Positions 1 to 64,000 of a DNA stretch of 64,000 nucleotides are shown piece after piece; the stretch's first letter is position 1, and every line of letters begins with the position of its first letter. The stretch spans positions 434,001-498,000 of the forward strand of contig NZ_JACFPL010000001.1 in the NCBI RefSeq assembly GCF_016102005.1. Reading direction: 5' to 3'. The stretch is from Bifidobacterium choladohabitans. GTDB taxonomy: Bacteria; Actinomycetota; Actinomycetes; Actinomycetales; Bifidobacteriaceae. Under the pieces are notes generated by a model. The model was not told the origin of the DNA. It was given only the letters and a program-made list of their open reading frames with translations, and made no database searches. The translations under genes were made by a program, and so were the position numbers.

Positions 1-2
1 CA

Positions 3-938
3 GGCATAACCAAGACCTTCAACGCCGACGTGGTTGAGTCGGTCAACGTTCACGAATCCATCAAGACCGGTTCGACGGTCCTCGGGATGAGCCGTGACCA
101 GGCCATTGACGCCTATATCGAGACCGTGGCCAACCTGGGCAAGGCCGGGGTCAAAGTCGTCACATACAACTTCATGCCGGTTTTCGACTGGCTGCGCACG
201 GAGATGTTCCACCCCTGTCCAGACGGGTCCACAGCCCTCTACTACAACCAACACCAGGTGGACAAGCTCAGCCCGCAGGGCATCATCGACGAAACCCTGA
301 AGGGGGCCGGATCCCTGACTGTGCCTGGCTGGGAACCTGAGCGGCTTGCCCATCTGCCTGAACTGATGGAGGCCTATCAGGGAATGGGCCACGAACAGAT
401 GTACGCCAACTACAAGTACTTCCTGGATGCCGTGATCCCCACCTGCGAGCGCTACGGGGTCAAGCTGGCCGTCCACCCCGACGACCCTGCCTTCGACCTG
501 TTCGGCTGGCCACGCGTGGTCTCCAGCAAGAAGGGAATCCAACGAGTGCTCGACCTGAACCCCAGCCCCTGCAACGGACTGTGCCTGTGCCTGGGATCCT
601 TCTCATCCAGAAGAGGCAACGACGCCGTGGATGCAGTCAAGACCTTCATGGACAGGATCTACTTCAGCCATGTGCGCAATATCCGGTTCACCGACGAGCA
701 GGGCTCATTCTACGAGGTGGGCCACCGCGCCTGCGAGGGGAACGTGGACACCGTCGGCATCATGAACGCTTACGCCGAGGCTGATTACCAAGGTTACATC
801 CGCCCCGACCACGGACGGCATCTATGGAATGAGAACACGGAAGCCGGCAGACCGCGGCCAGGCTACGGCCTTTACGACCGCGCCATGGGCATCCAGTATC
901 TGCTCGGAGTCTGGGACGCTTTCCGATACAACCGTTGA
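3..938 (+). CDS. uxuA: Mannonate dehydratase (5' end outside window)
   Basis: Converts D-mannonate to 2-keto-3-deoxygluconate in hexuronate (glucuronate) breakdown. The protein follows the UxuA family closely: an HESIKTG segment, the VTYNFMPVFDW motif, the metal-site stretch AVHPDDP, and a C-terminal RPDHGRH motif. The reading frame is open from base 3 and continues upstream with family-like residues (ITKTFNADVVESV), so the GTG at 30 is not the start and the N-terminus lies outside the window. A strong terminator follows directly, making this the last gene of its transcript. Function is secure from the family; the substrate in this organism is inferred. Confidence 0.93.
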   Translation, partial: GITKTFNADVVESVNVHESIKTGSTVLGMSRDQAIDAYIETVANLGKAGVKVVTYNFMPVFDWLRTEMFHPCPDGSTALYYNQHQVDKLSPQGIIDETLKGAGSLTVPGWEPERLAHLPELMEAYQGMGHEQMYANYKYFLDAVIPTCERYGVKLAVHPDDPAFDLFGWPRVVSSKKGIQRVLDLNPSPCNGLCLCLGSFSSRRGNDAVDAVKTFMDRIYFSHVRNIRFTDEQGSFYEVGHRACEGNVDTVGIMNAYAEADYQGYIRPDHGRHLWNENTEAGRPRPGYGLYDRAMGIQYLLGVWDAFRYNR

Positions 939-954
939 TGAAACACAATCAGGC

Positions 955-993
955 AAGGCCCCCTTGCCATGCTGTTCGGGCAAGGGGGCCTTT
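955..993 (+). terminator. Intrinsic terminator after uxuA
   Basis: A perfect 14-bp inverted repeat (955-968 with 979-992, arms AAGGCCCCCTTGCC) encloses a 10-base loop and ends in a short T run, 16 bases after the uxuA stop. Confidence 0.85.
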
Positions 994-1128
994 GTATTCC
1001 TCGTTTGCGGCCGCTTTAGCAGCTTATTGCCTGGTCTCATTCGTCAAGACAAGCCTCGTCCGGCGACCAAGCAGACCTGAAAGCGAAGCTGGCCCGAAGG
1101 TGAAGCAGAAGAAATCCTGAACAATAAG

Positions 1129-1186
1129 AAGGTGTCTGAGCCAGTCTGGGTCAATCGCAAACCCAACCTGGCATCAGACACTTTTT
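1129..1186 (-). terminator. Probable hairpin terminator after the uxaB-type gene
   Basis: Arms around GGTGTCTGA-GCCAG (1131-1144) and its near-complement (1168-1182) form a long hairpin. The better T run is on the plus side (TTTTT at 1182-1186), so it may act in both directions between the two convergent genes. Confidence 0.5.
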
Positions 1187-1281
1187 CGATATTCCCGTCA
1201 GGGCTATGCCTTGAGGGAAGCTTCTCCCAACCTTGGAAAGCCGACATACCTGCAATGCGAGAATCAAATTGCCTTGAAGGC

Positions 1282-2727
1282 TCATGCCAATCGGTCAATC
1301 AAGGGCTGGACGCCCCGGTCGGCCAAATCGTCCAGGTTCTGCCGGACGGCCTCCCCCAGCCCTGCGATCCTGGTCAGGTCATGGCCCCAAATGGAGGAAT
1401 CAGCAAGAATCCGGTTGACAAAGTCAGCCTGACCAGCAGCCTCGCGGAAGGCATCAATGACTTTTTGATCATCCTGGATATTCACAGCATCACCGGCCTT
1501 GCCGCCATAGGTCCACAACAGGCAGGACAGCGCCAGGACGATCCGTTCCGGAAGCCCACTCCCCCGATTTACGTTGGCCGTAACCAGCGGGAGAAGACGG
1601 GAGACGAATTTGGAGACCGAGTTCAACCCTATGGAATCCAGAGAATGCTGGACAAAGGGGTTGTCGAACCTCTCACGAACCGCAGCAGCGAAGCTCTCCA
1701 GCCCTTCCCTGGGCAGGGTCTGAACGGGGATGATCTCCTCCTCCATCTCGCGGGTGATGAAGGAACGCATGGTCTTATCGCCCATGACCTGTCCTACGGT
1801 CTTGAATCCGGCCAGACGGGCCACCTGGGCCATGGTGGTATGAGGGCCGTTGAGCAGATAAACCTTGCGCTCACGGTAGGGCTGGACGGCATCACAGGTC
1901 ACCAGGTCGATTCCGACCTTCCGCGCGGGAAGCAGTTCATCGACCTTGCACTGGGCGGTCTGGTCGCCGGCCACGACCCAGAGCAGGAAGGGCTCGGCCT
2001 CGACCATGTTCTGGTCCTCGTAGCCCAGCATCTCCCAAAGCTCCTGGGCATCTTCGCGCGGATAGCCGGGGACTATCCGATCCACAAGTGTTGATACGAA
2101 AGTGTTCTCCCGATCGAGCCAGTCAATGAAGTCCCTGCCCCATCCGAACCGTTCGGCGACATTTATCAGAGCCCGATGCAGGGCCGGACCGTTGTCGGCG
2201 ATAAGCTCGCAGGGCATAATCAGGAAGCCTGGCATGGACCTGTCGAACCTACGCTTGAGCAGATGGGCCAACTTCGCCGGATACCCGGCTGGCGGCTGGT
2301 CCGTGACCTTATCCCCATCGTTGACGGCAATGCCTGCCTCGGTCGTGTTGGAGACGATGATCTGCGTATCAGGATCATCGGCCAGAGCCAGAAACCCATC
2401 CCAGTCCTGGTAAGGGTTGACTGTCTTGCCGATGGAGTCGATCAGCTCATGACTGCGGACCGGCTGTCCATCCTTGAGACCTTCCAGAATGACTGTATAG
2501 AGCCCTTCCTGGTCCTCCAAGGCTTGGACTCTGCCGTTTTCACGGGGCTGGACCACTGCTACGTTTCCCCCAAACACGCCCTTGTCGTTGAGCTGCTGCA
2601 CTATCCACTCAACAAATCCTCTGAGGAAATTGCCCTCACCGAACTGGATGATCCTGATGGGTCGTCGAGCTGCCTCTGGACTGGTCAATCCCAGATGTAT
2701 GGCCACTGCTTCCTGTAGTCTTTCCAC
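1282..2727 (-). CDS. uxaB: Tagaturonate/fructuronate reductase (UxaB-type long-chain mannitol dehydrogenase family)
   Basis: NAD-dependent oxidoreductase of the mannitol dehydrogenase family, about 481 aa. It matches altronate oxidoreductase UxaB rather than UxuB: IIQFGEGNFLRGFV at the N-terminus, VSNTTEAGI, STLVDRIV.GYPR, the ERKVYLLNG..T active-site region and a FRNPY-like FDNPFVQHSLDSI segment. It lies convergent to mannonate dehydratase, so in this cell it may reduce fructuronate as well as tagaturonate; no altronate dehydratase is visible. I chose the GTG at 2727 because it has GGAAAGGGAG just upstream and fits the family start. An ATG at 2790, also with a GGAAGG-like site, would add 21 low-similarity residues. 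Confidence 0.85.
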   Translation of the reverse strand: MERLQEAVAIHLGLTSPEAARRPIRIIQFGEGNFLRGFVEWIVQQLNDKGVFGGNVAVVQPRENGRVQALEDQEGLYTVILEGLKDGQPVRSHELIDSIGKTVNPYQDWDGFLALADDPDTQIIVSNTTEAGIAVNDGDKVTDQPPAGYPAKLAHLLKRRFDRSMPGFLIMPCELIADNGPALHRALINVAERFGWGRDFIDWLDRENTFVSTLVDRIVPGYPREDAQELWEMLGYEDQNMVEAEPFLLWVVAGDQTAQCKVDELLPARKVGIDLVTCDAVQPYRERKVYLLNGPHTTMAQVARLAGFKTVGQVMGDKTMRSFITREMEEEIIPVQTLPREGLESFAAAVRERFDNPFVQHSLDSIGLNSVSKFVSRLLPLVTANVNRGSGLPERIVLALSCLLWTYGGKAGDAVNIQDDQKVIDAFREAAGQADFVNRILADSSIWGHDLTRIAGLGEAVRQNLDDLADRGVQPLIDRLA

Positions 2728-2961
2728 ATTGCTCCCTTTCCGTCCTTTTGCCTCGCGCCCGCCGACCGCTATGTCATGGGAAACCGCCATACCATTCCTT
2801 CCATGACCAGGACCGATGGATCCGACAGGTCTGTTTCAACCAGCGACAAGGCGGATGACGGTCCGATTCACCCATTGATGTTTCCAAGCTATGCAATAGA
2901 AGGATGGCGGAGGAATATGTTGCCAGCCGTTGCTTGTCTCGGCATTGTTGATGGGCACTTT

Positions 2962-3002
2962 TCAAAAACAGACCCTCAGATCTTCGAATCGATCTGAGGG
3001 TC
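2962..3002 (-). terminator. Intrinsic terminator of murB
   Basis: A perfect 12-bp inverted repeat (GACCCTCAGATC, 2971-2982 with 2991-3002) is followed in the minus direction by TGTTTTTG. The 2728-2961 stretch upstream of the uxaB-type gene otherwise shows only 5' leader sequence. Confidence 0.88.
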
Positions 3003-3027
3003 GGAAGAAAGGAGCTTGGAGCAGGGG

Positions 3028-4260
3028 CTACCAGGCCAAGTCGATGCCTGGGGTGACGGGCTCGGGAATCAGGTGGATGCCGAAGGTGGAATTCACGCCT
3101 TTCTGTATGGCACGGGCCAGGGCCACCATGTCGTCTGAGCCGGCACCTCCCCGGTTGGTCAGCGCCAGCGTGTGCACGTCAGACAGGGCGGCAGCCGACC
3201 CCTGCTCCAAAGCGAATCCCTTATGGAAACCCGAATGATCGATCAGCCAGGCAGCTGAGGTCTTGACCAAAGCCGAGTCTCCGACAGGGTAACGAGGGGC
3301 ATCCGCCGGCAGGGCATCCGCGGCCTCACGAGTGATGACCGGATTGGTGAAGAAACTCCCGCAGCTATGACGGTCAAGCAGCACCCGTTCGCCCCTGGGG
3401 CCATGAAGGTCACCCTGGAGTGCCTCCAGAGCCTCTTCCAGGTCGGAGGTCCGACGGCATGATCCCATCCAGTCGGTCAGATATCGGTATGGATCCTCCA
3501 GCATCCCCTTGCCTGCTCTGACGGTCAGAACCGCCTGTCGAATCCGCTCCAGGGGAAGTGTTGCTCCTGGCTCCACGCCCAGGGCCTTGGCAAGCTGGGC
3601 CGAACCCACCTGAGTGGCGGACCCGTGCCGCAGAACCAGGGTGACAGAAAGCACCACGTAGCGGGGCGTGGGGAAGAACCGTGCATCGGGCACAGCCGGC
3701 GCCTGGTACATGGTCTGCTTGAGCAGAGAGGTCCTGTATCCGAAATCCAGATCCGATGCCTGCAGATAGGCGGTGACCTTGTCCTGGCGATCCCATACCT
3801 CGACAGAGTCGACAAGACGCCCGACCTCCTGGCCATAGGCGCCGATGTTCTGAACCACCGAGGCCCCGACAGTCCCTGGGATGCCGGATAGGCCCTCCAG
3901 CCCGATCAGGTGCATGCGCACGCAGTAGGAGACCAGGTCATCCCAGTTGGTCCCAGCAGTGGCATTGATGTGAACGACGGGAAGGCCACCCTCGGGCGGA
4001 GCCACCTCGTCGGGCACGCTGATGTCCTGACGGGTGTCACGCACAACCACGCCGGGAAAGTCCTGGTCAGAGGCAAGCAGGTTGGATCCCCCACCGATCA
4101 GGCAGAGGGGCAGCCCCTTGGAATCAGCCCCCTCTACAGCCTCGATCAGCCCGACCCTGTCATGCGGCTGAGCAAAGGTTGCAATACGTCCTCCCACACC
4201 CATGGTGGTGATATCAGCAAATGTCGGAGTTGAGATACTGGAGGTGACTGCTTCTGGCAT
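3028..4260 (-). CDS. murB: UDP-N-acetylenolpyruvoylglucosamine reductase
   Basis: FAD-dependent reductase that makes UDP-N-acetylmuramate for cytoplasmic peptidoglycan precursor synthesis. Visible family features are the FAD-binding GGGSNLLASDQ segment, GIPGTVGASVVQNIGAYGQE, the proton-donor serine region HSCGSFFTNPV, and the C-terminal IPEPVTPG glutamate. The frame stays open upstream to 4434, but the residues there are not family-like. The ATG at 4260 (MPEAVTSS) gives about 410 aa, near the length of actinobacterial MurB, with only a weak GTGAAAG upstream. It is a single gene with its own terminator, divergent from the sulfhydrylase gene. Confidence 0.93.
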   Translation of the reverse strand: MPEAVTSSISTPTFADITTMGVGGRIATFAQPHDRVGLIEAVEGADSKGLPLCLIGGGSNLLASDQDFPGVVVRDTRQDISVPDEVAPPEGGLPVVHINATAGTNWDDLVSYCVRMHLIGLEGLSGIPGTVGASVVQNIGAYGQEVGRLVDSVEVWDRQDKVTAYLQASDLDFGYRTSLLKQTMYQAPAVPDARFFPTPRYVVLSVTLVLRHGSATQVGSAQLAKALGVEPGATLPLERIRQAVLTVRAGKGMLEDPYRYLTDWMGSCRRTSDLEEALEALQGDLHGPRGERVLLDRHSCGSFFTNPVITREAADALPADAPRYPVGDSALVKTSAAWLIDHSGFHKGFALEQGSAAALSDVHTLALTNRGGAGSDDMVALARAIQKGVNSTFGIHLIPEPVTPGIDLAW

Positions 4261-4573
4261 GTCTTTCACTGTATCATCGCAGGTGACAGGGCTGATCTGG
4301 GGCCTTTCTTGCCTACCGGCCCTCTGATCTGATGGCTCGATCCGCCTTCTCGACCGACTGGCTCGATTCGGCGAATTACAATACAACCACACACAGGTAG
4401 GTTCTCTTGATTTGACTCCAGTCAGCCGATGCATACCGACAAGGACGGCGGAGGATGAATAACCTCTTATAAGGAACGCCTATAGAGGCACCGTTGTCTC
4501 GGCATCCGAAAACGGGTTTGATGATTCGTGAAGCACGCGGGCATCCAGGCCACATTCAGAGGAGCGGGCCGTC

Positions 4574-5905
4574 ATGAGCAAAGGATTCGCAACAAGAGCC
4601 GTCCATGACGGCTATGACTGTCAAAGCCAGGGCGGGGGCGCAGCCAGCGTCCCCATCTACCAGTCGGCCGCCTTTGACATGGTCACCGCCGACCGTGGAG
4701 ATGCCCTGGCCGCCGGCGAAATTCCAGGATTCTCATACTCCCGCCTGGCCAACCCCACGGTCAAGGTCCTGGAGGACCGCCTGGCCAGTCTGGAGGGGGG
4801 CAAGGGGGCTGTAGCCATGGCCTCGGGGATGGCCGCCGTCTCGTCCGCCCTCATGTGCGCAGCCGAAGGCGGCGGGAGGCTGATCTCCCCTGTCGATCTT
4901 TACGGAACCTCTGTGGATGCCATGAAGACCTTCTTCCCCAACTTCGGCATCGAGACGGATTTTGTCGACGACATCAACGATCTTGACGCGGTGGAATCCC
5001 TGATCCAGGACAACACCAGGGCCATCTTCGCCGAGTCCGTGGCCAATCCGTCCACAGCCATAGCCGACATCCCTGGCCTGGCCGAACTGGCCCACCGGCA
5101 TGGACTGGCCCTGATCATCGACAATACGGTGCCCACGCCATACCTGCTTAACCCGATCGACTTCGGTGCCGACATCGTCGTGCATTCGACCACCAAGGGG
5201 ATCAGCGGCCATGGCAATGCCCTGGGCGGGGTCATCGTGGATGCAGGACGGTTCGACTGGGGCAACGGCCGCTTCCCGCAGATGAGCCAGCCCGAACTGA
5301 TCATCAGCGACGAGCGGCATGGGTCCATGGTCAGCTTTCTGGATGCCTTCGGCAAGATGGCCTTCCTGCGCAGGGTCCATACCAAGTACCTGCACACCTT
5401 CGGGGCGGTCATGAGCCCCTTCACCGCATACCTGCAGCTGACCGGACTTGAGACTCTGGCCCAGCGGGTCGCCACCGAGGTGAAGACGGCAGAAGCCCTG
5501 GCCCGCCACCTGCTGACCATTCCCCAGGTGAAACAGGTCAACTATTCGGGCATCCCCGAGGGGCGCCACCAGGGCGATACAGACCAGCAGGACCGCCTGG
5601 CATCGACTCTGCTGCCCAAAGGTGTCGGCACGATCCTCTCCTTCAAGGTCCAAGGGGGCTACGAGCAGGTCAGGCGCATCGTGGACTCGGTGCATCTCAT
5701 GAGCTACATGCCCAACATCGGCGACTGTCGCACTCTGATTGTGGACCCGGCCAGGATCACCCACAGGGAGGTTCCGGGCCCCTACCGCCTGAGCGCAGGC
5801 GTGGGCGACGATCTGATTCGAATCTCCGTGGGCCTGGAGAACCCGGGCGACCTGATCGCCGACCTGGATCAGGCCTTTGCAGCCGCCTACCAGAGTAATC
5901 TTTGA
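4574..5905 (+). CDS. metY: O-acetylhomoserine sulfhydrylase / Cys-Met metabolism PLP enzyme
   Basis: PLP enzyme of the cystathionine gamma-synthase fold that makes homocysteine from O-acetylhomoserine and sulfide. At 443 aa it has the O-acetylhomoserine aminocarboxypropyltransferase size. The PLP lysine is in HSTTKGISGHG (about K208); SYSRLANPT at the N-terminus and the IRISVGLE C-terminal motif are also typical. The ATG at 4574 has GAGGAG about 10 bases upstream. The 4435-4573 leader carries TTATAAGG but I see no recognisable SAM or T-box riboswitch. Methionine gamma-lyase is a less likely alternative. Confidence 0.85.
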   Translation: MSKGFATRAVHDGYDCQSQGGGAASVPIYQSAAFDMVTADRGDALAAGEIPGFSYSRLANPTVKVLEDRLASLEGGKGAVAMASGMAAVSSALMCAAEGGGRLISPVDLYGTSVDAMKTFFPNFGIETDFVDDINDLDAVESLIQDNTRAIFAESVANPSTAIADIPGLAELAHRHGLALIIDNTVPTPYLLNPIDFGADIVVHSTTKGISGHGNALGGVIVDAGRFDWGNGRFPQMSQPELIISDERHGSMVSFLDAFGKMAFLRRVHTKYLHTFGAVMSPFTAYLQLTGLETLAQRVATEVKTAEALARHLLTIPQVKQVNYSGIPEGRHQGDTDQQDRLASTLLPKGVGTILSFKVQGGYEQVRRIVDSVHLMSYMPNIGDCRTLIVDPARITHREVPGPYRLSAGVGDDLIRISVGLENPGDLIADLDQAFAAAYQSNL

Positions 5906-5907
5906 AT

Positions 5908-5938
5908 AAAAAAGAACCCGACCGAATGGTCGGGTTCC
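5908..5938 (-). terminator. Intrinsic terminator of rpmG
   Basis: A perfect 10-bp stem (GAACCCGACC, 5914-5923 with 5928-5937), GAAT loop and a six-base T run in the minus direction. It sits between convergent metY and rpmG and could also block plus-strand readthrough. Confidence 0.9.
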
Positions 5939-5963
5939 GATGAAGCCAAAAGACGGGAAGAAC

Positions 5964-6131
5964 TCAGCGGGTCTCCCGGTGCAGGGTATGCTTGCCGCAA
6001 CGGGGGCAGAACTTCTTGAGCTCCAGACGGTCAGGAGTGTTACGACGGTTCTTGGTCGTAATGTAATTACGCTCCTTGCACACGGTGCACGCCAGCGTAA
6101 TGCCAGGACGGATATCTGCGGCTTTTGCCAT
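5964..6131 (-). CDS. rpmG: 50S ribosomal protein L33
   Basis: 55-residue L33, too short to stand out as a long frame but unambiguous: [18 protein letters not shown] at the N-terminus and [15 protein letters not shown] at the C-terminus. It keeps both CXXC pairs (C15/C18, C42/C45), so it is the zinc-binding form. It is downstream of three tRNA genes on the same strand, possibly in one transcript, and ends in a strong terminator. Confidence 0.96.
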
Positions 6132-6177
6132 GGTTCACCTCTATAGTCGTTGCACGACCGACGTATGTCGGCCACAG

Positions 6178-6251
6178 TAGCGAGGAAGAGACTCGAACTC
6201 TTGACCTTACGATTATGAGTCGTACGCTCTAGCCAGCTGAGCTACCCCGCC
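6178..6251 (-). tRNA. tRNA-Met (CAT), elongator type
   Basis: 74-nt cloverleaf on the minus strand: acceptor GGCGGGG with CCTCGCT, anticodon stem TACGA/TCGTA with loop CTCATAA, and a TTCGAGTC T-arm. The anticodon stem lacks the GGG/CCC pairs of an initiator, so I call it elongator. No CCA is encoded. Confidence 0.93.
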
Positions 6252-6255
6252 AGAG

Positions 6256-6327
6256 AGCCTCGGGTGAGAATCGGACTCACGACCTCTTCCTTACCAAGGA
6301 AGTGCTCTGCCACTGAGCTACCGAGGC
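6256..6327 (-). tRNA. tRNA-Thr (GGT)
   Basis: 72-nt cloverleaf: acceptor GCCTCGG/CCGAGGC, anticodon loop TTGGTAA, D-arm TAGCTCAGTGGCAGAGC. Only four bases separate it from tRNA-Met. Confidence 0.94.
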
Positions 6328-6328
6328 G

Positions 6329-6410
6329 TGGCGGATAGAGGATTCGAACCTCTGAAGCATTACGCGGCTGATTTACAGTCAGCTCCCTTTGACCGCTTGG
6401 GAAATCCGCC
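6329..6410 (-). tRNA. tRNA-Tyr (GTA)
   Basis: 82-nt class II tRNA with a long variable arm; acceptor GGCGGAT/ATCCGCC, anticodon loop CTGTAAA. First of the three tRNA genes in the minus direction; one base separates it from tRNA-Thr. Confidence 0.94.
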
Positions 6411-6526
6411 ATGCCGCACTAGAACCGGAGCTCCGTACGGCAACTTGCCTATAATGACATGTTTTTCCATTTTCCGCAAGTCCCGCTCCAACGTCGTGTC
6501 TTCCGCGTCAGAGCGGGACGGGCAGG

Positions 6527-7582
<1,056 letters not shown>

Positions 7583-7630
7583 TCAGTCTACCGCATGGAC
7601 GGACCCGACCTGTGGATGTGGATACCAAAG

Positions 7631-7662
7631 GGTCGGTGCCGCCCTCAAAGACGGCACCGACC
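7631..7662 (-). other. Strong hairpin between nrdE and nrdF
   Basis: A perfect 11-bp inverted repeat (GGTCGGTGCCG, 7631-7641 with 7652-7662) in the intergenic region of one operon. There is no long T run, so it may be an mRNA processing/stability element or partial attenuator rather than a full terminator. Confidence 0.6.
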
Positions 7663-7692
7663 AGTGATTGCATATGCCTTGGGACAGTTGCC

Positions 7693-9888
7693 TTAGAGCA
7701 TGCAGCTGACGCAGCCTTCGACCTCGGTACCCTCCAGGGCCTGCTGGCGAATCCTGATGTAGTAGAGGGTCTTGATCCCCTTGCGCCAGGCGTAGATCTG
7801 AGCCTTGTTCAGGTCGCGGGTGGTGGCCGTGTCGGGGAAGAAGAGGGTCAGGGAGAGCCCCTGGTCCACATGCTGGGTGGCCTCGGCGTAGGTATCCACG
7901 ATCTTCTTCCAGCCGATCTCGTAGGCGTCCTCGAAGTAGTCCAGATTCTCGTTGGTCATGTAGGGGGCCGGGTAGTAGACGCGCCCGATCTTGCCCTCCT
8001 TGCGGATCTCGATCTTGGATGCGATCGGATGGATGGAGCTGGTGGAGTGGTTGATGTAGGAGATGGACCCGGTCGGGGGGACGGCCTGGAGGTTTTGGTT
8101 GTAGATGCCGTCCTTGAGGATGGCCGCCTGGAGTTCCTTCCAGTCCTCCACGGTGGGGATGTGGACCTGATACTGGTCGAAGAGGTCCTTGATCCGCTGG
8201 GTCCTGGGCTCCAGGGAACGGCTGCCCTCGGTGTACTTGTCGAAGTAGTTCCCCTGCCCTGCCGGCTTGGCATAGTCGGACTTGGCGAAGGAGGCGAAGG
8301 CCTTCCCCCGCTCCACGGCCAGGGCATGGGAGGCCCTGTAGGCGTGGTAGGCCACGGTCATGAAGTACATGTCCGTGAAGTCCAGCCCCTCCTCGGACCC
8401 ATAGTGGATGCCCTCGCGGGCCAGGAAGCCATGGAGGTTCATCTGACCCAGGCCGATGGCATGGCCCTCGTCGTTGCCCCGCTTGATTGAGGGGACGGCC
8501 TCGATGTTGGTGTGGTCGGAGACGGAGGTCAGGGCCCGCACCGAGGTTTCGACCGTGTCGGCCAGGCCGCCGTCCATGGCCTTGGCGATGTTGAGGGATC
8601 CCAGGTTGCATGAGATGTCACGGCCGATATGCTCGTAGTTCAGGTTCTCGGAGTAGGTACTGGGCTCCTGGACCTGCAGGATTTCCGAGCAGAGGTTGGA
8701 CATGGTGATCCGGCCGTCGATGGGGTTGGCCTTGTTGACCGTGTCCTCGAAGAGGATGTAGGGGTAGCCGGACTCGAACTGGATCTCGGCCAGGGTCATG
8801 AAGAAGTCACGGGCATCGATGTACTTCTTGTGGATTCGCTTGTCCTTGACCATCTCCTCATAGTGCTCGGTGATGGAGATGTCGGCGAAGGGCTTGCCAT
8901 AGACCCGCTCCACGTCGTAGGGCGAGAAGAGGGCCATGGGCTCCTTGCGCTTGGCCAGCTCGAAGGTGATGTCGGGGATGACCACGCCCAGGGCCAGGGA
9001 CTTGATGCGGATCTTCTCGTCCGCATTCTCCCGCTTGGTGTCCAGGAAGCGCATGATATCGGGGTGGTGGGCCGACAGGTAGACGGCGCCGGCACCCTGG
9101 CGGGCACCCAACTGGTTGGCGTAGGAGAAGGAATCCTCCAGGAGCTTCATGACCGGGACCACGCCGCTGGACTGGTTCTCGATGTGTTTGATGGGTGCGC
9201 CCATCTCGCGCAGGTTGCTGAGCAGCAGGGCCACGCCGCCGCCCCTCTTGGACAGCTGCAGGGCGGCGTTGACGCCGCGGGAGATGGACTCCATGTTGTC
9301 CTCGATGCGCACCAGGAAGCAGGAGACCGGCTCGCCGCGCTGGGCCTTGCCCAGGTTCAGGAAGGTCGGGGTGGCGGGCTGGAAGCGGCCGGAGATGATC
9401 TCATCCGTGTACTTCATAGCTGCCTGCTCATCTCCGTCGGCCAGCTCCAGGGCCACGGCCACGCAGCGCTGGGGGAAGTCCTCCAGGTAGCGCTTGCCGT
9501 CGAAGGTCTTCAGCGCATAGGAGGTGTAGAACTTGAAGGCGCCCAGGAAGGTCTCGAATTCGAAGCCGCTCTCGGCCGCATGCCTGTAGATCCTGTCCAG
9601 GAACTCAGGGGTGTAGCGATCGAAGACCTTCCGATCGTAGTACTCGTGATCCAGGAGGTAGGCGATCCGCTCGGCCGTGGAGGGGAAGGTCATGGTGTTG
9701 GGCCCCACGTGCCGGTCCATGTACTGGCGCTCGGCCTCGTGGTCCTTGTCGAACTGGATCCTGCCGTCCTTGTCGTACAGGTTCAGCATGGCGTTCAGAG
9801 CATGGTAGTCGTGAGCCGGATCGAAGGTCTCCTCATCCTCGGATGCGGTCCTGTCCAGGGCCAGGGACGTGTCCTCGTTTGCTCCCAT
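7693..9888 (-). CDS. nrdE: Class Ib ribonucleotide reductase alpha (catalytic) subunit
   Basis: Reduces ribonucleoside diphosphates to deoxyribonucleotides. About 731 aa, the NrdE size. Visible features: [11 protein letters not shown] and EPVSCFLV around the first redox cysteine, NLCSEI with the thiyl cysteine, the [16 protein letters not shown] substrate loop, and the C-terminal CVSCML redox pair. The ATG at 9888 (MGANED) has AAAGGA 7-8 bases upstream; an ATG five codons earlier overlaps that ribosome site and is less likely. It is the only NrdE in the window, so it probably serves both NrdF proteins. No nrdH glutaredoxin gene is seen nearby. Confidence 0.96.
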
Positions 9889-9939
9889 CGGGTGTCCTTT
9901 CATGAATATGGCAGTGATGATACGTGTAATGAAATCGGC

Positions 9940-10437
9940 TCATGACTCGGGGTGGTTGCGGAAGAAATCCACAACCCCGCGGCGGACCTTCTCCTGGTCC
10001 TCCTTGGTGCCCATGAGCTCGAAATAGTAGAGGAAGGGCACATTGCACTTGTGGGAGATGATGTCCCCCGCCATGCAGAAGGCCTCCCCGAAGTTGGTGT
10101 TGCCCGAGGCGATGACCCCCCGGATGCCGGCCCGGTTGGCCGGGTCGTTCAGGAAGCGCTTGATCTGCGGCATGACCGCCTTCTTGGCCGATCCTCCCCC
10201 ATAGGTGGGGACGATCAGGATGTAGGGCTGCCGAATGTTGAGCGGCGGATCCTTGGGCCTCAGAGGGATGCGGAAGACGTCAATCCCCTCGTCGTCCAAA
10301 TGGCAGTTGGCGATGAACCGGGCGGTATTGCGCGAGGCCGAAGAGAAGTAGACCACGGCCCCCAGGCGCTGGCCCCGGGCGGCGAACTCGGGAGCGCTGA
10401 GCTCCGAATCAGTTCCGGCGGTCTGCTGTTGCTCCAT
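9940..10437 (-). CDS. nrdI: NrdI flavodoxin-like protein (class Ib operon)
   Basis: Flavodoxin-like activator that supplies oxidant to NrdF for cofactor assembly. 165 aa; VVYFSSASRNTARF is the FMN phosphate loop, followed by VPTYGGGS and GVIASGNTNFGEAFC, all NrdI hallmarks. First gene of nrdI-nrdE-nrdF, preceded by two NrdR boxes. It has a 20-residue N-terminal extension before the flavodoxin core. Confidence 0.93.
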   Translation of the reverse strand: MEQQQTAGTDSELSAPEFAARGQRLGAVVYFSSASRNTARFIANCHLDDEGIDVFRIPLRPKDPPLNIRQPYILIVPTYGGGSAKKAVMPQIKRFLNDPANRAGIRGVIASGNTNFGEAFCMAGDIISHKCNVPFLYYFELMGTKEDQEKVRRGVVDFFRNHPES

Positions 10438-10528
10438 GCTTCCTCCTGATCAGGCCATCCAGAGCCTGTCTTGACGGTGATGCCCGCCCTGAGGACGGAC
10501 CGATCAGAACCCGCCCAGCGCGAGCCTG

Positions 10529-10578
10529 AACTACTATATGTGCTATCGATATCGAAAACGGTGAGCATATATAGGGTT
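10529..10578 (-). promoter_or_regulatory. Paired NrdR boxes upstream of nrdI-nrdE-nrdF
   Basis: Two imperfect copies of the NrdR box consensus (acaCwATATaTwGtgt) have cores at 10534-10543 (CTATATGTGC) and 10565-10574 (GCATATATAG, matching on the other strand). Their spacing is 31 nt, three helical turns, as is standard for NrdR operators. The repressor is expected to sense dATP/ATP; that is family knowledge. Confidence 0.78.
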
Positions 10579-10612
10579 TTCTGTGCCCAATATCACACCG
10601 GCTCCAACTGGC

Positions 10613-11677
10613 CTAGAAGTCCCAGTCGTCGTCGTCCGTGGACTCGGAGTGCCCCATGACGTAGGAGGAGCCCGAACCCGAGAAGAAATCATGGTTCTCG
10701 TTGGCCGATGGCGACAGGGCCGCCAGGATCTCCGAGCTGACATCGGTCTGGTCGGCTGCGAACCGGGCCGGGTAGCCCAGGTTCATCAGCGCCTTGTTGG
10801 CATTGTAGCGAACGAAGGCGAAGACGTCCTCGACGAAGGGGAAGCCCTCATAGATCTGCCCGGAGTAGACCATCTCCAGATCGTAGAGCTTGTCCAGCAA
10901 ATCATTGGTGAACTTCTCCAGCATGGCCTGGTCGGCCTGGGTCCTCTCCTCCAGGCCCCGCTGATACTTGTAGCCCGAGTAATAGCCGTGGATGGCCTTG
11001 TCGCGCAGGATCAGCCGGATCATGTCGGCCGTGTTCATCAGCTTGGCATGGCTGGAGAAGTACAGGGGCAGGTAGAAGCCCGCATAGAGCATGAGGGAGG
11101 AGAGCATGGTGGAGGCCACCTTGCGCTTCAGGGGATCCTCGCTGACGTACTCGTGCAGGACCGTGTGGACGCGCTCCTGGAGGACATCGTTGGCCACAGC
11201 CCAGCGGTAGGCCTTGTCGATCTCCTCGCTGGAGCAGAGGGTTGAGAAGACCGAGGAGTAGGAGCGGGCGTGGACCGACTGCATGAAGGCGATATTGGTA
11301 TAGATGGCCTGCTCCTGCTCGGTCCGGGCGTGATCGATCTGTACCAGCTCGCCGATGGTGGCCTGGGTGGTGTCCAGCATGGTCAGTCCGGTGAAGACGC
11401 GGACCGTGGTCTGGCGCTCGTGATCGGTCAGGGTGTTCCAGGAGGGTATGTCGTTGGACAGGGGCACCTTCTCGGGCAGCCAGAAGTTGGAGACCAGGCG
11501 GTTCCAAACTTCCAGATCCTTCTCGTCGGTGATCTTGTTCCAGTTGACCGGGCGAATCCTGGCCTCAGGGGTGACCCGGTACTGGGGCGGGGTGATGGAT
11601 TGGCGCATCATCTCGTCGTCGGCATAGACGCCGGCCTCTGACTTGGCGCTCTCTTTGGTGCTTTCCTGCTGGCTCAT
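10613..11677 (-). CDS. nrdF2: Class Ie (metal-free) ribonucleotide reductase radical subunit, QSK type
   Basis: 354-aa NrdF paralogue. Its aligned metal-site residues are D102 (TMLDT), Q133 in MQSVHARSY (Glu in nrdF), H136, Y140, S193 in TMLSSLM (Glu in nrdF) and K227 with H230 in RDKAIHGYY (Glu in nrdF). This Gln/Ser/Lys triple is the QSK variant known for class Ie R2 proteins, which do not bind metal and use a modified (DOPA-type) tyrosine radical made with NrdI. The DDDDWDF tail for NrdE docking is conserved. Its start overlaps nrdI2 by 4 bases. The first ~40 residues form an extra hydrophilic N-terminus. It is not simply a dead copy, because everything outside the ligand set is well conserved. 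Confidence 0.92.
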
Positions 11678-12162
11678 GACAAAACCGCCTTTCGTGAATC
11701 AGTCGACTGCTGCTGGAGCTGCACTCCCATTCCGGCCAGGATGGCCCTGACCGCTTGAACATCCTCCGAGGTGCCCAGCAGCTCGAAGCGATAGAGCTCA
11801 GGGACACCGCACCGGCGGGCTATCAACGGACCTGCTGCGCAATAGGCGCTGCCGAAGTTTCGGTTGCCCGAGGTGATGACCCCGCGAATCAGCCCGCGGT
11901 TGACCGGATTGTTCAGGAAGTGGATGACCTGCTTGGGCACGGCTCCCTTGGCTGACCCGCCGCCATAGGTGGGCACCAGCAGAAGGTAGGGCGTATCCAT
12001 AACGGGCATGGGCTGGCGCCGCTCATACAGGGGGATGCGGATGGGCCCCTCCACGCCCAGCCGCTGAACAAAGCGGTGGGTGTTGTTGGAGACGCTGGAG
12101 AAATACACCAGCCCGAAGGCGCCATCGGGAGGATCGTGCCGATCCACATCTGCTGAAGACAT
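11674..12162 (-). CDS. nrdI2: NrdI flavodoxin-like protein paired with class Ie NrdF
   Basis: 162 aa. Flavodoxin loop [28 protein letters not shown] and [15 protein letters not shown] mark it as NrdI. It is diverged from the class Ib NrdI and overlaps nrdF2 by ATGA, so the two are translationally coupled. By analogy with class Ie systems it is expected to supply superoxide for hydroxylation of the NrdF2 tyrosine. Two near-perfect NrdR boxes precede it. Confidence 0.92.
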
Positions 12163-12184
12163 AGTGACTGCTGCTCCTTGGTAA

Positions 12185-12232
12185 ACACTATATATTGGAT
12201 AGACTTAGCCAGCCAACCACAATATATAGGTT
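12185..12232 (-). promoter_or_regulatory. Paired NrdR boxes upstream of nrdI2-nrdF2
   Basis: Cores CTATATATTG (12188-12197) and CAATATATAG (12220-12229) are both near-perfect NrdR boxes, 32 nt apart. They lie 23-70 bases upstream of the nrdI2 start and overlap any promoter there. Confidence 0.88.
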
Positions 12233-12339
12233 TATCCAGGACGACACAAGTTCACAGGAACAAAACCGCCCCCGCTGTGACATTCCATACAAGAACGGAG
12301 GCGGCAAGCATTTACATTTACACTCGCGCTATTGCGGCC

Positions 12340-13464
12340 TTAGTCAGATATCGGGTCCTGCGGCAAACCCCTTCGACGCAGGTCTGCGCAAACCTCCAGG
12401 ACGCGATCGTTGGCCTCCCGCTCCCCCACAGTGATGCGGATGCCCTCGCCAGGGAAGGTTCTGACCGACAGACCCGCGTCGCGGAACCGCTGATCAGCCT
12501 GCGCAGCCGCATGACCCAGTGGCAGCCAGTAGTAGTTGGCCCGAGGTTCAGGAATCTTCCACCCCTGCTCCTTCAAACCAGCCAGGATTCTGGCCCGTTC
12601 ATGCTTGAGAGCCCGGACCCGTTCGGCCAGGCTATCCTGTGCGTCCAGGCTGGCCATCGCCGCCGTTTGGGCCACATCGGTGACGCCGAAGGGCAGGGCC
12701 ACCTTGTTCATGCCGGCAATGATCGGCTCGGCGGCCACGGCGTATCCGATCCGCAGACCGGCCAGCCCGTAGGCCTTGGAAAAGGTCCGGGCCACTATCA
12801 CATTGGGATGCTCACGCATGAGCGACAGCCCGTCGGCCCGATCAGGGTCGTCGTTGAACTGTATGTAAGCCTCGTCGAAGAGCACCGGCAGGTCTGCAGG
12901 CAGGGCTTGCAGCAACCGTTCGGCCTGGCTGCGATCGACATTGGTCGCAGTCGGATTGTTGGGGTTGTTGACAATGACCAATCTGGTATGCTCGTTGACC
13001 GCCGCAATCATGGCTTCGATGTCATGGCACCCCTGGTCATCCAGGGGCACGGGCACCCCGGTGGCACCAGCCGAGGTGACGATGATGGGATAGGCCTCGA
13101 AACTGCGCCAGGGATAGACCACCTGATCGCCATGACCGGCCACCAGATCAACCAGCTGGGTGATGACCTCGGTGGACCCGCATCCCAGCTGAATGCATGC
13201 AGGATCCACCCCATGCAGCTGGGCCAGCCGCTCCACCAGACGGGTGCCACGCATGTCAGGATAGCGGTTCAGATGGCCCAGGGCCTGCTCGGAGACGGTC
13301 TGGATCACGCCGGGCAGGGGCGGGTACGGGTTCTCGTTGCTGGAGATCTTGTAGCTTGTCAACCCGGGAACAGATGGTGCCGGGCTGCCCTGCCGGTAAC
13401 CGGGCAGGGCATCAATGCTGGGACGATGACGATAGTACATGGGCACCATGCTAGCGGCCGCCAT
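12340..13464 (-). CDS. hisC: Histidinol-phosphate / aromatic aminotransferase
   Basis: Fold type I PLP aminotransferase, 374 aa. Family marks: SSNENPYPPLP near the N-terminus, RYPDMRGTRL, NNPNNPTATN, the PLP lysine in TFSKAYGLAGLRIGYA, and RTFPGEGIRITVG at the C-terminus. It stands alone, away from other his genes, so it could act as a phenylalanine or other aromatic aminotransferase (Pat). ATG codons at 13464, 13446 and 13440 are all possible; the first has AGGGAC upstream. Confidence 0.82.
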   Translation of the reverse strand: MAAASMVPMYYRHRPSIDALPGYRQGSPAPSVPGLTSYKISSNENPYPPLPGVIQTVSEQALGHLNRYPDMRGTRLVERLAQLHGVDPACIQLGCGSTEVITQLVDLVAGHGDQVVYPWRSFEAYPIIVTSAGATGVPVPLDDQGCHDIEAMIAAVNEHTRLVIVNNPNNPTATNVDRSQAERLLQALPADLPVLFDEAYIQFNDDPDRADGLSLMREHPNVIVARTFSKAYGLAGLRIGYAVAAEPIIAGMNKVALPFGVTDVAQTAAMASLDAQDSLAERVRALKHERARILAGLKEQGWKIPEPRANYYWLPLGHAAAQADQRFRDAGLSVRTFPGEGIRITVGEREANDRVLEVCADLRRRGLPQDPISD

Positions 13465-13512
13465 ATGTCCCTGCGGGGTCTATTCCGCTGCACGGTCCTC
13501 CCGAGACGCGAA

Positions 13513-13545
13513 TGGCCCCCGGTCCTTCCGCAGGACCGGGGGCCA
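13513..13545 (-). terminator. GC-rich hairpin after groES
   Basis: A 14-bp perfect stem (TGGCCCCCGGTCCT, 13513-13526 with 13532-13545) 15 bases after the groES stop. The trailing T run is short (ATTCG), but stem stability and position support termination. Confidence 0.65.
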
Positions 13546-13559
13546 CGATCACCGCCTCT

Positions 13560-13853
13560 TTACTTGAGGATGGCCAGAACGTCGCGCGCGGACACGATCA
13601 GGTAGTCCTCGCCGCCGTAGTTGACCTCGGTGCCGCCATACTTGGAGTACAGAACCTTGTCGCCAACCTTGACATCCATGGGGATGCGCTCGCCCTTGTC
13701 GTCACGACGGCCGGGGCCTGCCGCCAGCACCTCACCCTGCTGGGGCTTCTCCTTGGCGGTATCGGGGATGACCAGCCCGGAAGCGGTCTTGGTCTCCGCC
13801 TCAGCCTGCTTGATGACGATCTTGTCTTCCAACGGTGTGAGTGAAATCGACAC
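13560..13853 (-). CDS. groES: Co-chaperonin GroES
   Basis: 97-aa Gro[17 protein letters not shown], the mobile loop [28 protein letters not shown], and [16 protein letters not shown]. The start is a GTG at 13853 with AGGAGG six bases upstream; the open frame further upstream to 13937 is leader. A CIRCE operator overlaps the promoter, so HrcA repression is expected. GroEL is not adjacent, as in many Actinobacteria. Confidence 0.96.
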
Positions 13854-13955
13854 TGTGGACCTCCTACATCTTGTGAGAACAGCCAATGAACCCACGCCGG
13901 AACGTCGATGAGAGGCTGACGAACACTCACCACGCATTCCTTTGCGCTACAAGTC

Positions 13956-13984
13956 ATAGTAGCGCGAAATTAGCACTCTGCCAA
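13956..13984 (-). promoter_or_regulatory. groES promoter
   Basis: TTGGCA (-35, 13979-13984) and TACTAT (-10, 13956-13961) are separated by exactly 17 bases on the minus strand. The -35 lies inside the CIRCE spacer, so repressor binding would block polymerase. Confidence 0.75.
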
Positions 13985-13996
13985 CTTGAGTGCTAA
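13970..13996 (-). promoter_or_regulatory. CIRCE operator (HrcA site)
   Basis: Perfect TTAGCACTC-N9-GAGTGCTAA inverted repeat (13970-13978 and 13988-13996), the canonical heat-shock operator bound by HrcA. Confidence 0.95.
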
Positions 13997-14031
13997 CGCT
14001 GGTGGTGAAAGAAAGGTCGCCGATTGGTCGC

Positions 14032-15432
14032 TCAGGACTTGGCTGCCGGACGACGCCGGGCCAATATAGCCTCCACGCCGATGGACAGGGAGTCCTCGCT
14101 GCGATCGGGCGCCTCGACCTGGGCCTGCAACTCCCGCTTGTGAAAGTCGTCGGGCCGGCCATCGGTCTTCTTCTTTTCGGGGGGACGGGCCACGGAGACC
14201 TGACGGGTGGACTTGATCTCCAGGCTGTGGGGACCCTCGTCTTCGCTGTTCCTGCCGTCCTTGCCTGACCCCTCGCCACGGGCCGATCCCAAGGAAAAGG
14301 AAATCAGATCCTGGCCCGCCGCCATGCCGAAGGCATCCAAGGCCGGAGAAGGACTGATGCGCTCAAGCTCATTGGTGGCATCGTCCTGGGCCTTTGCCGT
14401 GGACGATGGAGACGGGTGCTCTTTGCCAGCAGATTCAGAGACCGATCCGGACCTGTCTGTATGGGTACTGGCGGATTGAGCAGACTTCGACCGCGGGGAG
14501 GTTGAGGACTTGTCCACTGACGATTTGGACACTGGGGGCGTGGAGGCGGTCTTTTGGGCCTTCGAGGATTTGGTAGTTGCCGGTTTGGAAGCCGTCGACC
14601 CAGAATCTGCTTGCTTGGCTGGGGGCCGTTCAGAGGCCTTCTTGGCGACGGACGGACCATTCGACGCGTGTCCGGTCTGCGCAGCGGTCTTCTCGGGCGA
14701 CTTGACGGACCCGGCCGAACCCTTGGCCTTGCTGCCGTCGACTGTCGACTTGACAGGCTTTGCAGAATCGTGCCGTCGGGCCTTGAGGGCCGCCTGCTGA
14801 TCAGCCTTGGCCTGGGCAAGCGTTCGACGGATCTCACCCTGGTCAAGCACATCCGTGGCAGTTTCCGTGCGGCCCTCATTCTTGGTCTGCCCTGGCCTGC
14901 CGGAGGTCTTGTCCTTAGTCAGACCGGCCGCCTGCTGACGACGCTGCCGGGCACGCCGCTGGGCCAAATTTCGCTCCCAGGCCCGAGCCTGGGCTGAAGC
15001 ATGCGCGCCTGCGGCCAATACCACTATCACCAAGGCCAGAGGAATCAAAGTGAACCATGGGCTGTAGCCCAAGGGGAAAGAAAGTCCGGCCACCAGCAGG
15101 GTGACGACCAAGAGGGCAAGGACCAGGATGCGACGACGACGTATGGCCGCGCGGCGCAACTGTCTGATCTGCTTGATGCGCTGGGCCTGACTGCGCCGGT
15201 TGCCATCCTGCTGCCCTTGCTGCATGACCAACCCTTTCACCGTCCTCGACTGCCTGTCGCAGAACCTCATGCCGTCTTCCCGCCCCACCATGTGCAGGGA
15301 GGTGGAAAGCCTGTCCTGGCGATGCTCCGAGGCCCGCTTCATGCCCTTGACGGTGCGAAACGGCAGCCAACCCAGCACCAGAATCACCGCAATCACCAAA
15401 ACCACGATGCTGCTGAGTGATTCATAAACCAT
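14032..15432 (-). CDS. Actinobacterial membrane protein with long basic/Ser-rich cytoplasmic tail (GlpR/SepX-like by synteny)
   Basis: 466 aa. One hydrophobic segment at about residues 7-26, two more at about 100-125 and 128-146 with an Arg-rich linker between, then some 300 residues of low-complexity Ser/Lys/Ala-rich tail. The neighbours rimJ-type acetyltransferase, 5-FCL, fmdB and mscL match the actinobacterial region that carries the division-associated membrane proteins GlpR (Corynebacterium) and SepX (Streptomyces). A role in septation or polar growth is therefore plausible but rests on synteny and architecture. I do not recognise a catalytic domain. Confidence 0.7.
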   Translation of the reverse strand: MVYESLSSIVVLVIAVILVLGWLPFRTVKGMKRASEHRQDRLSTSLHMVGREDGMRFCDRQSRTVKGLVMQQGQQDGNRRSQAQRIKQIRQLRRAAIRRRRILVLALLVVTLLVAGLSFPLGYSPWFTLIPLALVIVVLAAGAHASAQARAWERNLAQRRARQRRQQAAGLTKDKTSGRPGQTKNEGRTETATDVLDQGEIRRTLAQAKADQQAALKARRHDSAKPVKSTVDGSKAKGSAGSVKSPEKTAAQTGHASNGPSVAKKASERPPAKQADSGSTASKPATTKSSKAQKTASTPPVSKSSVDKSSTSPRSKSAQSASTHTDRSGSVSESAGKEHPSPSSTAKAQDDATNELERISPSPALDAFGMAAGQDLISFSLGSARGEGSGKDGRNSEDEGPHSLEIKSTRQVSVARPPEKKKTDGRPDDFHKRELQAQVEAPDRSEDSLSIGVEAILARRRPAAKS

Positions 15433-15508
15433 AGGTACTACGTTAGTTGACGGTATGCCCCAAGCGGCAAGTCAAACCCAGCGTGTCGACCATGTCCGTC
15501 CCAGGAGC

Positions 15509-16162
15509 TCACAGACGAGCCAGCAAATCCGGATCGAATTGGTCGCTGATCCAGGCAAAGGTCAGGTGGTCCCGCCACTGTCCGTTTACATACATGTAGC
15601 TACGGCGCAGCCCCTCCGGCTCCATGCCCAGCTTTTGGACTACACGCAGGGAGCGCTGGTTTTCAGGCAGAATCGCCACCTCCAGACGGTGTAGATGAGG
15701 CCCCTTCCTGTCCCTGAAGGCCCAATTCGCCAACATGGCCAAGGCCAGTGGCGCGAATCCGTGACCAATCCAATCCTGATCCACCCAGTAGCCCGCTACC
15801 GCCGTGCACATGGACCCGTATCGGATGGCACCCAGGGAAATCTGCCCGACAATGCTCTGATGAAACTCCATTAGAAAGACCGCTGAAGTCCCCTCCTGCC
15901 GGGAACGCTCCAACTCCTGCATCCATTGGGCATAGGTCATGCCGGGTCCGTGGCGGGGATCCCCTGATTCCCATGGAGCCAGCCACTCACGATTCCTCCA
16001 TCGGACCGCATTCCAGGCTGCCTGGTCACCATCGCGGATGGGCCTGAGCAGGAAGTCCCCATGGCCTGGGGGCGCAGTCAGACGATCAGGCAGATTCAAG
16101 ACATGGTACGACCTGGCTCGGGAACCCTGCCAGACCTGGCGGAAGGTATGCAGAACCGACAT
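15509..16162 (-). CDS. GNAT family N-acetyltransferase, RimJ-like
   Basis: 217 aa GNAT of the RimJ/RimL type: LRPIRDGDQAAW at the start of the fold, VGQISLGAI, the acetyl-CoA loop region YWVDQDWIGHGFAPLAL, LEVAILPENQRSLRVVQKLGM, and a YMYVNGQWRDHLTFAW C-terminus. Likely acetylates protein N-termini or an amine; the substrate cannot be read from the sequence. Divergent from the 5-FCL gene with 79 bases between. Confidence 0.85.
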   Translation of the reverse strand: MSVLHTFRQVWQGSRARSYHVLNLPDRLTAPPGHGDFLLRPIRDGDQAAWNAVRWRNREWLAPWESGDPRHGPGMTYAQWMQELERSRQEGTSAVFLMEFHQSIVGQISLGAIRYGSMCTAVAGYWVDQDWIGHGFAPLALAMLANWAFRDRKGPHLHRLEVAILPENQRSLRVVQKLGMEPEGLRRSYMYVNGQWRDHLTFAWISDQFDPDLLARL

Positions 16163-16241
16163 GACTCCATGTTCTCACCGAACGGCCATGGAGGCAGGCA
16201 AGCGTCCACCAGGGAGAGCCCCTGCTGGTAGACCTGAGGAC

Positions 16242-16919
16242 ATGAACGAGCAGGAACGCATCGATATGGAAAAGCAGGATCGGCGCGGCAGGCTGCTTGA
16301 AGCCAGGCGGCGTATCGACCCGGCCCAATGTCTGGACGCAGGCCGCAAGCTGGCCGATCTGCTGGCCGTCCAGGTGCTTGCCAAGGTCGAACGCTCCCGA
16401 GGCGATCAGAGCCTGACCGTGGCTGCCTTTGCCTCCATTCGGGGAGAGATAGCCATGGACCCCAGCCTGGACCTCCTGCTGGGCCGGGGCCACCGGGTGC
16501 TCATCCCCATGCTGGGCACGGGCACCCAAGTAGGTTGGGGATGCTTGCAATCAGAGCAGGATCTGGACGACATGAAGCGGATTCCCGGCTGGCGGCCGGA
16601 CGAACCCGATATGTCGGCCCTGCCAGCGCAGGCCTTGGATCAGGCCGATCTGATTCTGGTGCCCGCACTGGCCATCGACCATGCCGGCATTCGTCTGGGT
16701 CGAGGCGGCGGCTGGTATGACCGGGCTTTGGCCCTGCGGGCAGAACAGACTTCAGTGGTGGGCATCTGCTGGCCTGGCGAATTCGTGGAAGCCCCTCTGC
16801 CCCATCTGGACCATGACCTTCCTGTGGATGCCGTCCTGACGCCCGAAGGTTTCACGCCCACAGCCGCAGGTCTGTCACGAGGGCCCGGAGCGGACCATAA
16901 TGGTGATGAACAAGACTGA
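16242..16919 (+). CDS. 5-formyltetrahydrofolate cyclo-ligase
   Basis: Converts 5-formyl-THF to 5,10-methenyl-THF with ATP. Family marks are AAFASIRGEIAMDP, HRVLIPML, and the LGRGGGWYDRAL glycine motif. About 225 aa. The start is uncertain: the ATG at 16242 has GAGGA only one base away, and the ATG at 16266 (MEKQDRRGR) has AGGA ten bases upstream and better fits the family N-terminus. The frame is open further upstream but those residues are not family-like. Confidence 0.88.
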   Translation: MNEQERIDMEKQDRRGRLLEARRRIDPAQCLDAGRKLADLLAVQVLAKVERSRGDQSLTVAAFASIRGEIAMDPSLDLLLGRGHRVLIPMLGTGTQVGWGCLQSEQDLDDMKRIPGWRPDEPDMSALPAQALDQADLILVPALAIDHAGIRLGRGGGWYDRALALRAEQTSVVGICWPGEFVEAPLPHLDHDLPVDAVLTPEGFTPTAAGLSRGPGADHNGDEQD

Positions 16920-17020
16920 CGAGAGGCCCGGTGCCGATTCTTCTGGTCGAAGCCACCACTAGGATATTGGGTGTTGAACCAATCGTCGCGCGAACCGACC
17001 ATCAGCGGAGGGAAAGAACG

Positions 17021-17233
17021 GTGCCCACCTATCATTATCGTTGCAAGAACTGCGGATACGACTTTACCAAGGAGCAGTCTTTCAACGACGAGCCCATCAC
17101 CATCTGCCCCAAGTGCGGGCAGCAGCAGGTCCGCAAGGTCTTTTCCGCAGTGCCCATCGAGTTCAAGGGCCATGGTTTCTACCGGACCGATGGAGCCTCA
17201 TCCTCCTCTTCAAGCTCCACAAGCAGCAAGTAA
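17021..17233 (+). CDS. FmdB-like putative regulatory zinc-ribbon protein
   Basis: 70 aa. Starts at GTG 17021 with GGAGGGAAAG upstream. PTYHYRCKNCGYDF and ICPKCGQQQVRKVFS form the two CXXC knuckles of the FmdB zinc ribbon; the tail is a Ser-rich run. Small FmdB proteins commonly sit between 5-FCL and SAF-domain genes in Actinobacteria; function is unknown. Confidence 0.87.
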   Translation: MPTYHYRCKNCGYDFTKEQSFNDEPITICPKCGQQQVRKVFSAVPIEFKGHGFYRTDGASSSSSSSTSSK

Positions 17234-17309
17234 GTAGACCGAGAGGCACATTCGACCACATCGACCATGCAGACCCATATGCCTGCCAAATTCCTGACAG
17301 GCTGGGGGC

Positions 17310-18118
17310 ATGGTCGATTTTTCCATCTTCAGCAACAAGGGCAAGCCTTCAGCAGCCGGATCCCTAATCCGCCGACGGCGGCTTTTTAAGCTGCGCCGTG
17401 CGGGAGCCGCCCTGGCATTGGGGCTGGCGGTTTTCTGCGCCCTGCAGATCCTGGTCCAGGCCCAGGGCCGCCTGTCCATACTGGTCGCCGCGCGACCTAT
17501 TGCACGCGGATCAGCCATCGAACCTGGCATGGTCGAAACGCGAATCCTGCACGGCAGGGAACGGCTGCCTGGCCTGATCTCCTCATTTGGACAAGTACGT
17601 GGACGGCGGCTGATGATCAGCCTGCACACAGGGCAACCGCTGACCACAGCCATGATCAGCAACAGACCGGCACAGCCACCCGGGACCACCCCGGTGACCG
17701 TCCGCCTGGCCGACGATCCAGGAGACCTGCAGGCTGGTGACAAGGTGAATTTGCTGGCCTCGGGAGACTGCCCAACCGGTGCCGACACGCATTCCGCCCA
17801 GCCGAGTTCCCTACCACCTTCCGCGAGAGACCAGCCAGGTTCTGACAACAAACCAGGGTTTTCCCATGTCCAGCAAGTCAACGGCCTGCAGACACCGACG
17901 CCCGGACAGACCCAAGGCGTTGGACGCTGCACGTTAGCCGAGCAGGCACTGGCTCTACAACCGGCACAGACCATCGCCAAAGATCGATCCGATCTGGAAG
18001 GCCGGGAGGGCAACCGGGTCCGGCAAACATCCCAGGCGGTCTTCGCCCTGGATGCCAGTCAGGCTCTGCTCCTGTTATCGCTGGATCCATCCACCCCGGT
18101 CATTGCCATCCGACCTGA
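17310..18118 (+). CDS. SAF-domain (CpaB/RcpC-like) membrane-anchored protein; frame does not close
   Basis: One transmembrane anchor (about residues 30-50, ALALGLAVFCALQILV), then a SAF domain (VAARPIARGSAIEPGMVETR) and a PVTVRLADDPGDLQAGDKVNLLA segment as in CpaB-type pilus assembly proteins. The domain ends near VIAIRPD at about 18118. No stop follows: the frame stays open to 19724, crossing mscL in another frame, and sequence after about 18120 is not protein-like. A TGA at 18116 in the +1-shifted frame would end the protein naturally, so a one-base indel (real or sequencing) is likely. The end given here is my estimate. Confidence 0.6.
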
Positions 18119-18243
18119 CAGAGCGTCCGCATCGACACCCTCCAATCATGTCGGAAAACCGAAACAATCCTGGGCCCGCGATAATGGAGGAAGAAGCAGG
18201 CATGGGCTTTCCACGCCTCATATCAGCTACGGAAGGATGCAGA

Positions 18244-18771
18244 ATGGCCTCAATCAACCAGGTGGCGGCCAAGGATACCGCCGAAGCAGTCCACAAAATC
18301 TCACAGATCAGCAACAAGGGTGTGCTGGGCGAATTCAAGCAGTTCATCTCGCGTGGATCCATGGTGGACATGGCCGTGGGCGTGGTCATGGGTTCGGCGG
18401 TGACCAGCGTGGTCAACGCCATCGTCAACAATCTGATCAGCCCACTGATCGCCATGATCTTCGGCAAACCGGACCTGTCGGGACTCCTGACCATCAGCTA
18501 CCGGAACGCCACCATCTCCTTCGGTGCCATTCTGACGGCTCTGCTCAACTTCCTCCTGATCGCCATCGCCGTCTACTTCTGCATCATCATGCCCATCAAC
18601 AAGTTGCGGCAGCTGAGCCGGGCGGCCTCGGGCATCAAGGACCAGCCCAACGCTCCCAGCCCCCAGGACCAGAGCCTGCAGCTGCTGCGCCAAATCGCCG
18701 ACGACATCCACCAGTCGACAGGTGCAGACAGTCAACAGGCTGGAACCGGACTGCCCAAGAGTCAGGATTAG
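18244..18771 (+). CDS. mscL: Large-conductance mechanosensitive channel
   Basis: 175 aa MscL, an osmotic safety valve. FKQFISRGSMVDMAVGVVMG is the N-terminal amphipathic helix and TM1; TM2 is ILTALLNFLLIAIAVYFCII, followed by the cytoplasmic helix. ATG at 18244 has AAGGA seven bases upstream. The C-terminal tail is about 30 residues longer than in many homologues and Gln-rich. Confidence 0.94.
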   Translation: MASINQVAAKDTAEAVHKISQISNKGVLGEFKQFISRGSMVDMAVGVVMGSAVTSVVNAIVNNLISPLIAMIFGKPDLSGLLTISYRNATISFGAILTALLNFLLIAIAVYFCIIMPINKLRQLSRAASGIKDQPNAPSPQDQSLQLLRQIADDIHQSTGADSQQAGTGLPKSQD

Positions 18772-18780
18772 GACCGACAG

Positions 18781-19014
18781 TCAGTCGCCGCGCTCATTGG
18801 GGAAGAGCCCCCAGTGAGGCGGCAGTTCGCCCAGAATCCGTCGATCATCCCCATCAAGGCGATCCTGTGCACAGACACGGTCCTGGGGATCTTCCTCGGT
18901 GCCATCGACATCGAACCGTTCCTTGCCTGGACGAACCACCCGCCGATGCCGACGCCGACGCGGAGCCGCAGACTCACCGGTCTGGTTCCCCCGGTCCGGC
19001 TGATTATCCGCCAT
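18781..19014 (-). CDS. Small acidic/basic conserved-type protein coupled to the helicase-like gene
   Basis: 77 aa from the ATG at 19014, which overlaps the upstream stop (TGATG). The N-terminus is Arg-rich (PRRRRHRRVVRPGKE), and the C-terminus ends in ILGELPPHWGLFPNERGD. I do not recognise a family. The tight coupling and a non-random C-terminal motif argue it is real. Confidence 0.6.
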   Translation of the reverse strand: MADNQPDRGNQTGESAAPRRRRHRRVVRPGKERFDVDGTEEDPQDRVCAQDRLDGDDRRILGELPPHWGLFPNERGD

Positions 19015-22000
19015 CAACGCGCCTGCTGGTAGATGTCGGCAAGGCGGGCAACGATCCTGTCGGCTTCCTTGTCGGGGTTGACAAAGGCCGAAACGCTCCA
19101 GACGGTCATGACCGACCAGCCAAGATACTGCAAATCCTCGGTGGTGAACCGATGACGCTCCCGGGTGGACTGGGTGTGCATGAACTCGGCATCGTCGGTC
19201 AGCACAGCCAAAGCATAGGGCTTGTTCTTGAGCCCCACCACCAGCGGAATTCTGGGTGCCTGGTCGTACCCGTAATCCAGGGCCACATCCAGCCCCCGGG
19301 TCCGCAGTCTCTGGGCCAGATCCCTGAAGAGCACATTGGTGGACTGCTCGGCTTGCTCGGGCCGGGCAGGTTCGGCATCGGGATGCTCAACCCAAGTCAA
19401 CAGATCCTTGAGCAGACGCGGCCCCGGCTGGTGGATGCGGTCAGCCTCAAGATCATCGGCCGAGAATGCAGCGACGATGTCCAGATTCCGATCCGGCAGG
19501 ACCAGAGCATCCAGCAACATACCCTTGCCCCCTTCGCCTTCCAAATCGCCGAACTGCTGCAGAAGACGGCCGTGGGTAGTCTTGGCAAAGCCCAGAGTAA
19601 GGATTACGTCCGTGGCCCGGGCGCCGCAGACCTCGTCGATGCCGACGATGCGTACATGCCGCAGGAACTTGGCGAAGATCCTGTCCTTGGCCGCAGCCGA
19701 CTTGAGTTCGGCCCCCAGCCTTGAGCGGTGGGTGGCCGACAGGGTGACCACAGTCAGCAGATAACTGTTCGGCACCAGGGAGAAGGATCCGGCCTTGCGT
19801 TTGAGCATTTCGACAACTGCGGCCACCTCCTGTTGGCTGGACTCTACCAGCCCAGTGGCCATGACAGGGACGCCGGCTCCCTCCACCCTGGTCAGGGTTA
19901 CCCTGCCAGGCTCCCGGCAATCGGGGACAGGTGCCGACAAATCCCCATAGCCATGATCCTTCAGGAAGGTGTCCAGTCGAATCGAGCGGCGCGAGGGCCG
20001 GGCTTTGACGGTGACCGGGACCAGGTGGTCGACCAGCTGCAAGAGACCATCCGAGGTGATGGTAGGACGGTGCGTGATGACCGCCACCTGCCGGGCACGA
20101 GCCAGCACTGTCAACACCTGGATGGAAGGCATATGGGCTCCGGCATCGATGATGACCGTGTCGGCCAGCTGTGTCGGATTGGTCCTGGTCGCCAGCGTGG
20201 CCGGAGTCGCGATGATGATGGGTTTGGCCGCCGACAGGATGCCGGGGTGGGCCTGCTGGAAGACCGCAAGGGAGGCACCGGGGTTGCCGGCCAGCATGGT
20301 GTGCAGCTGATTGGCCTCCTGGGTGCGGGAAAAGAGCAGCTCGGACAGGCGCTTTTCGCTCTCCTGGGCGACCATGGGCCCTACGCTGGCCACGTGCTGG
20401 GCATCCACCTGACTGAAGCGGTCGGCTGCGTTGGACAGGGCGGAACCGTCCTGGTTGGAGATGATCTGCGAGGAGCGCATGATGTCGTCGAAGACCGTGG
20501 TCCACCAGGCCAGCTGCAACTCGGCCCGTACCGCTTTGCCCTCGACCTGACGGTTGCGCAGGTCCTGGACAAGGTCCTGCAGCCCCGCCTTGTTGAATTC
20601 GTCCTCCAGGGCGCAGCGCTCAGGCAAGGTATCCAGGGCTGTATGGTCGTCAAAGAGCGCCTTGAGCCGTTCCTCCACCTTGTTCAAGTCCATGGTCTCC
20701 AGATCGCCGCCAGCCGGAGTCGTAGCCAGAACGGTGTCCAGAGCTGTCATGTCGCGAATCAGGGATTCCTGGGTGTCGATGATGACGTCCAGCTTCGGCG
20801 GCAGGACCGGCCAGCCGCCGTGGGGGACGAAGGTCCGCCATTGCTCGGCCTGCTTGGAGACCACCACCAGCGACTCATGCAGATCCTCGACCTGCGCGCC
20901 GGGCCTGAGCAGGCTCTTGGCCTCCTTGACCAGACGTCGGCGTTCCCAGAATCCCAGATTGGTGCCATTGGCCTTGCGATCGGCCTTGGACTTGGTGGCC
21001 TCAATCATGGAGGGAATATCACGCTCGAAGATGGAAGGCTGGAAGACATCCAGGACCCGTCGCAGGTTCTTGAGGACCACCACCTGCCGCCCCCAATCCT
21101 TGACGGTGGCCGGCACGGGGAATCCGCAGGTCTCCACAGTGGATTTGACCTGTTCACGGGTGTCCGGCAGAAGCCGCTGCAGGAGGCGAACCACACGGGA
21201 GTATGCGTCCACAGCCTCGTTCTCGTTGACCAGAGTGGCGCCGAACCAAGGCGTGTCCTGTGGGCCGATGACGAACTCGCCCAGCTCGGCAGCCCTCTCC
21301 AGCTTGTCCGCCCAGGCATCCAGCTCGGGCTGCAGGTTGTGGGCCGTCGCCGCACCCAGACGGACACGGGTGGCAGGATGCGTAGGCATGTTGGCGATGT
21401 TGGCCAGATTCTGAATGGTCTGGTAGGCCGAAACCCCCCAGCTGGAATCCACCCCATGCAGATCACCCAGGTAGCGGGTCAGCCGGGAGCGGACACCCAC
21501 AAGCTCGTCAGCCACCTGATCGAAGTGTTCGCTGGCCTTGCCGGGTTTGAACCCCACTGCATCAATCAGCCGCTGGTCCAGGACCCGGCCAAGCTGATCG
21601 TCTGTCAGGTCAAGAGCCATGTCCGCCATCCCGGCGGCATCCAGACGATGCTGGAAGCGTCGCTTCTCCTCCACCACGCAGGGCACATAGAGCACGGTCC
21701 TGCCGGCGGTGACGCAGCGCGAAGCAATGGCCAGAGCATCGTCGGCGCTGTGGCGGCCGGTCTGTTCATCGACAAGCACACTGTGTCCGGTCGCCACCAG
21801 CTGGGCGGCATAACGGACCTGGTTGTCCACGTCTCCGGCCTCGAACTCGCTGTGGGGGTCAGCATCAAAGGGGCTGTAGTCGGGCACTGGTCCGCCCTTG
21901 AGCCGCTCCGAGGCAGCCTGGTCGCCAGCCAAGGCATCCAGCAGATCGTTGCCGGTGGCCCCGGCGGTCATCCGGTCCAGGATCCGAAGGCTCTCGCCCA

Positions 22001-22736
22001 GCAACTGGGCGGATGGCTCGATAAAGCACCCAAGAACGATTTTCCGTTCAATGGTGAAGTCGCTGATATGCGGCGTAATCAGGGCCGTCATGTCCTTGAA
22101 CAGTGAAGAAGTTTCGGGGGTGCCGCCCTGATAGTGGGAGGCGGAAAACAGGCGGTCCGGATCCAGGGTGATGCCCCGCTCACGCATGGCCGAAATCAGG
22201 GCAGGGTTAAGGTCCACCTTGCCTGTGAACCTGATGGAGGACCTGGAGGCCCCCTGTGTGCTCTCGTCAATACGCACGGGATAGAGCAGTACAGGCATGT
22301 CGCGCCCCTGCCAGGCGGCCACTCCCACCACCATGGAAAGCTGGGCGAAACCACTGGCACGCTCCTTGGCGGCCTGATCGTCCAGAACCCGCTCCATGCG
22401 CCGGTGGGCTGCGCGCAGCATGCCACGGTCTCGGAATAGCGCGTCCAGATGGACCTGGCCGCTGGCGAAGAGCTGGGCGATGCCTGAAGGATGCGCATGG
22501 GTCAGGTCCATCTGCGCCGCCAGCTGCGACACATTCTCCAAGGGGGTCAGGCCCACTTGGTTCTGGTAATCCTGGCGCCATCCCCGGATTCGCTCCAGTG
22601 GAGTCAACGGGGCCTTGACCTCTTCTGCGGCGCGGTCGGAGGAGGAGCCGGCCGTCGATGCCTGTGCATCTTCAGCCCGTTTGTCCTCTTCGGATCCCCC
22701 GGTGCTCATTACCGTCTCGCTCATCCGTCCACTCAC
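19014..22736 (-). CDS. Giant degenerate superfamily I helicase / nuclease-like protein
   Basis: 1240 aa starting at GTG 22736, overlapping the FHA gene stop (GTGA). The layout matches DUF4011-type helicases: an N-terminal segment, a P-loop position, a coiled insert, a second RecA region and a C-terminal Vsr/REase_MTES_1575-like domain. However, the Walker A place reads VDEQTGRHSAD (about 322-332) without the GKS/T, the Walker B place reads VIIDAGAH instead of DExx, and the C-terminal domain (ALAVLTDDAEFMH..GWSVMTVWS) lacks the usual catalytic acidic residues. It is probably a non-catalytic scaffold or regulator derived from a helicase-nuclease; that is inference. FHA protein upstream, small protein downstream. 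Confidence 0.75.
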   Translation of the reverse strand: MSGRMSETVMSTGGSEEDKRAEDAQASTAGSSSDRAAEEVKAPLTPLERIRGWRQDYQNQVGLTPLENVSQLAAQMDLTHAHPSGIAQLFASGQVHLDALFRDRGMLRAAHRRMERVLDDQAAKERASGFAQLSMVVGVAAWQGRDMPVLLYPVRIDESTQGASRSSIRFTGKVDLNPALISAMRERGITLDPDRLFSASHYQGGTPETSSLFKDMTALITPHISDFTIERKIVLGCFIEPSAQLLGESLRILDRMTAGATGNDLLDALAGDQAASERLKGGPVPDYSPFDADPHSEFEAGDVDNQVRYAAQLVATGHSVLVDEQTGRHSADDALAIASRCVTAGRTVLYVPCVVEEKRRFQHRLDAAGMADMALDLTDDQLGRVLDQRLIDAVGFKPGKASEHFDQVADELVGVRSRLTRYLGDLHGVDSSWGVSAYQTIQNLANIANMPTHPATRVRLGAATAHNLQPELDAWADKLERAAELGEFVIGPQDTPWFGATLVNENEAVDAYSRVVRLLQRLLPDTREQVKSTVETCGFPVPATVKDWGRQVVVLKNLRRVLDVFQPSIFERDIPSMIEATKSKADRKANGTNLGFWERRRLVKEAKSLLRPGAQVEDLHESLVVVSKQAEQWRTFVPHGGWPVLPPKLDVIIDTQESLIRDMTALDTVLATTPAGGDLETMDLNKVEERLKALFDDHTALDTLPERCALEDEFNKAGLQDLVQDLRNRQVEGKAVRAELQLAWWTTVFDDIMRSSQIISNQDGSALSNAADRFSQVDAQHVASVGPMVAQESEKRLSELLFSRTQEANQLHTMLAGNPGASLAVFQQAHPGILSAAKPIIIATPATLATRTNPTQLADTVIIDAGAHMPSIQVLTVLARARQVAVITHRPTITSDGLLQLVDHLVPVTVKARPSRRSIRLDTFLKDHGYGDLSAPVPDCREPGRVTLTRVEGAGVPVMATGLVESSQQEVAAVVEMLKRKAGSFSLVPNSYLLTVVTLSATHRSRLGAELKSAAAKDRIFAKFLRHVRIVGIDEVCGARATDVILTLGFAKTTHGRLLQQFGDLEGEGGKGMLLDALVLPDRNLDIVAAFSADDLEADRIHQPGPRLLKDLLTWVEHPDAEPARPEQAEQSTNVLFRDLAQRLRTRGLDVALDYGYDQAPRIPLVVGLKNKPYALAVLTDDAEFMHTQSTRERHRFTTEDLQYLGWSVMTVWSVSAFVNPDKEADRIVARLADIYQQAR

Positions 22737-24322
22737 TTCCGCACGGCGTTCAGATATTCGTGATACCCGTCATTGTTGCGCAGGGCCGCGTCGATGTCCT
22801 GGTCGCCCTGAGCCTCCAACCAGGCGTACAGATCATCATAGAGGGCAGGGTTCATCGCCAGGAAAGGCAGCAGCTGCCGATGCTTGGCCATGGCGAACTG
22901 CAGGGCGAAGTCCCCGGTACGCTTGGCATCATCGGAGCTCATCCCGTCCACCACGATGGCCTCCTGGCCACGGTCATAGTCCCCCTTGGAGACCCGCTCG
23001 AAGACGGATCCGGGCTCGAAGGCCGGCTGATAACGTTGGTCATCATCCTGCTTATCCGCTGGCTTGGGACGCCGGGCCTGATCTGATTCCTTCTTGGACA
23101 GGCGGGCTAGCTCCACGGCTCCCAGAGGGGTGAACCCCTGGGCCGAGTCCGGTTCGCCCCTCCGGCCTTGCCGTGACTGGCCGTCTGCATGGCCGCTGCG
23201 GCCGGAAACCGCACGATCGTCACGATGACCACGATTGTCACGGACGTCATGGGCATCGTCGGCATCCTGGTTGTAGTGATTCTGATCAGGAGCGGATTCG
23301 GGGGAACGTGATCGGCGAGCATCAGCGAAAAGGTCACGGTCGACAGGCCGGCTGTCCTCCTCCTGGGTGCCGACCAGAGGCAGGCCCTGCTCGGATTCAT
23401 GCTCCTGCCATGGCAGAGGCCGACGAGCTTCGCCACGAGCGCCCTGGGCCTGGAAGTCACCTGCACGCCGGTCACCCTGGCGGTCTTCGAATGCCCTGTC
23501 ATCCGGCTGGTCGGCATAGACCCTGCGACGGTCCGATCCCTGACCATCCGCTGAGCCTGCATCGACCGGCCCCCTGTCAGCCTGGCCATGCTCGATTGGA
23601 TCAGAATCGTCAGAATGCCGCGCTTGCGAGCCCCGCGAATCCGCGGGCTGCGACGGATTATCCCGCGAGTCGCGAGCGACTGGGACAGACCCGGGACGAT
23701 CCTGAGAAGCGCCGGCGGCCTCTTGAGAAGAATCGGCTGTCTTGGCGGCACCCAGGGCCATATCGTGAAGGGCAGTGACCCTGTTGCGGACCCCGTCGGC
23801 CTTGAAGATGCCAGTGGGCTCGCCGGCGCGCATGTCCAGAATGTCGTCGACGGACATCTCAGCTGCATCAGGCTCCACCATGCCCCGGGGCTGCGTGGAG
23901 TATGAGAAGAGGTCGGGCACGCGGGTCGAAGGATCGGTCTTATCTTCTTCAGGATTGCTGATCCGCACGAAGTCGACGGGGACATCACCGAATTGGAAAC
24001 GAGCCGAACTGCTGGACAGGGGGAAGTCGGCATCCACAGGCAACCTGACCAGGGATCCGTCGGACTGGATCAGATAGGACCCGTTGGTGGAACCCATGTC
24101 GCGCAGGGTTGCCAGACCGTCCTGGTCGACGGCGAAAATGGCATGTCGCTTGGACATGGATTTTGTCTGATCGGGCACCTCCAGACGACGCCGACCGTCA
24201 TCGGCCAGCGGACGCAGGGGCTTGCGGCCGATCTCGACGGTCTCGCCAGGCTTGAGCCGGGTCTCTTCCGCCCCATTGAACTTGATTATCCACACCTGCC
24301 CCGGTCGCCGATCGTCACTCAC
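22733..24322 (-). CDS. FHA-domain protein with Asp/Arg-rich linker and C-terminal helical domain
   Basis: 529 aa. FHA domain at about residues 9-118 with the phosphothreonine-binding motifs TVEIGRKP, SMSKRHAIF and GSTNGSYL. A roughly 280-residue disordered Asp/Arg/Gln linker follows, then a C-terminal helical part (FALQFAMAKHRQLLPFLAMN, YAWLEAQGD) like variant leucine-rich repeats. It likely reads Ser/Thr kinase signals and, being coupled to the helicase-like gene, may recruit it to phosphorylated partners. Start ATG at 24322. Confidence 0.82.
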   Translation of the reverse strand: MSDDRRPGQVWIIKFNGAEETRLKPGETVEIGRKPLRPLADDGRRRLEVPDQTKSMSKRHAIFAVDQDGLATLRDMGSTNGSYLIQSDGSLVRLPVDADFPLSSSSARFQFGDVPVDFVRISNPEEDKTDPSTRVPDLFSYSTQPRGMVEPDAAEMSVDDILDMRAGEPTGIFKADGVRNRVTALHDMALGAAKTADSSQEAAGASQDRPGSVPVARDSRDNPSQPADSRGSQARHSDDSDPIEHGQADRGPVDAGSADGQGSDRRRVYADQPDDRAFEDRQGDRRAGDFQAQGARGEARRPLPWQEHESEQGLPLVGTQEEDSRPVDRDLFADARRSRSPESAPDQNHYNQDADDAHDVRDNRGHRDDRAVSGRSGHADGQSRQGRRGEPDSAQGFTPLGAVELARLSKKESDQARRPKPADKQDDDQRYQPAFEPGSVFERVSKGDYDRGQEAIVVDGMSSDDAKRTGDFALQFAMAKHRQLLPFLAMNPALYDDLYAWLEAQGDQDIDAALRNNDGYHEYLNAVRK

Positions 24323-24511
24323 GTTTTCGACCTCCCAAATCTGCAGCCGCCTTCACTCGGTACTATCGCCTATTCTGTCATGAAACCCAGAGATAGGATT
24401 GATTGCGTGCCGAATTAACCGATAAAGGACACATGAAAGACTGGCAGGCATGCCGGTGCTGCGAACCCTCCCCTCAGGCAAGGCTTTGGCAACGAAGCGA
24501 TTGACTCGATC

Positions 24512-24575
24512 AACAAGAAACGGCGGCCGCCCTTGATCTGGACACAACCATCAGAGTCAAGCAACGGCCGCCGTC
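24512..24575 (-). terminator. Terminator of the GH30 gene pair
   Basis: Arms ACGGCGGCCG (24520-24529) and its complement (24565-24574) form a perfect 10-bp GC stem with a long loop; TTTCTTG follows in the minus direction. Confidence 0.7.
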
Positions 24576-24581
24576 ATCGGA

Positions 24582-26117
24582 TCAGTCCTGGCCGTCCTCT
24601 CCCTCGTCGTGGTCGTCGTCTGGGTGCGGAGTCATATGGACGACGAATTGGTCATCCTCTGGCACCGTGCTGCGGTTGAGACGATCGGAGTCTGACATGT
24701 GGCAGGAAACAGTCCCGAAAGCCGGCACGCTTACCAGTCGCCAGTTGGCGCCCCAGCCATTGACGGTCAGGGCCGCCTGGTGAGGTTCTCCGGTCGGATT
24801 GTAGAGGATGACGCTGAGCTCACCATCGTCGCGAACGAAGGCGACCGATCCCAGCCCGCCGGTCCGGCCGTCGCGGGTATGGCTGGTGGAGGCCACCCTG
24901 CGAGCGCCGACCGGCACATCCTGTCCGAAATTACGGAGCATGAAATATTCCAGGTTGCGCTTGACACCGCCGGTTCGGGAATCGACGGTGATGACCCCGC
25001 GCCGGCCCATGGTTCGCGCCCAACTGGGCAGACCCTGCTCATCCAGGGCCAGATTCCACAGGTCGATCATGCCCACGCCTTGGCGAACCAGTCCGATGCC
25101 GATCTCCCCGAACATGACATGGCTGGCCTCGTCCACCCGTTCGTCCAGCATGCAGCGCCGCTCACTCATGACCGAGCGCCATCCGGGGAACTGCCTGGTG
25201 GCGTTCACGACCCACTTGGGCAGGCCGGAGTATGTGTGCATGGCAGTCCCGGCGAAGCTCAGGGCCTCCACAGGGGTCATATAGTCGCTGACCGGGCGGC
25301 TGAAGAACCTCAATCCGTCATCCCCGAAGAAGATCTCCACTTCGGGGAAGCTACGGTCCAGCGCCGGACGCAGGTAGTCCACGCCCCAGCGCACCAGCTG
25401 TTCAGGTGTCCAGATCGTCATGGGCCAGGGCGGATTGTTGGAAGGCTCGTTCTGCATGGTCACTGCCGAGATGGGAATCCCCAGCTTCTGGTAGGCCTCG
25501 ATGAACCGCACGAAATAGCGGGCATAGGCGGCATCGACCGTGTCACGTGGACGGTAGCCATTGCCGCAGTATTGCCCCAGCCTCAGACGTCCAGCCCCGT
25601 CCAGCCGACCACTGTCCTTCATCCAGGCGGGTGCGCTCCAGGGCGAAGCCAGAATCCGCACGCCCGGGTTGATGGCCATGATCTCCTGAAGGACGGGGAC
25701 CACATACTTCATGTCTTTGGTGGCCTCGGGCGAGCCCGGCTCCCCCTGCCCAACGGAGAAGTAGGTCATGCCCGAATCCGACATCACCCCCTCGGGCAGG
25801 TCATCATAGGAGTAGTAGCGCTGGCTGGAGAAGTCGCAGGACCCCATGGAGATCCTCAAGGTGGACAGGCCCGCCTGAGCCGGGTCGAAGAGCTCGGTCA
25901 GAATCCGATGGCGTTGGTCGGCATCCATGGCCGTCATGAACAGGTAGGCACTGGAGTCCGTCAGAGCAGCGCCGGCCCCCTCCCAGTACTGATAGCGTCT
26001 GGTTGGATCGATGACGATGGGGACGGCTGCGCCGGGCCCAGTTGTCGTCTCCGGGGTCGCTATAGGTTCTCGCCGCTGGGACAGGTCCCCTGCGGTTGCG
26101 GTCCAGATCTCCTCCAT
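24582..26117 (-). CDS. Glycoside hydrolase family 30 enzyme (GH30 A)
   Basis: About 511 aa (beta/alpha)8 glycosidase with a C-terminal beta-sandwich (NLEYFMLRNFGQDV..AFVRDDGELSVILYNPT). Family marks: LSTLRISMGSCDFS, ILASPWSAPAWMKDSG, acid/base Glu in MQNEPSNNPPW and nucleophile Glu in VMSERRCML. The pattern is GH30 subfamily 1-like (glucosylceramidase, beta-glucosidase or beta-1,6-glucanase); exact substrate unknown. No signal peptide, so it is cytoplasmic and probably acts on imported oligosaccharides. ATG at 26117 has AAGGAG upstream; the frame extends to 26255 without similarity. Its N-terminal ITSGD-like start (WTATAGDLSQRREP) parallels its upstream paralogue. Confidence 0.9.
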   Translation of the reverse strand: MEEIWTATAGDLSQRREPIATPETTTGPGAAVPIVIDPTRRYQYWEGAGAALTDSSAYLFMTAMDADQRHRILTELFDPAQAGLSTLRISMGSCDFSSQRYYSYDDLPEGVMSDSGMTYFSVGQGEPGSPEATKDMKYVVPVLQEIMAINPGVRILASPWSAPAWMKDSGRLDGAGRLRLGQYCGNGYRPRDTVDAAYARYFVRFIEAYQKLGIPISAVTMQNEPSNNPPWPMTIWTPEQLVRWGVDYLRPALDRSFPEVEIFFGDDGLRFFSRPVSDYMTPVEALSFAGTAMHTYSGLPKWVVNATRQFPGWRSVMSERRCMLDERVDEASHVMFGEIGIGLVRQGVGMIDLWNLALDEQGLPSWARTMGRRGVITVDSRTGGVKRNLEYFMLRNFGQDVPVGARRVASTSHTRDGRTGGLGSVAFVRDDGELSVILYNPTGEPHQAALTVNGWGANWRLVSVPAFGTVSCHMSDSDRLNRSTVPEDDQFVVHMTPHPDDDHDEGEDGQD

Positions 26118-26169
26118 AATCGTATTTCTCCTTCCGCCGGGCTCTTTCCCAGTTTGCAGAATCCGAGCC

Positions 26170-27711
26170 TCAGTCCTGTCCGGGAGCCTTGTCATCCACG
26201 GTGTACTCAGGCAATTGCAGAGCGAAGTCCTCATCCTCGGGTACGGCCGAATCATTGATCCGCTCGCCCGTCGTCGCGTGCATGGTCACGGTCCCCCAGG
26301 CGGGTACGGTCACGCTCTGCCAACGGTCCCCCCAGCCGTTGACTGTGACAGCCGCCCTGACAGGCTGGCCCGTGGGGTTGTAGATATGGGCGGCGATGGA
26401 TCCGTCCGGCGCCAGGAAGGCCACGGAGCCCAGCGAGCCGCTCCAGCCGTCCGGAGTGTAGTTGCTGGAGTCGATCACTACCGAACCGGGCTCCACGTCC
26501 TGGCCGAAGCTGCGGAGCATGAAATACTCCAGGTTCCTGCGGACCTTGCCGCTGCCATGATCGATGGTGACCACCCCGCGTCTGCCGTCGGCACCGATCT
26601 GGTTGGGCAGCCCCCGCTCGTCCAGGGCCATGTTCCACAGGGTGATAAAGGAAGAGCCATGGCGGACCAGCCAGTTGCCAATGACACCGGACATGATGTG
26701 AGCAGCATCCTCGGGGGTCTGGTTCAGCATGCAGCGACGTTCGGTCATGCCGTAGATCCACTGTGGATAGACCCGGTTGGCATAGTCCAGTTGCGGATAG
26801 TCGTTGTCATAGGTGTGCAAGGTCAGGCCGTCGATGGAACGGGCCTGCTCGGCGGTGACATCCTTGTCGACCGGTCCGGTCAGGCAGTGCGCCGAGTCAT
26901 CGTTGATGAAGATGCGCACCTGAGGGTGCCGACGGTCCAGCACAGGCCGTAGGAAGCGGTGGGCGAAGTCGGCCTGCTGGGCCAGAGTCCAGGTCATGGC
27001 TGGCCATGGGGCGGCGTTTGAGGGTTCGTTTTGCACAGTGACCGCCCATATGGGGATGCCTATGGCTTCCATCTCGTCGATGTAGCGGGCGAAGTAACGG
27101 GCATAGACCCCCTCTATGGAATCCTCGAGCGGATCATAGCCGTTGCCGGTCCACTCGCCGAAACGCAGGTGACCGCCCATGCACAGGTGACCGGTGTTCT
27201 TCATCCAGGCCGGGGCGCTCCAGGGCGAGGCGATGATTTTCACGGCAGGATTGATGGACAGAATCTCTTGGACTACAGGAATGATGTACTTGTAGTCCTT
27301 GGTGGCGTCCGGAGCACCCGGCTCGCCCTCGCCCAGGGAGAACCTGGTCAGATCCTTGTCATGCTCCCCGTAGGGGATGTCGTCGTAGGTGTAGTAGGGC
27401 TGGGAGGACGGCTCGCAGGAGCCCAGCGGTATGCGGATGACTGAAAAGCCGCCCTTGTCCGGGTTGAACATGTCGTCCAGAAGAGCATGCCTTTGCTGCG
27501 CGGATTGGCTGCCCCAGATCAACGAGGCCGCGGCATCGGTGATTGCGGCTCCGGCACCGATCCAGGGCTGATGGCGCTGGCAGGGATCGATGACGATGGG
27601 CATGGCGCCCCTGGGCTTCTCCCCCATTGGAGGGGCCTGCAGGGGCCTGCGTCGATCGGTCAGATCTCCGGAGGTCACGGTCCAGAACTGGTTGGTGAAG
27701 GTGATGGTCAT
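26170..27711 (-). CDS. Glycoside hydrolase family 30 enzyme (GH30 B)
   Basis: 513 aa paralogue of GH30 A, directly upstream with 52 bases between. It conserves FSVIRIPLGSCEPSS, IIASPWSAPAWMKNTG, acid/base Glu in VQNEPSNAAPW, nucleophile Glu in GMTERRCML, and the C-terminal beta-sandwich. The aglycone-side loops differ from GH30 A, suggesting distinct but related substrates. No signal peptide. The ATG at 27711 is preceded by GAGAGAG. A LacI-type palindrome and an AT-rich promoter lie upstream. Confidence 0.9.
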   Translation of the reverse strand: MTITFTNQFWTVTSGDLTDRRRPLQAPPMGEKPRGAMPIVIDPCQRHQPWIGAGAAITDAAASLIWGSQSAQQRHALLDDMFNPDKGGFSVIRIPLGSCEPSSQPYYTYDDIPYGEHDKDLTRFSLGEGEPGAPDATKDYKYIIPVVQEILSINPAVKIIASPWSAPAWMKNTGHLCMGGHLRFGEWTGNGYDPLEDSIEGVYARYFARYIDEMEAIGIPIWAVTVQNEPSNAAPWPAMTWTLAQQADFAHRFLRPVLDRRHPQVRIFINDDSAHCLTGPVDKDVTAEQARSIDGLTLHTYDNDYPQLDYANRVYPQWIYGMTERRCMLNQTPEDAAHIMSGVIGNWLVRHGSSFITLWNMALDERGLPNQIGADGRRGVVTIDHGSGKVRRNLEYFMLRSFGQDVEPGSVVIDSSNYTPDGWSGSLGSVAFLAPDGSIAAHIYNPTGQPVRAAVTVNGWGDRWQSVTVPAWGTVTMHATTGERINDSAVPEDEDFALQLPEYTVDDKAPGQD

Positions 27712-27803
27712 GATTGCTCTCTCGTTGTCATATCTGGGCATCGGCGTCACGGTCGATAGGACAGAGCCTTAGCTTAGCTGCGGTTTCAATCATGAAAAAA
27801 ATG

Positions 27804-27819
27804 TTGCAATCTATTGCAA
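27804..27819 (-). promoter_or_regulatory. Putative operator of the GH30 pair (LacI-family type)
   Basis: TTGCAATCTATTGCAA is a near-palindrome of two TTGCAA half-sites, about 95 bases upstream of GH30 B. It lies between a possible -35 (TTGGAA) and -10 (AACATT) on the minus strand. No regulator gene is visible nearby. The rest of 27712-27970 shows no gene. Confidence 0.5.
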
Positions 27820-27965
27820 TCGTTCCAACTATATGGCCATCCCCATGCCTCTGAGTGGCCGAAACTGCGTCCACAGGGGCAGAGGGGAACAAACACATAT
27901 ACTCCGGTGAGAATCGGCTCTGCACGGGGCAGCGCAACCACCCTTGCGCGCAGGTCTGACAAGAT

Positions 27966-28007
27966 ATAGGAAAAGCCCCGCGCTGTCGATGACAGCACAG
28001 GGCTTTC
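27966..28007 (-). terminator. Intrinsic terminator of rplJL
   Basis: 16-base arms (27972-27987 with 27991-28006) pair with two mismatches around a GAT loop; minus-strand 3' end is GGGGCTTTTCC. Located about 30 bases after the rplL stop. Confidence 0.82.
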
Positions 28008-28038
28008 CAGCATGCAAGGGCTCAGAAAGAGCCGATGA

Positions 28039-28419
28039 CTACTTGAGCTCGACGGTGGCGCCGGCCTCTTCCAGCTGGGCCTTGGCCTTGTCGGCGTCTT
28101 CCTTCTTGGCGCCTTCCAGGACGGCCTTGGGGGCACCGTCAACCAGAGCCTTGGCATCGGCCAGGCCCAGGTTGGTGATGGCCTTGACGGCCTTGATGAC
28201 CTGGATCTTCTTGTCGCCGATGGCGGAGAGGACGACGTCGAACTCGGTCTTCTCCTCCTCAGCGGGAGCAGCAGCACCGGGGGCGGCAGCGGCCACGGCC
28301 ACAGGGGCGGAGGCCTCGACGTCGAACTCGTCCTCGAACTTCTTGACGAAGTCGGACAGCTCGACCAGAGTCATTTCCTTGAACGCGTCGATGAGCTCGT
28401 CAGCGGAGAGCTTGGCCAT
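28039..28419 (-). CDS. rplL: 50S ribosomal protein L7/L12
   Basis: 126 aa stalk protein. N-terminal dimerisation part ([20 protein letters not shown]), Ala/Pro hinge ([16 protein letters not shown]), C-terminal domain ([36 protein letters not shown]). Second gene of the rplJ-rplL operon, 103 bases downstream of rplJ, ending in a terminator. Confidence 0.98.
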
Positions 28420-28522
28420 AATGGCTTCCTTTCATTTGTGGCGACCGGCATTGACTGGTAGACCGATCACCGAACATCTTTTCTTGTGTTTGCCGTATGA
28501 ATCCAGGCCGATGGCCGTGGAC

Positions 28523-29044
28523 TCAGGCGGCCTTTTCCTGCTTCTCGCGCAGGGCGTCGAACGTGCGCACTGCCTTGGTAGGCACAGCGACGAACAGGTT
28601 GGCGGCCTTGGACATGGTGCCCTTGAGCGCGCCGGCCATCCGGGAGAGCAGAACATCGCGGGATTCCAGATCCGCGATCTTCTCCATGGCATCCGCGTCA
28701 GCAACAGCTCCATCGATGAAGCCGCCCTTGACGATCAGTGCCGGGTTGTCCTTGGCGAAATCACGCAGCGTCTTGGCGGCATTGACGTAATCACCCTTGA
28801 CGAAGGTGATGGCGCAGGGGCCGGCAAGCATCTCATCGAGACCCTCGATTCCAGCCTCTTTGGCCGCAATCCGGGCTAGCGTGTTCTTCGCCACATTGTA
28901 GGAAGTATCGCGGCCTAGCTTGTTTCGCAGATCGGCGACCTGCGGAACACTGAGCCCGCGGTACTCGGTGAGGATGATGGCATCGGCGTCACGGAACTTG
29001 TCCGTCAGCCTGGCGACAGCCTCTTCCTTTTCGGGCCTTTTCAT
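28523..29044 (-). CDS. rplJ: 50S ribosomal protein L10
   Basis: 173 aa from ATG 29044 with GGAAGGA upstream. MKRPEKEEAVARLTDKF, AIILTEYRGLSVPQVADLR and NTLARIAAKEAG are standard L10. The frame upstream of 29044 is leader RNA, not protein. L10 is expected to repress its own operon by binding that leader. Confidence 0.97.
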   Translation of the reverse strand: MKRPEKEEAVARLTDKFRDADAIILTEYRGLSVPQVADLRNKLGRDTSYNVAKNTLARIAAKEAGIEGLDEMLAGPCAITFVKGDYVNAAKTLRDFAKDNPALIVKGGFIDGAVADADAMEKIADLESRDVLLSRMAGALKGTMSKAANLFVAVPTKAVRTFDALREKQEKAA

Positions 29045-29231
29045 GGCGTTCCTTCCTAGACAGACCTCTGGAGGGAGCCGGACGACCGAGCATGACAGGC
29101 AAAAAGAAAGCCCTGCCGACAGGCAGAGCGGAAAACAGGTCGTAAGGACCGATCTGAAACTCAACCTGTGCTGGCTCGATCAACCGAACTTAGGAGACCC
29201 AAAGGTCCCGACCAACGGTCTTTGGTATGCA
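29045..29231 (-). promoter_or_regulatory. rplJL leader with attenuator (L10-leader type)
   Basis: The region between the promoter and rplJ is about 187 nt and non-coding. It contains an intrinsic terminator-like hairpin (GCTCTGCC-TGTC-GGCAGGGC, 29110-29129) followed by TTTCTTTTTG (29101-29109) well before the start codon, and an upstream AGACC...GGTCT pairing region. This fits L10-mediated autoregulation by attenuation. Confidence 0.72.
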
Positions 29232-29238
29232 AAGGGTA

Positions 29239-29267
29239 ATAATACACAGTTCGGCTGCGGCCGTCAA
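29239..29267 (-). promoter_or_regulatory. rplJL promoter
   Basis: TTGACG (-35, 29262-29267), 17-base spacer, TATTAT (-10, 29239-29244) on the minus strand. Near-consensus, as expected for a ribosomal protein operon. Confidence 0.82.
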
Positions 29268-29421
29268 ATCCGCAGACGCCCCGAGCTCTGCATCAGTCAG
29301 ATCCGAAGACTGCAGGACCGCGGCGGATTCATGGTACACAAACCTTAACGGGCGCGACCAATCAGCTCGCAGGCCCACGGGCGCCAAGCCACACGCCCAT
29401 GGGCTTCTTATCGATCTAGGC

Positions 29422-30156
29422 TCAAAGCTCACGCACGATGCCCAGCACCAGCCTGGCGGCCGTGTCGGCATATTCGGAGATGTCAAACTCCCGGAAGACC
29501 TCGTAGTCGGTGTCGGCGTTGTCGCTCAGAGCGCGGATGACCAGGGCCGAGACCTTGTTGCGGGCCGCCACATGGCAGACGGCCGCCCCCTCCATCTCGA
29601 CCGCATCAGCCCCCGTCTGCTCCTTGACCTGGGCGATCTTCTCCGGGCTATCCACAAAGTAGTTGCCTGTGGCAATGGTGCCGACGATGTGCTTGATTCC
29701 CATGGCACCCAGAGTCCGGCTTGCCAGATCCAGCAGGTGGGGGTCCGAGTGGAACTCCTCGGTTCCTGGGGCCGACTGGGCCACCAACCGCATGTCCGTG
29801 TCCAGATAGCGCAGGGTGCCTCCAAGAACCACGTCGTTGATGTGCAGGTCCTTGTTCAGGTTGCCGGCAATGCCGGAGAAGATGACGGCCCTGGGATGGA
29901 AGGCATCAATCAGATACTGCGTGGTGGCGGCGATGTTGACAGTACCCATGCCGCCCACTGTGGCAGCCAGTCGAACCGGGCCCTGCGACCCATCAAGGGT
30001 GCCACATATGACTTTCAGTCCAGCATCACTGGCGTGCGGATCCTGATCCGCCTGCTTCAGGCCTTGGCCAATCAGGGCCACTTCCTCGTCCATGGCTCCT
30101 ATGACGACAACCGGCCGTCGATCTTCACCCTCCAGGGAACCGTCTGTTTCACTCAT
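29422..30156 (-). CDS. mtnN: 5'-methylthioadenosine / S-adenosylhomocysteine nucleosidase
   Basis: Cleaves adenine from MTA and SAH, recycling by-products of methylation. 244 aa from ATG 30156, which has AAGGAG six bases upstream; an ATG at 30174 is less likely. Visible features are IGAMDEEVALI, FSGIAGNLN, the DAVEMEGAAVCHVA purine/ribose site and ALSDNAD with the catalytic Asp. 5'-deoxyadenosine is a likely further substrate. Confidence 0.93.
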   Translation of the reverse strand: MSETDGSLEGEDRRPVVVIGAMDEEVALIGQGLKQADQDPHASDAGLKVICGTLDGSQGPVRLAATVGGMGTVNIAATTQYLIDAFHPRAVIFSGIAGNLNKDLHINDVVLGGTLRYLDTDMRLVAQSAPGTEEFHSDPHLLDLASRTLGAMGIKHIVGTIATGNYFVDSPEKIAQVKEQTGADAVEMEGAAVCHVAARNKVSALVIRALSDNADTDYEVFREFDISEYADTAARLVLGIVREL

Positions 30157-30221
30157 GCCTGACTCCTTATCCATGATTTCACCCGCGACTGCGGCCCGAC
30201 CAGCCTACTGCAGGCCGTAAG

Positions 30222-31442
30222 TCAACGAGCCGTGCTGCGACGACGGTCCACTGCCTGTGCCAGTTCCTCCAGCAGATCCTCAGTGTCGGGCCAGGAGATG
30301 CAGCGGTCGGTGATCGAGCACCCGTAGACCAGTTGGTCCAGCGGGGCCGGCTTCTGATTGCCGCCACGTATGAAACTCTCCATCATCAGCCCGGTAAAGC
30401 CCTCCTCGCCGTCGCCTATCCGCTGGGCCAACTCATGGACAACCTGGATCTGACGCCGCTCATCCTTGCCGGAATTGCCATGGGAGGCATCGATGAGCAG
30501 TCCGTGGGCGGCCGCGCTGTCCTTGGGCATGCGCTGGCGAAGCACGGCAAGGGCCGCCCGCACCGAATCCTGATCGTAGTTGGGGCCGGACTTGGAGCCA
30601 CGAAGGACCAGATGGCAGTCGGGATTGCCCATGGTCGCTACGGCTGCGGCCTGACCCTCGTGGTCTATTCCAAAGAAGGTGTGGCGCTGAGAGGCCGCAT
30701 AGCAGGAGTCAATGGCCACATCCACGCTGCCGTCCGTGGCGTTCTTGAAGCCAATGGGCATGGACATGCCGCTGGCCAGCTGCCGATGGACCTGGCTCTC
30801 CGTGTTCCGAGCACCGATGGCCCCCCAGCTGACCGCATCAGAAATGTACTGGGGCGATGTGGGCTCAAGGAATTCCGTGGCCGCCGGAAGCCCGGTGTCC
30901 AGCACACCCAGCAGGATGCGCCGTGCCAGGACCAGACCCTTCTGAATGTTGTGGCTGCCATCCAGGTCGGGGTCGTTGATCAGCCCCTTCCAGCCGACCG
31001 TGGTCCGGGGCTTCTCGAAGTAGACCCGCATGACGATCAGCAGCCGATCCTTCAACCGCTCATTGACGGCCGACAGACGACGGGCATAGTCCAACGCGGC
31101 ATCGGGGTCATGGATGGAGCATGGGCCCACAATGACCAGCAACCGATCGTCCCGCCCATGCAGACAGTCCACAATCTCCTGCCGGGAGCGGATGACCAGG
31201 TCCTTGGCCGGTCCATCCAAGGGGTATCGGGTCAGCATCTGCGCGGGCGAAGGCAGGCGGTCAAGCTCAAAGACCCGCCTGTTGACGATCCTGCCTATGC
31301 CTACCTCGTCCTCCCATCTGGGCAGGTTCCCGGTCTGCAAGGGGTTGACGCCGGCCGCCAGCGCCTTGTGCACCAGTTCAACCTCGTAGGCCTTGCTGGG
31401 TCGGGGCAGAGGCTCCTGTGGCTCATCCTTCATCCCACTCAT
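30222..31442 (-). CDS. aroG: 3-deoxy-7-phosphoheptulonate synthase (DAHP synthase) 1
   Basis: First step of the shikimate pathway, class I (AroG/F/H type), 406 aa. Marks: VGPCSIHDPDAALDYARRL, RVYFEKPRTTVGWKG, DAVSWGAIGARNTESQ, LIDASHGNSGKD and MMESFIRGGNQ. The N-terminal ~60 residues differ from the neighbouring isozyme and probably set allosteric control. The ATG overlaps the upstream stop (ATGA), so it is coupled to the second isozyme. Confidence 0.93.
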   Translation of the reverse strand: MSGMKDEPQEPLPRPSKAYEVELVHKALAAGVNPLQTGNLPRWEDEVGIGRIVNRRVFELDRLPSPAQMLTRYPLDGPAKDLVIRSRQEIVDCLHGRDDRLLVIVGPCSIHDPDAALDYARRLSAVNERLKDRLLIVMRVYFEKPRTTVGWKGLINDPDLDGSHNIQKGLVLARRILLGVLDTGLPAATEFLEPTSPQYISDAVSWGAIGARNTESQVHRQLASGMSMPIGFKNATDGSVDVAIDSCYAASQRHTFFGIDHEGQAAAVATMGNPDCHLVLRGSKSGPNYDQDSVRAALAVLRQRMPKDSAAAHGLLIDASHGNSGKDERRQIQVVHELAQRIGDGEEGFTGLMMESFIRGGNQKPAPLDQLVYGCSITDRCISWPDTEDLLEELAQAVDRRRSTAR

Positions 31443-32584
31443 GCCTTCTTCCTTTCCCGACGGGCTTGCACGGCATCTGCCAGGATCTGCAGCAGTTCCT
31501 CGGTCCTATCCCAGGCAATGCAGGCATCGGTGACGGACCGGCCGAAGACCAGCTGATCCAGTGGAGCCGGTTTCTGGTGACCGCCCTCAAGAAAACTCTC
31601 CATCATGATGCCCGACAGACCCTGCTCGCCCTTGGCGAGACGGTCTGCCAGCTCCTCGACCACCCGGGCCTCACGTACGGGGTCCTTGCCGCAGTTGCCA
31701 TGGGCTGCGTCCACAATCAGACCTTGGCAGGCACCAGGACCCAGCGGCGCCTGATGCATGACCTCCAGGGCGGACCTGACGGATTCCGCATCGTAATTGG
31801 GGCCATGACTGGAACCACGCAGAATAATGTGGCAGTCGGGGTTGCCCCTGGTCTCGGCGGCGATGACATGACCGTCCAAGTTGATGGACAGGAAGTGATG
31901 CTCGGATGCCGCAGCCAGACAGGAATCGACCGCAGCCTCTACACTGCCCTCGGTCGAGTTCTTGAAGCCCATGGGCATGGACATGCCGCTGGCCAGCTCC
32001 CTGTGGACCTGACTCTCCGTGTTCCGAGCGCCGATGGCCCCCCAGCTGACCGCGTCGGAAAGATACTGTGGGGTGATGGGATCCAGCCATTCCGTGGCAG
32101 CCGGAATCCCCTGGCCCAGGACCTGCCAGAGCACCTGGCGGGCCAGGCGGATCCCCTTGCGAATGTTGAATGTTCCGTCCAGGTCGGGGTCGTTGATCAG
32201 GCCCTTCCAGCCGACCGTGGTCCGGGGCTTCTCGAAGTAGACCCGCATGACAATAAGGAGCCGATCCTTCAACCGCTCATTGACGGCCGACAGACGACGG
32301 GCGTACTCCAGAGCAGCCTCCGGGTCGTGGATGGAGCAGGGGCCGGTGATGACCAGCAACCGGTCGTCCCGCCCATGCAGAACATCGCGAATGGCTTGGC
32401 GGGAGTCCCGGACCAGTTCCATACGCTTCGAATCCAGGGGCCGCGAGCGCAGAAAGACCCTGGGTGCCGGGATGGGATCCAGCTGACGAATATTGACATC
32501 CACTGTCTCGGGAAAGACGGCCGTATCGGCAAAATACTGCCGCCCCTCTTCCGGGATGATATCCGGTTCCTTGACGAATGCCAC
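31439..32584 (-). CDS. aroF: 3-deoxy-7-phosphoheptulonate synthase (DAHP synthase) 2
   Basis: About 381 aa class I DAHP synthase from GTG 32584, with GAGGAG seven bases upstream (GTG GCA TTC GTC). Same active-site motifs as isozyme 1: GPCSIHDPEAALEYARRL, RVYFEKPRTTVGWKG, AVSWGAIGARNTESQVH, IVDAAHGNCGKD. First gene of a two-gene operon. Which aromatic amino acid inhibits each isozyme cannot be told from the sequence. Confidence 0.92.
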   Translation of the reverse strand: MAFVKEPDIIPEEGRQYFADTAVFPETVDVNIRQLDPIPAPRVFLRSRPLDSKRMELVRDSRQAIRDVLHGRDDRLLVITGPCSIHDPEAALEYARRLSAVNERLKDRLLIVMRVYFEKPRTTVGWKGLINDPDLDGTFNIRKGIRLARQVLWQVLGQGIPAATEWLDPITPQYLSDAVSWGAIGARNTESQVHRELASGMSMPMGFKNSTEGSVEAAVDSCLAAASEHHFLSINLDGHVIAAETRGNPDCHIILRGSSHGPNYDAESVRSALEVMHQAPLGPGACQGLIVDAAHGNCGKDPVREARVVEELADRLAKGEQGLSGIMMESFLEGGHQKPAPLDQLVFGRSVTDACIAWDRTEELLQILADAVQARRERKKA

Positions 32585-32717
32585 GGTCGCTCTCCTCTCT
32601 GTCGCGCTACGACGATCATGCCCGAATTGCTTATGACCGCCCACATCCGGGCCAATGTGGACGGTCCTTTCCCGCGACCCTTATAGGCCACGGGAGCGAA
32701 CAGTTAGATAGGTAAGC

Positions 32718-34082
32718 TCAGGCCAAGGCACCCATGGGGTCCCAGGCGGGCAGCATGATGGCCTCCTGGTCGAAGGCCTGGCGATACTCCTCGGACAGCA
32801 TGGATTTGGGCACGGCCACCTCGTAGACATACTGGCTGAACCAGTCGTCGCTCATGGTGAAGTAGCCCTTGTTGGCGATATCCCCGCCCCAGGAGTTCTC
32901 CACCCGCCAGCGGTTGGTGGTCCGGCCGTCATCGGCCACATCCACGCCCACGAATGCCATGGCATGGTTCTGGGCCGAATCGCCGAAGCGCACCCGCTGC
33001 TCCTTGTCCATGTTGAAGTCCACACCGTAGACCCGGCCGTACTCGAACAGGTCGGTGGCCCACTGACCGGCCTTGCGGTCCATCATGGGATGGCAGTCGG
33101 CGCCGAACCAGACCGGCAGACCCTGCTCGCTCATCAGACGACGGGCGCAGTCCTTCATGACCTCCACCGGGACGTTCAGGTACTCGGTGGGATTGCCGCC
33201 AGCCACGTTGCCCAGGTGCTCGATGCCGATCTTGCGGCCCTTGGGATGCTCGGGGCGCGGATCGTCGACCAGGCAGACATAGTCCTCAAGCCCGGCATTC
33301 ACGTAGCGCTTCCAGAACTCCTGCGGGGTGATCCGCCCATCACGGTGGAAGACGCCGTCCTTGTCGGTCCACTCCCAGTCGAAGCTGGTGGGCGGAGTGC
33401 CCAGGTGAATGGTCAGAATACGGTGACCGGCCTCCAGGGTCCGGTCGATGATCTCGTCGATGCCGTCCGGGTTGGCCACCATGTGAGCCGTGGCCTGGTG
33501 AAGCAGACGACGCAGCTGATCGTTCATCTGGCTGGTGTTCTGGGAGGAGGCAGTCTCGGGATAGTACTGCTTGGGCACTGCGCCGTACTTCTTATAGATG
33601 TTCATGGCCATGATCCACTGGCCGCCATCGCCCATGACATCGCCCATCAGGAAGCGCATGAGCTGGGAGTCGACGGGCTCGCCGGCACGCACCAGAGCCG
33701 CCACGTCGCGCAGGAAGTAGTTGACGCGCTCAAGCTTGTCGTAGTACATGGCGTAGTTCTGGGACAGCTCGAAATCGCCCATCGGGTTGGCGGTGCTTTT
33801 GCCGTCAATGTTCAGAGCCTTGCGGGCCACGAATCGGGCTACATTCAGCGAGCTGAAGAGCCAGCAACGGCCGGAGTGCGCCTGCGAGGTGACCGTGCCA
33901 TTGTCGATGCTGACCGAAAATCGGTGCTGGAGCAGGCGGGAGCGATTATAGTTGTGGGCCACTTCGTCAATGCCTACCTGAGTGACGGCGTTCATGGCGA
34001 CGTGGTTGGCCTCGCGCTCGTCGAAGGCGGTGCGCAGGCCCTCCAAACGGGTCTGATCCAGTGGTGTCAGTGCTGATGTCAT
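32718..34082 (-). CDS. pepC: Aminopeptidase C (bleomycin hydrolase family C1B)
   Basis: 454 aa cytoplasmic cysteine aminopeptidase. Papain-type residues are visible: Q67 and C73 in TSQAHSGRCWLFSS, the His in AQNHAMAFVGV and the Asn in VENSWGG. The C-terminus (DPMGALA) matches the self-inserted tail that gives these hexamers aminopeptidase specificity. Stand-alone gene; 34083-34195 holds only short leader and no gene. Confidence 0.94.
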   Translation of the reverse strand: MTSALTPLDQTRLEGLRTAFDEREANHVAMNAVTQVGIDEVAHNYNRSRLLQHRFSVSIDNGTVTSQAHSGRCWLFSSLNVARFVARKALNIDGKSTANPMGDFELSQNYAMYYDKLERVNYFLRDVAALVRAGEPVDSQLMRFLMGDVMGDGGQWIMAMNIYKKYGAVPKQYYPETASSQNTSQMNDQLRRLLHQATAHMVANPDGIDEIIDRTLEAGHRILTIHLGTPPTSFDWEWTDKDGVFHRDGRITPQEFWKRYVNAGLEDYVCLVDDPRPEHPKGRKIGIEHLGNVAGGNPTEYLNVPVEVMKDCARRLMSEQGLPVWFGADCHPMMDRKAGQWATDLFEYGRVYGVDFNMDKEQRVRFGDSAQNHAMAFVGVDVADDGRTTNRWRVENSWGGDIANKGYFTMSDDWFSQYVYEVAVPKSMLSEEYRQAFDQEAIMLPAWDPMGALA

Positions 34083-34195
34083 ACGGTCTGTCCTTGTTTC
34101 CTTTCATGCGGATGTATCTGCATCCCTGCATCCAGCATAGCGGGAATTGGTCATCGAGGGTTCGCCTGGAGGAGGATGTGGACAACTGTACCTTG

Positions 34196-35212
34196 TCAAG
34201 CCAGGGAGAAGCGCTGGGCTGCATTGACCACGGCCAGGACCATCAGGACAGCCAGCCCGAGGGAGATCCAGCCCTTATAGGTTCCGTGGCGTGAACGATT
34301 GGCGCGCAGGTAGTCTGCCAGCTGTCCCCGAATCAGCCAGAGGACGACCAGTCCGCCAACCAGGCCCAGAAGGGTCATACCCTGGTTGATCATCGTGCCG
34401 GTGCGGGCCGGCACCGTCTGGGTCAGCCACATCATGGCGTCAGCAAGGATCAGGTTGTTGAAGATATGCAGAGCCATGGACCAGAGGATGGAGTATTCCA
34501 TGGCGATGAAACCCAGGATCAGACCCAGCAGGAAGGTGAACACGCTCTGGGTGATGTCTCCGTGCAGGCAGGCGAAGATAAAGGAGGAGGTGACGATGGC
34601 GAAGGTCCGACCGTAGGGTCTGAGCCTGCCCATGACCACGCCGCGTAGCAGGAACTCCTCGACGACGGGGACCAGGATGGCCGTGTCCAGGGGCGACAGG
34701 AACCCATGCTGGCCCGCCGCGATCTGGGAAGTTGTTGAATGGTAGACCAGCCCCAGGGCCTGGGATCCCTGGTTGACCACCCAGGTGAAGCCCGTCTCGA
34801 TGCTGCTGGCCAGCATGATCAGCAGGATGGCCCCGATCAGCACGGCCGGGCCGGGATTGGTCTGAGCCTTGTACCCTACAGGGTTGGAGCCACGGCCGAG
34901 CAGGTCCTGGCCACGGGTGCCGAAGAGGAAGACCAACATGACCAGATCGCCCAGCAGATCGGCCAGCCCTGGCTGACGGGCAATTCCCAGGGCTGCGGCC
35001 ACCGAGGGCAGATTCAGAACTCCCGCAATCAGGTTGGCCACCACCAGATACACCAGAGCATAGAGGGATTGCAGATCCACCCCACGACGAACCTGGGCGA
35101 TCCATGAGCGTGCGGGTCCTGGAGATGCGCCCGATCCTCCCCGTCTTCCCGCATCCGCCTCGGTCGAATCCGTGACGGACGAATCTGATGATGACTGATT
35201 TGGCTGCTGCAT
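34196..35212 (-). CDS. CPBP family intramembrane glutamic endopeptidase (Abi/Rce1-like)
   Basis: 338 aa from ATG 35212 (GGGAGAG upstream); open frame before it is not protein-like. About eight hydrophobic segments. The CPBP active-site motifs are intact: VVEEFLLRG (EExxxR), FIFACLHG (FxxxH) and HIFNN (HxxxN). The N-terminal ~45 residues are Ser/Gly-rich and cytoplasmic. Bacterial members can mature bacteriocins or give self-immunity, but no such genes are adjacent here, so the substrate is unknown. Confidence 0.88.
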   Translation of the reverse strand: MQQPNQSSSDSSVTDSTEADAGRRGGSGASPGPARSWIAQVRRGVDLQSLYALVYLVVANLIAGVLNLPSVAAALGIARQPGLADLLGDLVMLVFLFGTRGQDLLGRGSNPVGYKAQTNPGPAVLIGAILLIMLASSIETGFTWVVNQGSQALGLVYHSTTSQIAAGQHGFLSPLDTAILVPVVEEFLLRGVVMGRLRPYGRTFAIVTSSFIFACLHGDITQSVFTFLLGLILGFIAMEYSILWSMALHIFNNLILADAMMWLTQTVPARTGTMINQGMTLLGLVGGLVVLWLIRGQLADYLRANRSRHGTYKGWISLGLAVLMVLAVVNAAQRFSLA

Positions 35213-35333
35213 GATGCTCTCCCAACCCCGTGACCCTTGCCTGCACCTCTTCACCATCGACTCTAGGCCAGAGCAAGGGTTGGAATCGAGATTGACGCCC
35301 GCGCCCGTTTCGACATGCGGCCAGGCAACTTCC

Positions 35334-35384
35334 AGGCAAAACAGAGGCCGGGTCGCAGACCATGCCTGCAACCCGGCCCTGTTG
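35334..35384 (-). terminator. Terminator of the coiled-coil protein gene
   Basis: Arms AGGCCGGGTCGCAG (about 35345-35358) and CTGCAACCCGGCCCT (35366-35380) pair with small mismatches; CTGTTTTGCC follows in the minus direction. Confidence 0.75.
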
Positions 35385-35403
35385 AATTACCGATGTTCCC
35401 TAA

Positions 35404-37128
35404 TCAGTCCCGATCTGTTGGGTGCACGTCATCGTTGATGGGCGGAATGACCGTAGTCTCCTGGTCGGTGACCGCCTTCTCCACCTGTCCATCCTTGGCC
35501 TGGACCGGCGCATCATCGGCCTGGCCAGATGCACCGGGCAGGACGCTCGGGGCCGGGGAGGGCAGAACCTGAGTGGGCATATTGGCCGAGGAACGGACAG
35601 TCACGGCCGCGTTGGCCTTATCCTCTGAATTGCTGGTGGAATCAGTTGCCGCGTCATCAGCTGTCAGGTCATCGGCCGGCTGGCCCACTGCGACCTGATC
35701 GATCGAAGTCCGAGTGGCTTCCTCCTGGGTGTCGGTGACGGGCTGGCCGACACCTTCATCCTCGCTTTCGGCATTTGGGGCTGGAGCCGGCAACGGATCC
35801 GCGGCAGGTACAGCGTTGACCACGGGTACGCTGGGCGCCTGCCCCTCGTCCTGGTCACTGACCACAGCCTCATCGTGGAAGCCGTCGAAGTTGCCGAAGG
35901 ACTTGGAGAAGATGTTCCGTAGCTCGTCGACCCGGGAGGTGATGGTGGCTTCACGGTGCTGCAGCTTGGTGATGTGGTCCTTGAGTCCGTCCAGCTCAGC
36001 CTGGGCGGCCTTGCGATGGGCCTCGACTTCATCCTGGGCGCGCTGCTTGGCCTCCTCCAGCAGCTGGCTGGCCTTGCGCTCGGACTCCTCACGCTTGAAG
36101 GAGGCGAACGAGTCGGCATCCTTGCGGGTGGCCTTGGCCTGTTCAATCAGCTCCTGGGACTCCTTCTCGGTCTTGACCCGCCGTTCCTCAAGGCTCTTGA
36201 GCAGCTCGCCCACCTTCTTGGTGGCATCCTCCTGCTGGGCGGCGATGTCGGAGCGGACCTGCTCGGCCTCGGCGTTCACCTTGGCCATGGTCTCGGCACT
36301 GGTGACCTTGGACTCGTCCACAATCTGCTGGGCCTCGGACTTGGCCTTGTCGGTGATCTCCGAAGCCTGCCTGCGGGCGTCATTCAGGCTCTTTGAGACC
36401 TGTTCGCGCACGTCGGCCAGCTTCTTGTTGGCCTCGGCCAGGGCCTTCTGAATCTGATCGTTGGCATCCTTCTTGAGCTTGGCGATCTCCTCGTCGCTCT
36501 TGCGCCGCTTGTCGGCGATCTCCTTGGCGGCCTTGGCCTTCTGCTCGGACAGCTCCTTGTCCTGGGTGGCCTTGCTGGTGGCCAGTCGCTTCTCATGCTC
36601 CTCGCGGGAGTTCTGCAGCTCCAGATCGAGGGCCTGGCGACGTTCGGCCACGACCTTGTCGGCTGCTGACTTGCTCTGCTCGCTCTGCTGCTTGGCGGTG
36701 GTGGTGACGGTCCTGGCTTCGTCATTGGCGGCTTCGACGATGGATTTGGCCTTGGCATTGGCCTCGTCCACGATGTGCTTGGCTTCAAGCTGGGCCTCGT
36801 TGACCAGGGTCGTCGCCTTCTCCTGGGCGGAGGTCTTGGTGGATGCCGCATCCTGCTTGGCGCGGTTGAGCAGCTCAGTGCTGGTCTGCTCGGCCGAGGC
36901 CAGCAGCTGCTGGGCGTTGGCCCCAAGGGAGGCGAAGGAGTTGCGCGGCTGTTCGACCTTGCGTGACTTGGCCTCCTGGAGTTCCGCCTCCAGCTTCAGA
37001 ATGCGATCATCATCAGCCTTGATCTGCTGACGCAACCGGGCCAGATTGCTCCGCGAGGCCGCCAGGGTCTGGTCGACCCGCTCCTTGTCATAGCCTCGCA
37101 GGACAACGGGAAACTGATCTTCGGCCAT
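35404..37128 (-). CDS. DivIVA/Scy-like long coiled-coil protein
   Basis: 574 aa from ATG 37128 with AGAGGAG upstream. The N-terminus (QFPVVLRGYDKERVDQTLA) is the DivIVA-type membrane/pole-targeting start. It is followed by about 380 residues of Ala/Lys/Glu/Gln coiled coil with heptad and 11-residue patterns like Streptomyces Scy/FilP, then an acidic Pro/Ala-rich tail of ~150 residues. A structural role in polar growth or cell shape is likely. Confidence 0.8.
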   Translation of the reverse strand: MAEDQFPVVLRGYDKERVDQTLAASRSNLARLRQQIKADDDRILKLEAELQEAKSRKVEQPRNSFASLGANAQQLLASAEQTSTELLNRAKQDAASTKTSAQEKATTLVNEAQLEAKHIVDEANAKAKSIVEAANDEARTVTTTAKQQSEQSKSAADKVVAERRQALDLELQNSREEHEKRLATSKATQDKELSEQKAKAAKEIADKRRKSDEEIAKLKKDANDQIQKALAEANKKLADVREQVSKSLNDARRQASEITDKAKSEAQQIVDESKVTSAETMAKVNAEAEQVRSDIAAQQEDATKKVGELLKSLEERRVKTEKESQELIEQAKATRKDADSFASFKREESERKASQLLEEAKQRAQDEVEAHRKAAQAELDGLKDHITKLQHREATITSRVDELRNIFSKSFGNFDGFHDEAVVSDQDEGQAPSVPVVNAVPAADPLPAPAPNAESEDEGVGQPVTDTQEEATRTSIDQVAVGQPADDLTADDAATDSTSNSEDKANAAVTVRSSANMPTQVLPSPAPSVLPGASGQADDAPVQAKDGQVEKAVTDQETTVIPPINDDVHPTDRD

Positions 37129-37272
37129 GGAAACACTCCTCTTCGCCACCAGGACATGCCGGCCCGTGACAAGAATGTCTTCGGTCCGGTGGATTTACCT
37201 CGACTCTACCCCATGACAGGCCGGAATTCGCCTTCTGACCTGCCGCCGACACATTGGCCTTACATACGGGTC

Positions 37273-38001
37273 TCAGGCAATAAGAATAGGGCTGGAGGAG
37301 GGCCTGCGGTAGTAGCGAATGGTCTCATTGACCACCTCGCGCACAGCCTGTATCTGCTGATCCAGGGGCAGGCCGCACTCCTGACCGCCGCTTTCATTGA
37401 CCAGGGGAAGGCTGACGAACCCGGCCAGGACATCCTTGTGTCCTGCAGCCCATGCCAGCAGATTGTAGAAGAGTGCGTTGCAGACGTAGGTGCCCGCGTC
37501 CGAGCTCAGCGTGGCGGGGATACCGCAGGTGCCGAAGTCGTGCAGGATGGCCCTCAAGGGCAGACGGGTCCAGTAGGCGGCCGGACCCCGGGGGTCGATG
37601 GGCTGGCGGCTGTTCTCGCGGGCAGTATCCTGAGGCTCCTGCTCCCCCAAGTTCTCACGGTCGTCTGCGTCATCCTCCTTGAGGTTGACGGCGCAACGCT
37701 CCATGGCGATGCCGCGAGCCCGACGCTTGAGCCCTGTGGCAATGATGATATCGGGATGCACCCGCTCTATGGCCTCATGCAGTATGGGCCAGGCCTTGGC
37801 GAAGCTGACAGGCATGGTGACGGAGGAAATAGCCAGGTCCACGCCCTCCAAGGGGTCCTCCTCGGTGGGGCCGACAGGGCGCATGCCCTCCATGCCATGC
37901 TCGGCCAGGGCCAGCGAGACCTGGTAGGAGGGGTTGATGTCAACACCCTGGTAATGGTCGTATCCGGCGACGATGACCTTGATCTGCTCCATGTGCTCCA
38001 T
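37273..38001 (-). CDS. pcp: Pyroglutamyl-peptidase I homologue lacking the catalytic His
   Basis: 242 aa C15 peptidase-fold protein. The Glu (E101, MERCAVNL) and Cys (C174, SSDAGTYVCNALFY) of the triad are present, but the third position, usually GFxHxP, reads GFVSLP (S197). There is also an acidic insertion at about 109-135. It may be inactive or have altered chemistry. Two ATGs (38001, 37992) could start it. It is 13 bases from ispD on the same strand. Confidence 0.8.
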   Translation of the reverse strand: MEHMEQIKVIVAGYDHYQGVDINPSYQVSLALAEHGMEGMRPVGPTEEDPLEGVDLAISSVTMPVSFAKAWPILHEAIERVHPDIIIATGLKRRARGIAMERCAVNLKEDDADDRENLGEQEPQDTARENSRQPIDPRGPAAYWTRLPLRAILHDFGTCGIPATLSSDAGTYVCNALFYNLLAWAAGHKDVLAGFVSLPLVNESGGQECGLPLDQQIQAVREVVNETIRYYRRPSSSPILIA

Positions 38002-38014
38002 GGTACACAGGGCT

Positions 38015-38824
38015 TCACCCCGCCAAGGAGCGCGCTATCCATTCAGCCATGGGCACGTCCGAGGGAAGGGTGATCTTCATGTTGGTCACACTGCCGGTCA
38101 CGATGGCCACCGGCTCCTCGGGCAGGTGGTCCACCACGACCCGGGTGTCATCGGTGGGGTGGAAGTCGGGATCCGCGGCGGCCAGGTCGTAGGCCTTGCG
38201 GAGGGTGCTGAAACGGAAGGCCTGTGGGGTCTGAGCCCTGAACATGTTGTCGCGGTCGGGCACCTGGCGCACCACCTTGCGTTCGCCCAGGTCGCCGGCC
38301 ATCAGCATGGTGTCGGTCGAGGCCACGGCCACGGTTGCGGCGTTGAAGGTATCCAATGCATCGATGCAGCCATTGATGGACTCCTGGCTGACGAAGGGAC
38401 GCACAGCATCGTGGATGAGCAGCTTGGCATCCCGGGGGATCTCCGCATCAGCCAGGGTCTGCAGGGCCGCTTCGGTGCTGTCCGTGCGCTCGATGCCGCC
38501 CTGGATGACCGTGCGGACCTTGTCGTAGGCATCATCTGCCACAATGGCCTCGACAGCCTCCCGCACCCGATCGTTGACCACGACCAGGATGTCGGTGACC
38601 CGGTCATTGAGCTGGAAGGCGTCAATTGACCAGGTAATGATGGGTTTGCCGCCCACCTGCACCAGCTGCTTGGGGTTGTTCTCGTCGAATCGAACGCCCA
38701 GCCCGGCCGCCAGAATCACCGCCACAACTGGCTGAATCTGCTCCTCTGACTCTACGTCATCCTGACTGACCTCGGACGGGGCTGCCGATGCTCTGCTCTC
38801 ACTCATAGATTCAACGGTACTCAT
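38015..38824 (-). CDS. ispD: 2-C-methyl-D-erythritol 4-phosphate cytidylyltransferase
   Basis: Third step of the MEP isoprenoid pathway. Marks: VAVILAAGLGVRF, NPKQLVQVGGKPIITWS, LLIHDAVRPFV, RVVRQVPDRDNMFRAQTPQAF. About 270 aa with an acidic ~30-residue N-terminal extension. ATG at 38824 used; a TTG two codons earlier and an ATG six codons later are alternatives, none with a clear ribosome site. Confidence 0.93.
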   Translation of the reverse strand: MSTVESMSESRASAAPSEVSQDDVESEEQIQPVVAVILAAGLGVRFDENNPKQLVQVGGKPIITWSIDAFQLNDRVTDILVVVNDRVREAVEAIVADDAYDKVRTVIQGGIERTDSTEAALQTLADAEIPRDAKLLIHDAVRPFVSQESINGCIDALDTFNAATVAVASTDTMLMAGDLGERKVVRQVPDRDNMFRAQTPQAFRFSTLRKAYDLAAADPDFHPTDDTRVVVDHLPEEPVAIVTGSVTNMKITLPSDVPMAEWIARSLAG

Positions 38825-38831
38825 ACGCAAA

Positions 38832-38866
38832 CAGAGAAAGGTGCAGACCCGGCGCTATCTGCACCG
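38832..38866 (-). terminator. Probable terminator after yfiH
   Basis: Perfect 8-bp inverted repeat GGTGCAGA (38840-38847 with 38858-38865); minus-strand tail TTTCTCTGTTT. It separates the yfiH-aldo/keto pair from ispD. Confidence 0.6.
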
Positions 38867-38925
38867 AACATCTGCACCCGAGGCCTGTTCCGGCTGCTGG
38901 GAGCAGGATCAATCAATCTACAAGG

Positions 38926-39906
38926 TCAGTCGTCTGCCAGGATAAGGGCCAGCATGCGGCCTTCCCCCGTCTTGCTGGCCAGCGCGGCCCGGCGGTGGGA
39001 GTACCAGAGCGGATTCTCCAGGGTGCACAAGGGCCGACGCAACTCCTCGAGACGCTTGGACAGGTCGGGACCCTCACCGTCCTGTCTGCACAGCTCTGCC
39101 AGGTCCGGGTCCTGACGCAGATATCTGGTGGCGGCACCGACCCGGGGGGCGGAGTCTACGATCTTGGTCACTCCTGCCGCCTCCAGTTCCATCCTGGCTG
39201 CAGCGGCGATGTCAATGGCGATTCCGCCGAACCGGCATGGTCCGGATGCGCCGGGGAAGCGTTTCTCGAAGTCATCGGCCAGGTCCGGGCCCACTTGATA
39301 GCAATCCACGCAGATCCGAGGCCCCAGGGTTGCCACAATCCTGGACGGGTCGGCTCCCTTGTCGGCCATGGCCTGGACTGTGGCCGGAATGACTCCGGCA
39401 ACCAGACCACGACGACCGCAGTGGGCCGCCCCCATCACGCCAGCCTGGGGGTCGGCCAGCAGCACGGGAAGGCAGTCAGCGGCGAAGATGCCCAAGGCCA
39501 GGTCGCGACGGGTGGTCACCTGAGCATCGGCTTCGCAGCGCCCCTGGGGCTGACCCTGGTCGGCATCCCAGACCTGGGCTGAGTGAACCTGGTCCACCAG
39601 GACCACAGGACGGTTCAGCTGGCGACCCAGAGCCTGACGGTTGGCAGCAACTGCCTGCGGGTCATCGCCTCCCTTGCCGCCCATATTCAGCTGGGCATAA
39701 TCGCCTGAGGAGACCCCGCCCAGCCTGGTGGTGTAGACCACCTTGATCCCTGGCGCTAAGGCTATGGGAATGGTGACTGGGATCGGCCGGCCCTGATCGT
39801 CCAGTGACGGCAGGGAACTGCTGTCCAGTAAGGTCCGTTCCCGATCCCAGGCTTGGCCCTGAGCGCTCTGGGTGCCCTGCTCTCTTGGTTCAGGCTTGGG
39901 ACTCAT
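38926..39906 (-). CDS. YfiH/LACC1 family purine nucleoside phosphorylase / polyphenol oxidase-like
   Basis: 326 aa. The family zinc site is present: VDQVHSAQVW, FAADCLPVLL and GAAHCGRRGLVAG. Members act as purine nucleoside phosphorylases or adenosine deaminases; earlier called laccases. Starts at ATG 39906, overlapping the aldo/keto reductase stop by 4 bases (ATGA). Confidence 0.88.
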   Translation of the reverse strand: MSPKPEPREQGTQSAQGQAWDRERTLLDSSSLPSLDDQGRPIPVTIPIALAPGIKVVYTTRLGGVSSGDYAQLNMGGKGGDDPQAVAANRQALGRQLNRPVVLVDQVHSAQVWDADQGQPQGRCEADAQVTTRRDLALGIFAADCLPVLLADPQAGVMGAAHCGRRGLVAGVIPATVQAMADKGADPSRIVATLGPRICVDCYQVGPDLADDFEKRFPGASGPCRFGGIAIDIAAAARMELEAAGVTKIVDSAPRVGAATRYLRQDPDLAELCRQDGEGPDLSKRLEELRRPLCTLENPLWYSHRRAALASKTGEGRMLALILADD

Positions 39907-40784
39907 GCAGTCGCCGCCCGGTTCAGGCGGTCCATCTCGTCCTCGCTCAGTTCCATGTCGGCCGCCTGCAGGGAGTCCAGAATGGTGGCCGCCCTGTGAG
40001 CCCCGGGAACCACAAAGACGTTGCTGTTCTGGGACAGTTCCCAGGCCAGGACCACACGCTGGTGGGAGACGCCGCGCTCCTGGGCCACCTGCCGGAAGGC
40101 ATCATAACGGGTTTCGTCCTTGGGTGCTCGGAAGCCTCCCAGGGGGCTCCAGCAGACGAAGGCCAGACCCAGTTCGGCCGCATGGTCCAGCTCCTGGCGG
40201 GAGCTGGTGAAGGTAGGCGAGAACTGGTTCTGCACGGCCACAAGGTCATCGCCCAGAATCTTGCGAGCCAGGTCCATCCGCTCAATATCTACGTTGGAGA
40301 CACCCAGGGTCCGGGCCACGCCCTGCTTGGCCAGCTCGGCCATGGCCTCCAGGGACTCCTGGTAGGGCACCTGCGGGTCAGGCCGGTGCATGTAGAGCAG
40401 ATCGATGGTGTCCACGCCCAGGGCCTGAGCGGACTCCTTGGCGTGTGTGATCAGGCTCTCCGGTCGACCGTCCACAGCCCAGGTTGGCCGACCATCGGTG
40501 AAGTTGCGGTAGTGTCCCACCTTGGTGGCCACCAGCACATCCTGACGAGGTCCCTTCCAGGAGTCCAAAGCCTGGCGAACCAGTCGCTCGTTGGTCTGTT
40601 CGGGGCCGCCCGATTCGTAGTATGACCAGGCGGTATCCAGATGTCGGCAGCCAGCATCCAGGGCCTGGTGGATGACGTCGATGGCCGTTGTCTGGTCCGG
40701 TTTGCCCTCAATGGACAATCCCATGCAGCCCAGTCCGACCGCTGTCGTGGTAAAGGGCCCCAAGGCCCGCATCGCCGATGTCAT
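39903..40784 (-). CDS. Aldo/keto reductase
   Basis: 293 aa NADPH-dependent reductase. GLGCMGLSIEG at the N-terminus, catalytic Asp and Tyr in RHLDTAWSYYESG, Lys in VATKVGHYRN, His in LLYMHRPDP, and coenzyme-binding VPGAHRAATILDS. Substrate unknown. Coupled to the downstream yfiH-type gene. Confidence 0.9.
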   Translation of the reverse strand: MTSAMRALGPFTTTAVGLGCMGLSIEGKPDQTTAIDVIHQALDAGCRHLDTAWSYYESGGPEQTNERLVRQALDSWKGPRQDVLVATKVGHYRNFTDGRPTWAVDGRPESLITHAKESAQALGVDTIDLLYMHRPDPQVPYQESLEAMAELAKQGVARTLGVSNVDIERMDLARKILGDDLVAVQNQFSPTFTSSRQELDHAAELGLAFVCWSPLGGFRAPKDETRYDAFRQVAQERGVSHQRVVLAWELSQNSNVFVVPGAHRAATILDSLQAADMELSEDEMDRLNRAATA

Positions 40785-40862
40785 GAATGCACTCCCGTCT
40801 TGTAGATTGATGCCAGCTTCAATGCCGCCGGCTTCCTATCGAGCTTAGCTTGTGGCCCAGTA

Positions 40863-43115
40863 TCAACGACCGCCGAAGGAACCACCACCGGAGCCGCCAC
40901 CGGAGCCGCCGAAGGAACCACCACCGGAGCCAAACCCACCAATACCACTACCGGAACTGTTGCCGCTGGCCTGGCCGATCAGGCCGCCGATCTGTTCGAG
41001 TCCCTGGGTCAACTGAGTACCCAGATCAACCACCCCGCCTTGGCCAAGCATTGAATTTGCAGCCAATGTTTCAGGGCCACTCACGGAGGAAGCCACCGGA
41101 ACATTCTGGCTGTAAGGCAGGAAGGTACAGTAGAGCAGGCTCCCGCGCGCATTATTATTCAGCCAGTCGAAGTCGGTCAGTTCAGGGCTGGCCTGTGCCA
41201 GCTGAGCGACAACCCGGTCACTTATACCGAAGGCCGCAGCGTAAACCAGGTAGCGGTCCCAGAGCACCAGATCCTCCACGCCCCGGTGGCTAAAATCGCT
41301 GAAGTCCAGCAGATAGCGCCGAAGCCCTGACACCTGACCAGCCATGAGCTGTCCATTCCTGCTGAGCACTTGCGAACTACCATAACGAATGGAGAATGCT
41401 GCAACAGCCACCAGAAGCACGGCCAAGGGCGCACGTACCAGCACGGTGCCCGGCAGGAATCCAGCCAGCAGGATGAAAGCGGCCAAGAGCACGGCCAGGA
41501 AGGGCAAGACCTCTATACCATGACGATAGGCACGTAGGTCAGCATTGTTGGTCTCATACTTGACGGCCTTGTCGAAAGCCTCCAGATAGACCTTGCCATG
41601 ATTAGCTTCGGTGCTGGAGAAGAGAGCAATCATCTCGTACAGGTCGAAACGTTCATCCTTGGAACCCATCAGAGCGGAAGCACCTTCCAGCATGGTCAGG
41701 CAGGCTTCCTCGCTTAAGGACAGGGCCAGGGAGGCTCGATCCTGACTGCAGACCGGATTGATGACCACTTCCATGGACTGCAGTTTGCCTTTGTGGAACA
41801 GCGAGCGCATCACCTTGGTCACGGCACCTCCGCCTGAATTCGCCCGGTCCTCATACCTGACCGGAATCAGAGCGATGGCCCGCTTGTAGGCCAAGGAGAG
41901 AATGGTTGCTGACAATTGCCTGCCAATAGGGGATTCTCGGCTCAGCATCAAATCGTTGATAACGGCGGCCACGGCCGGTGACAGATCAGGAGGCTGACGG
42001 TAATAGATAATATCGCCTCGGTACTGGGAGTCCCCATAGGTGCGGAAAGCCTGCCAAAGCATGACCGCAATCAGCGCGATAGCAGCCAAGAGTGCCAAGA
42101 TGCCCGTCAAGAGTCCAATCCGCGCCCGTCTGGTCTGCTCGGTATGCCAGCGCTCATACTGCTGGCGCTCCTGCTGGACGATACGGTCACGGGCCGGCTG
42201 AGAGTCGGTCCTGACCACCGAAGAAGTCCTCCCCGCATCGAAGAGCACCACCAAATCCAGATGCTGACCAGGCTCGATATGATCTGCGGAGAATTGGATA
42301 CGGCTATCATCGCCCACCTGGTAGGAGCCTCTGCCAGCGAAGTGCAGCCAGGCCTTGGCATCCTTGTCCTTCTCTGTTCCTATCTGCTTGGGAAGCTTGA
42401 CGTCGGCGCTCATATGCTCAATGGGAATCTGGTTGGTGTCGCCCACGGGCTCCCATTGGAATTCGGCCACATCGGGATGGGCAGTGGTGACCCCGTGGAA
42501 GGTCATGTCGATGCGGAAGCGCCGTCCTGAATCCTTGGCAGTCTGTGGAATGTTCCAGCCCAACTCCACCTGGCACTGGTTTCCTTGATTGCCACAGGCG
42601 GAACCCTGACCCGTATCGCCCGGATTGTAGGATTCCAGCCCCGAATCCGAGACCGTGCCCATATACCAGGTGCCAGCCATGGTCTTGTCCCAGTCGGGAA
42701 ATTGATCGAGGTTATCAGGATCCTTCGGTGGGTCGGCCTGCCTATATGTGGAGCCATTAGTCAGGTCAGTCACGCTTATGTCGCTTATACCGGTCAGTCG
42801 ATCAGGCTTGATCTGATAGCGCTGGTAGAGCTCCCGCCAAGGACGTTCGTCGCCGTTGTCATCCTCGCGGGAATTCATGGTGACGGTCAGGTTCTGACTG
42901 ATATGCAAATCGCCATTATCAAGGACCTGGACATCGTAATCGACTGAATCATATACCAGGTCGGGCCGATTCCTATTGAAGACCAGCAGGGCAGCAACCA
43001 AGCACGTCACCAAGCCTGCCACCAGAGCCAGGACCAGAGCTCGGAAGAAACGGGAGGTACTCCAAGAGGGATGGCCTGAGACTGGTTTCCCAGAGGAGGC
43101 CGCTGGGGCGTTCAC
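40863..43115 (-). CDS. DUF2207 membrane protein
   Basis: 750 aa. N-terminal TM (about 25-46), an extracytoplasmic DUF2207 domain (YDVQVLDNGDLHISQNLTVT), TM near 335-355, a cytoplasmic segment, a TM pair near 545-590, and a C-terminal Gly/Ser-rich tail (GGGSFGGSGGGSGGGSFGG) typical of LemA partners. The ATG overlaps the lemA stop (ATGA). Function unknown; LemA-DUF2207 pairs are linked to envelope processes. Confidence 0.88.
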   Translation of the reverse strand: MNAPAASSGKPVSGHPSWSTSRFFRALVLALVAGLVTCLVAALLVFNRNRPDLVYDSVDYDVQVLDNGDLHISQNLTVTMNSREDDNGDERPWRELYQRYQIKPDRLTGISDISVTDLTNGSTYRQADPPKDPDNLDQFPDWDKTMAGTWYMGTVSDSGLESYNPGDTGQGSACGNQGNQCQVELGWNIPQTAKDSGRRFRIDMTFHGVTTAHPDVAEFQWEPVGDTNQIPIEHMSADVKLPKQIGTEKDKDAKAWLHFAGRGSYQVGDDSRIQFSADHIEPGQHLDLVVLFDAGRTSSVVRTDSQPARDRIVQQERQQYERWHTEQTRRARIGLLTGILALLAAIALIAVMLWQAFRTYGDSQYRGDIIYYRQPPDLSPAVAAVINDLMLSRESPIGRQLSATILSLAYKRAIALIPVRYEDRANSGGGAVTKVMRSLFHKGKLQSMEVVINPVCSQDRASLALSLSEEACLTMLEGASALMGSKDERFDLYEMIALFSSTEANHGKVYLEAFDKAVKYETNNADLRAYRHGIEVLPFLAVLLAAFILLAGFLPGTVLVRAPLAVLLVAVAAFSIRYGSSQVLSRNGQLMAGQVSGLRRYLLDFSDFSHRGVEDLVLWDRYLVYAAAFGISDRVVAQLAQASPELTDFDWLNNNARGSLLYCTFLPYSQNVPVASSVSGPETLAANSMLGQGGVVDLGTQLTQGLEQIGGLIGQASGNSSGSGIGGFGSGGGSFGGSGGGSGGGSFGGR

Positions 43116-43696
43116 TGTCCGAAGTCCACTACGGGCGCCTGGCGGCTACCCTCGTCAGCCTGGAAATACTGGGCCTGACGGAAGTGGAAAAGGGATGCGA
43201 TGATGTTTGAGGGGACCGTCTCGATGCGGGTGTTGAACTTCTGAACCACATCATTGTAGAACTGCCTGGCGTAGGCGATCTTGTCCTCCAGGTCCTTGAG
43301 CTGACGCTGCAAGTCCAGGAAGTTCTGGTTGGCCTTGAGCTCAGGGTAGGCCTCCGCCCGAGCCATCAGAGTGACCAGGGATTGGCCCAGCCGCTGCTCG
43401 GCATCGGCACGGGCCTGCATCTGATCCCCGCCAGCCGCCTGGACCTGAGCCACGTCGGCGCGGGCTTTGGTCACCTCTTCCAGGACGGTGGACTCGTGTG
43501 AGGCGTAGCCCTTGACCGTCTGGACCAGGTTGGGCACCAGGTCGGCACGCTGCTTGAGCTGGACATCAATCTGGGCCCAGCCATTGGCCACCCGGTTGCG
43601 CAGATTGACCAGACCGTTGTAGGCCCCGATGCCCCAGATGACCAGCAACACGACCAGCAGGACAATGACGATAAGCACGATCAGTGATACGGACAT
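43112..43696 (-). CDS. lemA: LemA family protein
   Basis: 194 aa from ATG 43696 (open frame before it is not similar). One N-terminal TM (SLIVLIVIVLLVVLLVIWG), then the LemA helical bundle: RNRVANGWAQIDVQLKQR, DLVPNLVQTVKGYASHE, AYPELKANQNFLDLQRQL, ARQFYNDVVQKFNTRIETVP. First gene of the lemA-DUF2207 operon. Confidence 0.93.
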   Translation of the reverse strand: MSVSLIVLIVIVLLVVLLVIWGIGAYNGLVNLRNRVANGWAQIDVQLKQRADLVPNLVQTVKGYASHESTVLEEVTKARADVAQVQAAGGDQMQARADAEQRLGQSLVTLMARAEAYPELKANQNFLDLQRQLKDLEDKIAYARQFYNDVVQKFNTRIETVPSNIIASLFHFRQAQYFQADEGSRQAPVVDFGQ

Positions 43697-43728
43697 GTTC
43701 CCAATTCTCTCACGGAAGGGTCTACAGA

Positions 43729-43765
43729 CAAAACAGGACCCCGCCCATCGGAACGGGATCCTGTC
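43729..43765 (-). terminator. Intrinsic terminator of pnp
   Basis: Arms ACAGGACCCCG (43733-43743) and CGGGATCCTGT (43754-43764) pair with one G-U; minus-strand tail TTTTGTC. About 40 bases after the pnp stop. Confidence 0.78.
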
Positions 43766-43805
43766 GGAAAACGCCGAATCAATCAACATCCGGCATCAGT
43801 AGGAA

Positions 43806-46586
43806 TCAGTCCTCACTGTCGAAGGGATCGAAGTCCCTGCGCACGCGGCGACGGGGACGCTCGGAGCGCTCCTCCCGGTCTGCCCGGTACTCGTCATAGT
43901 GCTCGTCGGCGGCATAGCGCGGGTTCTCCCTGCGGCCACGATAGCCGCCACGTCCGGAAGACCGACGCTCGTGACGACCGCCACGATCACCGCGGTCATC
44001 ACGCTCGGCACGGCTACCACGGCCACGACGCTCGCCACGGCCACGGCCGCCACGATCCTCGTCATCATCGCGGGAGACCCGACGACGATCGCGACGGGAG
44101 CTGCGGTCCTCGTCCTCGAACCAGTCACCGCCATCCTCAAAGTCGCGGTCGCGGCTCTGGCGACGGTGCCGGGGACGGTCCTCCTGGTCCTCGTCGTCGT
44201 AGTAGCGGTCATCACGCTCGGAACGGGAGCGACGCGGGGCCTCATACCGATCCTCGCGTTCGGAGGAACGGCTGCGGCGATCACGGCGATCACGGTCACC
44301 ACGACCGCTGCGCTCACGACGATCACCGCCACGGTCCCGACGGTCACCACGGCCTCCGCGATCGCGACCTCCTGCGGACTCCTGGTCCTCGAAGCCGGGG
44401 ATGGCCAGGGAGATCTTGCCGCGGTCGTCCACACCCTGGACGATGACCTCGACGGTGTCGCCCTCCTTGAGGACATCCTCCACGGAGTCGATACGTTCGC
44501 CGTTGGCCAGGTTGCGGATCTGCGAGATATGCAGAAGCCCGTCGGTGCCAGGGGTCAGGTTGACGAAGGCACCGAAGCTGGTGATCTTGACCACCTTGCC
44601 GTTGAAGGTCTCCCCCGCCTCGGGCACGTGCGGGTTGGCGATCTGGTCGATGACCTCCTTGGCCTTGGCTGCGGCCTCGCCACCCTCGGAGGCGATGTAG
44701 ACCGTGCCGTCGTCCTCAATGGAGACATCGGCGCCGGTGTCCTCCTGAATCTGGTTGATCATCTTGCCCTTGGGGCCGATGACCTCGCCGATCTTGTCGA
44801 CAGGAACCTGGGTGGTTATGATGCGCGGCGCATAGGGACTCATCTCGGCGGGCCCGTCGATGCACTCGTTGATCACGTCCAGGATGGTGGCCCGGGCTTC
44901 CTTGGCCTGCTGCAGGGCTGCGGCCAGGATGTCGGCGGGGATGCCGTCCAGCTTGGTGTCCAGCTGCAGGGAGGTGATGAATTCGGAAGTGCCGGCCACC
45001 TTGAAGTCCATATCGCCGAAGGCATCCTCGGCGCCCAGAATGTCGGTCAGGGTCTTGTAGGTGGGCCGACCGTCGACCTCGCCTGTGACCAGGCCCATGG
45101 CGATGCCCGCCACGGGGGCCTTCAGAGGCACGCCGGCAGCCAGCAGGGACAGGGTGGAGGCGCAGACGGAGCCCATGGAGGTGGACCCGTTGGAGCCGAT
45201 GGCCTCGGAGACCTGACGGATGGCGTAGGGGAACTCCTCACGGCTGGGCAGAACCGGGATCAGGGCACGCTCGGCCAGGTTGCCATGGCCTACCTCGCGG
45301 CGCTTGGGCGAACCCACGCGGCCGGTCTCGCCGGTCGAATAGGGCGGCATCTCGTAGTTGTGCATGTAGCGCTTGGTGGTGGGTCCGGACAGGGCGTCGA
45401 TGGTCTGCTCCATCTTCAACATGTTCAGGGTCGTTACACCCAGCACCTGGGTCTCACCGCGCTGGAAGAGGGCGGAACCATGCACGCGGGGCACCACGTC
45501 CACCTCAGCGGACAGGGTGCGGATGTCGCGCAGGCCACGGCCGTCAATGCGGTAGTCCTGGGTCAGGATGCGGCGACGGACGATCTGGCGCTGGAGCTCC
45601 TTGAAGGCATTGCCCAGCTCCTTGTCCTTCTCGGCCTCGTCCATGTCGGTGAATTCGTCGGCCAGAGCCTCGCGGACCTTTTCCTTGATCTCGTGGATGC
45701 GCTCCTGGCGGGGCAGCTTCTCCGCGATGGACAGGGCCTGGTCCAGGTCGGCATGAGCCACCTGGTCGATGCGAGCATAGAGCTCGTCGGTGTACTCGGG
45801 GAAGAGCTGGAAGTCCTTGGTGGGCTTGGCGGCCTTGGCCTTAAGCTCGCTCTGGGCCTCGCACAGAACCTTGATGAAGGGCTTGGCAGCCTCAAGACCC
45901 TGGGCGACCACCTCTTCGTCGGGCTTGATCTGGCCCTCGTCATAGATCAGGTTCCAGGCGTTCTTACCGGCACCTGCCTCGATCATGGCGATGGCGACGT
46001 CCCCGCCCTCGACCACACGACCGGCCACGACCAGCTCGAAGACGGCGCGTTCGCGCTCACTCCAGCGGGGGAAGGCCACCCACTGGCCATCAATCAGGGC
46101 CAGACGCAGACCCGAGACCGGACCCTCGAAGGGCAGACCGGAGATCAGGGTGGAGGCAGAGGCCGCGTTCAGAGCCAGCACATCGTAGGCATCCTCGGGG
46201 TTGACGGCCAGGATGGTCTCCACGACCTGGACCTCGTTGCGCAGGGTGTGCGGGAAGAGGGGACGCAGGGGGCGGTCGATCAGCCGGCAGGCCAGGATAG
46301 CCTCGTTGGAGGGCCGACCCTCGCGACGGAAGAAGGAGCCGGGGATCTTGCCTGCGGCGTACATCTTCTCTTCCACATCGACGGTCAGCGGGAAGAAGTC
46401 GTAGTTCTCCTTGGGGCTGGATCCAGCGGTGGTGGTGGACAGCACCATGGAATCGTCATCAAGATAGGCGGCTACTGCCCCATCCGCCTGCTGGGCGAGA
46501 CGACCCGTCTCGAAGCGCACCGTGCGCTTGCCATATGATCCGTTATCGATCGTGGCTTCTACAGCCGTGATTTCGGGACCCTCCAT
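43806..46586 (-). CDS. pnp: Polyribonucleotide nucleotidyltransferase with long Arg/Asp/Gly tail
   Basis: 926 aa from ATG 46586 with AAAGGAGGAA upstream. Two RNase PH cores ([39 protein letters not shown]), a KH domain ([17 protein letters not shown]) and an S1 domain ([26 protein letters not shown]). After the S1 domain comes a tail of about 191 residues built of RGG, RD and RRD repeats (about 43809-44381), roughly a fifth of the protein. The tail is unlike the short ends of Escherichia PNPase and likely binds RNA or phase-separates. Follows rpsO, the usual order. Confidence 0.95.
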
Positions 46587-46796
46587 AGGGTTCCTCCTTT
46601 TGTTTACTGCTTGTTTACTACCTGACGTCAGGATGCTCGGCATCAATTGACTGCCGGAGATCCTTCTACTTCGGTCTGGTCCTGCCGAACCCCATGTCCG
46701 GCTATCTTCATGCCTTGCGGACCAGCCTTGCTTTTCAGTCCGGCACCATCTTCTGCAATCCCGTCCCGGGATCGACAGTGCCTGGTTCAGTCATGC

Positions 46797-46826
46797 AAAA
46801 GCGCCCGAGCGCTAGGCCCGGGCGAA
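46797..46826 (-). terminator. Terminator of rpsO
   Basis: Arms CGCCCG and CGGGCG (46802-46824) with GCGC core; minus-strand tail GCTTTTGC. 10 bases after the rpsO stop. The pnp leader lies between it and 46586. Confidence 0.72.
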
Positions 46827-46836
46827 AGCATGCATA

Positions 46837-47106
46837 TCAGTGGCGCAGTCCAAGACGCTCCACCAGGGAACGATAGCGGTTGATGTCCACCTTCTTGAGG
46901 TAATCCAGCAACCGGCGACGATGGCCGACCATGAGCAGCAGGCCACGACGCGAATGGTGGTCGTGCTGGTGCTGCTTGAGGTGCTCGGTCAGGTCGGAGA
47001 TGCGCTTGCTCAGCAGAGCCACCTGGACCTCGGGGGAACCGGTGTCGCCCTCGTGGGTCGCGTATTCCTTGACGATTGCCTGCTTCTGCTCACTCGTAAG
47101 AGCCAC
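46837..47106 (-). CDS. rpsO: 30S ribosomal protein S15
   Basis: 89 aa S15: [33 protein letters not shown], [16 protein letters not shown] [35 protein letters not shown]. Upstream of pnp. Confidence 0.98.
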
Positions 47107-47195
47107 GGCTCCTCCTCTTGCATTCTTCCGTTACGCGGTGCACCAGCCCTATGCTGAAGCGCTCTCGATCCGCGGGCGAAACACGCCAAAAGTCC

Positions 47196-47201
47196 ATTAT
47201 A
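47196..47201 (-). promoter_or_regulatory. -10 element of the rpsO promoter
   Basis: Perfect TATAAT on the minus strand 90 bases upstream of rpsO, with a weak TTCGTT -35 sixteen bases before it. The rest of 47107-47426 is AT-rich and shows no gene. Confidence 0.55.
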
Positions 47202-47426
47202 CACATTTTGCGGACCAAACGAACAATGACGGAATCAACAAAATGAAGGAGAGCACAGCGAAAATTGGATTAACGCCAATGAGGAATGAGCCATTTCACT
47301 CCGATTTAGCGAAGATGTCGCACTTTGTTGCACGAACTGAACCTGATTTACCTTGTAGTACCATTAAAAGTGGTTAGAGAAGTTGAAGGAATGCAACTTC
47401 ATTCATCCATCAAAAAGAGGCACCTA

Positions 47427-47756
47427 ATGAAACAACCCGAGCAGAACTCCATCAAATCAGAAGATACCATTCTTCCTTTGGGATCCGTGGTGAAAACCGG
47501 AAGAGACCCGGGTACCCTGCTGGTCATCATCGCCCGCGCTCCGTTGACAGTCATGAATGGAACAACGGGTTACTTTGACTATGGTGCCGTACAATTCCCG
47601 TATGGCATGACCGATCCGGCCAAGACCATTTTCTTCAACCGTCCAGACGTCACGGAAATAGTGTTCATGGGATATATCAACGCCGAGGAACAATCCTATG
47701 AACGAACATTTGATGAAGTCACCAAATCAACCGACTACCCCCATCTTCATCTCTGA
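47427..47756 (+). CDS. DUF4176-like protein of a T7SS cassette
   Basis: 109 aa from ATG 47427 with AGAGG eight bases upstream. ILPLGSVVKT, LLVIIARAP and TGYFDYGAVQFPYG followed by VTEIVFMGYINAEEQSYE match the DUF4176 pattern, a small domain repeatedly found in Firmicutes type VII secretion (LXG) loci. First gene of an AT-richer plus-strand cassette in an otherwise minus-strand region, suggesting transfer. Confidence 0.75.
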   Translation: MKQPEQNSIKSEDTILPLGSVVKTGRDPGTLLVIIARAPLTVMNGTTGYFDYGAVQFPYGMTDPAKTIFFNRPDVTEIVFMGYINAEEQSYERTFDEVTKSTDYPHLHL

Positions 47757-47812
47757 TTCAGTTACCGGCCACATAGGACAAACTCGATAAAAGGAATAGA
47801 CGGGAGAAGACC

Positions 47813-48112
47813 ATGGTGGACTTTTCCGTGGATTACGGCCAGCTTGGCGACATGAGCAGAACCTTGAATCAGGCCGACGAAAACTGGGAGTCCGAAGTAC
47901 ACAAGATTGACGTCGATAGCGCTCAGGGTGAAAACGGATTAGGGGACGACTCAGTAGCCGACAACACGAACCGGGTCAATGACAACCTAAAACAGCGTTT
48001 GTTGAACCTTCAGCAATCTGTTCACGTTCTTAATCAGTTCATTAAGTCGGTAACCATGCAGACAAGCAATGTCGATGACAAGCTAAGCATCGAAATCAAA
48101 AAACGCAAATAA
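47813..48112 (+). CDS. WXG100/ESAT-6-like small helical protein
   Basis: 99 aa, predicted as a helical hairpin: MVDFSVDYGQLGDMSRTLNQ, a turn region around ENWESEVHKI and GENGLGDD, then a long second helix with NDNLKQRLLNLQQSV. Length and helix-turn-helix shape fit WXG100-type or Lap-type partners of T7SS effectors, though the WXG triplet is not exact (NWES). Encoded 60 bases before the effector-like gene. Family assignment is inference. Confidence 0.6.
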   Translation: MVDFSVDYGQLGDMSRTLNQADENWESEVHKIDVDSAQGENGLGDDSVADNTNRVNDNLKQRLLNLQQSVHVLNQFIKSVTMQTSNVDDKLSIEIKKRK

Positions 48113-48172
48113 AAAATCACAACTTTTAGTATTTGCATCGACGGGGATGACACTATTTAAGGATACGACATC

Positions 48173-49435
48173 ATGAGCGCTTCAGATTTGGATTGGTCGG
48201 CTCTTGGCCTATCAAAGAACCCTGTACCAGGAGGGAAGAACACAATTGACAGGCTGGCCTCACAGTTTGCCGAGAACGGTGACCGTTGCAAGGAAGTGAG
48301 TCACTCCATTACCAGCGCTTGCGGAAAGGCACCTGATTTCAAAGGCGATTCAGCGAAACAGCTCCAGCAGTCTCTTTCTCAGGTGGCACAGTTTGCCGGA
48401 CGCCTTTCGGATGTCTGCGCGGACATCGATCAAGCATTAAGAAGCTGGGGGTCTGCAGTTGACGCGAGCCAAGATACCGCATACAAAGATTGCCAAAGGG
48501 CAATGAACCTTCGCGACTCAATCGCGCAGAATCAGAAGAAACTCGACCAAGCAAAACAGACGTTGCAAACGAACAGCGACAACCTGAAAAAGGTCAGGCA
48601 AACCAACGGGGATAGCATGTCGCGGGAGACCAATCGTCTGCTTGATGTCATTGATGCGACAAACGAGAGCATAACTCAATACCAAGGGCTCGTTGCTGAC
48701 GACAAGGCCGAAATCAAGCGGTTGAAGGGTGAAGTCAACTGGGTCAGGGAACAATATAAGGACGCTGCCAAGAAAACCAAAAACGACCTTGATGGATGCA
48801 TTGATGAAGCAACCGCCAAGGCTATGCAACTCAATACATTGAACCACTCTTTCACAGTCGGCGATTTTCTTTCTGGCGGTTTTGAATCATTGAGCGGCAT
48901 CGCTGAACTCATGAAAGCCGATCCTGCCCTTATTGAGGGGTTGAAGACAGCAGGCCTCATTGGGGATGAGTTGGCGGGCGACTGGCTGGGACCGATAGTT
49001 GGCGGGCTTATTGAGGGGGGAAACCTGGTTGCACCGGCAACCAAAACCACGGGGAGTTTAGTTCACGCTGCCGGCAAGGCTGCCGGCACGGCTACAAAAG
49101 TTGGTACCTTCGGCTCCATAGTCGGCGGCATTGCTGATTCCGTAGGCACATACTATGCACGCAAGGAAGCCTACGGAGAACAGGCAGCTACCCAAGATGC
49201 TGTAGCTCATGGCCTGATCACTGCCTCTGGTGGTTTTGCAGGTGCTGCAGCAGGAGCCGCCGCTGGAGCAATTGTAGGCTCAATCGCCCCTGGACTAGGT
49301 ACGATTCTGGGAGCTGGAATTGGTTTAGTCGTAGGATATCTCGGTGCAGCAGCCGGCAACGCTGTTTACGACGATTCCGTCAATCGCGGGAACGGAGATG
49401 ACCTGCAGGGCCACATTAAGGACAATCTATGGTAG
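48173..49435 (+). CDS. Putative type VII-secreted effector with glycine-zipper C-terminus
   Basis: 420 aa. Residues 10-100 (KNPVPGGKNTIDRLASQF, PDFKGDSAKQLQQSL, LRSWGSAVD) follow the actinobacterial T7SS signal domain pattern. Residues 105-210 are a long coiled coil. The C-terminal part from about 270 is small-residue rich; 353-397 (GGFAGAAAGAAAGAIVGS, GLGTILGAGIGLVVGYLG) is a glycine zipper able to insert in membranes, as in pore-forming LXG effectors such as TelE. No signal peptide. A membrane-active toxin is the leading hypothesis; a structural secreted protein is the alternative. The T7SS core (EccC) is not in the window. Confidence 0.65.
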   Translation: MSASDLDWSALGLSKNPVPGGKNTIDRLASQFAENGDRCKEVSHSITSACGKAPDFKGDSAKQLQQSLSQVAQFAGRLSDVCADIDQALRSWGSAVDASQDTAYKDCQRAMNLRDSIAQNQKKLDQAKQTLQTNSDNLKKVRQTNGDSMSRETNRLLDVIDATNESITQYQGLVADDKAEIKRLKGEVNWVREQYKDAAKKTKNDLDGCIDEATAKAMQLNTLNHSFTVGDFLSGGFESLSGIAELMKADPALIEGLKTAGLIGDELAGDWLGPIVGGLIEGGNLVAPATKTTGSLVHAAGKAAGTATKVGTFGSIVGGIADSVGTYYARKEAYGEQAATQDAVAHGLITASGGFAGAAAGAAAGAIVGSIAPGLGTILGAGIGLVVGYLGAAAGNAVYDDSVNRGNGDDLQGHIKDNLW

Positions 49436-49511
49436 CTTTCCTGCTGTCTCCTGCATTGCCATGTGCGCGGCTCGGACTGAAACCAGTAATGATATTAGGG
49501 GGTGCATACTG

Positions 49512-50837
49512 ATGCTGTACCTATTGATGGATGTCCTATTAGGCGCTCCGGTGTTGCTGGTCTGGTTGCTTGCGGTGGTGTCGTTCAATGCGTGGAGGTC
49601 GAGGCGGCTGATGGACCGTGTCCTGGCACCCTACCTTCTGGCGCGGGGCCTGTGCCTGCAGACCTTCCAAGGGCATGTGTGGAGGCGGCGCGGCAGGATC
49701 GGCCGCCCCCGGCCCGGGCAGGTCCTGCCCCTGGGATCGCTGGTCGTCCTGGCCGACGGGCCCGCCACCGTATCCGGGGCCTACAGAGGCACCGGATGGT
49801 TTGACGGGCTGGGAAAGGATGGGCTGGTGGTTCGTCTGGTCGGCCAGTACGTGCAGCCACCCGAACAGGCCACCAAGTCATCCGGTCCATGGTATGCAGG
49901 CAGAATCTGCTCCGTGGGCGGCGTTGCCTGCGGACCCGGCGTGGTCCCCGGCGGCGACGCCCCCCTGCCCGAGGTCGGCGTCGGGCACACCCCCGACCCC
50001 GACCTGGTCATCTTCACCCAGGACCAGGTCAGCCTTCTGGCTTGGAAGGGACCCGACAACCCCGTCACCAGGCTCCTACGCGCCCGCCAGGTCCGCGCCC
50101 TCGCCCGCGACCATCGGCGGGAGGACCCGGTCCGCCACCGGACACGGCCGACGCTGCACTGGCGCGCCAGCCGCCCCGCATGGTGGCGCTACGAAGCCAT
50201 CGGCTTCCTGCCCGACCGGTTCACCCGCGTCTACTGGGACCGCGTCCGCAACCAGCCCGTCAAGGCCCCCATGCTCTACCGGACCTCGGAAGCCAGGGAA
50301 TACAACAGACGACACTACTCTGTCCCCATATACACCATCGTACTGATCGTCAGCATCCTCCTGGCCGCCTTCAACATAGCCCGCGCATGGCACCGCTCCA
50401 GACCGCACCGTCCCCTTCAGGGAGGCGATGTCCTCCTGGGCATGCCCCCACGGACCTCGGCGATCGTCAGCTGCGTCCTGGGGCTCGCCATCGGCATCGG
50501 CACATGGGTCTGGGCCACCCACCGGCAGTTCCCCCAACGCCATATGACCCCGGCCAGCAGCCGCGAACTCCAAACCGCCCTTGACAACTACTGGATCGGC
50601 ATGCGATACATCACCGGAACCACTATCCCCTACACCATCCACGTCCTCGGCTACACCGCATTCGTTCTGCTGCCGCTCATGTTCATCGTTGATTTCTTCA
50701 CCCTTCCCGAATGGGTCCATACCTACCTGAGCTGGCCATTCTTAGCTCTGCTTATAACCTGCATGGACCTACCCCTCATAGATATCTTCTACGGTGGTTC
50801 GATAGCCAAGCGCCTAAATCGGGAATTAGCGGAGTAA
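49512..50837 (+). CDS. Multi-pass membrane protein downstream of the T7SS effector; candidate immunity protein
   Basis: 441 aa from ATG 49512 with AGGGGGT upstream. One TM at residues ~3-27, a large soluble basic region (~30-265), then four TMs near 275-295, 320-340, 370-395 and 405-425. No family recognised. It follows the glycine-zipper gene by 76 bases on the same strand, the place where immunity genes sit in effector cassettes. Its 5' two thirds are much more GC-rich than the effector, so the pairing may be recent or coincidental. Confidence 0.6.
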   Translation: MLYLLMDVLLGAPVLLVWLLAVVSFNAWRSRRLMDRVLAPYLLARGLCLQTFQGHVWRRRGRIGRPRPGQVLPLGSLVVLADGPATVSGAYRGTGWFDGLGKDGLVVRLVGQYVQPPEQATKSSGPWYAGRICSVGGVACGPGVVPGGDAPLPEVGVGHTPDPDLVIFTQDQVSLLAWKGPDNPVTRLLRARQVRALARDHRREDPVRHRTRPTLHWRASRPAWWRYEAIGFLPDRFTRVYWDRVRNQPVKAPMLYRTSEAREYNRRHYSVPIYTIVLIVSILLAAFNIARAWHRSRPHRPLQGGDVLLGMPPRTSAIVSCVLGLAIGIGTWVWATHRQFPQRHMTPASSRELQTALDNYWIGMRYITGTTIPYTIHVLGYTAFVLLPLMFIVDFFTLPEWVHTYLSWPFLALLITCMDLPLIDIFYGGSIAKRLNRELAE

Positions 50838-51022
50838 AGCCTATATCCATCGGCCCCATCCCCACGGTCAATTGCGCTACAGCAATCCATGGAAGGCAGC
50901 ATCCTGGTCTTATGCTCGCACCACTTGACAGCATGCGGACAGAAATCAACCTAAAACCACAACTGGCCAGTTACTGAGACCCATCGCGCAGCATATTCTA
51001 GTAAATTCAGCAATCCTATGAT

Positions 51023-51739
51023 TCAAACAGCGGTGATGAGGCCTCCGAAGAGGACGATGGCGATGGCCGCCAGCTCGATAATGAAGAATAAGGAAAGAGC
51101 CGACCAGCTGTGGGTCAGCGTGTTCCAGGGGGAATCCTTGCGTACGCAGACCAGGATGGCCACAAAAATAACGGCGAAGACCGCCACCCCCAGCCCGGCC
51201 GCGATGATGCCCAAGTTGGCCGCGTTGGCCAGGATGGCCTGATGCTGGTAGACGACGAACGTGCTGTACCAGAAGTTCATCTTGAGCAGGCAGAGGCCGG
51301 CAATCAGCTGTTCGGCGGCCAGGCCCAGCACGAAGACCACCCGCCAGAACCAGGAGGACGACTCGATGATGGACATGCCGATGCCCATAAAGGTCAGCAC
51401 GGTCACAGTCCAGGCAATCAAGGCTATGCCTCGCGGGTCCAGAACCGAGGCATAGTGGAGCACGCCCTGGGTATGGTTGATGGCCAGCGAGCGCCCATAT
51501 CCATAAGGAATGACGATGGCCAGGAGGACCGCCAGCGCGAAGACCACCCAGCGGACCGGGCGGGCACGGCGCTGCTCGATCTCAGCCAGCGAATATTCAG
51601 AGTCAGGAATGGTCGCCTCAGGATGGGCTGAAACCTTGTTCGCCGCAGTCGCTTCATCCGGGTGCGATGGTGCGACTGTGGAACCAGCTGAATCGCTTCT
51701 GCCGAATTCCGCGTCATCCGCATCGTCGAATTGTTCCAT
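51023..51739 (-). CDS. Membrane protein of unknown function
   Basis: About 238 aa from ATG 51739. An acidic ~65-residue N-terminus, then five hydrophobic segments (PVRWVVFALAVLLAIVI; GIALIAWTVTVLTFMGIG; FWRVVFVLGLAAEQLIAGL; LGIIAAGLGVAVFAVIFVAI; LSLFFIIELAAIAIVLFGG). Conserved family not recognised. 50838-51022 contains nothing I can assign. Confidence 0.65.
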   Translation of the reverse strand: MEQFDDADDAEFGRSDSAGSTVAPSHPDEATAANKVSAHPEATIPDSEYSLAEIEQRRARPVRWVVFALAVLLAIVIPYGYGRSLAINHTQGVLHYASVLDPRGIALIAWTVTVLTFMGIGMSIIESSSWFWRVVFVLGLAAEQLIAGLCLLKMNFWYSTFVVYQHQAILANAANLGIIAAGLGVAVFAVIFVAILVCVRKDSPWNTLTHSWSALSLFFIIELAAIAIVLFGGLITAV

Positions 51740-51939
51740 CGGCGACCACACCTCCAAGTCCGCTACTCGTGGACACATCGCCTACAAGCTTATACCGGGC
51801 GGCACACCCGTGCCCAGGAGCGGAAAGTACAATTCGCAAACTCCCGTGTTTGAACTATGAAGCGGTTATGGATTCTACCCGGCACTCCTATAGCCATCCC
51901 GTTACTGATGGAAACAGTATGCGTAAGCCTGGGGATGAA

Positions 51940-52218
51940 TCAGTCGAACTGCCTGATGCCGAGGACATCATAGAAACTCACCTTGCTATTACCACCGAAG
52001 CCCGCACCATAGCTTGTCCCATAGTATGTCCGATCCTTCTGGATCATTTTCCTGTCCTCATTATCCAGGGAATCCCAAACCCGACGTTCGGTTTCATCCA
52101 TATCATCAGTGATGGGATATCTTGACGCATAACTGCTGATCCGGTCATCAGGAATATGGTCATAAGTGGTGCAGGCCTTATCCTTGGATGCCATTTTCCT
52201 CATGAAATCCTCATCCAT
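51940..52218 (-). CDS. Small hydrophilic hypothetical protein
   Basis: 92 aa from ATG 52218 with GAGAGGAG ten bases upstream. Highly charged, with no TM or known motif; DDMDETERRVWDSL and SYGAGFGGNSKVSFYDVLG are its most distinctive stretches. Accessory-region gene, lower GC than the housekeeping block. Confidence 0.6.
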   Translation of the reverse strand: MDEDFMRKMASKDKACTTYDHIPDDRISSYASRYPITDDMDETERRVWDSLDNEDRKMIQKDRTYYGTSYGAGFGGNSKVSFYDVLGIRQFD

Positions 52219-52274
52219 AGCTATTCGTCTCCTCTCATATTTGTGTTCCTGAAGGGCATCATCCGATGACCCGT

Positions 52275-52304
52275 GGTATCACTCCCGCAGATGCGGGAAA
52301 ACAC
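52275..52304 (-). repeat. Solitary type I-E-like CRISPR repeat
   Basis: On the minus strand the segment begins GTGTTTTCCCGCATCTGCGG and ends GAGTGATACC, the pattern of type I-E repeats (GTGTTYCCCGC-N-GCGGGGATGATCC). It is unrelated to the adjacent type I-C repeat, and no second copy is present nearby. Confidence 0.5.
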
Positions 52305-52486
52305 AGCACTCTCGCGGCTAGGAACAAGCAAATGGCATAAAAACGAGTGACACTATGCCGAAGCAGCAACTCATAATCCTGTTTAGTAGGAGTACACTTC
52401 ATGGCAGTGTTCTGGCGGAAGAACTGATTTAATGCATGTTCCGATAGGAAAAGTGCTGTCTGGGTAATTCAAAGTAACGCGAGCAG

Positions 52487-52585
52487 TTTTCCAATTTAGG
52501 CTTCCGCGAAAGAGGTAACGCATTTACCGCAGATAGAGAACCATTCGTAGTGGTATTCCCAACCACAATCCCTGAAGAGAGCAAC
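52487..52585 (-). repeat. Two decayed type I-C repeats beyond the array trailer
   Basis: 52487-52519 and 52555-52585 align with the array repeat at roughly three quarters and two thirds of positions. Both separations, 52520-52554 and 52586-52620, are 35 bases, exactly the array spacer size. A still weaker copy may begin at 52427. Confidence 0.7.
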
Positions 52586-52620
52586 CCACGAAAGTCATGT
52601 CTTGAGCCCTTTCTTGATCC

Positions 52621-55600
52621 ATTTCAATCCGCGCTCCGTGAAGGGGGCGACAACACAACTGGCACGCTGTATTGCAAGGCCCTGTATTTCAATCCACGCT
52701 CCCGTGGAGGGAGCGACTCCGCACCTCGCTGACCGAGACGGTCCTGCAGCAATTTCAATCCACGCTCCCGTGAAGGGAACGACTGAAACATACTGTAACT
52801 CACTCATCCAACCGGGATTTCAATCCACGCTCCTGCGAAGGGAGCGACGCCATGGCTGGGAGATTTTCTTGAGGCTGTTCTTATTTCAATCCACGCTCCC
52901 ATGAAGGGAGCGACTGCCTGAGCTCCGGCTGAGCGTGATTAGGCAGGTATTTCAATCCACGCTCCCGTGAAGAGAGCGACGCATCCAGTTCAACATAGGT
53001 TTTCTGTCTCACAATTTCAATCCACGCTCCCGTGAAGGGAGCGACCCTGCGCGGCCTTGGCCTGGGCCGCATGCTTTGCATTTCAATCCACGCTCCCGTG
53101 AAGGGAGCGACCCGTTGAGCCTGGCAACGGTGGGCCAGGAGCCGCCATTTCAATCCACGCTCCCGTGAAGGGAGCGACAGGTGGGGCAGTCCGGCCGGGT
53201 AGGGGTCTCCGGCATTTCAATCCACGCTCCCGTGAAGGGAGCGACGCTGATCTGCATGTAGGTCATCTCGTCCATCTCATTTCAATCCACGCTCCCGTGA
53301 AGGGAGCGACTGGAGGAGTCGGGCCTGTACCTGACCGCCACCGAATTTCAATCCACGCTCCCGTGAAGGGAGCGACCAACCGAGTCCCATGCGCCTTTGA
53401 ACCAGTCGATATTTCAATCCACGCTCCCGTGAAGGGAGCGACCGGCACCGGCACCGAACCAGCCAAAGAGCGGCAAATTTCAATCCACGCTCCCATGAAG
53501 GGAGCGACAGGGCATCCACCAGCGCACCAACTACCAGGCCTGATTTCAATCCACGCTCCCGTGAAGGGAGCGACCAGCGGGGGCTTGTTCAACAGCTGGA
53601 CCGAGTGATTTCAATCCACGCTCCCGTGAAGGGAGCGACACATGTCGACCCAGGGCCTGCCGCAGGCGTTGCAATTTCAATCCACGCTCCCGTGAAGGGA
53701 GCGACCCACCCTGCCCCAAGGGTCCAACGCCACCGTTGAATTTCAATCCACGCTCCCGTGAAGGGAGCGACGTTTGGATCAAACGGTTGGGCAAGTCCTG
53801 TAGGGCATTTCAATCCACGCTCCCGTGAAGGGAGCGACCCCACGCCCAGGGCCACCTTCTGCCCCATGGCGGAATTTCAATCCACGCTCCCGTGAAGGGA
53901 GCGACACTGCCACCACTCGGCACCGTCGTACTCATGGCATTTCAATCCACGCTCCCGTGAAGGGAGCGACCAGCCGGGAGATCGTCCCTCCCGGGTCGCT
54001 CATATTTCAATCCACGCTCCCGTGAAGGGAGCGACATCAGGTCATAGAGTTTCCCATCAACCATGACAAATTTCAATCCACGCTCCCGTGAAGGGAGCGA
54101 CTTCTCAGCTTACCGGTCTCTTTGAGCCCGTATGTATTTCAATCCACGCTCCCGTGAAGGGAGCGACGAGCGTTAGTTGGGTGCGCCCAGAGGTAGTTGG
54201 CATTTCAATCCACGCTCCCGTGAAGGGAGCGACTGGGTGTCATCATCAACATAGTCACCAATGTTTGATTTCAATCCACGCTCCCGTGAAGGGAGCGACC
54301 AGATGGGCTATGTGACCACCAAGGGCGTGGTCGAATTTCAATCCACGCTCCCGTGAAGGGAGCGACATGGGCGATGTGGACGGGATGAGCATCGCCTGGT
54401 GATTTCAATCCACGCTCCCGTGAAGGGAGCGACCATCGTATTACCTTTCCCTAAACGTGTTCTTTCTATTTCAATCCACGCTCCCGTGAAGGGAGCGACG
54501 ACCCCAGCCATGCGCGGGTGCGTTTCTTGGCTGATTTCAATCCACGCTCCCGTGAAGGGAGCGACATGGCGGTACACCAATCCGGGCACCCATTGGGATA
54601 TTTCAATCCACGCTCCCGTGAAGGGAGCGACGCAGTGTAATGCTAGTTATTGCTGCGGATACGATATTTCAATCCACGCTCCCGTGAAGGGAGCGACACG
54701 TGGAGACCGGACGGCGGGCGTTCAGCGTGCCCATTTCAATCCACGCTCCCGTGAAGGGAGCGACCTTTGGACGCGCTAGCAAAGCACGCCCAACAAACAG
54801 ATTTCAATCCACGCTCCCGTGAAGGGAGCGACTCCCCGTCAGACTTGTTATTGTCGTCGGGATTGTATTTCAATCCACGCTCCCGTGAAGGGAGCGACTC
54901 GGGTGCTGCCACAAGTAGTTGGCGAAATCATCATTTCAATCCACGCTCCCGTGAAGGGAGCGACACCGCTCGCCCATCGGCCCCCCGGAAAACGACGGAT
55001 TTCAATCCACGCTCCCGTGAAGGGAGCGACTGTTCATTACTTGCCTCCTACCCTATGGATGACATTTCAATCCACGCTCCCGTGAAGGGAGCGACTCGTG
55101 GCACGCGCCCTGGCCCTGGACCAGGAGCAGATTTCAATCCACGCTCCCGTGAAGGGAGCGACCAGCGAAAATAGCTTGAGCGACACCGATCACACCATTT
55201 CAATCCACGCTCCCGTGAAGGGAGCGACCGGGCTTGGTCATGGCCTTAAACCGGTTGAGATTATTTCAATCCACGCTCCCGTGAAGGGAGCGACACTGTC
55301 ACGCCAGCCGGTCATAGGGTTCGACATCGATTTCAATCCACGCTCCCGTGAAGGGAGCGACGCCATGGCTGCTATACCGCCATCCTCGCCAGTCTATTTC
55401 AATCCACGCTCCCGTGAAGGGAGCGACAACAAACGCCACTATCCCGTTCCAAATGCCAGAATTTCAATCCACGCTCCCGTGAAGGGAGCGACTGCCTAGT
55501 ACGACCCATCCCCATGGACTGTCGAGATTTCAATCCACGCTCCCGTGAAGGGAGCGACAGACTGGGCGGATCGCGCTATCGTACAGCCAGCGATTTCAAT

Positions 55601-58600
55601 CCACGCTCCCGTGAAGGGAGCGACGCATCAGGTCAGCCACCTGGCCGCCGTCGGCAAGATTTCAATCCACGCTCCCGTGAAGGGAGCGACACCAGGGTCA
55701 CCCGCTCCGTGCCGGTCCGTCTGAATTTCAATCCACGCTCCCGTGAAGGGAGCGACCGGCAGGCCGCACAGGCAGGCCGCACACGGTGGATGTCCAGGCC
55801 AGGCCATTTCAATCCACGCTCCCGTGAAGGGAGCGACGTAAGGCTGCAGCCCGTCACCGTCGACCCCGCGTGATTTCAATCCACGCTCCCGTGAAGGGAG
55901 CGACCTCGGCCGTCCAGATATGTTTGCCGCTCTGAATATTTCAATCCACGCTCCCGTGAAGGGAGCGACGAAAAAAGCCGCCCGGGTGGGCGGCTGGATA
56001 GGTATTTCAATCCACGCTCCCGTGAAGGGAGCGACCTGGACAAGGGTGCCGGCTGGGACTGGGCCGTGACCATTTCAATCCACGCTCCCGTGAAGGGAGC
56101 GACAATGACACTCATCAGCCGTTATGCGAACTATTTTATTTCAATCCACGCTCCCGTGAAGGGAGCGACAAGGGTTCGCCCCCATGAAGCCAATCACAGG
56201 GGATTTCAATCCACGCTCCCGTGAAGGGAGCGACCCGATCATGGATAAGCTGTATGAGGCCATGTCACAATTTCAATCCACGCTCCCGTGAAGGGAGCGA
56301 CCTGTGAGTTGTTTGGGTTTGAATTGGGCGGTCACGGTATTTCAATCCACGCTCCCGTGAAGGGAGCGACTAGCTTATAAGGCTTAAACAGTATGCTAAC
56401 CAGATTTCAATCCACGCTCCCGTGAAGGGAGCGACACCTTTGGCTTGCCAAGCTCCTGAGACCGGGCATATTTCAATCCACGCTCCCGTGAAGGGAGCGA
56501 CGGCAGCTTCTATGCGATGCCCGTGGTCGACGGAGTATTTCAATCCACGCTCCCGTGAAGGGAGCGACATAAAAGCCCCGGCGAGAGCTGCTACAGAGCC
56601 TTATTTCAATCCACGCTCCCGTGAAGGGAGCGACCATTACGGGTCAGCCGGTTTTTACTAGCGGCACAGATTTCAATCCACGCTCCCGTGAAGGGAGCGA
56701 CACCCTTGCCGATATAGCCGCGGGTGTTGTCGATATTTCAATCCACGCTCCCGTGAAGGGAGCGACACCACGCTCCCGCCCGACCAACCCGCCCAGGTCG
56801 AATTTCAATCCACGCTCCCGTGCAGGGAGCGACAATCCAAACTGCGGATGTAACCGTCATCCACACTATTTCAATCCACGCTCCCGTGAAGGGAGCGACC
56901 ATGGCCGGTGTCCGGTTCCAGTCCGGAGGACGACATTTCAATCCACGCTCCCGTGAAGGGAGCGACTTTGAGATACGCAGAGTAGGAGGCAAAAGCCGAT
57001 ATTTCAATCCACGCTCCCGTGAAGGGAGCGACAGCCGCACCTTCGACAAGTCTGCGATGCCTTCGTATTTCAATCCACGCTCCCGTGAAGGGAGCGACGG
57101 ACCAAGCTCGATCAGATCGACCTTGCCGACCTATTTCAATCCACGCTCCCGTGAAGGGAGCGACCAGCCCGAGACTCCTGACGGTCCGAGTCCTTGGCAT
57201 TTCAATCCACGCTCCCGTGAAGGGAGCGACCAGATCCTCACGGCCCTTGCCGTCGCAGATGCACCAATTTCAATCCACGCTCCCGTGAAGGGAGCGACCA
57301 GCTGGATGCGGTCCCCGCTTGATGCGGTCTGATTTCAATCCACGCTCCCGTGAAGGGAGCGACTGCACCGAAAGGGACCCCCCGGCAGGCACCAGGGGAT
57401 TTCAATCCACGCTCCCGTGAAGGGAGCGACGTGAGCAGTTGGTCGTTCAGCGCAAACGTGGCTTTATTTCAATCCACGCTCCCGTGAAGGGAGCGACCGG
57501 CTGGCATGATTGGCATTGTCGCCCAATCGCCGATTTCAATCCACGCTCCCGTGAAGGGAGCGACCAGATTCGGTATGAGTTCTTTATCCGGCATGTTCAA
57601 TTTCAATCCACGCTCCCGTGAAGGGAGCGACCCTTATCGGTCTTGGCGTTCATGTCGCAGAAGATATTTCAATCCACGCTCCCGTGAAGGGAGCGACCCT
57701 CTTGTTAAGCCCAAGCTCTATGTTTTCCGTCTATTTCAATCCACGCTCCCGTGAAGGGAGCGACCTGAAAAGTAGAGTCGGCGCTTGGCAGTCACACCTA
57801 TTTCAATCCACGCTCCCGTGAAGGGAGCGACTGGTGTCCGTGTCCTTCCACATGGGGGTCATTGTATTTCAATCCACGCTCCCGTGAAGGGAGCGACTCT
57901 CCTGCACCCCCCATCTGGCGACCGACCCGCACATTTCAATCCACGCTCCCGTGAAGGGAGCGACTCTCGTCGTCCAGGACGTGGCTGGGGTCGCCCCAAT
58001 TTCAATCCACGCTCCCGTGAAGGGAGCGACCAGCAGGGAGGGGGCCTGGGACGAGCTCGGCTGGTCATTTCAATCCACGCTCCCGTGAAGGGAGCGACCA
58101 ATGGGCCAAGCCTGAGTTGCTGGCATGCGTAATTTCAATCCACGCTCCCGTGAAGGGAGCGACAAGCATCGCTCAGCAAGTAGCGGCCTGCCCATAAATT
58201 TCAATCCACGCTCCCGTGAAGGGAGCGACAGGCCGCCAAGGCGCAGACCACGGCCGACGGGAAATTTCAATCCACGCTCCCGTGAAGGGAGCGACCGAAA
58301 GGCCCAGCGTAGGCGGCGAACGTGCTGGATTTCAATCCACGCTCCCGTGAAGGGAGCGACAGTCAATATATCAAATATATTAATAATATCTAAGGGATTT
58401 CAATCCACGCTCCCGTGAAGGGAGCGACAAGGTCATACAGTTTTCCGTCAGCCATGACAAAGGATTTCAATCCACGCTCCCGTGAAGGGAGCGACGCGGC
58501 AATATCAGCGGCAGCAACCCCAGCGGCAATTTCAATCCACGCTCCCGTGAAGGGAGCGACACCCATGATGGCTGTAGCCAAGGCTGCCCCGTCATTTCAA

Positions 58601-60807
58601 TCCACGCTCCCGTGAAGGGAGCGACAAGAGGCCCGTCTAATACAGCTAAGAGAGGCTGAATTTCAATCCACGCTCCCGTGAAGGGAGCGACCCCGGATGA
58701 TACGCTACGAGGCTTTCAGGATGATTTCAATCCACGCTCCCGTGAAGGGAGCGACGGCCGTGAACTCAACCGGTTCCAAGCCTTTGAGACATTTCAATCC
58801 ACGCTCCCGTGAAGGGAGCGACCTGCCCGTACGTAGTGATCAGGTGGTTGACTTTCTCATTTCAATCCACGCTCCCGTGAAGGGAGCGACCCAGGCCTGC
58901 CGGGACCCGCTCGAGGTTGGCTTCATTTCAATCCACGCTCCCGTGAAGGGAGCGACCCAGGTGTGTACAAACAGTGTACTATTTTCCCCATATTTCAATC
59001 CACGCTCCCGTGAAGGGAGCGACGCGTCCACGATCCAACGGAAAGCGCCAGGAGCTATTTCAATCCACGCTCCCGTGAAGGGAGCGACACGCGCAAACCA
59101 TCGCAGATTGCCAAGCTGACATGATTTCAATCCACGCTCCCGTGAAGGGAGCGACTCTTGGTTGCAGCCAGTTAATAATCTTATCTGCATTTCAATCCAC
59201 GCTCCCGTGAAGGGAGCGACCGGCCCACGTAGCAGGTGTCCACGGCCGCATCCTTATTTCAATCCACGCTCCCGTGAAGGGAGCGACCTATTTTTTTCAC
59301 TTTGGCGATCCGGGTCTGCATATTTCAATCCACGCTCCCGTGAAGGGAGCGACGCCGAGCGGTGCGAGGTCATTCTCGATCTGCTTGATTTCAATCCACG
59401 CTCCCGTGAAGGGAGCGACCAGTTCTTACAGGGGCACGGTGAACGGCCATGTTGTATTTCAATCCACGCTCCCGTGAAGGGAGCGACATAAGCAGACCGT
59501 GGCCCGGTGGATGAGGGGTAATTTCAATCCACGCTCCCGTGAAGGGAGCGACCATGCTTTTGTCAAGTCTTGCGTACATGACTATTATTTCAATCCACGC
59601 TCCCGTGAAGGGAGCGACGCTTATGATCAGCTCCACATGATGATCTTGCTGATTTCAATCCACGCTCCCGTGAAGGGAGCGACCGTGTCCTACCGGCTAT
59701 TCGATCCACCACAGGCATTTCAATCCACGCTCCCGTGAAGGGAGCGACGCTTCAATTATTTGCTGTTTCGCAGACTCTGATATTTCAATCCACGCTCCCG
59801 TGAAGGGAGCGACAGGCAGTTCAGGCCTTATCAGGGACAGCGGTTTATTTCAATCCACGCTCCCGTGAAGGGAGCGACAGGCGCAAGGCGCACAGCTTAC
59901 CGCTGACGGGAAATTTCAATCCACGCTCCCGTGAAGGGAGCGACCGGGACTATTTCAGCACCTGGCGCTTCCCCCTGGCATTTCAATCCACGCTCCCGTG
60001 AAGGGAGCGACCTTTATTTGCCGTACTTACGGCATCAATGACAAAATTTCAATCCACGCTCCCGTGAAGGGAGCGACATTGGACATCAGAAAAGGCATCC
60101 AGCAACTGCATATTTCAATCCACGCTCCCGTGAAGGGAGCGACAAAACAGGAGGTAGGTACAGACATGAGTGTTGCAATTTCAATCCACGCTCCCGTGAA
60201 GGGAGCGACGATGATCCAAGTCAGTCGTGGTATCGATCAGCTTGATTTCAATCCACGCTCCCGTGAAGGGAGCGACGCCCCACCAGCGCCTAGCTGATTG
60301 ACGATCTCGTAATTTCAATCCACGCTCCCGTGAAGGGAGCGACCCTTGCACAGCCGGAATCTTGGCAAATTCCCCGATATTTCAATCCACGCTCCCGTGA
60401 AGGGAGCGACCTGCATGATGGCCCTCTTAATATCCAATTTTCACATTTCAATCCACGCTCCCGTGAAGGGAGCGACGGAGCTGAGGCAGAGACTTGCCCC
60501 TTGCTAGTGCATTTCAATCCACGCTCCCGTGAAGGGAGCGACCCACCAGCCTCGATCAAATGACCGGCATGGTGCAATTTCAATCCACGCTCCCGTGAAG
60601 GGAGCGACCAGCAGCGGCAGTATCAGACCCGAGCGGCAGTAGGATTTCAATCCACGCTCCCGTGAAGGGAGCGACGAGCGTATCGACACGATCCACGGCA
60701 GCACCAATGATTTCAATCCACGCTCCCGTGAAGGGAGCGACTCAGCTGCGGATACCGTTGTTCCAGCACGTCGTGATTTCAATCCACGCTCCCGTGAAGG
60801 GAGCGAC
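52621..60807 (-). CRISPR. Type I-C CRISPR array, 124 repeats
   Basis: 32-nt repeat; on the transcribed minus strand it begins GTCGCTCCCTTCACGGGAGC and ends GATTGAAAT. The core CGCTCCC-TTCAC-GGGAGCG is a 7-bp hairpin, and the repeat 3' end forms the crRNA 5' handle. I counted 124 repeats and 123 spacers by hand; spacers are mostly 33-36 bases, with one of 49. The leader and cas2-cas1-cas4-cas7c lie at the high-coordinate end. Repeats are identical except for six variant copies at the trailer end (52621-52980) and scattered single changes (for example 53477 and 56802). Open frames across the array are repeat artefacts. Confidence 0.98.
55970..56003 (-). terminator. Spacer that is an intrinsic terminator in the pre-crRNA direction
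   Basis: Minus strand: AGCCGCCC-ACCC-GGGCGGCT followed by a T run of five to six. This is an 8-bp GC stem with a 4-base loop and U tract, wholly inside one spacer. 73 repeats lie upstream of it (leader side) and 51 downstream. Confidence 0.82.
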
Positions 60808-61266
60808 AGCACAATGATACATCTAATGGCCAATATATGGTCGGCCTTTAATGGCCGACGACTTCCAAAAGCCTAACCCAACTACCTAGTTTCTATTACT
60901 AGTCGCGGAATTGAAACAGTGCTTTAAGTCGATAACATCACTATTCAGTTATCAAACAACCGTTCATCCGTTTCACTAAAATTCTAGCTTTTTTCGGACC
61001 TATAGCTTTCCGCTTGTAACTTTGAAAAGAACACTGACCACAAAACATGCGAAATGTAGATCGAATGTTGTCATAAAGCAACGATCTGCAGCGCGAAGGA
61101 TCAGACGAATACATGATTGCTAGAGTTTCGCATCAACTATGGTCCAGAACATCAGTCAGCATAATGCACTGTTTACAGAATTACACCAACCACTTAACCA
61201 GCATCTAATTTCAGTGACTCAAACAATACAAGACAATCAAAATCATATAACCAAAGTCCCATGATT
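60808..61266 (-). promoter_or_regulatory. CRISPR leader
   Basis: 459 bases of AT-rich non-coding DNA between cas2 and the first repeat. Next to the array are a 7-bp palindrome GTCGGCC-N6-GGCCGAC (60840-60859) and a direct repeat TAATGGCC (60823-60830, 60849-60856). It should hold the array promoter and integration anchor; no obvious -35/-10 pair could be fixed by eye. Confidence 0.8.
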
Positions 61267-61557
61267 CTATAGCATCATCACTTGATCAACAGGGATATGG
61301 CGCCTCACACCGTAGTAATGGATCCTTCGGGAATACCTGGCACCCAGGTCGTACATAATCAAGCTGTCTTCCTGAGGATTGATCAACGTCATCAGCCGCT
61401 GTTTTAGGAGCTCACGGTCTGCAGGAGTAACCACGCATTCAAACACACTATTTTGCACACGCTGCCCAAACTTCATGCACTCATGGCCGACCTGTCGCAA
61501 CCTCCTTCGGCCAGCCGCCTGGCAGGTGTCGACATCATAGGCAACAACCACCATCAT
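61267..61557 (-). CDS. cas2: CRISPR-associated endonuclease Cas2
   Basis: 96 aa, type I-C Cas2. VVVAYDVDT has the conserved Asp, and VGHECMKFGQRVQNSVFEC and DSLIMYDLG are typical. Forms the integrase with Cas1. 12 bases after cas1. Confidence 0.96.
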   Translation of the reverse strand: MMVVVAYDVDTCQAAGRRRLRQVGHECMKFGQRVQNSVFECVVTPADRELLKQRLMTLINPQEDSLIMYDLGARYSRRIHYYGVRRHIPVDQVMML

Positions 61558-61569
61558 TATTCTTCCACC

Positions 61570-62592
61570 CTACTTCCAAAACATTGGCGGATAGGCATCC
61601 ATATCCCCACGTATATATCTAGCCAGCAATAATGCCTGTGCATAAGGCACCAAGCCCCATGGCACTTTCTCCTTAAGAAAGGGGTGCATGATTTGCTCAT
61701 TTTTGCGCTTCTGCCAGGCTGAGAGCACCTGCTTCCTCCCCTTGTCGTTAAGGTAAGTTCCTCCGTTCTCTCGAATCTCGAAATCTCCGGCCTTAATCAC
61801 ATGGGTGTTGACCAGCGACAAAGCCAGCCGATCCGCAAAGACAGGGCGCAATTCCTCAACAAGGTCCAGAGCCAGCGAAGATCTGCCTGGCCTGTCTGTA
61901 TGCAAGAATCCAACATAAGGATCAAGACCAACACCTTGAAGTGCAGAACGACAATCTCCGGAAAGTAGCACGTAGATAAATGAGAGCAGGGCATTCATCC
62001 TATCCATCGGTGGCCTTCGGCTGCGCTGCTCGAAGTAGAAATCATCCTTATTTGTGAGGATGAGATCATCGAAGGCATAAAAGTAGCACTTCGCGGCCTC
62101 CCCCTCGACACCACGAACCGAATCCGCTGTTAGGCAACCGTCCAATTCCTGCAAGGCTGCCAACAGACGGGCACTCTGCTTTTTGACACGAGGCACATTG
62201 ATCCGTAAAGCGTGGTCTCGGGTAGCGCGCTCCAACACCTGTCGCGCATTGAATATCTTGCCCATGACGAACGAGGCTGCAATCGAACAGACCTCATTAT
62301 CATCATCGGCCATGTGATACTGACGGCGTCGCAAAAGCACATTTCTGTTAGCTTCTCCAAGCACAGACCCGTAGTACTTGCCCTGAGGAGAATAGAAGGT
62401 AAATGAGACTCCAAACTCATTGCACTTACCCAGCAAGGCCGGCGAGGCACCCTTGTAACTGAAGCAAAGAATAGACTCCAAGGCACGTAGAGGAATCCGC
62501 CCCATGACGCGGTCCCCCTCATTCACCACGACGTTCTCCTGCTCCAGGGAAAGGTAGGCATCCTCTGTAGTGACAAACAAGGTGTTCAACAT
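61570..62592 (-). CDS. cas1: CRISPR-associated integrase Cas1 (type I-C)
   Basis: 340 aa from ATG 62592 (a TTG three codons earlier is possible). LNTLFVTTEDAYLSLEQENVVV is the I-C N-terminus; active-site Glu in VEGEAAKCYFYAF, His and Asp in GFLHTDRPGRSSLALDLVEE. Inserts new spacers at the leader end. Confidence 0.96.
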   Translation of the reverse strand: MLNTLFVTTEDAYLSLEQENVVVNEGDRVMGRIPLRALESILCFSYKGASPALLGKCNEFGVSFTFYSPQGKYYGSVLGEANRNVLLRRRQYHMADDDNEVCSIAASFVMGKIFNARQVLERATRDHALRINVPRVKKQSARLLAALQELDGCLTADSVRGVEGEAAKCYFYAFDDLILTNKDDFYFEQRSRRPPMDRMNALLSFIYVLLSGDCRSALQGVGLDPYVGFLHTDRPGRSSLALDLVEELRPVFADRLALSLVNTHVIKAGDFEIRENGGTYLNDKGRKQVLSAWQKRKNEQIMHPFLKEKVPWGLVPYAQALLLARYIRGDMDAYPPMFWK

Positions 62593-62661
62593 CTGTCTCA
62601 ATGAATCATCGCTTCCCTCTGGTGTTTTTCCCTCAATAGACTCTCATTGCTCAAATTACCC

Positions 62662-63381
62662 CTACAGCTCTTTCAAGGTCTTTCGAATGTAGTCGGCAGC
62701 GGAAGACTTATGCACAAGCTCGGGCAGGCAGATATCCTTCAATGAGCATGCCCGACATCCCGTCTTTGGCTTCACCTTTGGAGTATGGCCTCGCCGATAA
62801 AGGTCCCGCATCTGCGCCAGATCATCGACTACCTGGGCGCGAAGATCATCGTTGAGTTCGACCACTTCACGGCGCTTGGTCCGCTGGTAGAACAATGCCC
62901 CCTGGCCAATGCTGCAGGAGAGCATTTCTTCCAAGCACATGGCTTCGCCGCACAATTGCAAACGATCAGCATTATTGACCTTGCTGGAACCATGCTTGTA
63001 CTCAATAGGATAGGGTCTCCAACGTCCTCTTCTGCCTGTCAATGCAACTCCATCCTGAGCTGCATGAAATTCGACGATGTCACAATCGCCGACCACTCCC
63101 AGCCTTCGGGAGAATACACGCAGGTCGCGCAATATCAAGGTGTCGCCACGTTTTTCTGAAGCATGGTAGTCGTGAGCACGCCGATGTTCGAAGTCTCCTG
63201 CATATGTTCTGGTGTTGTCACGCCATTGCTCCTCTATGTGGATCAATGCCCATTGGCGCTTACAGAATTCGAAATGCTGAATGCCAGACAGGGCCAGCCA
63301 TTCATCCTCAGGATATTCGGCCGGCCCTGTGGCCATGGACAAGTCCATGGAATTATCACTCATTGCAGCAGACTCAGCCAT
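62662..63381 (-). CDS. cas4: CRISPR-associated exonuclease Cas4
   Basis: 239 aa RecB-like nuclease that trims prespacers and sets the PAM. FCKRQWALIHIE holds the first cluster Cys; VVGDCDIVEF and YPIEYKHGS carry the nuclease Asp, Glu and Lys; CRACSLKDICLP holds the remaining Cys. Overlaps the cas7c stop by 8 bases. Confidence 0.94.
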   Translation of the reverse strand: MAESAAMSDNSMDLSMATGPAEYPEDEWLALSGIQHFEFCKRQWALIHIEEQWRDNTRTYAGDFEHRRAHDYHASEKRGDTLILRDLRVFSRRLGVVGDCDIVEFHAAQDGVALTGRRGRWRPYPIEYKHGSSKVNNADRLQLCGEAMCLEEMLSCSIGQGALFYQRTKRREVVELNDDLRAQVVDDLAQMRDLYRRGHTPKVKPKTGCRACSLKDICLPELVHKSSAADYIRKTLKEL

Positions 63382-64000
63382 CCACCATTTCAGTCAGTTC
63401 GACCGACTGCGGAATAGCTGAAGTATCGACGGTCACATCGTAATCCGAGAAGCTGTGCGGGGTCTCAACCTCAGGCTTATGGGCCACATGAATGCTATCG
63501 AACAGCTTGTAGGAGGGAGCATCGCCAAGATCGTTGCTGTGCTTGAAGACATAGAGCTTGCGAACAGCCATCTTGCCCCTAGCTGCGGAATGATCGAACT
63601 CGAACATGTTGAGAATAGCCTGCCAAAGCATAGCCAGGTCCTCCTCACTAAAACCGGTGGTCTTTTGTGCAAGTTTGGCATTCACATAGCCATCAGCACG
63701 GTATAGACCGTAAGGAACGATGGACTTGTTACCCATCTCGTTGTTCTTGTTCTCTTGGTCTTTTTCTGTAGTAATGGCCACCCTGGTGATGGTGACAGAC
63801 CGCGGGAAAATCGGATCGATGGACTTCGAGAATCCAAGTTGCACAGGGCCACGCACCTGGCCACAGGCCAACCCGCCTTTGACGAAGGTGGTCATCACCG
63901 CGCCAAAGGTCCTGATATCGAAGAAATTGGAGCACATATAATCGAGGATTAATCTATCCAGCTCGCCGTTTTCCTTCTTGGCCTTCTTTAAAGCCTTTCC
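63374..64000 (-). CDS. cas7c: Cascade backbone protein Cas7c/Csd2 (5' end outside window)
   Basis: C-terminal ~208 residues of the type I-C Cas7. SNFFDIRTFGAVMTT, GPVQLGFSKSIDPIFPRSVTITR and YGLYRADGYVNAKLAQKTTGFS are typical. The frame is open to the window edge (KALKKAKKENGELDRLILDY upstream of 63937). Further I-C genes (cas3, cas5c, cas8c) are expected beyond 64000. Confidence 0.95.
   Translation of the reverse strand, partial: GKALKKAKKENGELDRLILDYMCSNFFDIRTFGAVMTTFVKGGLACGQVRGPVQLGFSKSIDPIFPRSVTITRVAITTEKDQENKNNEMGNKSIVPYGLYRADGYVNAKLAQKTTGFSEEDLAMLWQAILNMFEFDHSAARGKMAVRKLYVFKHSNDLGDAPSYKLFDSIHVAHKPEVETPHSFSDYDVTVDTSAIPQSVELTEMVDG

Follow-up and report, generated by a model that had tools for sequence, protein, structure and literature searches.

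A type I-C CRISPR spacer of Bifidobacterium choladohabitans very probably captured from a phage transcription terminator, and its predicted effect on the array that holds it

Spacers are arbitrary pieces of DNA once they have been acquired, and can bring with them regulatory signals that act on the array itself. What, then, becomes of a long CRISPR array when one of its spacers looks like an intrinsic transcription terminator, inserted in the orientation in which it would act on the pre-crRNA? The question is raised by a stretch of 64,000 nucleotides from Bifidobacterium choladohabitans (contig NZ_JACFPL010000001.1, positions 434,001 to 498,000; hereafter, the window), which carries on its minus strand a CRISPR array of 123 memory pieces (spacers), with the repeats running from 60807 down to 52621; spacer 73 is the piece in question. 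The array is of type I-C, as indicated by Cas1c and Cas7/Csd2, the repeat GTCGC...GGATTGAAAT and the same-strand cas genes upstream of it. The locus is laid out as follows.

63374..64000, minus strand: cas7/csd2 of type I-C, cut by the window end (TIGR02589; 63374-63937 scanned)
62662..63381, minus strand: cas4 (TIGR00372)
61570..62601, minus strand: cas1c, type I-C (TIGR03640, over the cut-off)
61267..61557, minus strand: cas2 (TIGR01573)
60808..61266, minus strand: CRISPR leader, between cas2 and the first repeat
56004..60807, minus strand: leader-proximal part of the array, repeats 1-73
52621..55969, minus strand: distal part, repeats 74-123 plus a 31-nt repeat with an indel (51 in total)

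The pre-crRNA direction is that of the minus strand because cas7-cas4-cas1c-cas2 lie directly upstream on the same strand; across the 29 further I-C loci of Bifidobacteriaceae that have an array, the repeat keeps this orientation relative to cas1. With up to 10 mismatches allowed, 123 repeats are found, 50 of which come after spacer 73, and the extra 31-nt repeat (52621-52651), read by eye, confirms the division into 73 repeats before the spacer and 51 distal ones that an earlier note on this DNA had given. The length of the array is not exceptional, given that Bifidobacterium I-C arrays reach 155 spacers according to PMC4521832 and that a genome of the same genus contains a 229-repeat I-C array with an identical repeat (L011; G004:C6:395800-415700). 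Some spacers of that relative share 28-31 nt with the window spacers w39, w89 and w107, as if the same protospacers had been sampled, and a further I-C array, L006 (G070:C1), has an unusual repeat end, GTGTGGATCGAAA, and consists of two blocks of 59 and 85 repeats. Within the window array, the longest spacer is spacer 76 (55757-55805; 49 nt), which looks like a 36-nt spacer in which TGTGCGGCCTGCC has been tandemly duplicated and the first part of which matches the phage BigBern1 discussed below; spacer 37 (58361-58396) is strongly AT-rich and, together with the TTGAAA of the preceding repeat, makes one of the two best promoter-like sites (10/12). On the plus strand, at 55010, 59135, 59267 and 59991, there are four antisense terminator-like sites, each combining the repeat's own hairpin with a T-rich spacer end; arrays with such combinations may damp antisense transcription.

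The features of spacer 73 are these.

55970..56003, minus strand: spacer 73, 34 nt, terminator-like, probably phage-derived, in the crRNA sense
55976..55995, minus strand: terminator hairpin, AGCCGCCC ACCC GGGCGGCT, 8-bp stem, 4-nt loop
55971..55975, minus strand: T tract TTTTT, followed by C (55970) and the next repeat (GTCGC)

Read in the transcript direction, the spacer is ACCTATCC-AGCCGCCC-ACCC-GGGCGGCT-TTTTT-C, so the terminator-like spacer that the earlier note had placed at 55970-56003 is exact in both sequence and coordinates, and the minus-strand direction of the transcript supports its statement that the orientation is the one that would act on the pre-crRNA. Seven of the eight stem pairs are G-C and the T tract follows the stem immediately, as in an intrinsic terminator; there are, in fact, six consecutive T, the first of which is paired with A in the stem. 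The folding energy of the spacer is -17.2 kcal/mol (z -4.45), a value that 200 shuffles never reached, and including both flanking repeats in the fold leaves the hairpin in place. In a scan of the window for hairpins without bulges, scored by a formula of the d'Aubenton-Carafa type, spacer 73 comes out on top with 43.9 (next, 43.3). A simple consensus scan of positions 52000-61600 yielded no excess of terminator-like sites (10 found versus 9.2 expected); the case for spacer 73 is made by the strength of the single site, its T run and its homologues, not by counts.

The homologues point to a phage source. The best phage match is Bifidobacterium phage BigBern1 (host B. asteroides, honeybee gut), at 28 of 34 bases; the matching segment is intergenic, outside coding sequence, between two genes of the same direction, the downstream one of which encodes an endolysin (PHROG 291; GH25 and LysM domains) and is followed by the holin gene. 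The same hairpin and T run also lie directly before the endolysin gene in three related viral contigs (L037, 29/34; L038, 31/34; L039, 28/34), with endolysins of 84-93% identity, and in prophage-like loci of the window's genus (L137, 29/34; L138, 30/34; L140, 29/34), as well as in the prophage-like locus L139, where the best ungapped match to the spacer is 20/34. The site is thus kept at the gene boundary in BigBern1, L037-L039 and L137-L140, where it presumably ends a transcription unit, and the terminator scores of these eight homologues, 20.4 to 46.4, bracket that of spacer 73. The genus search found a relative of the endolysin in 8 of 27 genomes; beyond the genomes of L137-L140, four have partial or distant matches, among which L142 has a similar but longer hairpin with a T run (21/34) and L141 has no terminator site of this kind. 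In the alignment of nine sequences (eight distinct), the stem is paired in 92.2% of the cells, and the pairing falls to 33-55% when the partner is slid by one to three columns. Counting from the outside, stem pair 5 is A-U instead of G-C in L139, and the pair after it is U-G instead of C-G in BigBern1; the outermost A-T pair is present in only three of the eight distinct sequences, and the covariation is modest, the observed values being reached by 55 of 500 shuffles. We conclude that spacer 73 is very probably a captured phage terminator, in agreement with the intrinsic-terminator source that the earlier note had assumed.

Other spacers lead to the same phage group. Six of them (s114, s97, s77, s92, s4 and s53) match BigBern1 at 91-97%, and weaker matches are seen for s65 (80%), s116 (77%) and s76 (over its first part; 76% overall), compared to a best spacer match of 76% in a reversed-phage control. 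Because spacers match above that control, the BigBern1 group is a real source of spacers for this array. Six of the nine (s76, s77, s92, s97, s114 and s116) lie beyond spacer 73.

We consider it reasonably probable that spacer 73 comes from the terminator upstream of the endolysin gene of a BigBern1-like phage and now works as a partial to strong terminator within the array. Under this scenario, the spacer would have been taken up from the intrinsic terminator directly preceding the endolysin gene in a Bifidobacterium phage of the BigBern1 type, and its insertion would be the way round that lets the hairpin and the T run form in the pre-crRNA; partial to strong termination inside the array would then leave fewer, though not zero, crRNAs of the 50 older spacers. 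Spacer 73's own crRNA would be spoiled as well, inasmuch as the terminated transcript would lack the downstream repeat and the guide would fold on itself, so that this guide is probably poor. New spacers enter at the leader end; therefore, spacer 73 was once adjacent to the leader, and the terminator would at that time have cut off the whole older array. The effect would have been greatest at uptake, and the spacer now lies behind 72 newer ones. At present, the terminator would most likely stop some but not all transcription, and the leader in front of it may equip the polymerase against termination. Termination in vivo, its degree and any relief of it by an rRNA-type antitermination complex are what we infer, and the silencing of the older spacers is a prediction. 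If it holds, spacer 73 shows a way in which a single uptake event can down-weight all older memory.

The earlier note went further and proposed that the silenced old half of the array decays, citing the degenerate trailer. This proposal is not supported by a comparison of variant repeats, which drew on 34 parsed arrays with 40 or more repeats; the window was set apart and L025, L060 and L102, with 15% or more of the proximal repeats off consensus, were dropped, leaving a pool of 30. In the window, one of 45 repeats is variant among repeats 74-118 versus one of 73 in the proximal part (Fisher p = 1.0); the 30 other arrays have 18 variants among the 1440 repeats of their first 60% and 48 among the 844 at 60-95% depth. 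The pool includes two arrays of one locus (L006), and 13 of the 48 variants come from L061 and L064. Decay of the distal half is accordingly not supported, variants being no more frequent than in the other arrays at similar depth. The trailer itself is indeed degenerate, all five of repeats 119-123 being variant, but variant repeats are common in the last 5% of the 30 other arrays anyway (41 of 137 repeats, in 19 of the 30 arrays). The entire putatively silenced half has been kept through 72 later acquisitions. Intact distal repeats are, however, no proof of expression because repeats mutate slowly and the constraint on old ones may be weak.

Could the polymerase be equipped to pass the terminator? 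A check for antitermination in long arrays, suggested in the earlier note, directs attention to the leader, which contains, by similarity, the following element.

60939..60961, minus strand: rRNA boxA/boxC-like element GGTTGTTTGATAACTGAATAGTG, 154 nt before the first repeat, 19/23 to a 16S rRNA upstream segment

The rRNA segment, TGTGGTTTGAGAACTCAATAGTG, comes from G001 and G002, two genomes of the window's genus (a search of the window's own assembly for a 16S match found none), and we take it to be the actinobacterial boxA/boxC antitermination region. None of 200 shuffles reached the match of the window leader; in the first leader-versus-rRNA comparison its E-value was 0.004, and the leader motif was fixed from that first match, that is, chosen after the match had been seen. 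Among 30 Bifidobacteriaceae I-C leaders (that of the window and those of L006-L036), 22 have a match reached by at most 2 of 200 dinucleotide shuffles, all at -107 to -162 from the first repeat, although several of the leaders are closely related, so that the matches are not independent events; of the remaining leaders, five match more weakly, at -136 to -152, and three show no match in that region. When 59 I-C leaders from other phyla were searched with a motif of the firmicute boxA type, only 2 reached the level of at most 2 of 100 single-base shuffles. Another leader segment, TGTTCTTTTC, had been considered as boxA and was set aside, as it is absent from the 40 rRNA matches listed; on visual comparison, L011, L022 and L024 retain it and L014, L017 and L020 do not. 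Upstream of the boxA-like element, many of the I-C leaders (L006-L036) show, by eye, TTCGCACC; the window leader has CTTCGCGCTG at about 61100 and 60995, and L024 has GGTGCGAA in the opposite sense. Motifs of this TTCGCACC type are possibly promoter or adaptation motifs.

The reading that competes most seriously with a working terminator is that the terminator is read through: the boxA/boxC-like element would load a Nus-factor complex, the whole array would be transcribed and spacer 73 would hardly affect its neighbours. We regard this as possible but doubtful. The similarity and the confined position of the leader matches speak for it, as do the presence of rho and nusB in the genome and the intact distal repeats. 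Antitermination of CRISPR arrays of the boxA type has reportedly been described by Stringer et al. in 2020. Furthermore, boxA elements and antitermination complexes are reported to promote full CRISPR-array transcription against Rho (PMC7862264 and PMC10883916, both citing Stringer 2020); in Escherichia coli, the SuhB-containing rRNA complex is reported to delay termination by Rho and to lower intrinsic termination in vitro (PMC6614801), and the factors bound in rRNA antitermination probably prevent both kinds of termination (PMC10250234). Against it, the candidate element is known by similarity only, with a motif chosen after the match and a presumed position in the transcript; 8 of the 30 leaders are without a match of this quality, and the firmicute-type boxA is scarce in the I-C leaders of other phyla; and the statements of the two CRISPR reports cited here (PMC7862264, PMC10883916) name Rho, not intrinsic terminators. 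A literature search did not return, among the matches listed, a description of boxA in bifidobacterial CRISPR leaders, the main array-termination paper, which may cover it, being outside its scope. As for our preferred reading of a partial to strong terminator, the leader element could weaken the terminator. More speculatively, and quite tentatively, Bifidobacteriaceae I-C arrays in general may start with an rRNA-type antitermination signal that passes both Rho and the intrinsic terminators brought in by phage spacers; if true, this would explain why the older 51 repeats are neither silenced nor eroded despite a strong terminator, and why terminator-like spacers are equally common in the harmful and the harmless orientation (see below).

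A different question is whether the terminator comes from some element other than a BigBern1-like phage, which would concern the origin only and be compatible with any effect on the array. The hairpin core is a common terminator type, as its recurrence suggests: 27 of 27 bases are found in four Variovorax plasmids (E 4e-5, better than the 9e-3 of BigBern1), some match to the core occurs in 123 phage records, 80 of them Salmonella phages, in which 24-nt pieces are matched, and in 65 plasmid records, and the exact 25-nt core is present in two other viral contigs, L001 (which differs from the spacer at 7 of 34 bases) and L002. The occurrence of the core in unrelated replicons supports the terminator reading and, at the same time, weakens descent as judged by core similarity alone. 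In addition, an exact source with all of spacer 73 was not found in the phage, plasmid, viral-contig and genus searches; in the window's own genome, the 24-nt core occurs nowhere except in spacer 73. The I-C consensus before the protospacer is TTC; the BigBern1 protospacer is preceded by ATC. Of the eight homologues, only BigBern1, L037 and L137 have TC at this place, the other five being without it. Nevertheless, four phage records cover 80% or more of the spacer, BigBern1 being the first of them, and no other Bifidobacterium phage is among the best 20 of the 123; the phage homologues have flank and gene context in common, with 7 of the 8 bases 5' of the stem shared between spacer 73 and four of the eight homologues (BigBern1, L037, L038 and L137); and further spacers match BigBern1. 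It is from flank coverage, gene context, host and the other matching spacers, the core being found also in unrelated replicons, that we infer descent from the BigBern1-like group, and an origin in another element appears unlikely.

It is also conceivable, if quite improbable, that the terminator works and transcripts of the distal half start anew from promoters within the array, with the repeat end TTGAAA serving as a -35-like hexamer and some spacers providing -10-like ones. Between 52000 and 61600 there are 12 promoter-like sites, where shuffles give 5.0 (sd 2.8); those at 55467, 54889 and 53020 are on the minus strand and distal to spacer 73; and cryptic array promoters have been described in Sulfolobales (PMC10883916). 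However, an excess is to be expected because every repeat carries the same hexamers, and the three distal sites score only 9/12, by consensus match alone.

How often terminators are captured was assessed on 3809 unique I-C spacers, derived from 29 other Bifidobacteriaceae loci next to cas1c together with the window (1713 spacers) and from further I-C loci of Clostridia, Chloroflexota and others (2141 spacers); a fixed repeat length of 32 nt was used to cut out the spacers, which leaves some of them with a base too many or too few, and only those of 25-60 nt were kept. Terminator-like spacers (dG <= -7) number five in the sense and four in the antisense orientation, and strong ones (dG <= -10) two, spacer 73 and L102 spacer 117, and none; these counts alone are not above chance, because reversed-sequence controls are comparable (4 and 1 terminator-like; 3 and 0 strong). 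L102 spacer 117 ends in a poor TATATTT tail, which leaves spacer 73 as the only strong one with a full T run. It is this T run that sets it apart, strong hairpins being common, as its rank of 43 of 3809 by folding energy alone illustrates. Sampling of BigBern1, with 47 and 69 terminator windows per strand of 39,992 (116 in about 80,000), predicts about 5.5 terminator-like spacers per orientation, and a wider phage set, six of the nine sequences of which were fetched around endolysin genes, predicts 6.6 (4.2 at dG <= -10), or 7.9 and 4.8 next to TC. With neither clear depletion nor orientation bias, purging of terminator spacers is not visible, in a test of low power; terminators seem to enter arrays at roughly the rate expected if phage DNA is sampled at random. 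A class-wide pattern search (394 genomes each) found spacers with a T5 tract in 7 places in 6 genomes and with an A5 tract in 3 places in 3 genomes, only spacer 73 among them being, by eye, a GC-rich terminator. A literature search found, among the matches listed, no terminator-derived spacer described; the main array-termination paper was outside its scope and may cover the subject. That spacer 73 is a chance hairpin in an ordinary spacer, with neither the function nor the origin of a terminator, is very improbable: the controls just mentioned also produce hairpin-plus-T spacers, but the same combination stands at the same gene boundary in eight related phages and prophage-like loci, and its BigBern1 counterpart lies outside coding sequence.

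Spacer 73 is a natural example of a terminator that faces the harmful way within a long array, the leader of which has an rRNA-like antitermination element. It is, therefore, a good natural test, one that makes CRISPR antitermination against intrinsic terminators a one-strain experiment. In comparison with known systems, the case is one of ordinary I-C spacer uptake with an unusual payload. Like an ordinary I-C spacer against a tailed phage, spacer 73 is 34 nt long and flanked by intact I-C repeats, and its best protospacer is found in a phage of a related host with ATC before it; unlike such a spacer, it has as its protospacer a transcription terminator, in the transcript sense. The resemblance to CRISPR antitermination of the boxA type (Stringer et al. 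2020, as cited in PMC7862264 and PMC10883916) lies in an element similar to an rRNA antiterminator upstream of a long untranslated array, and the difference in that the form here is the actinobacterial boxA/boxC, recognized by similarity in Bifidobacteriaceae I-C leaders, whereas there a function against Rho is reported. Finally, premature termination has been proposed to enrich new crRNAs in long arrays, and crRNA declines in the 3' half of Sulfolobales arrays (PMC10883916). The effect of spacer 73 would likewise be polar and favour the newer spacers but would differ in coming from a single, sequence-defined stop within one spacer, in a bacterium.
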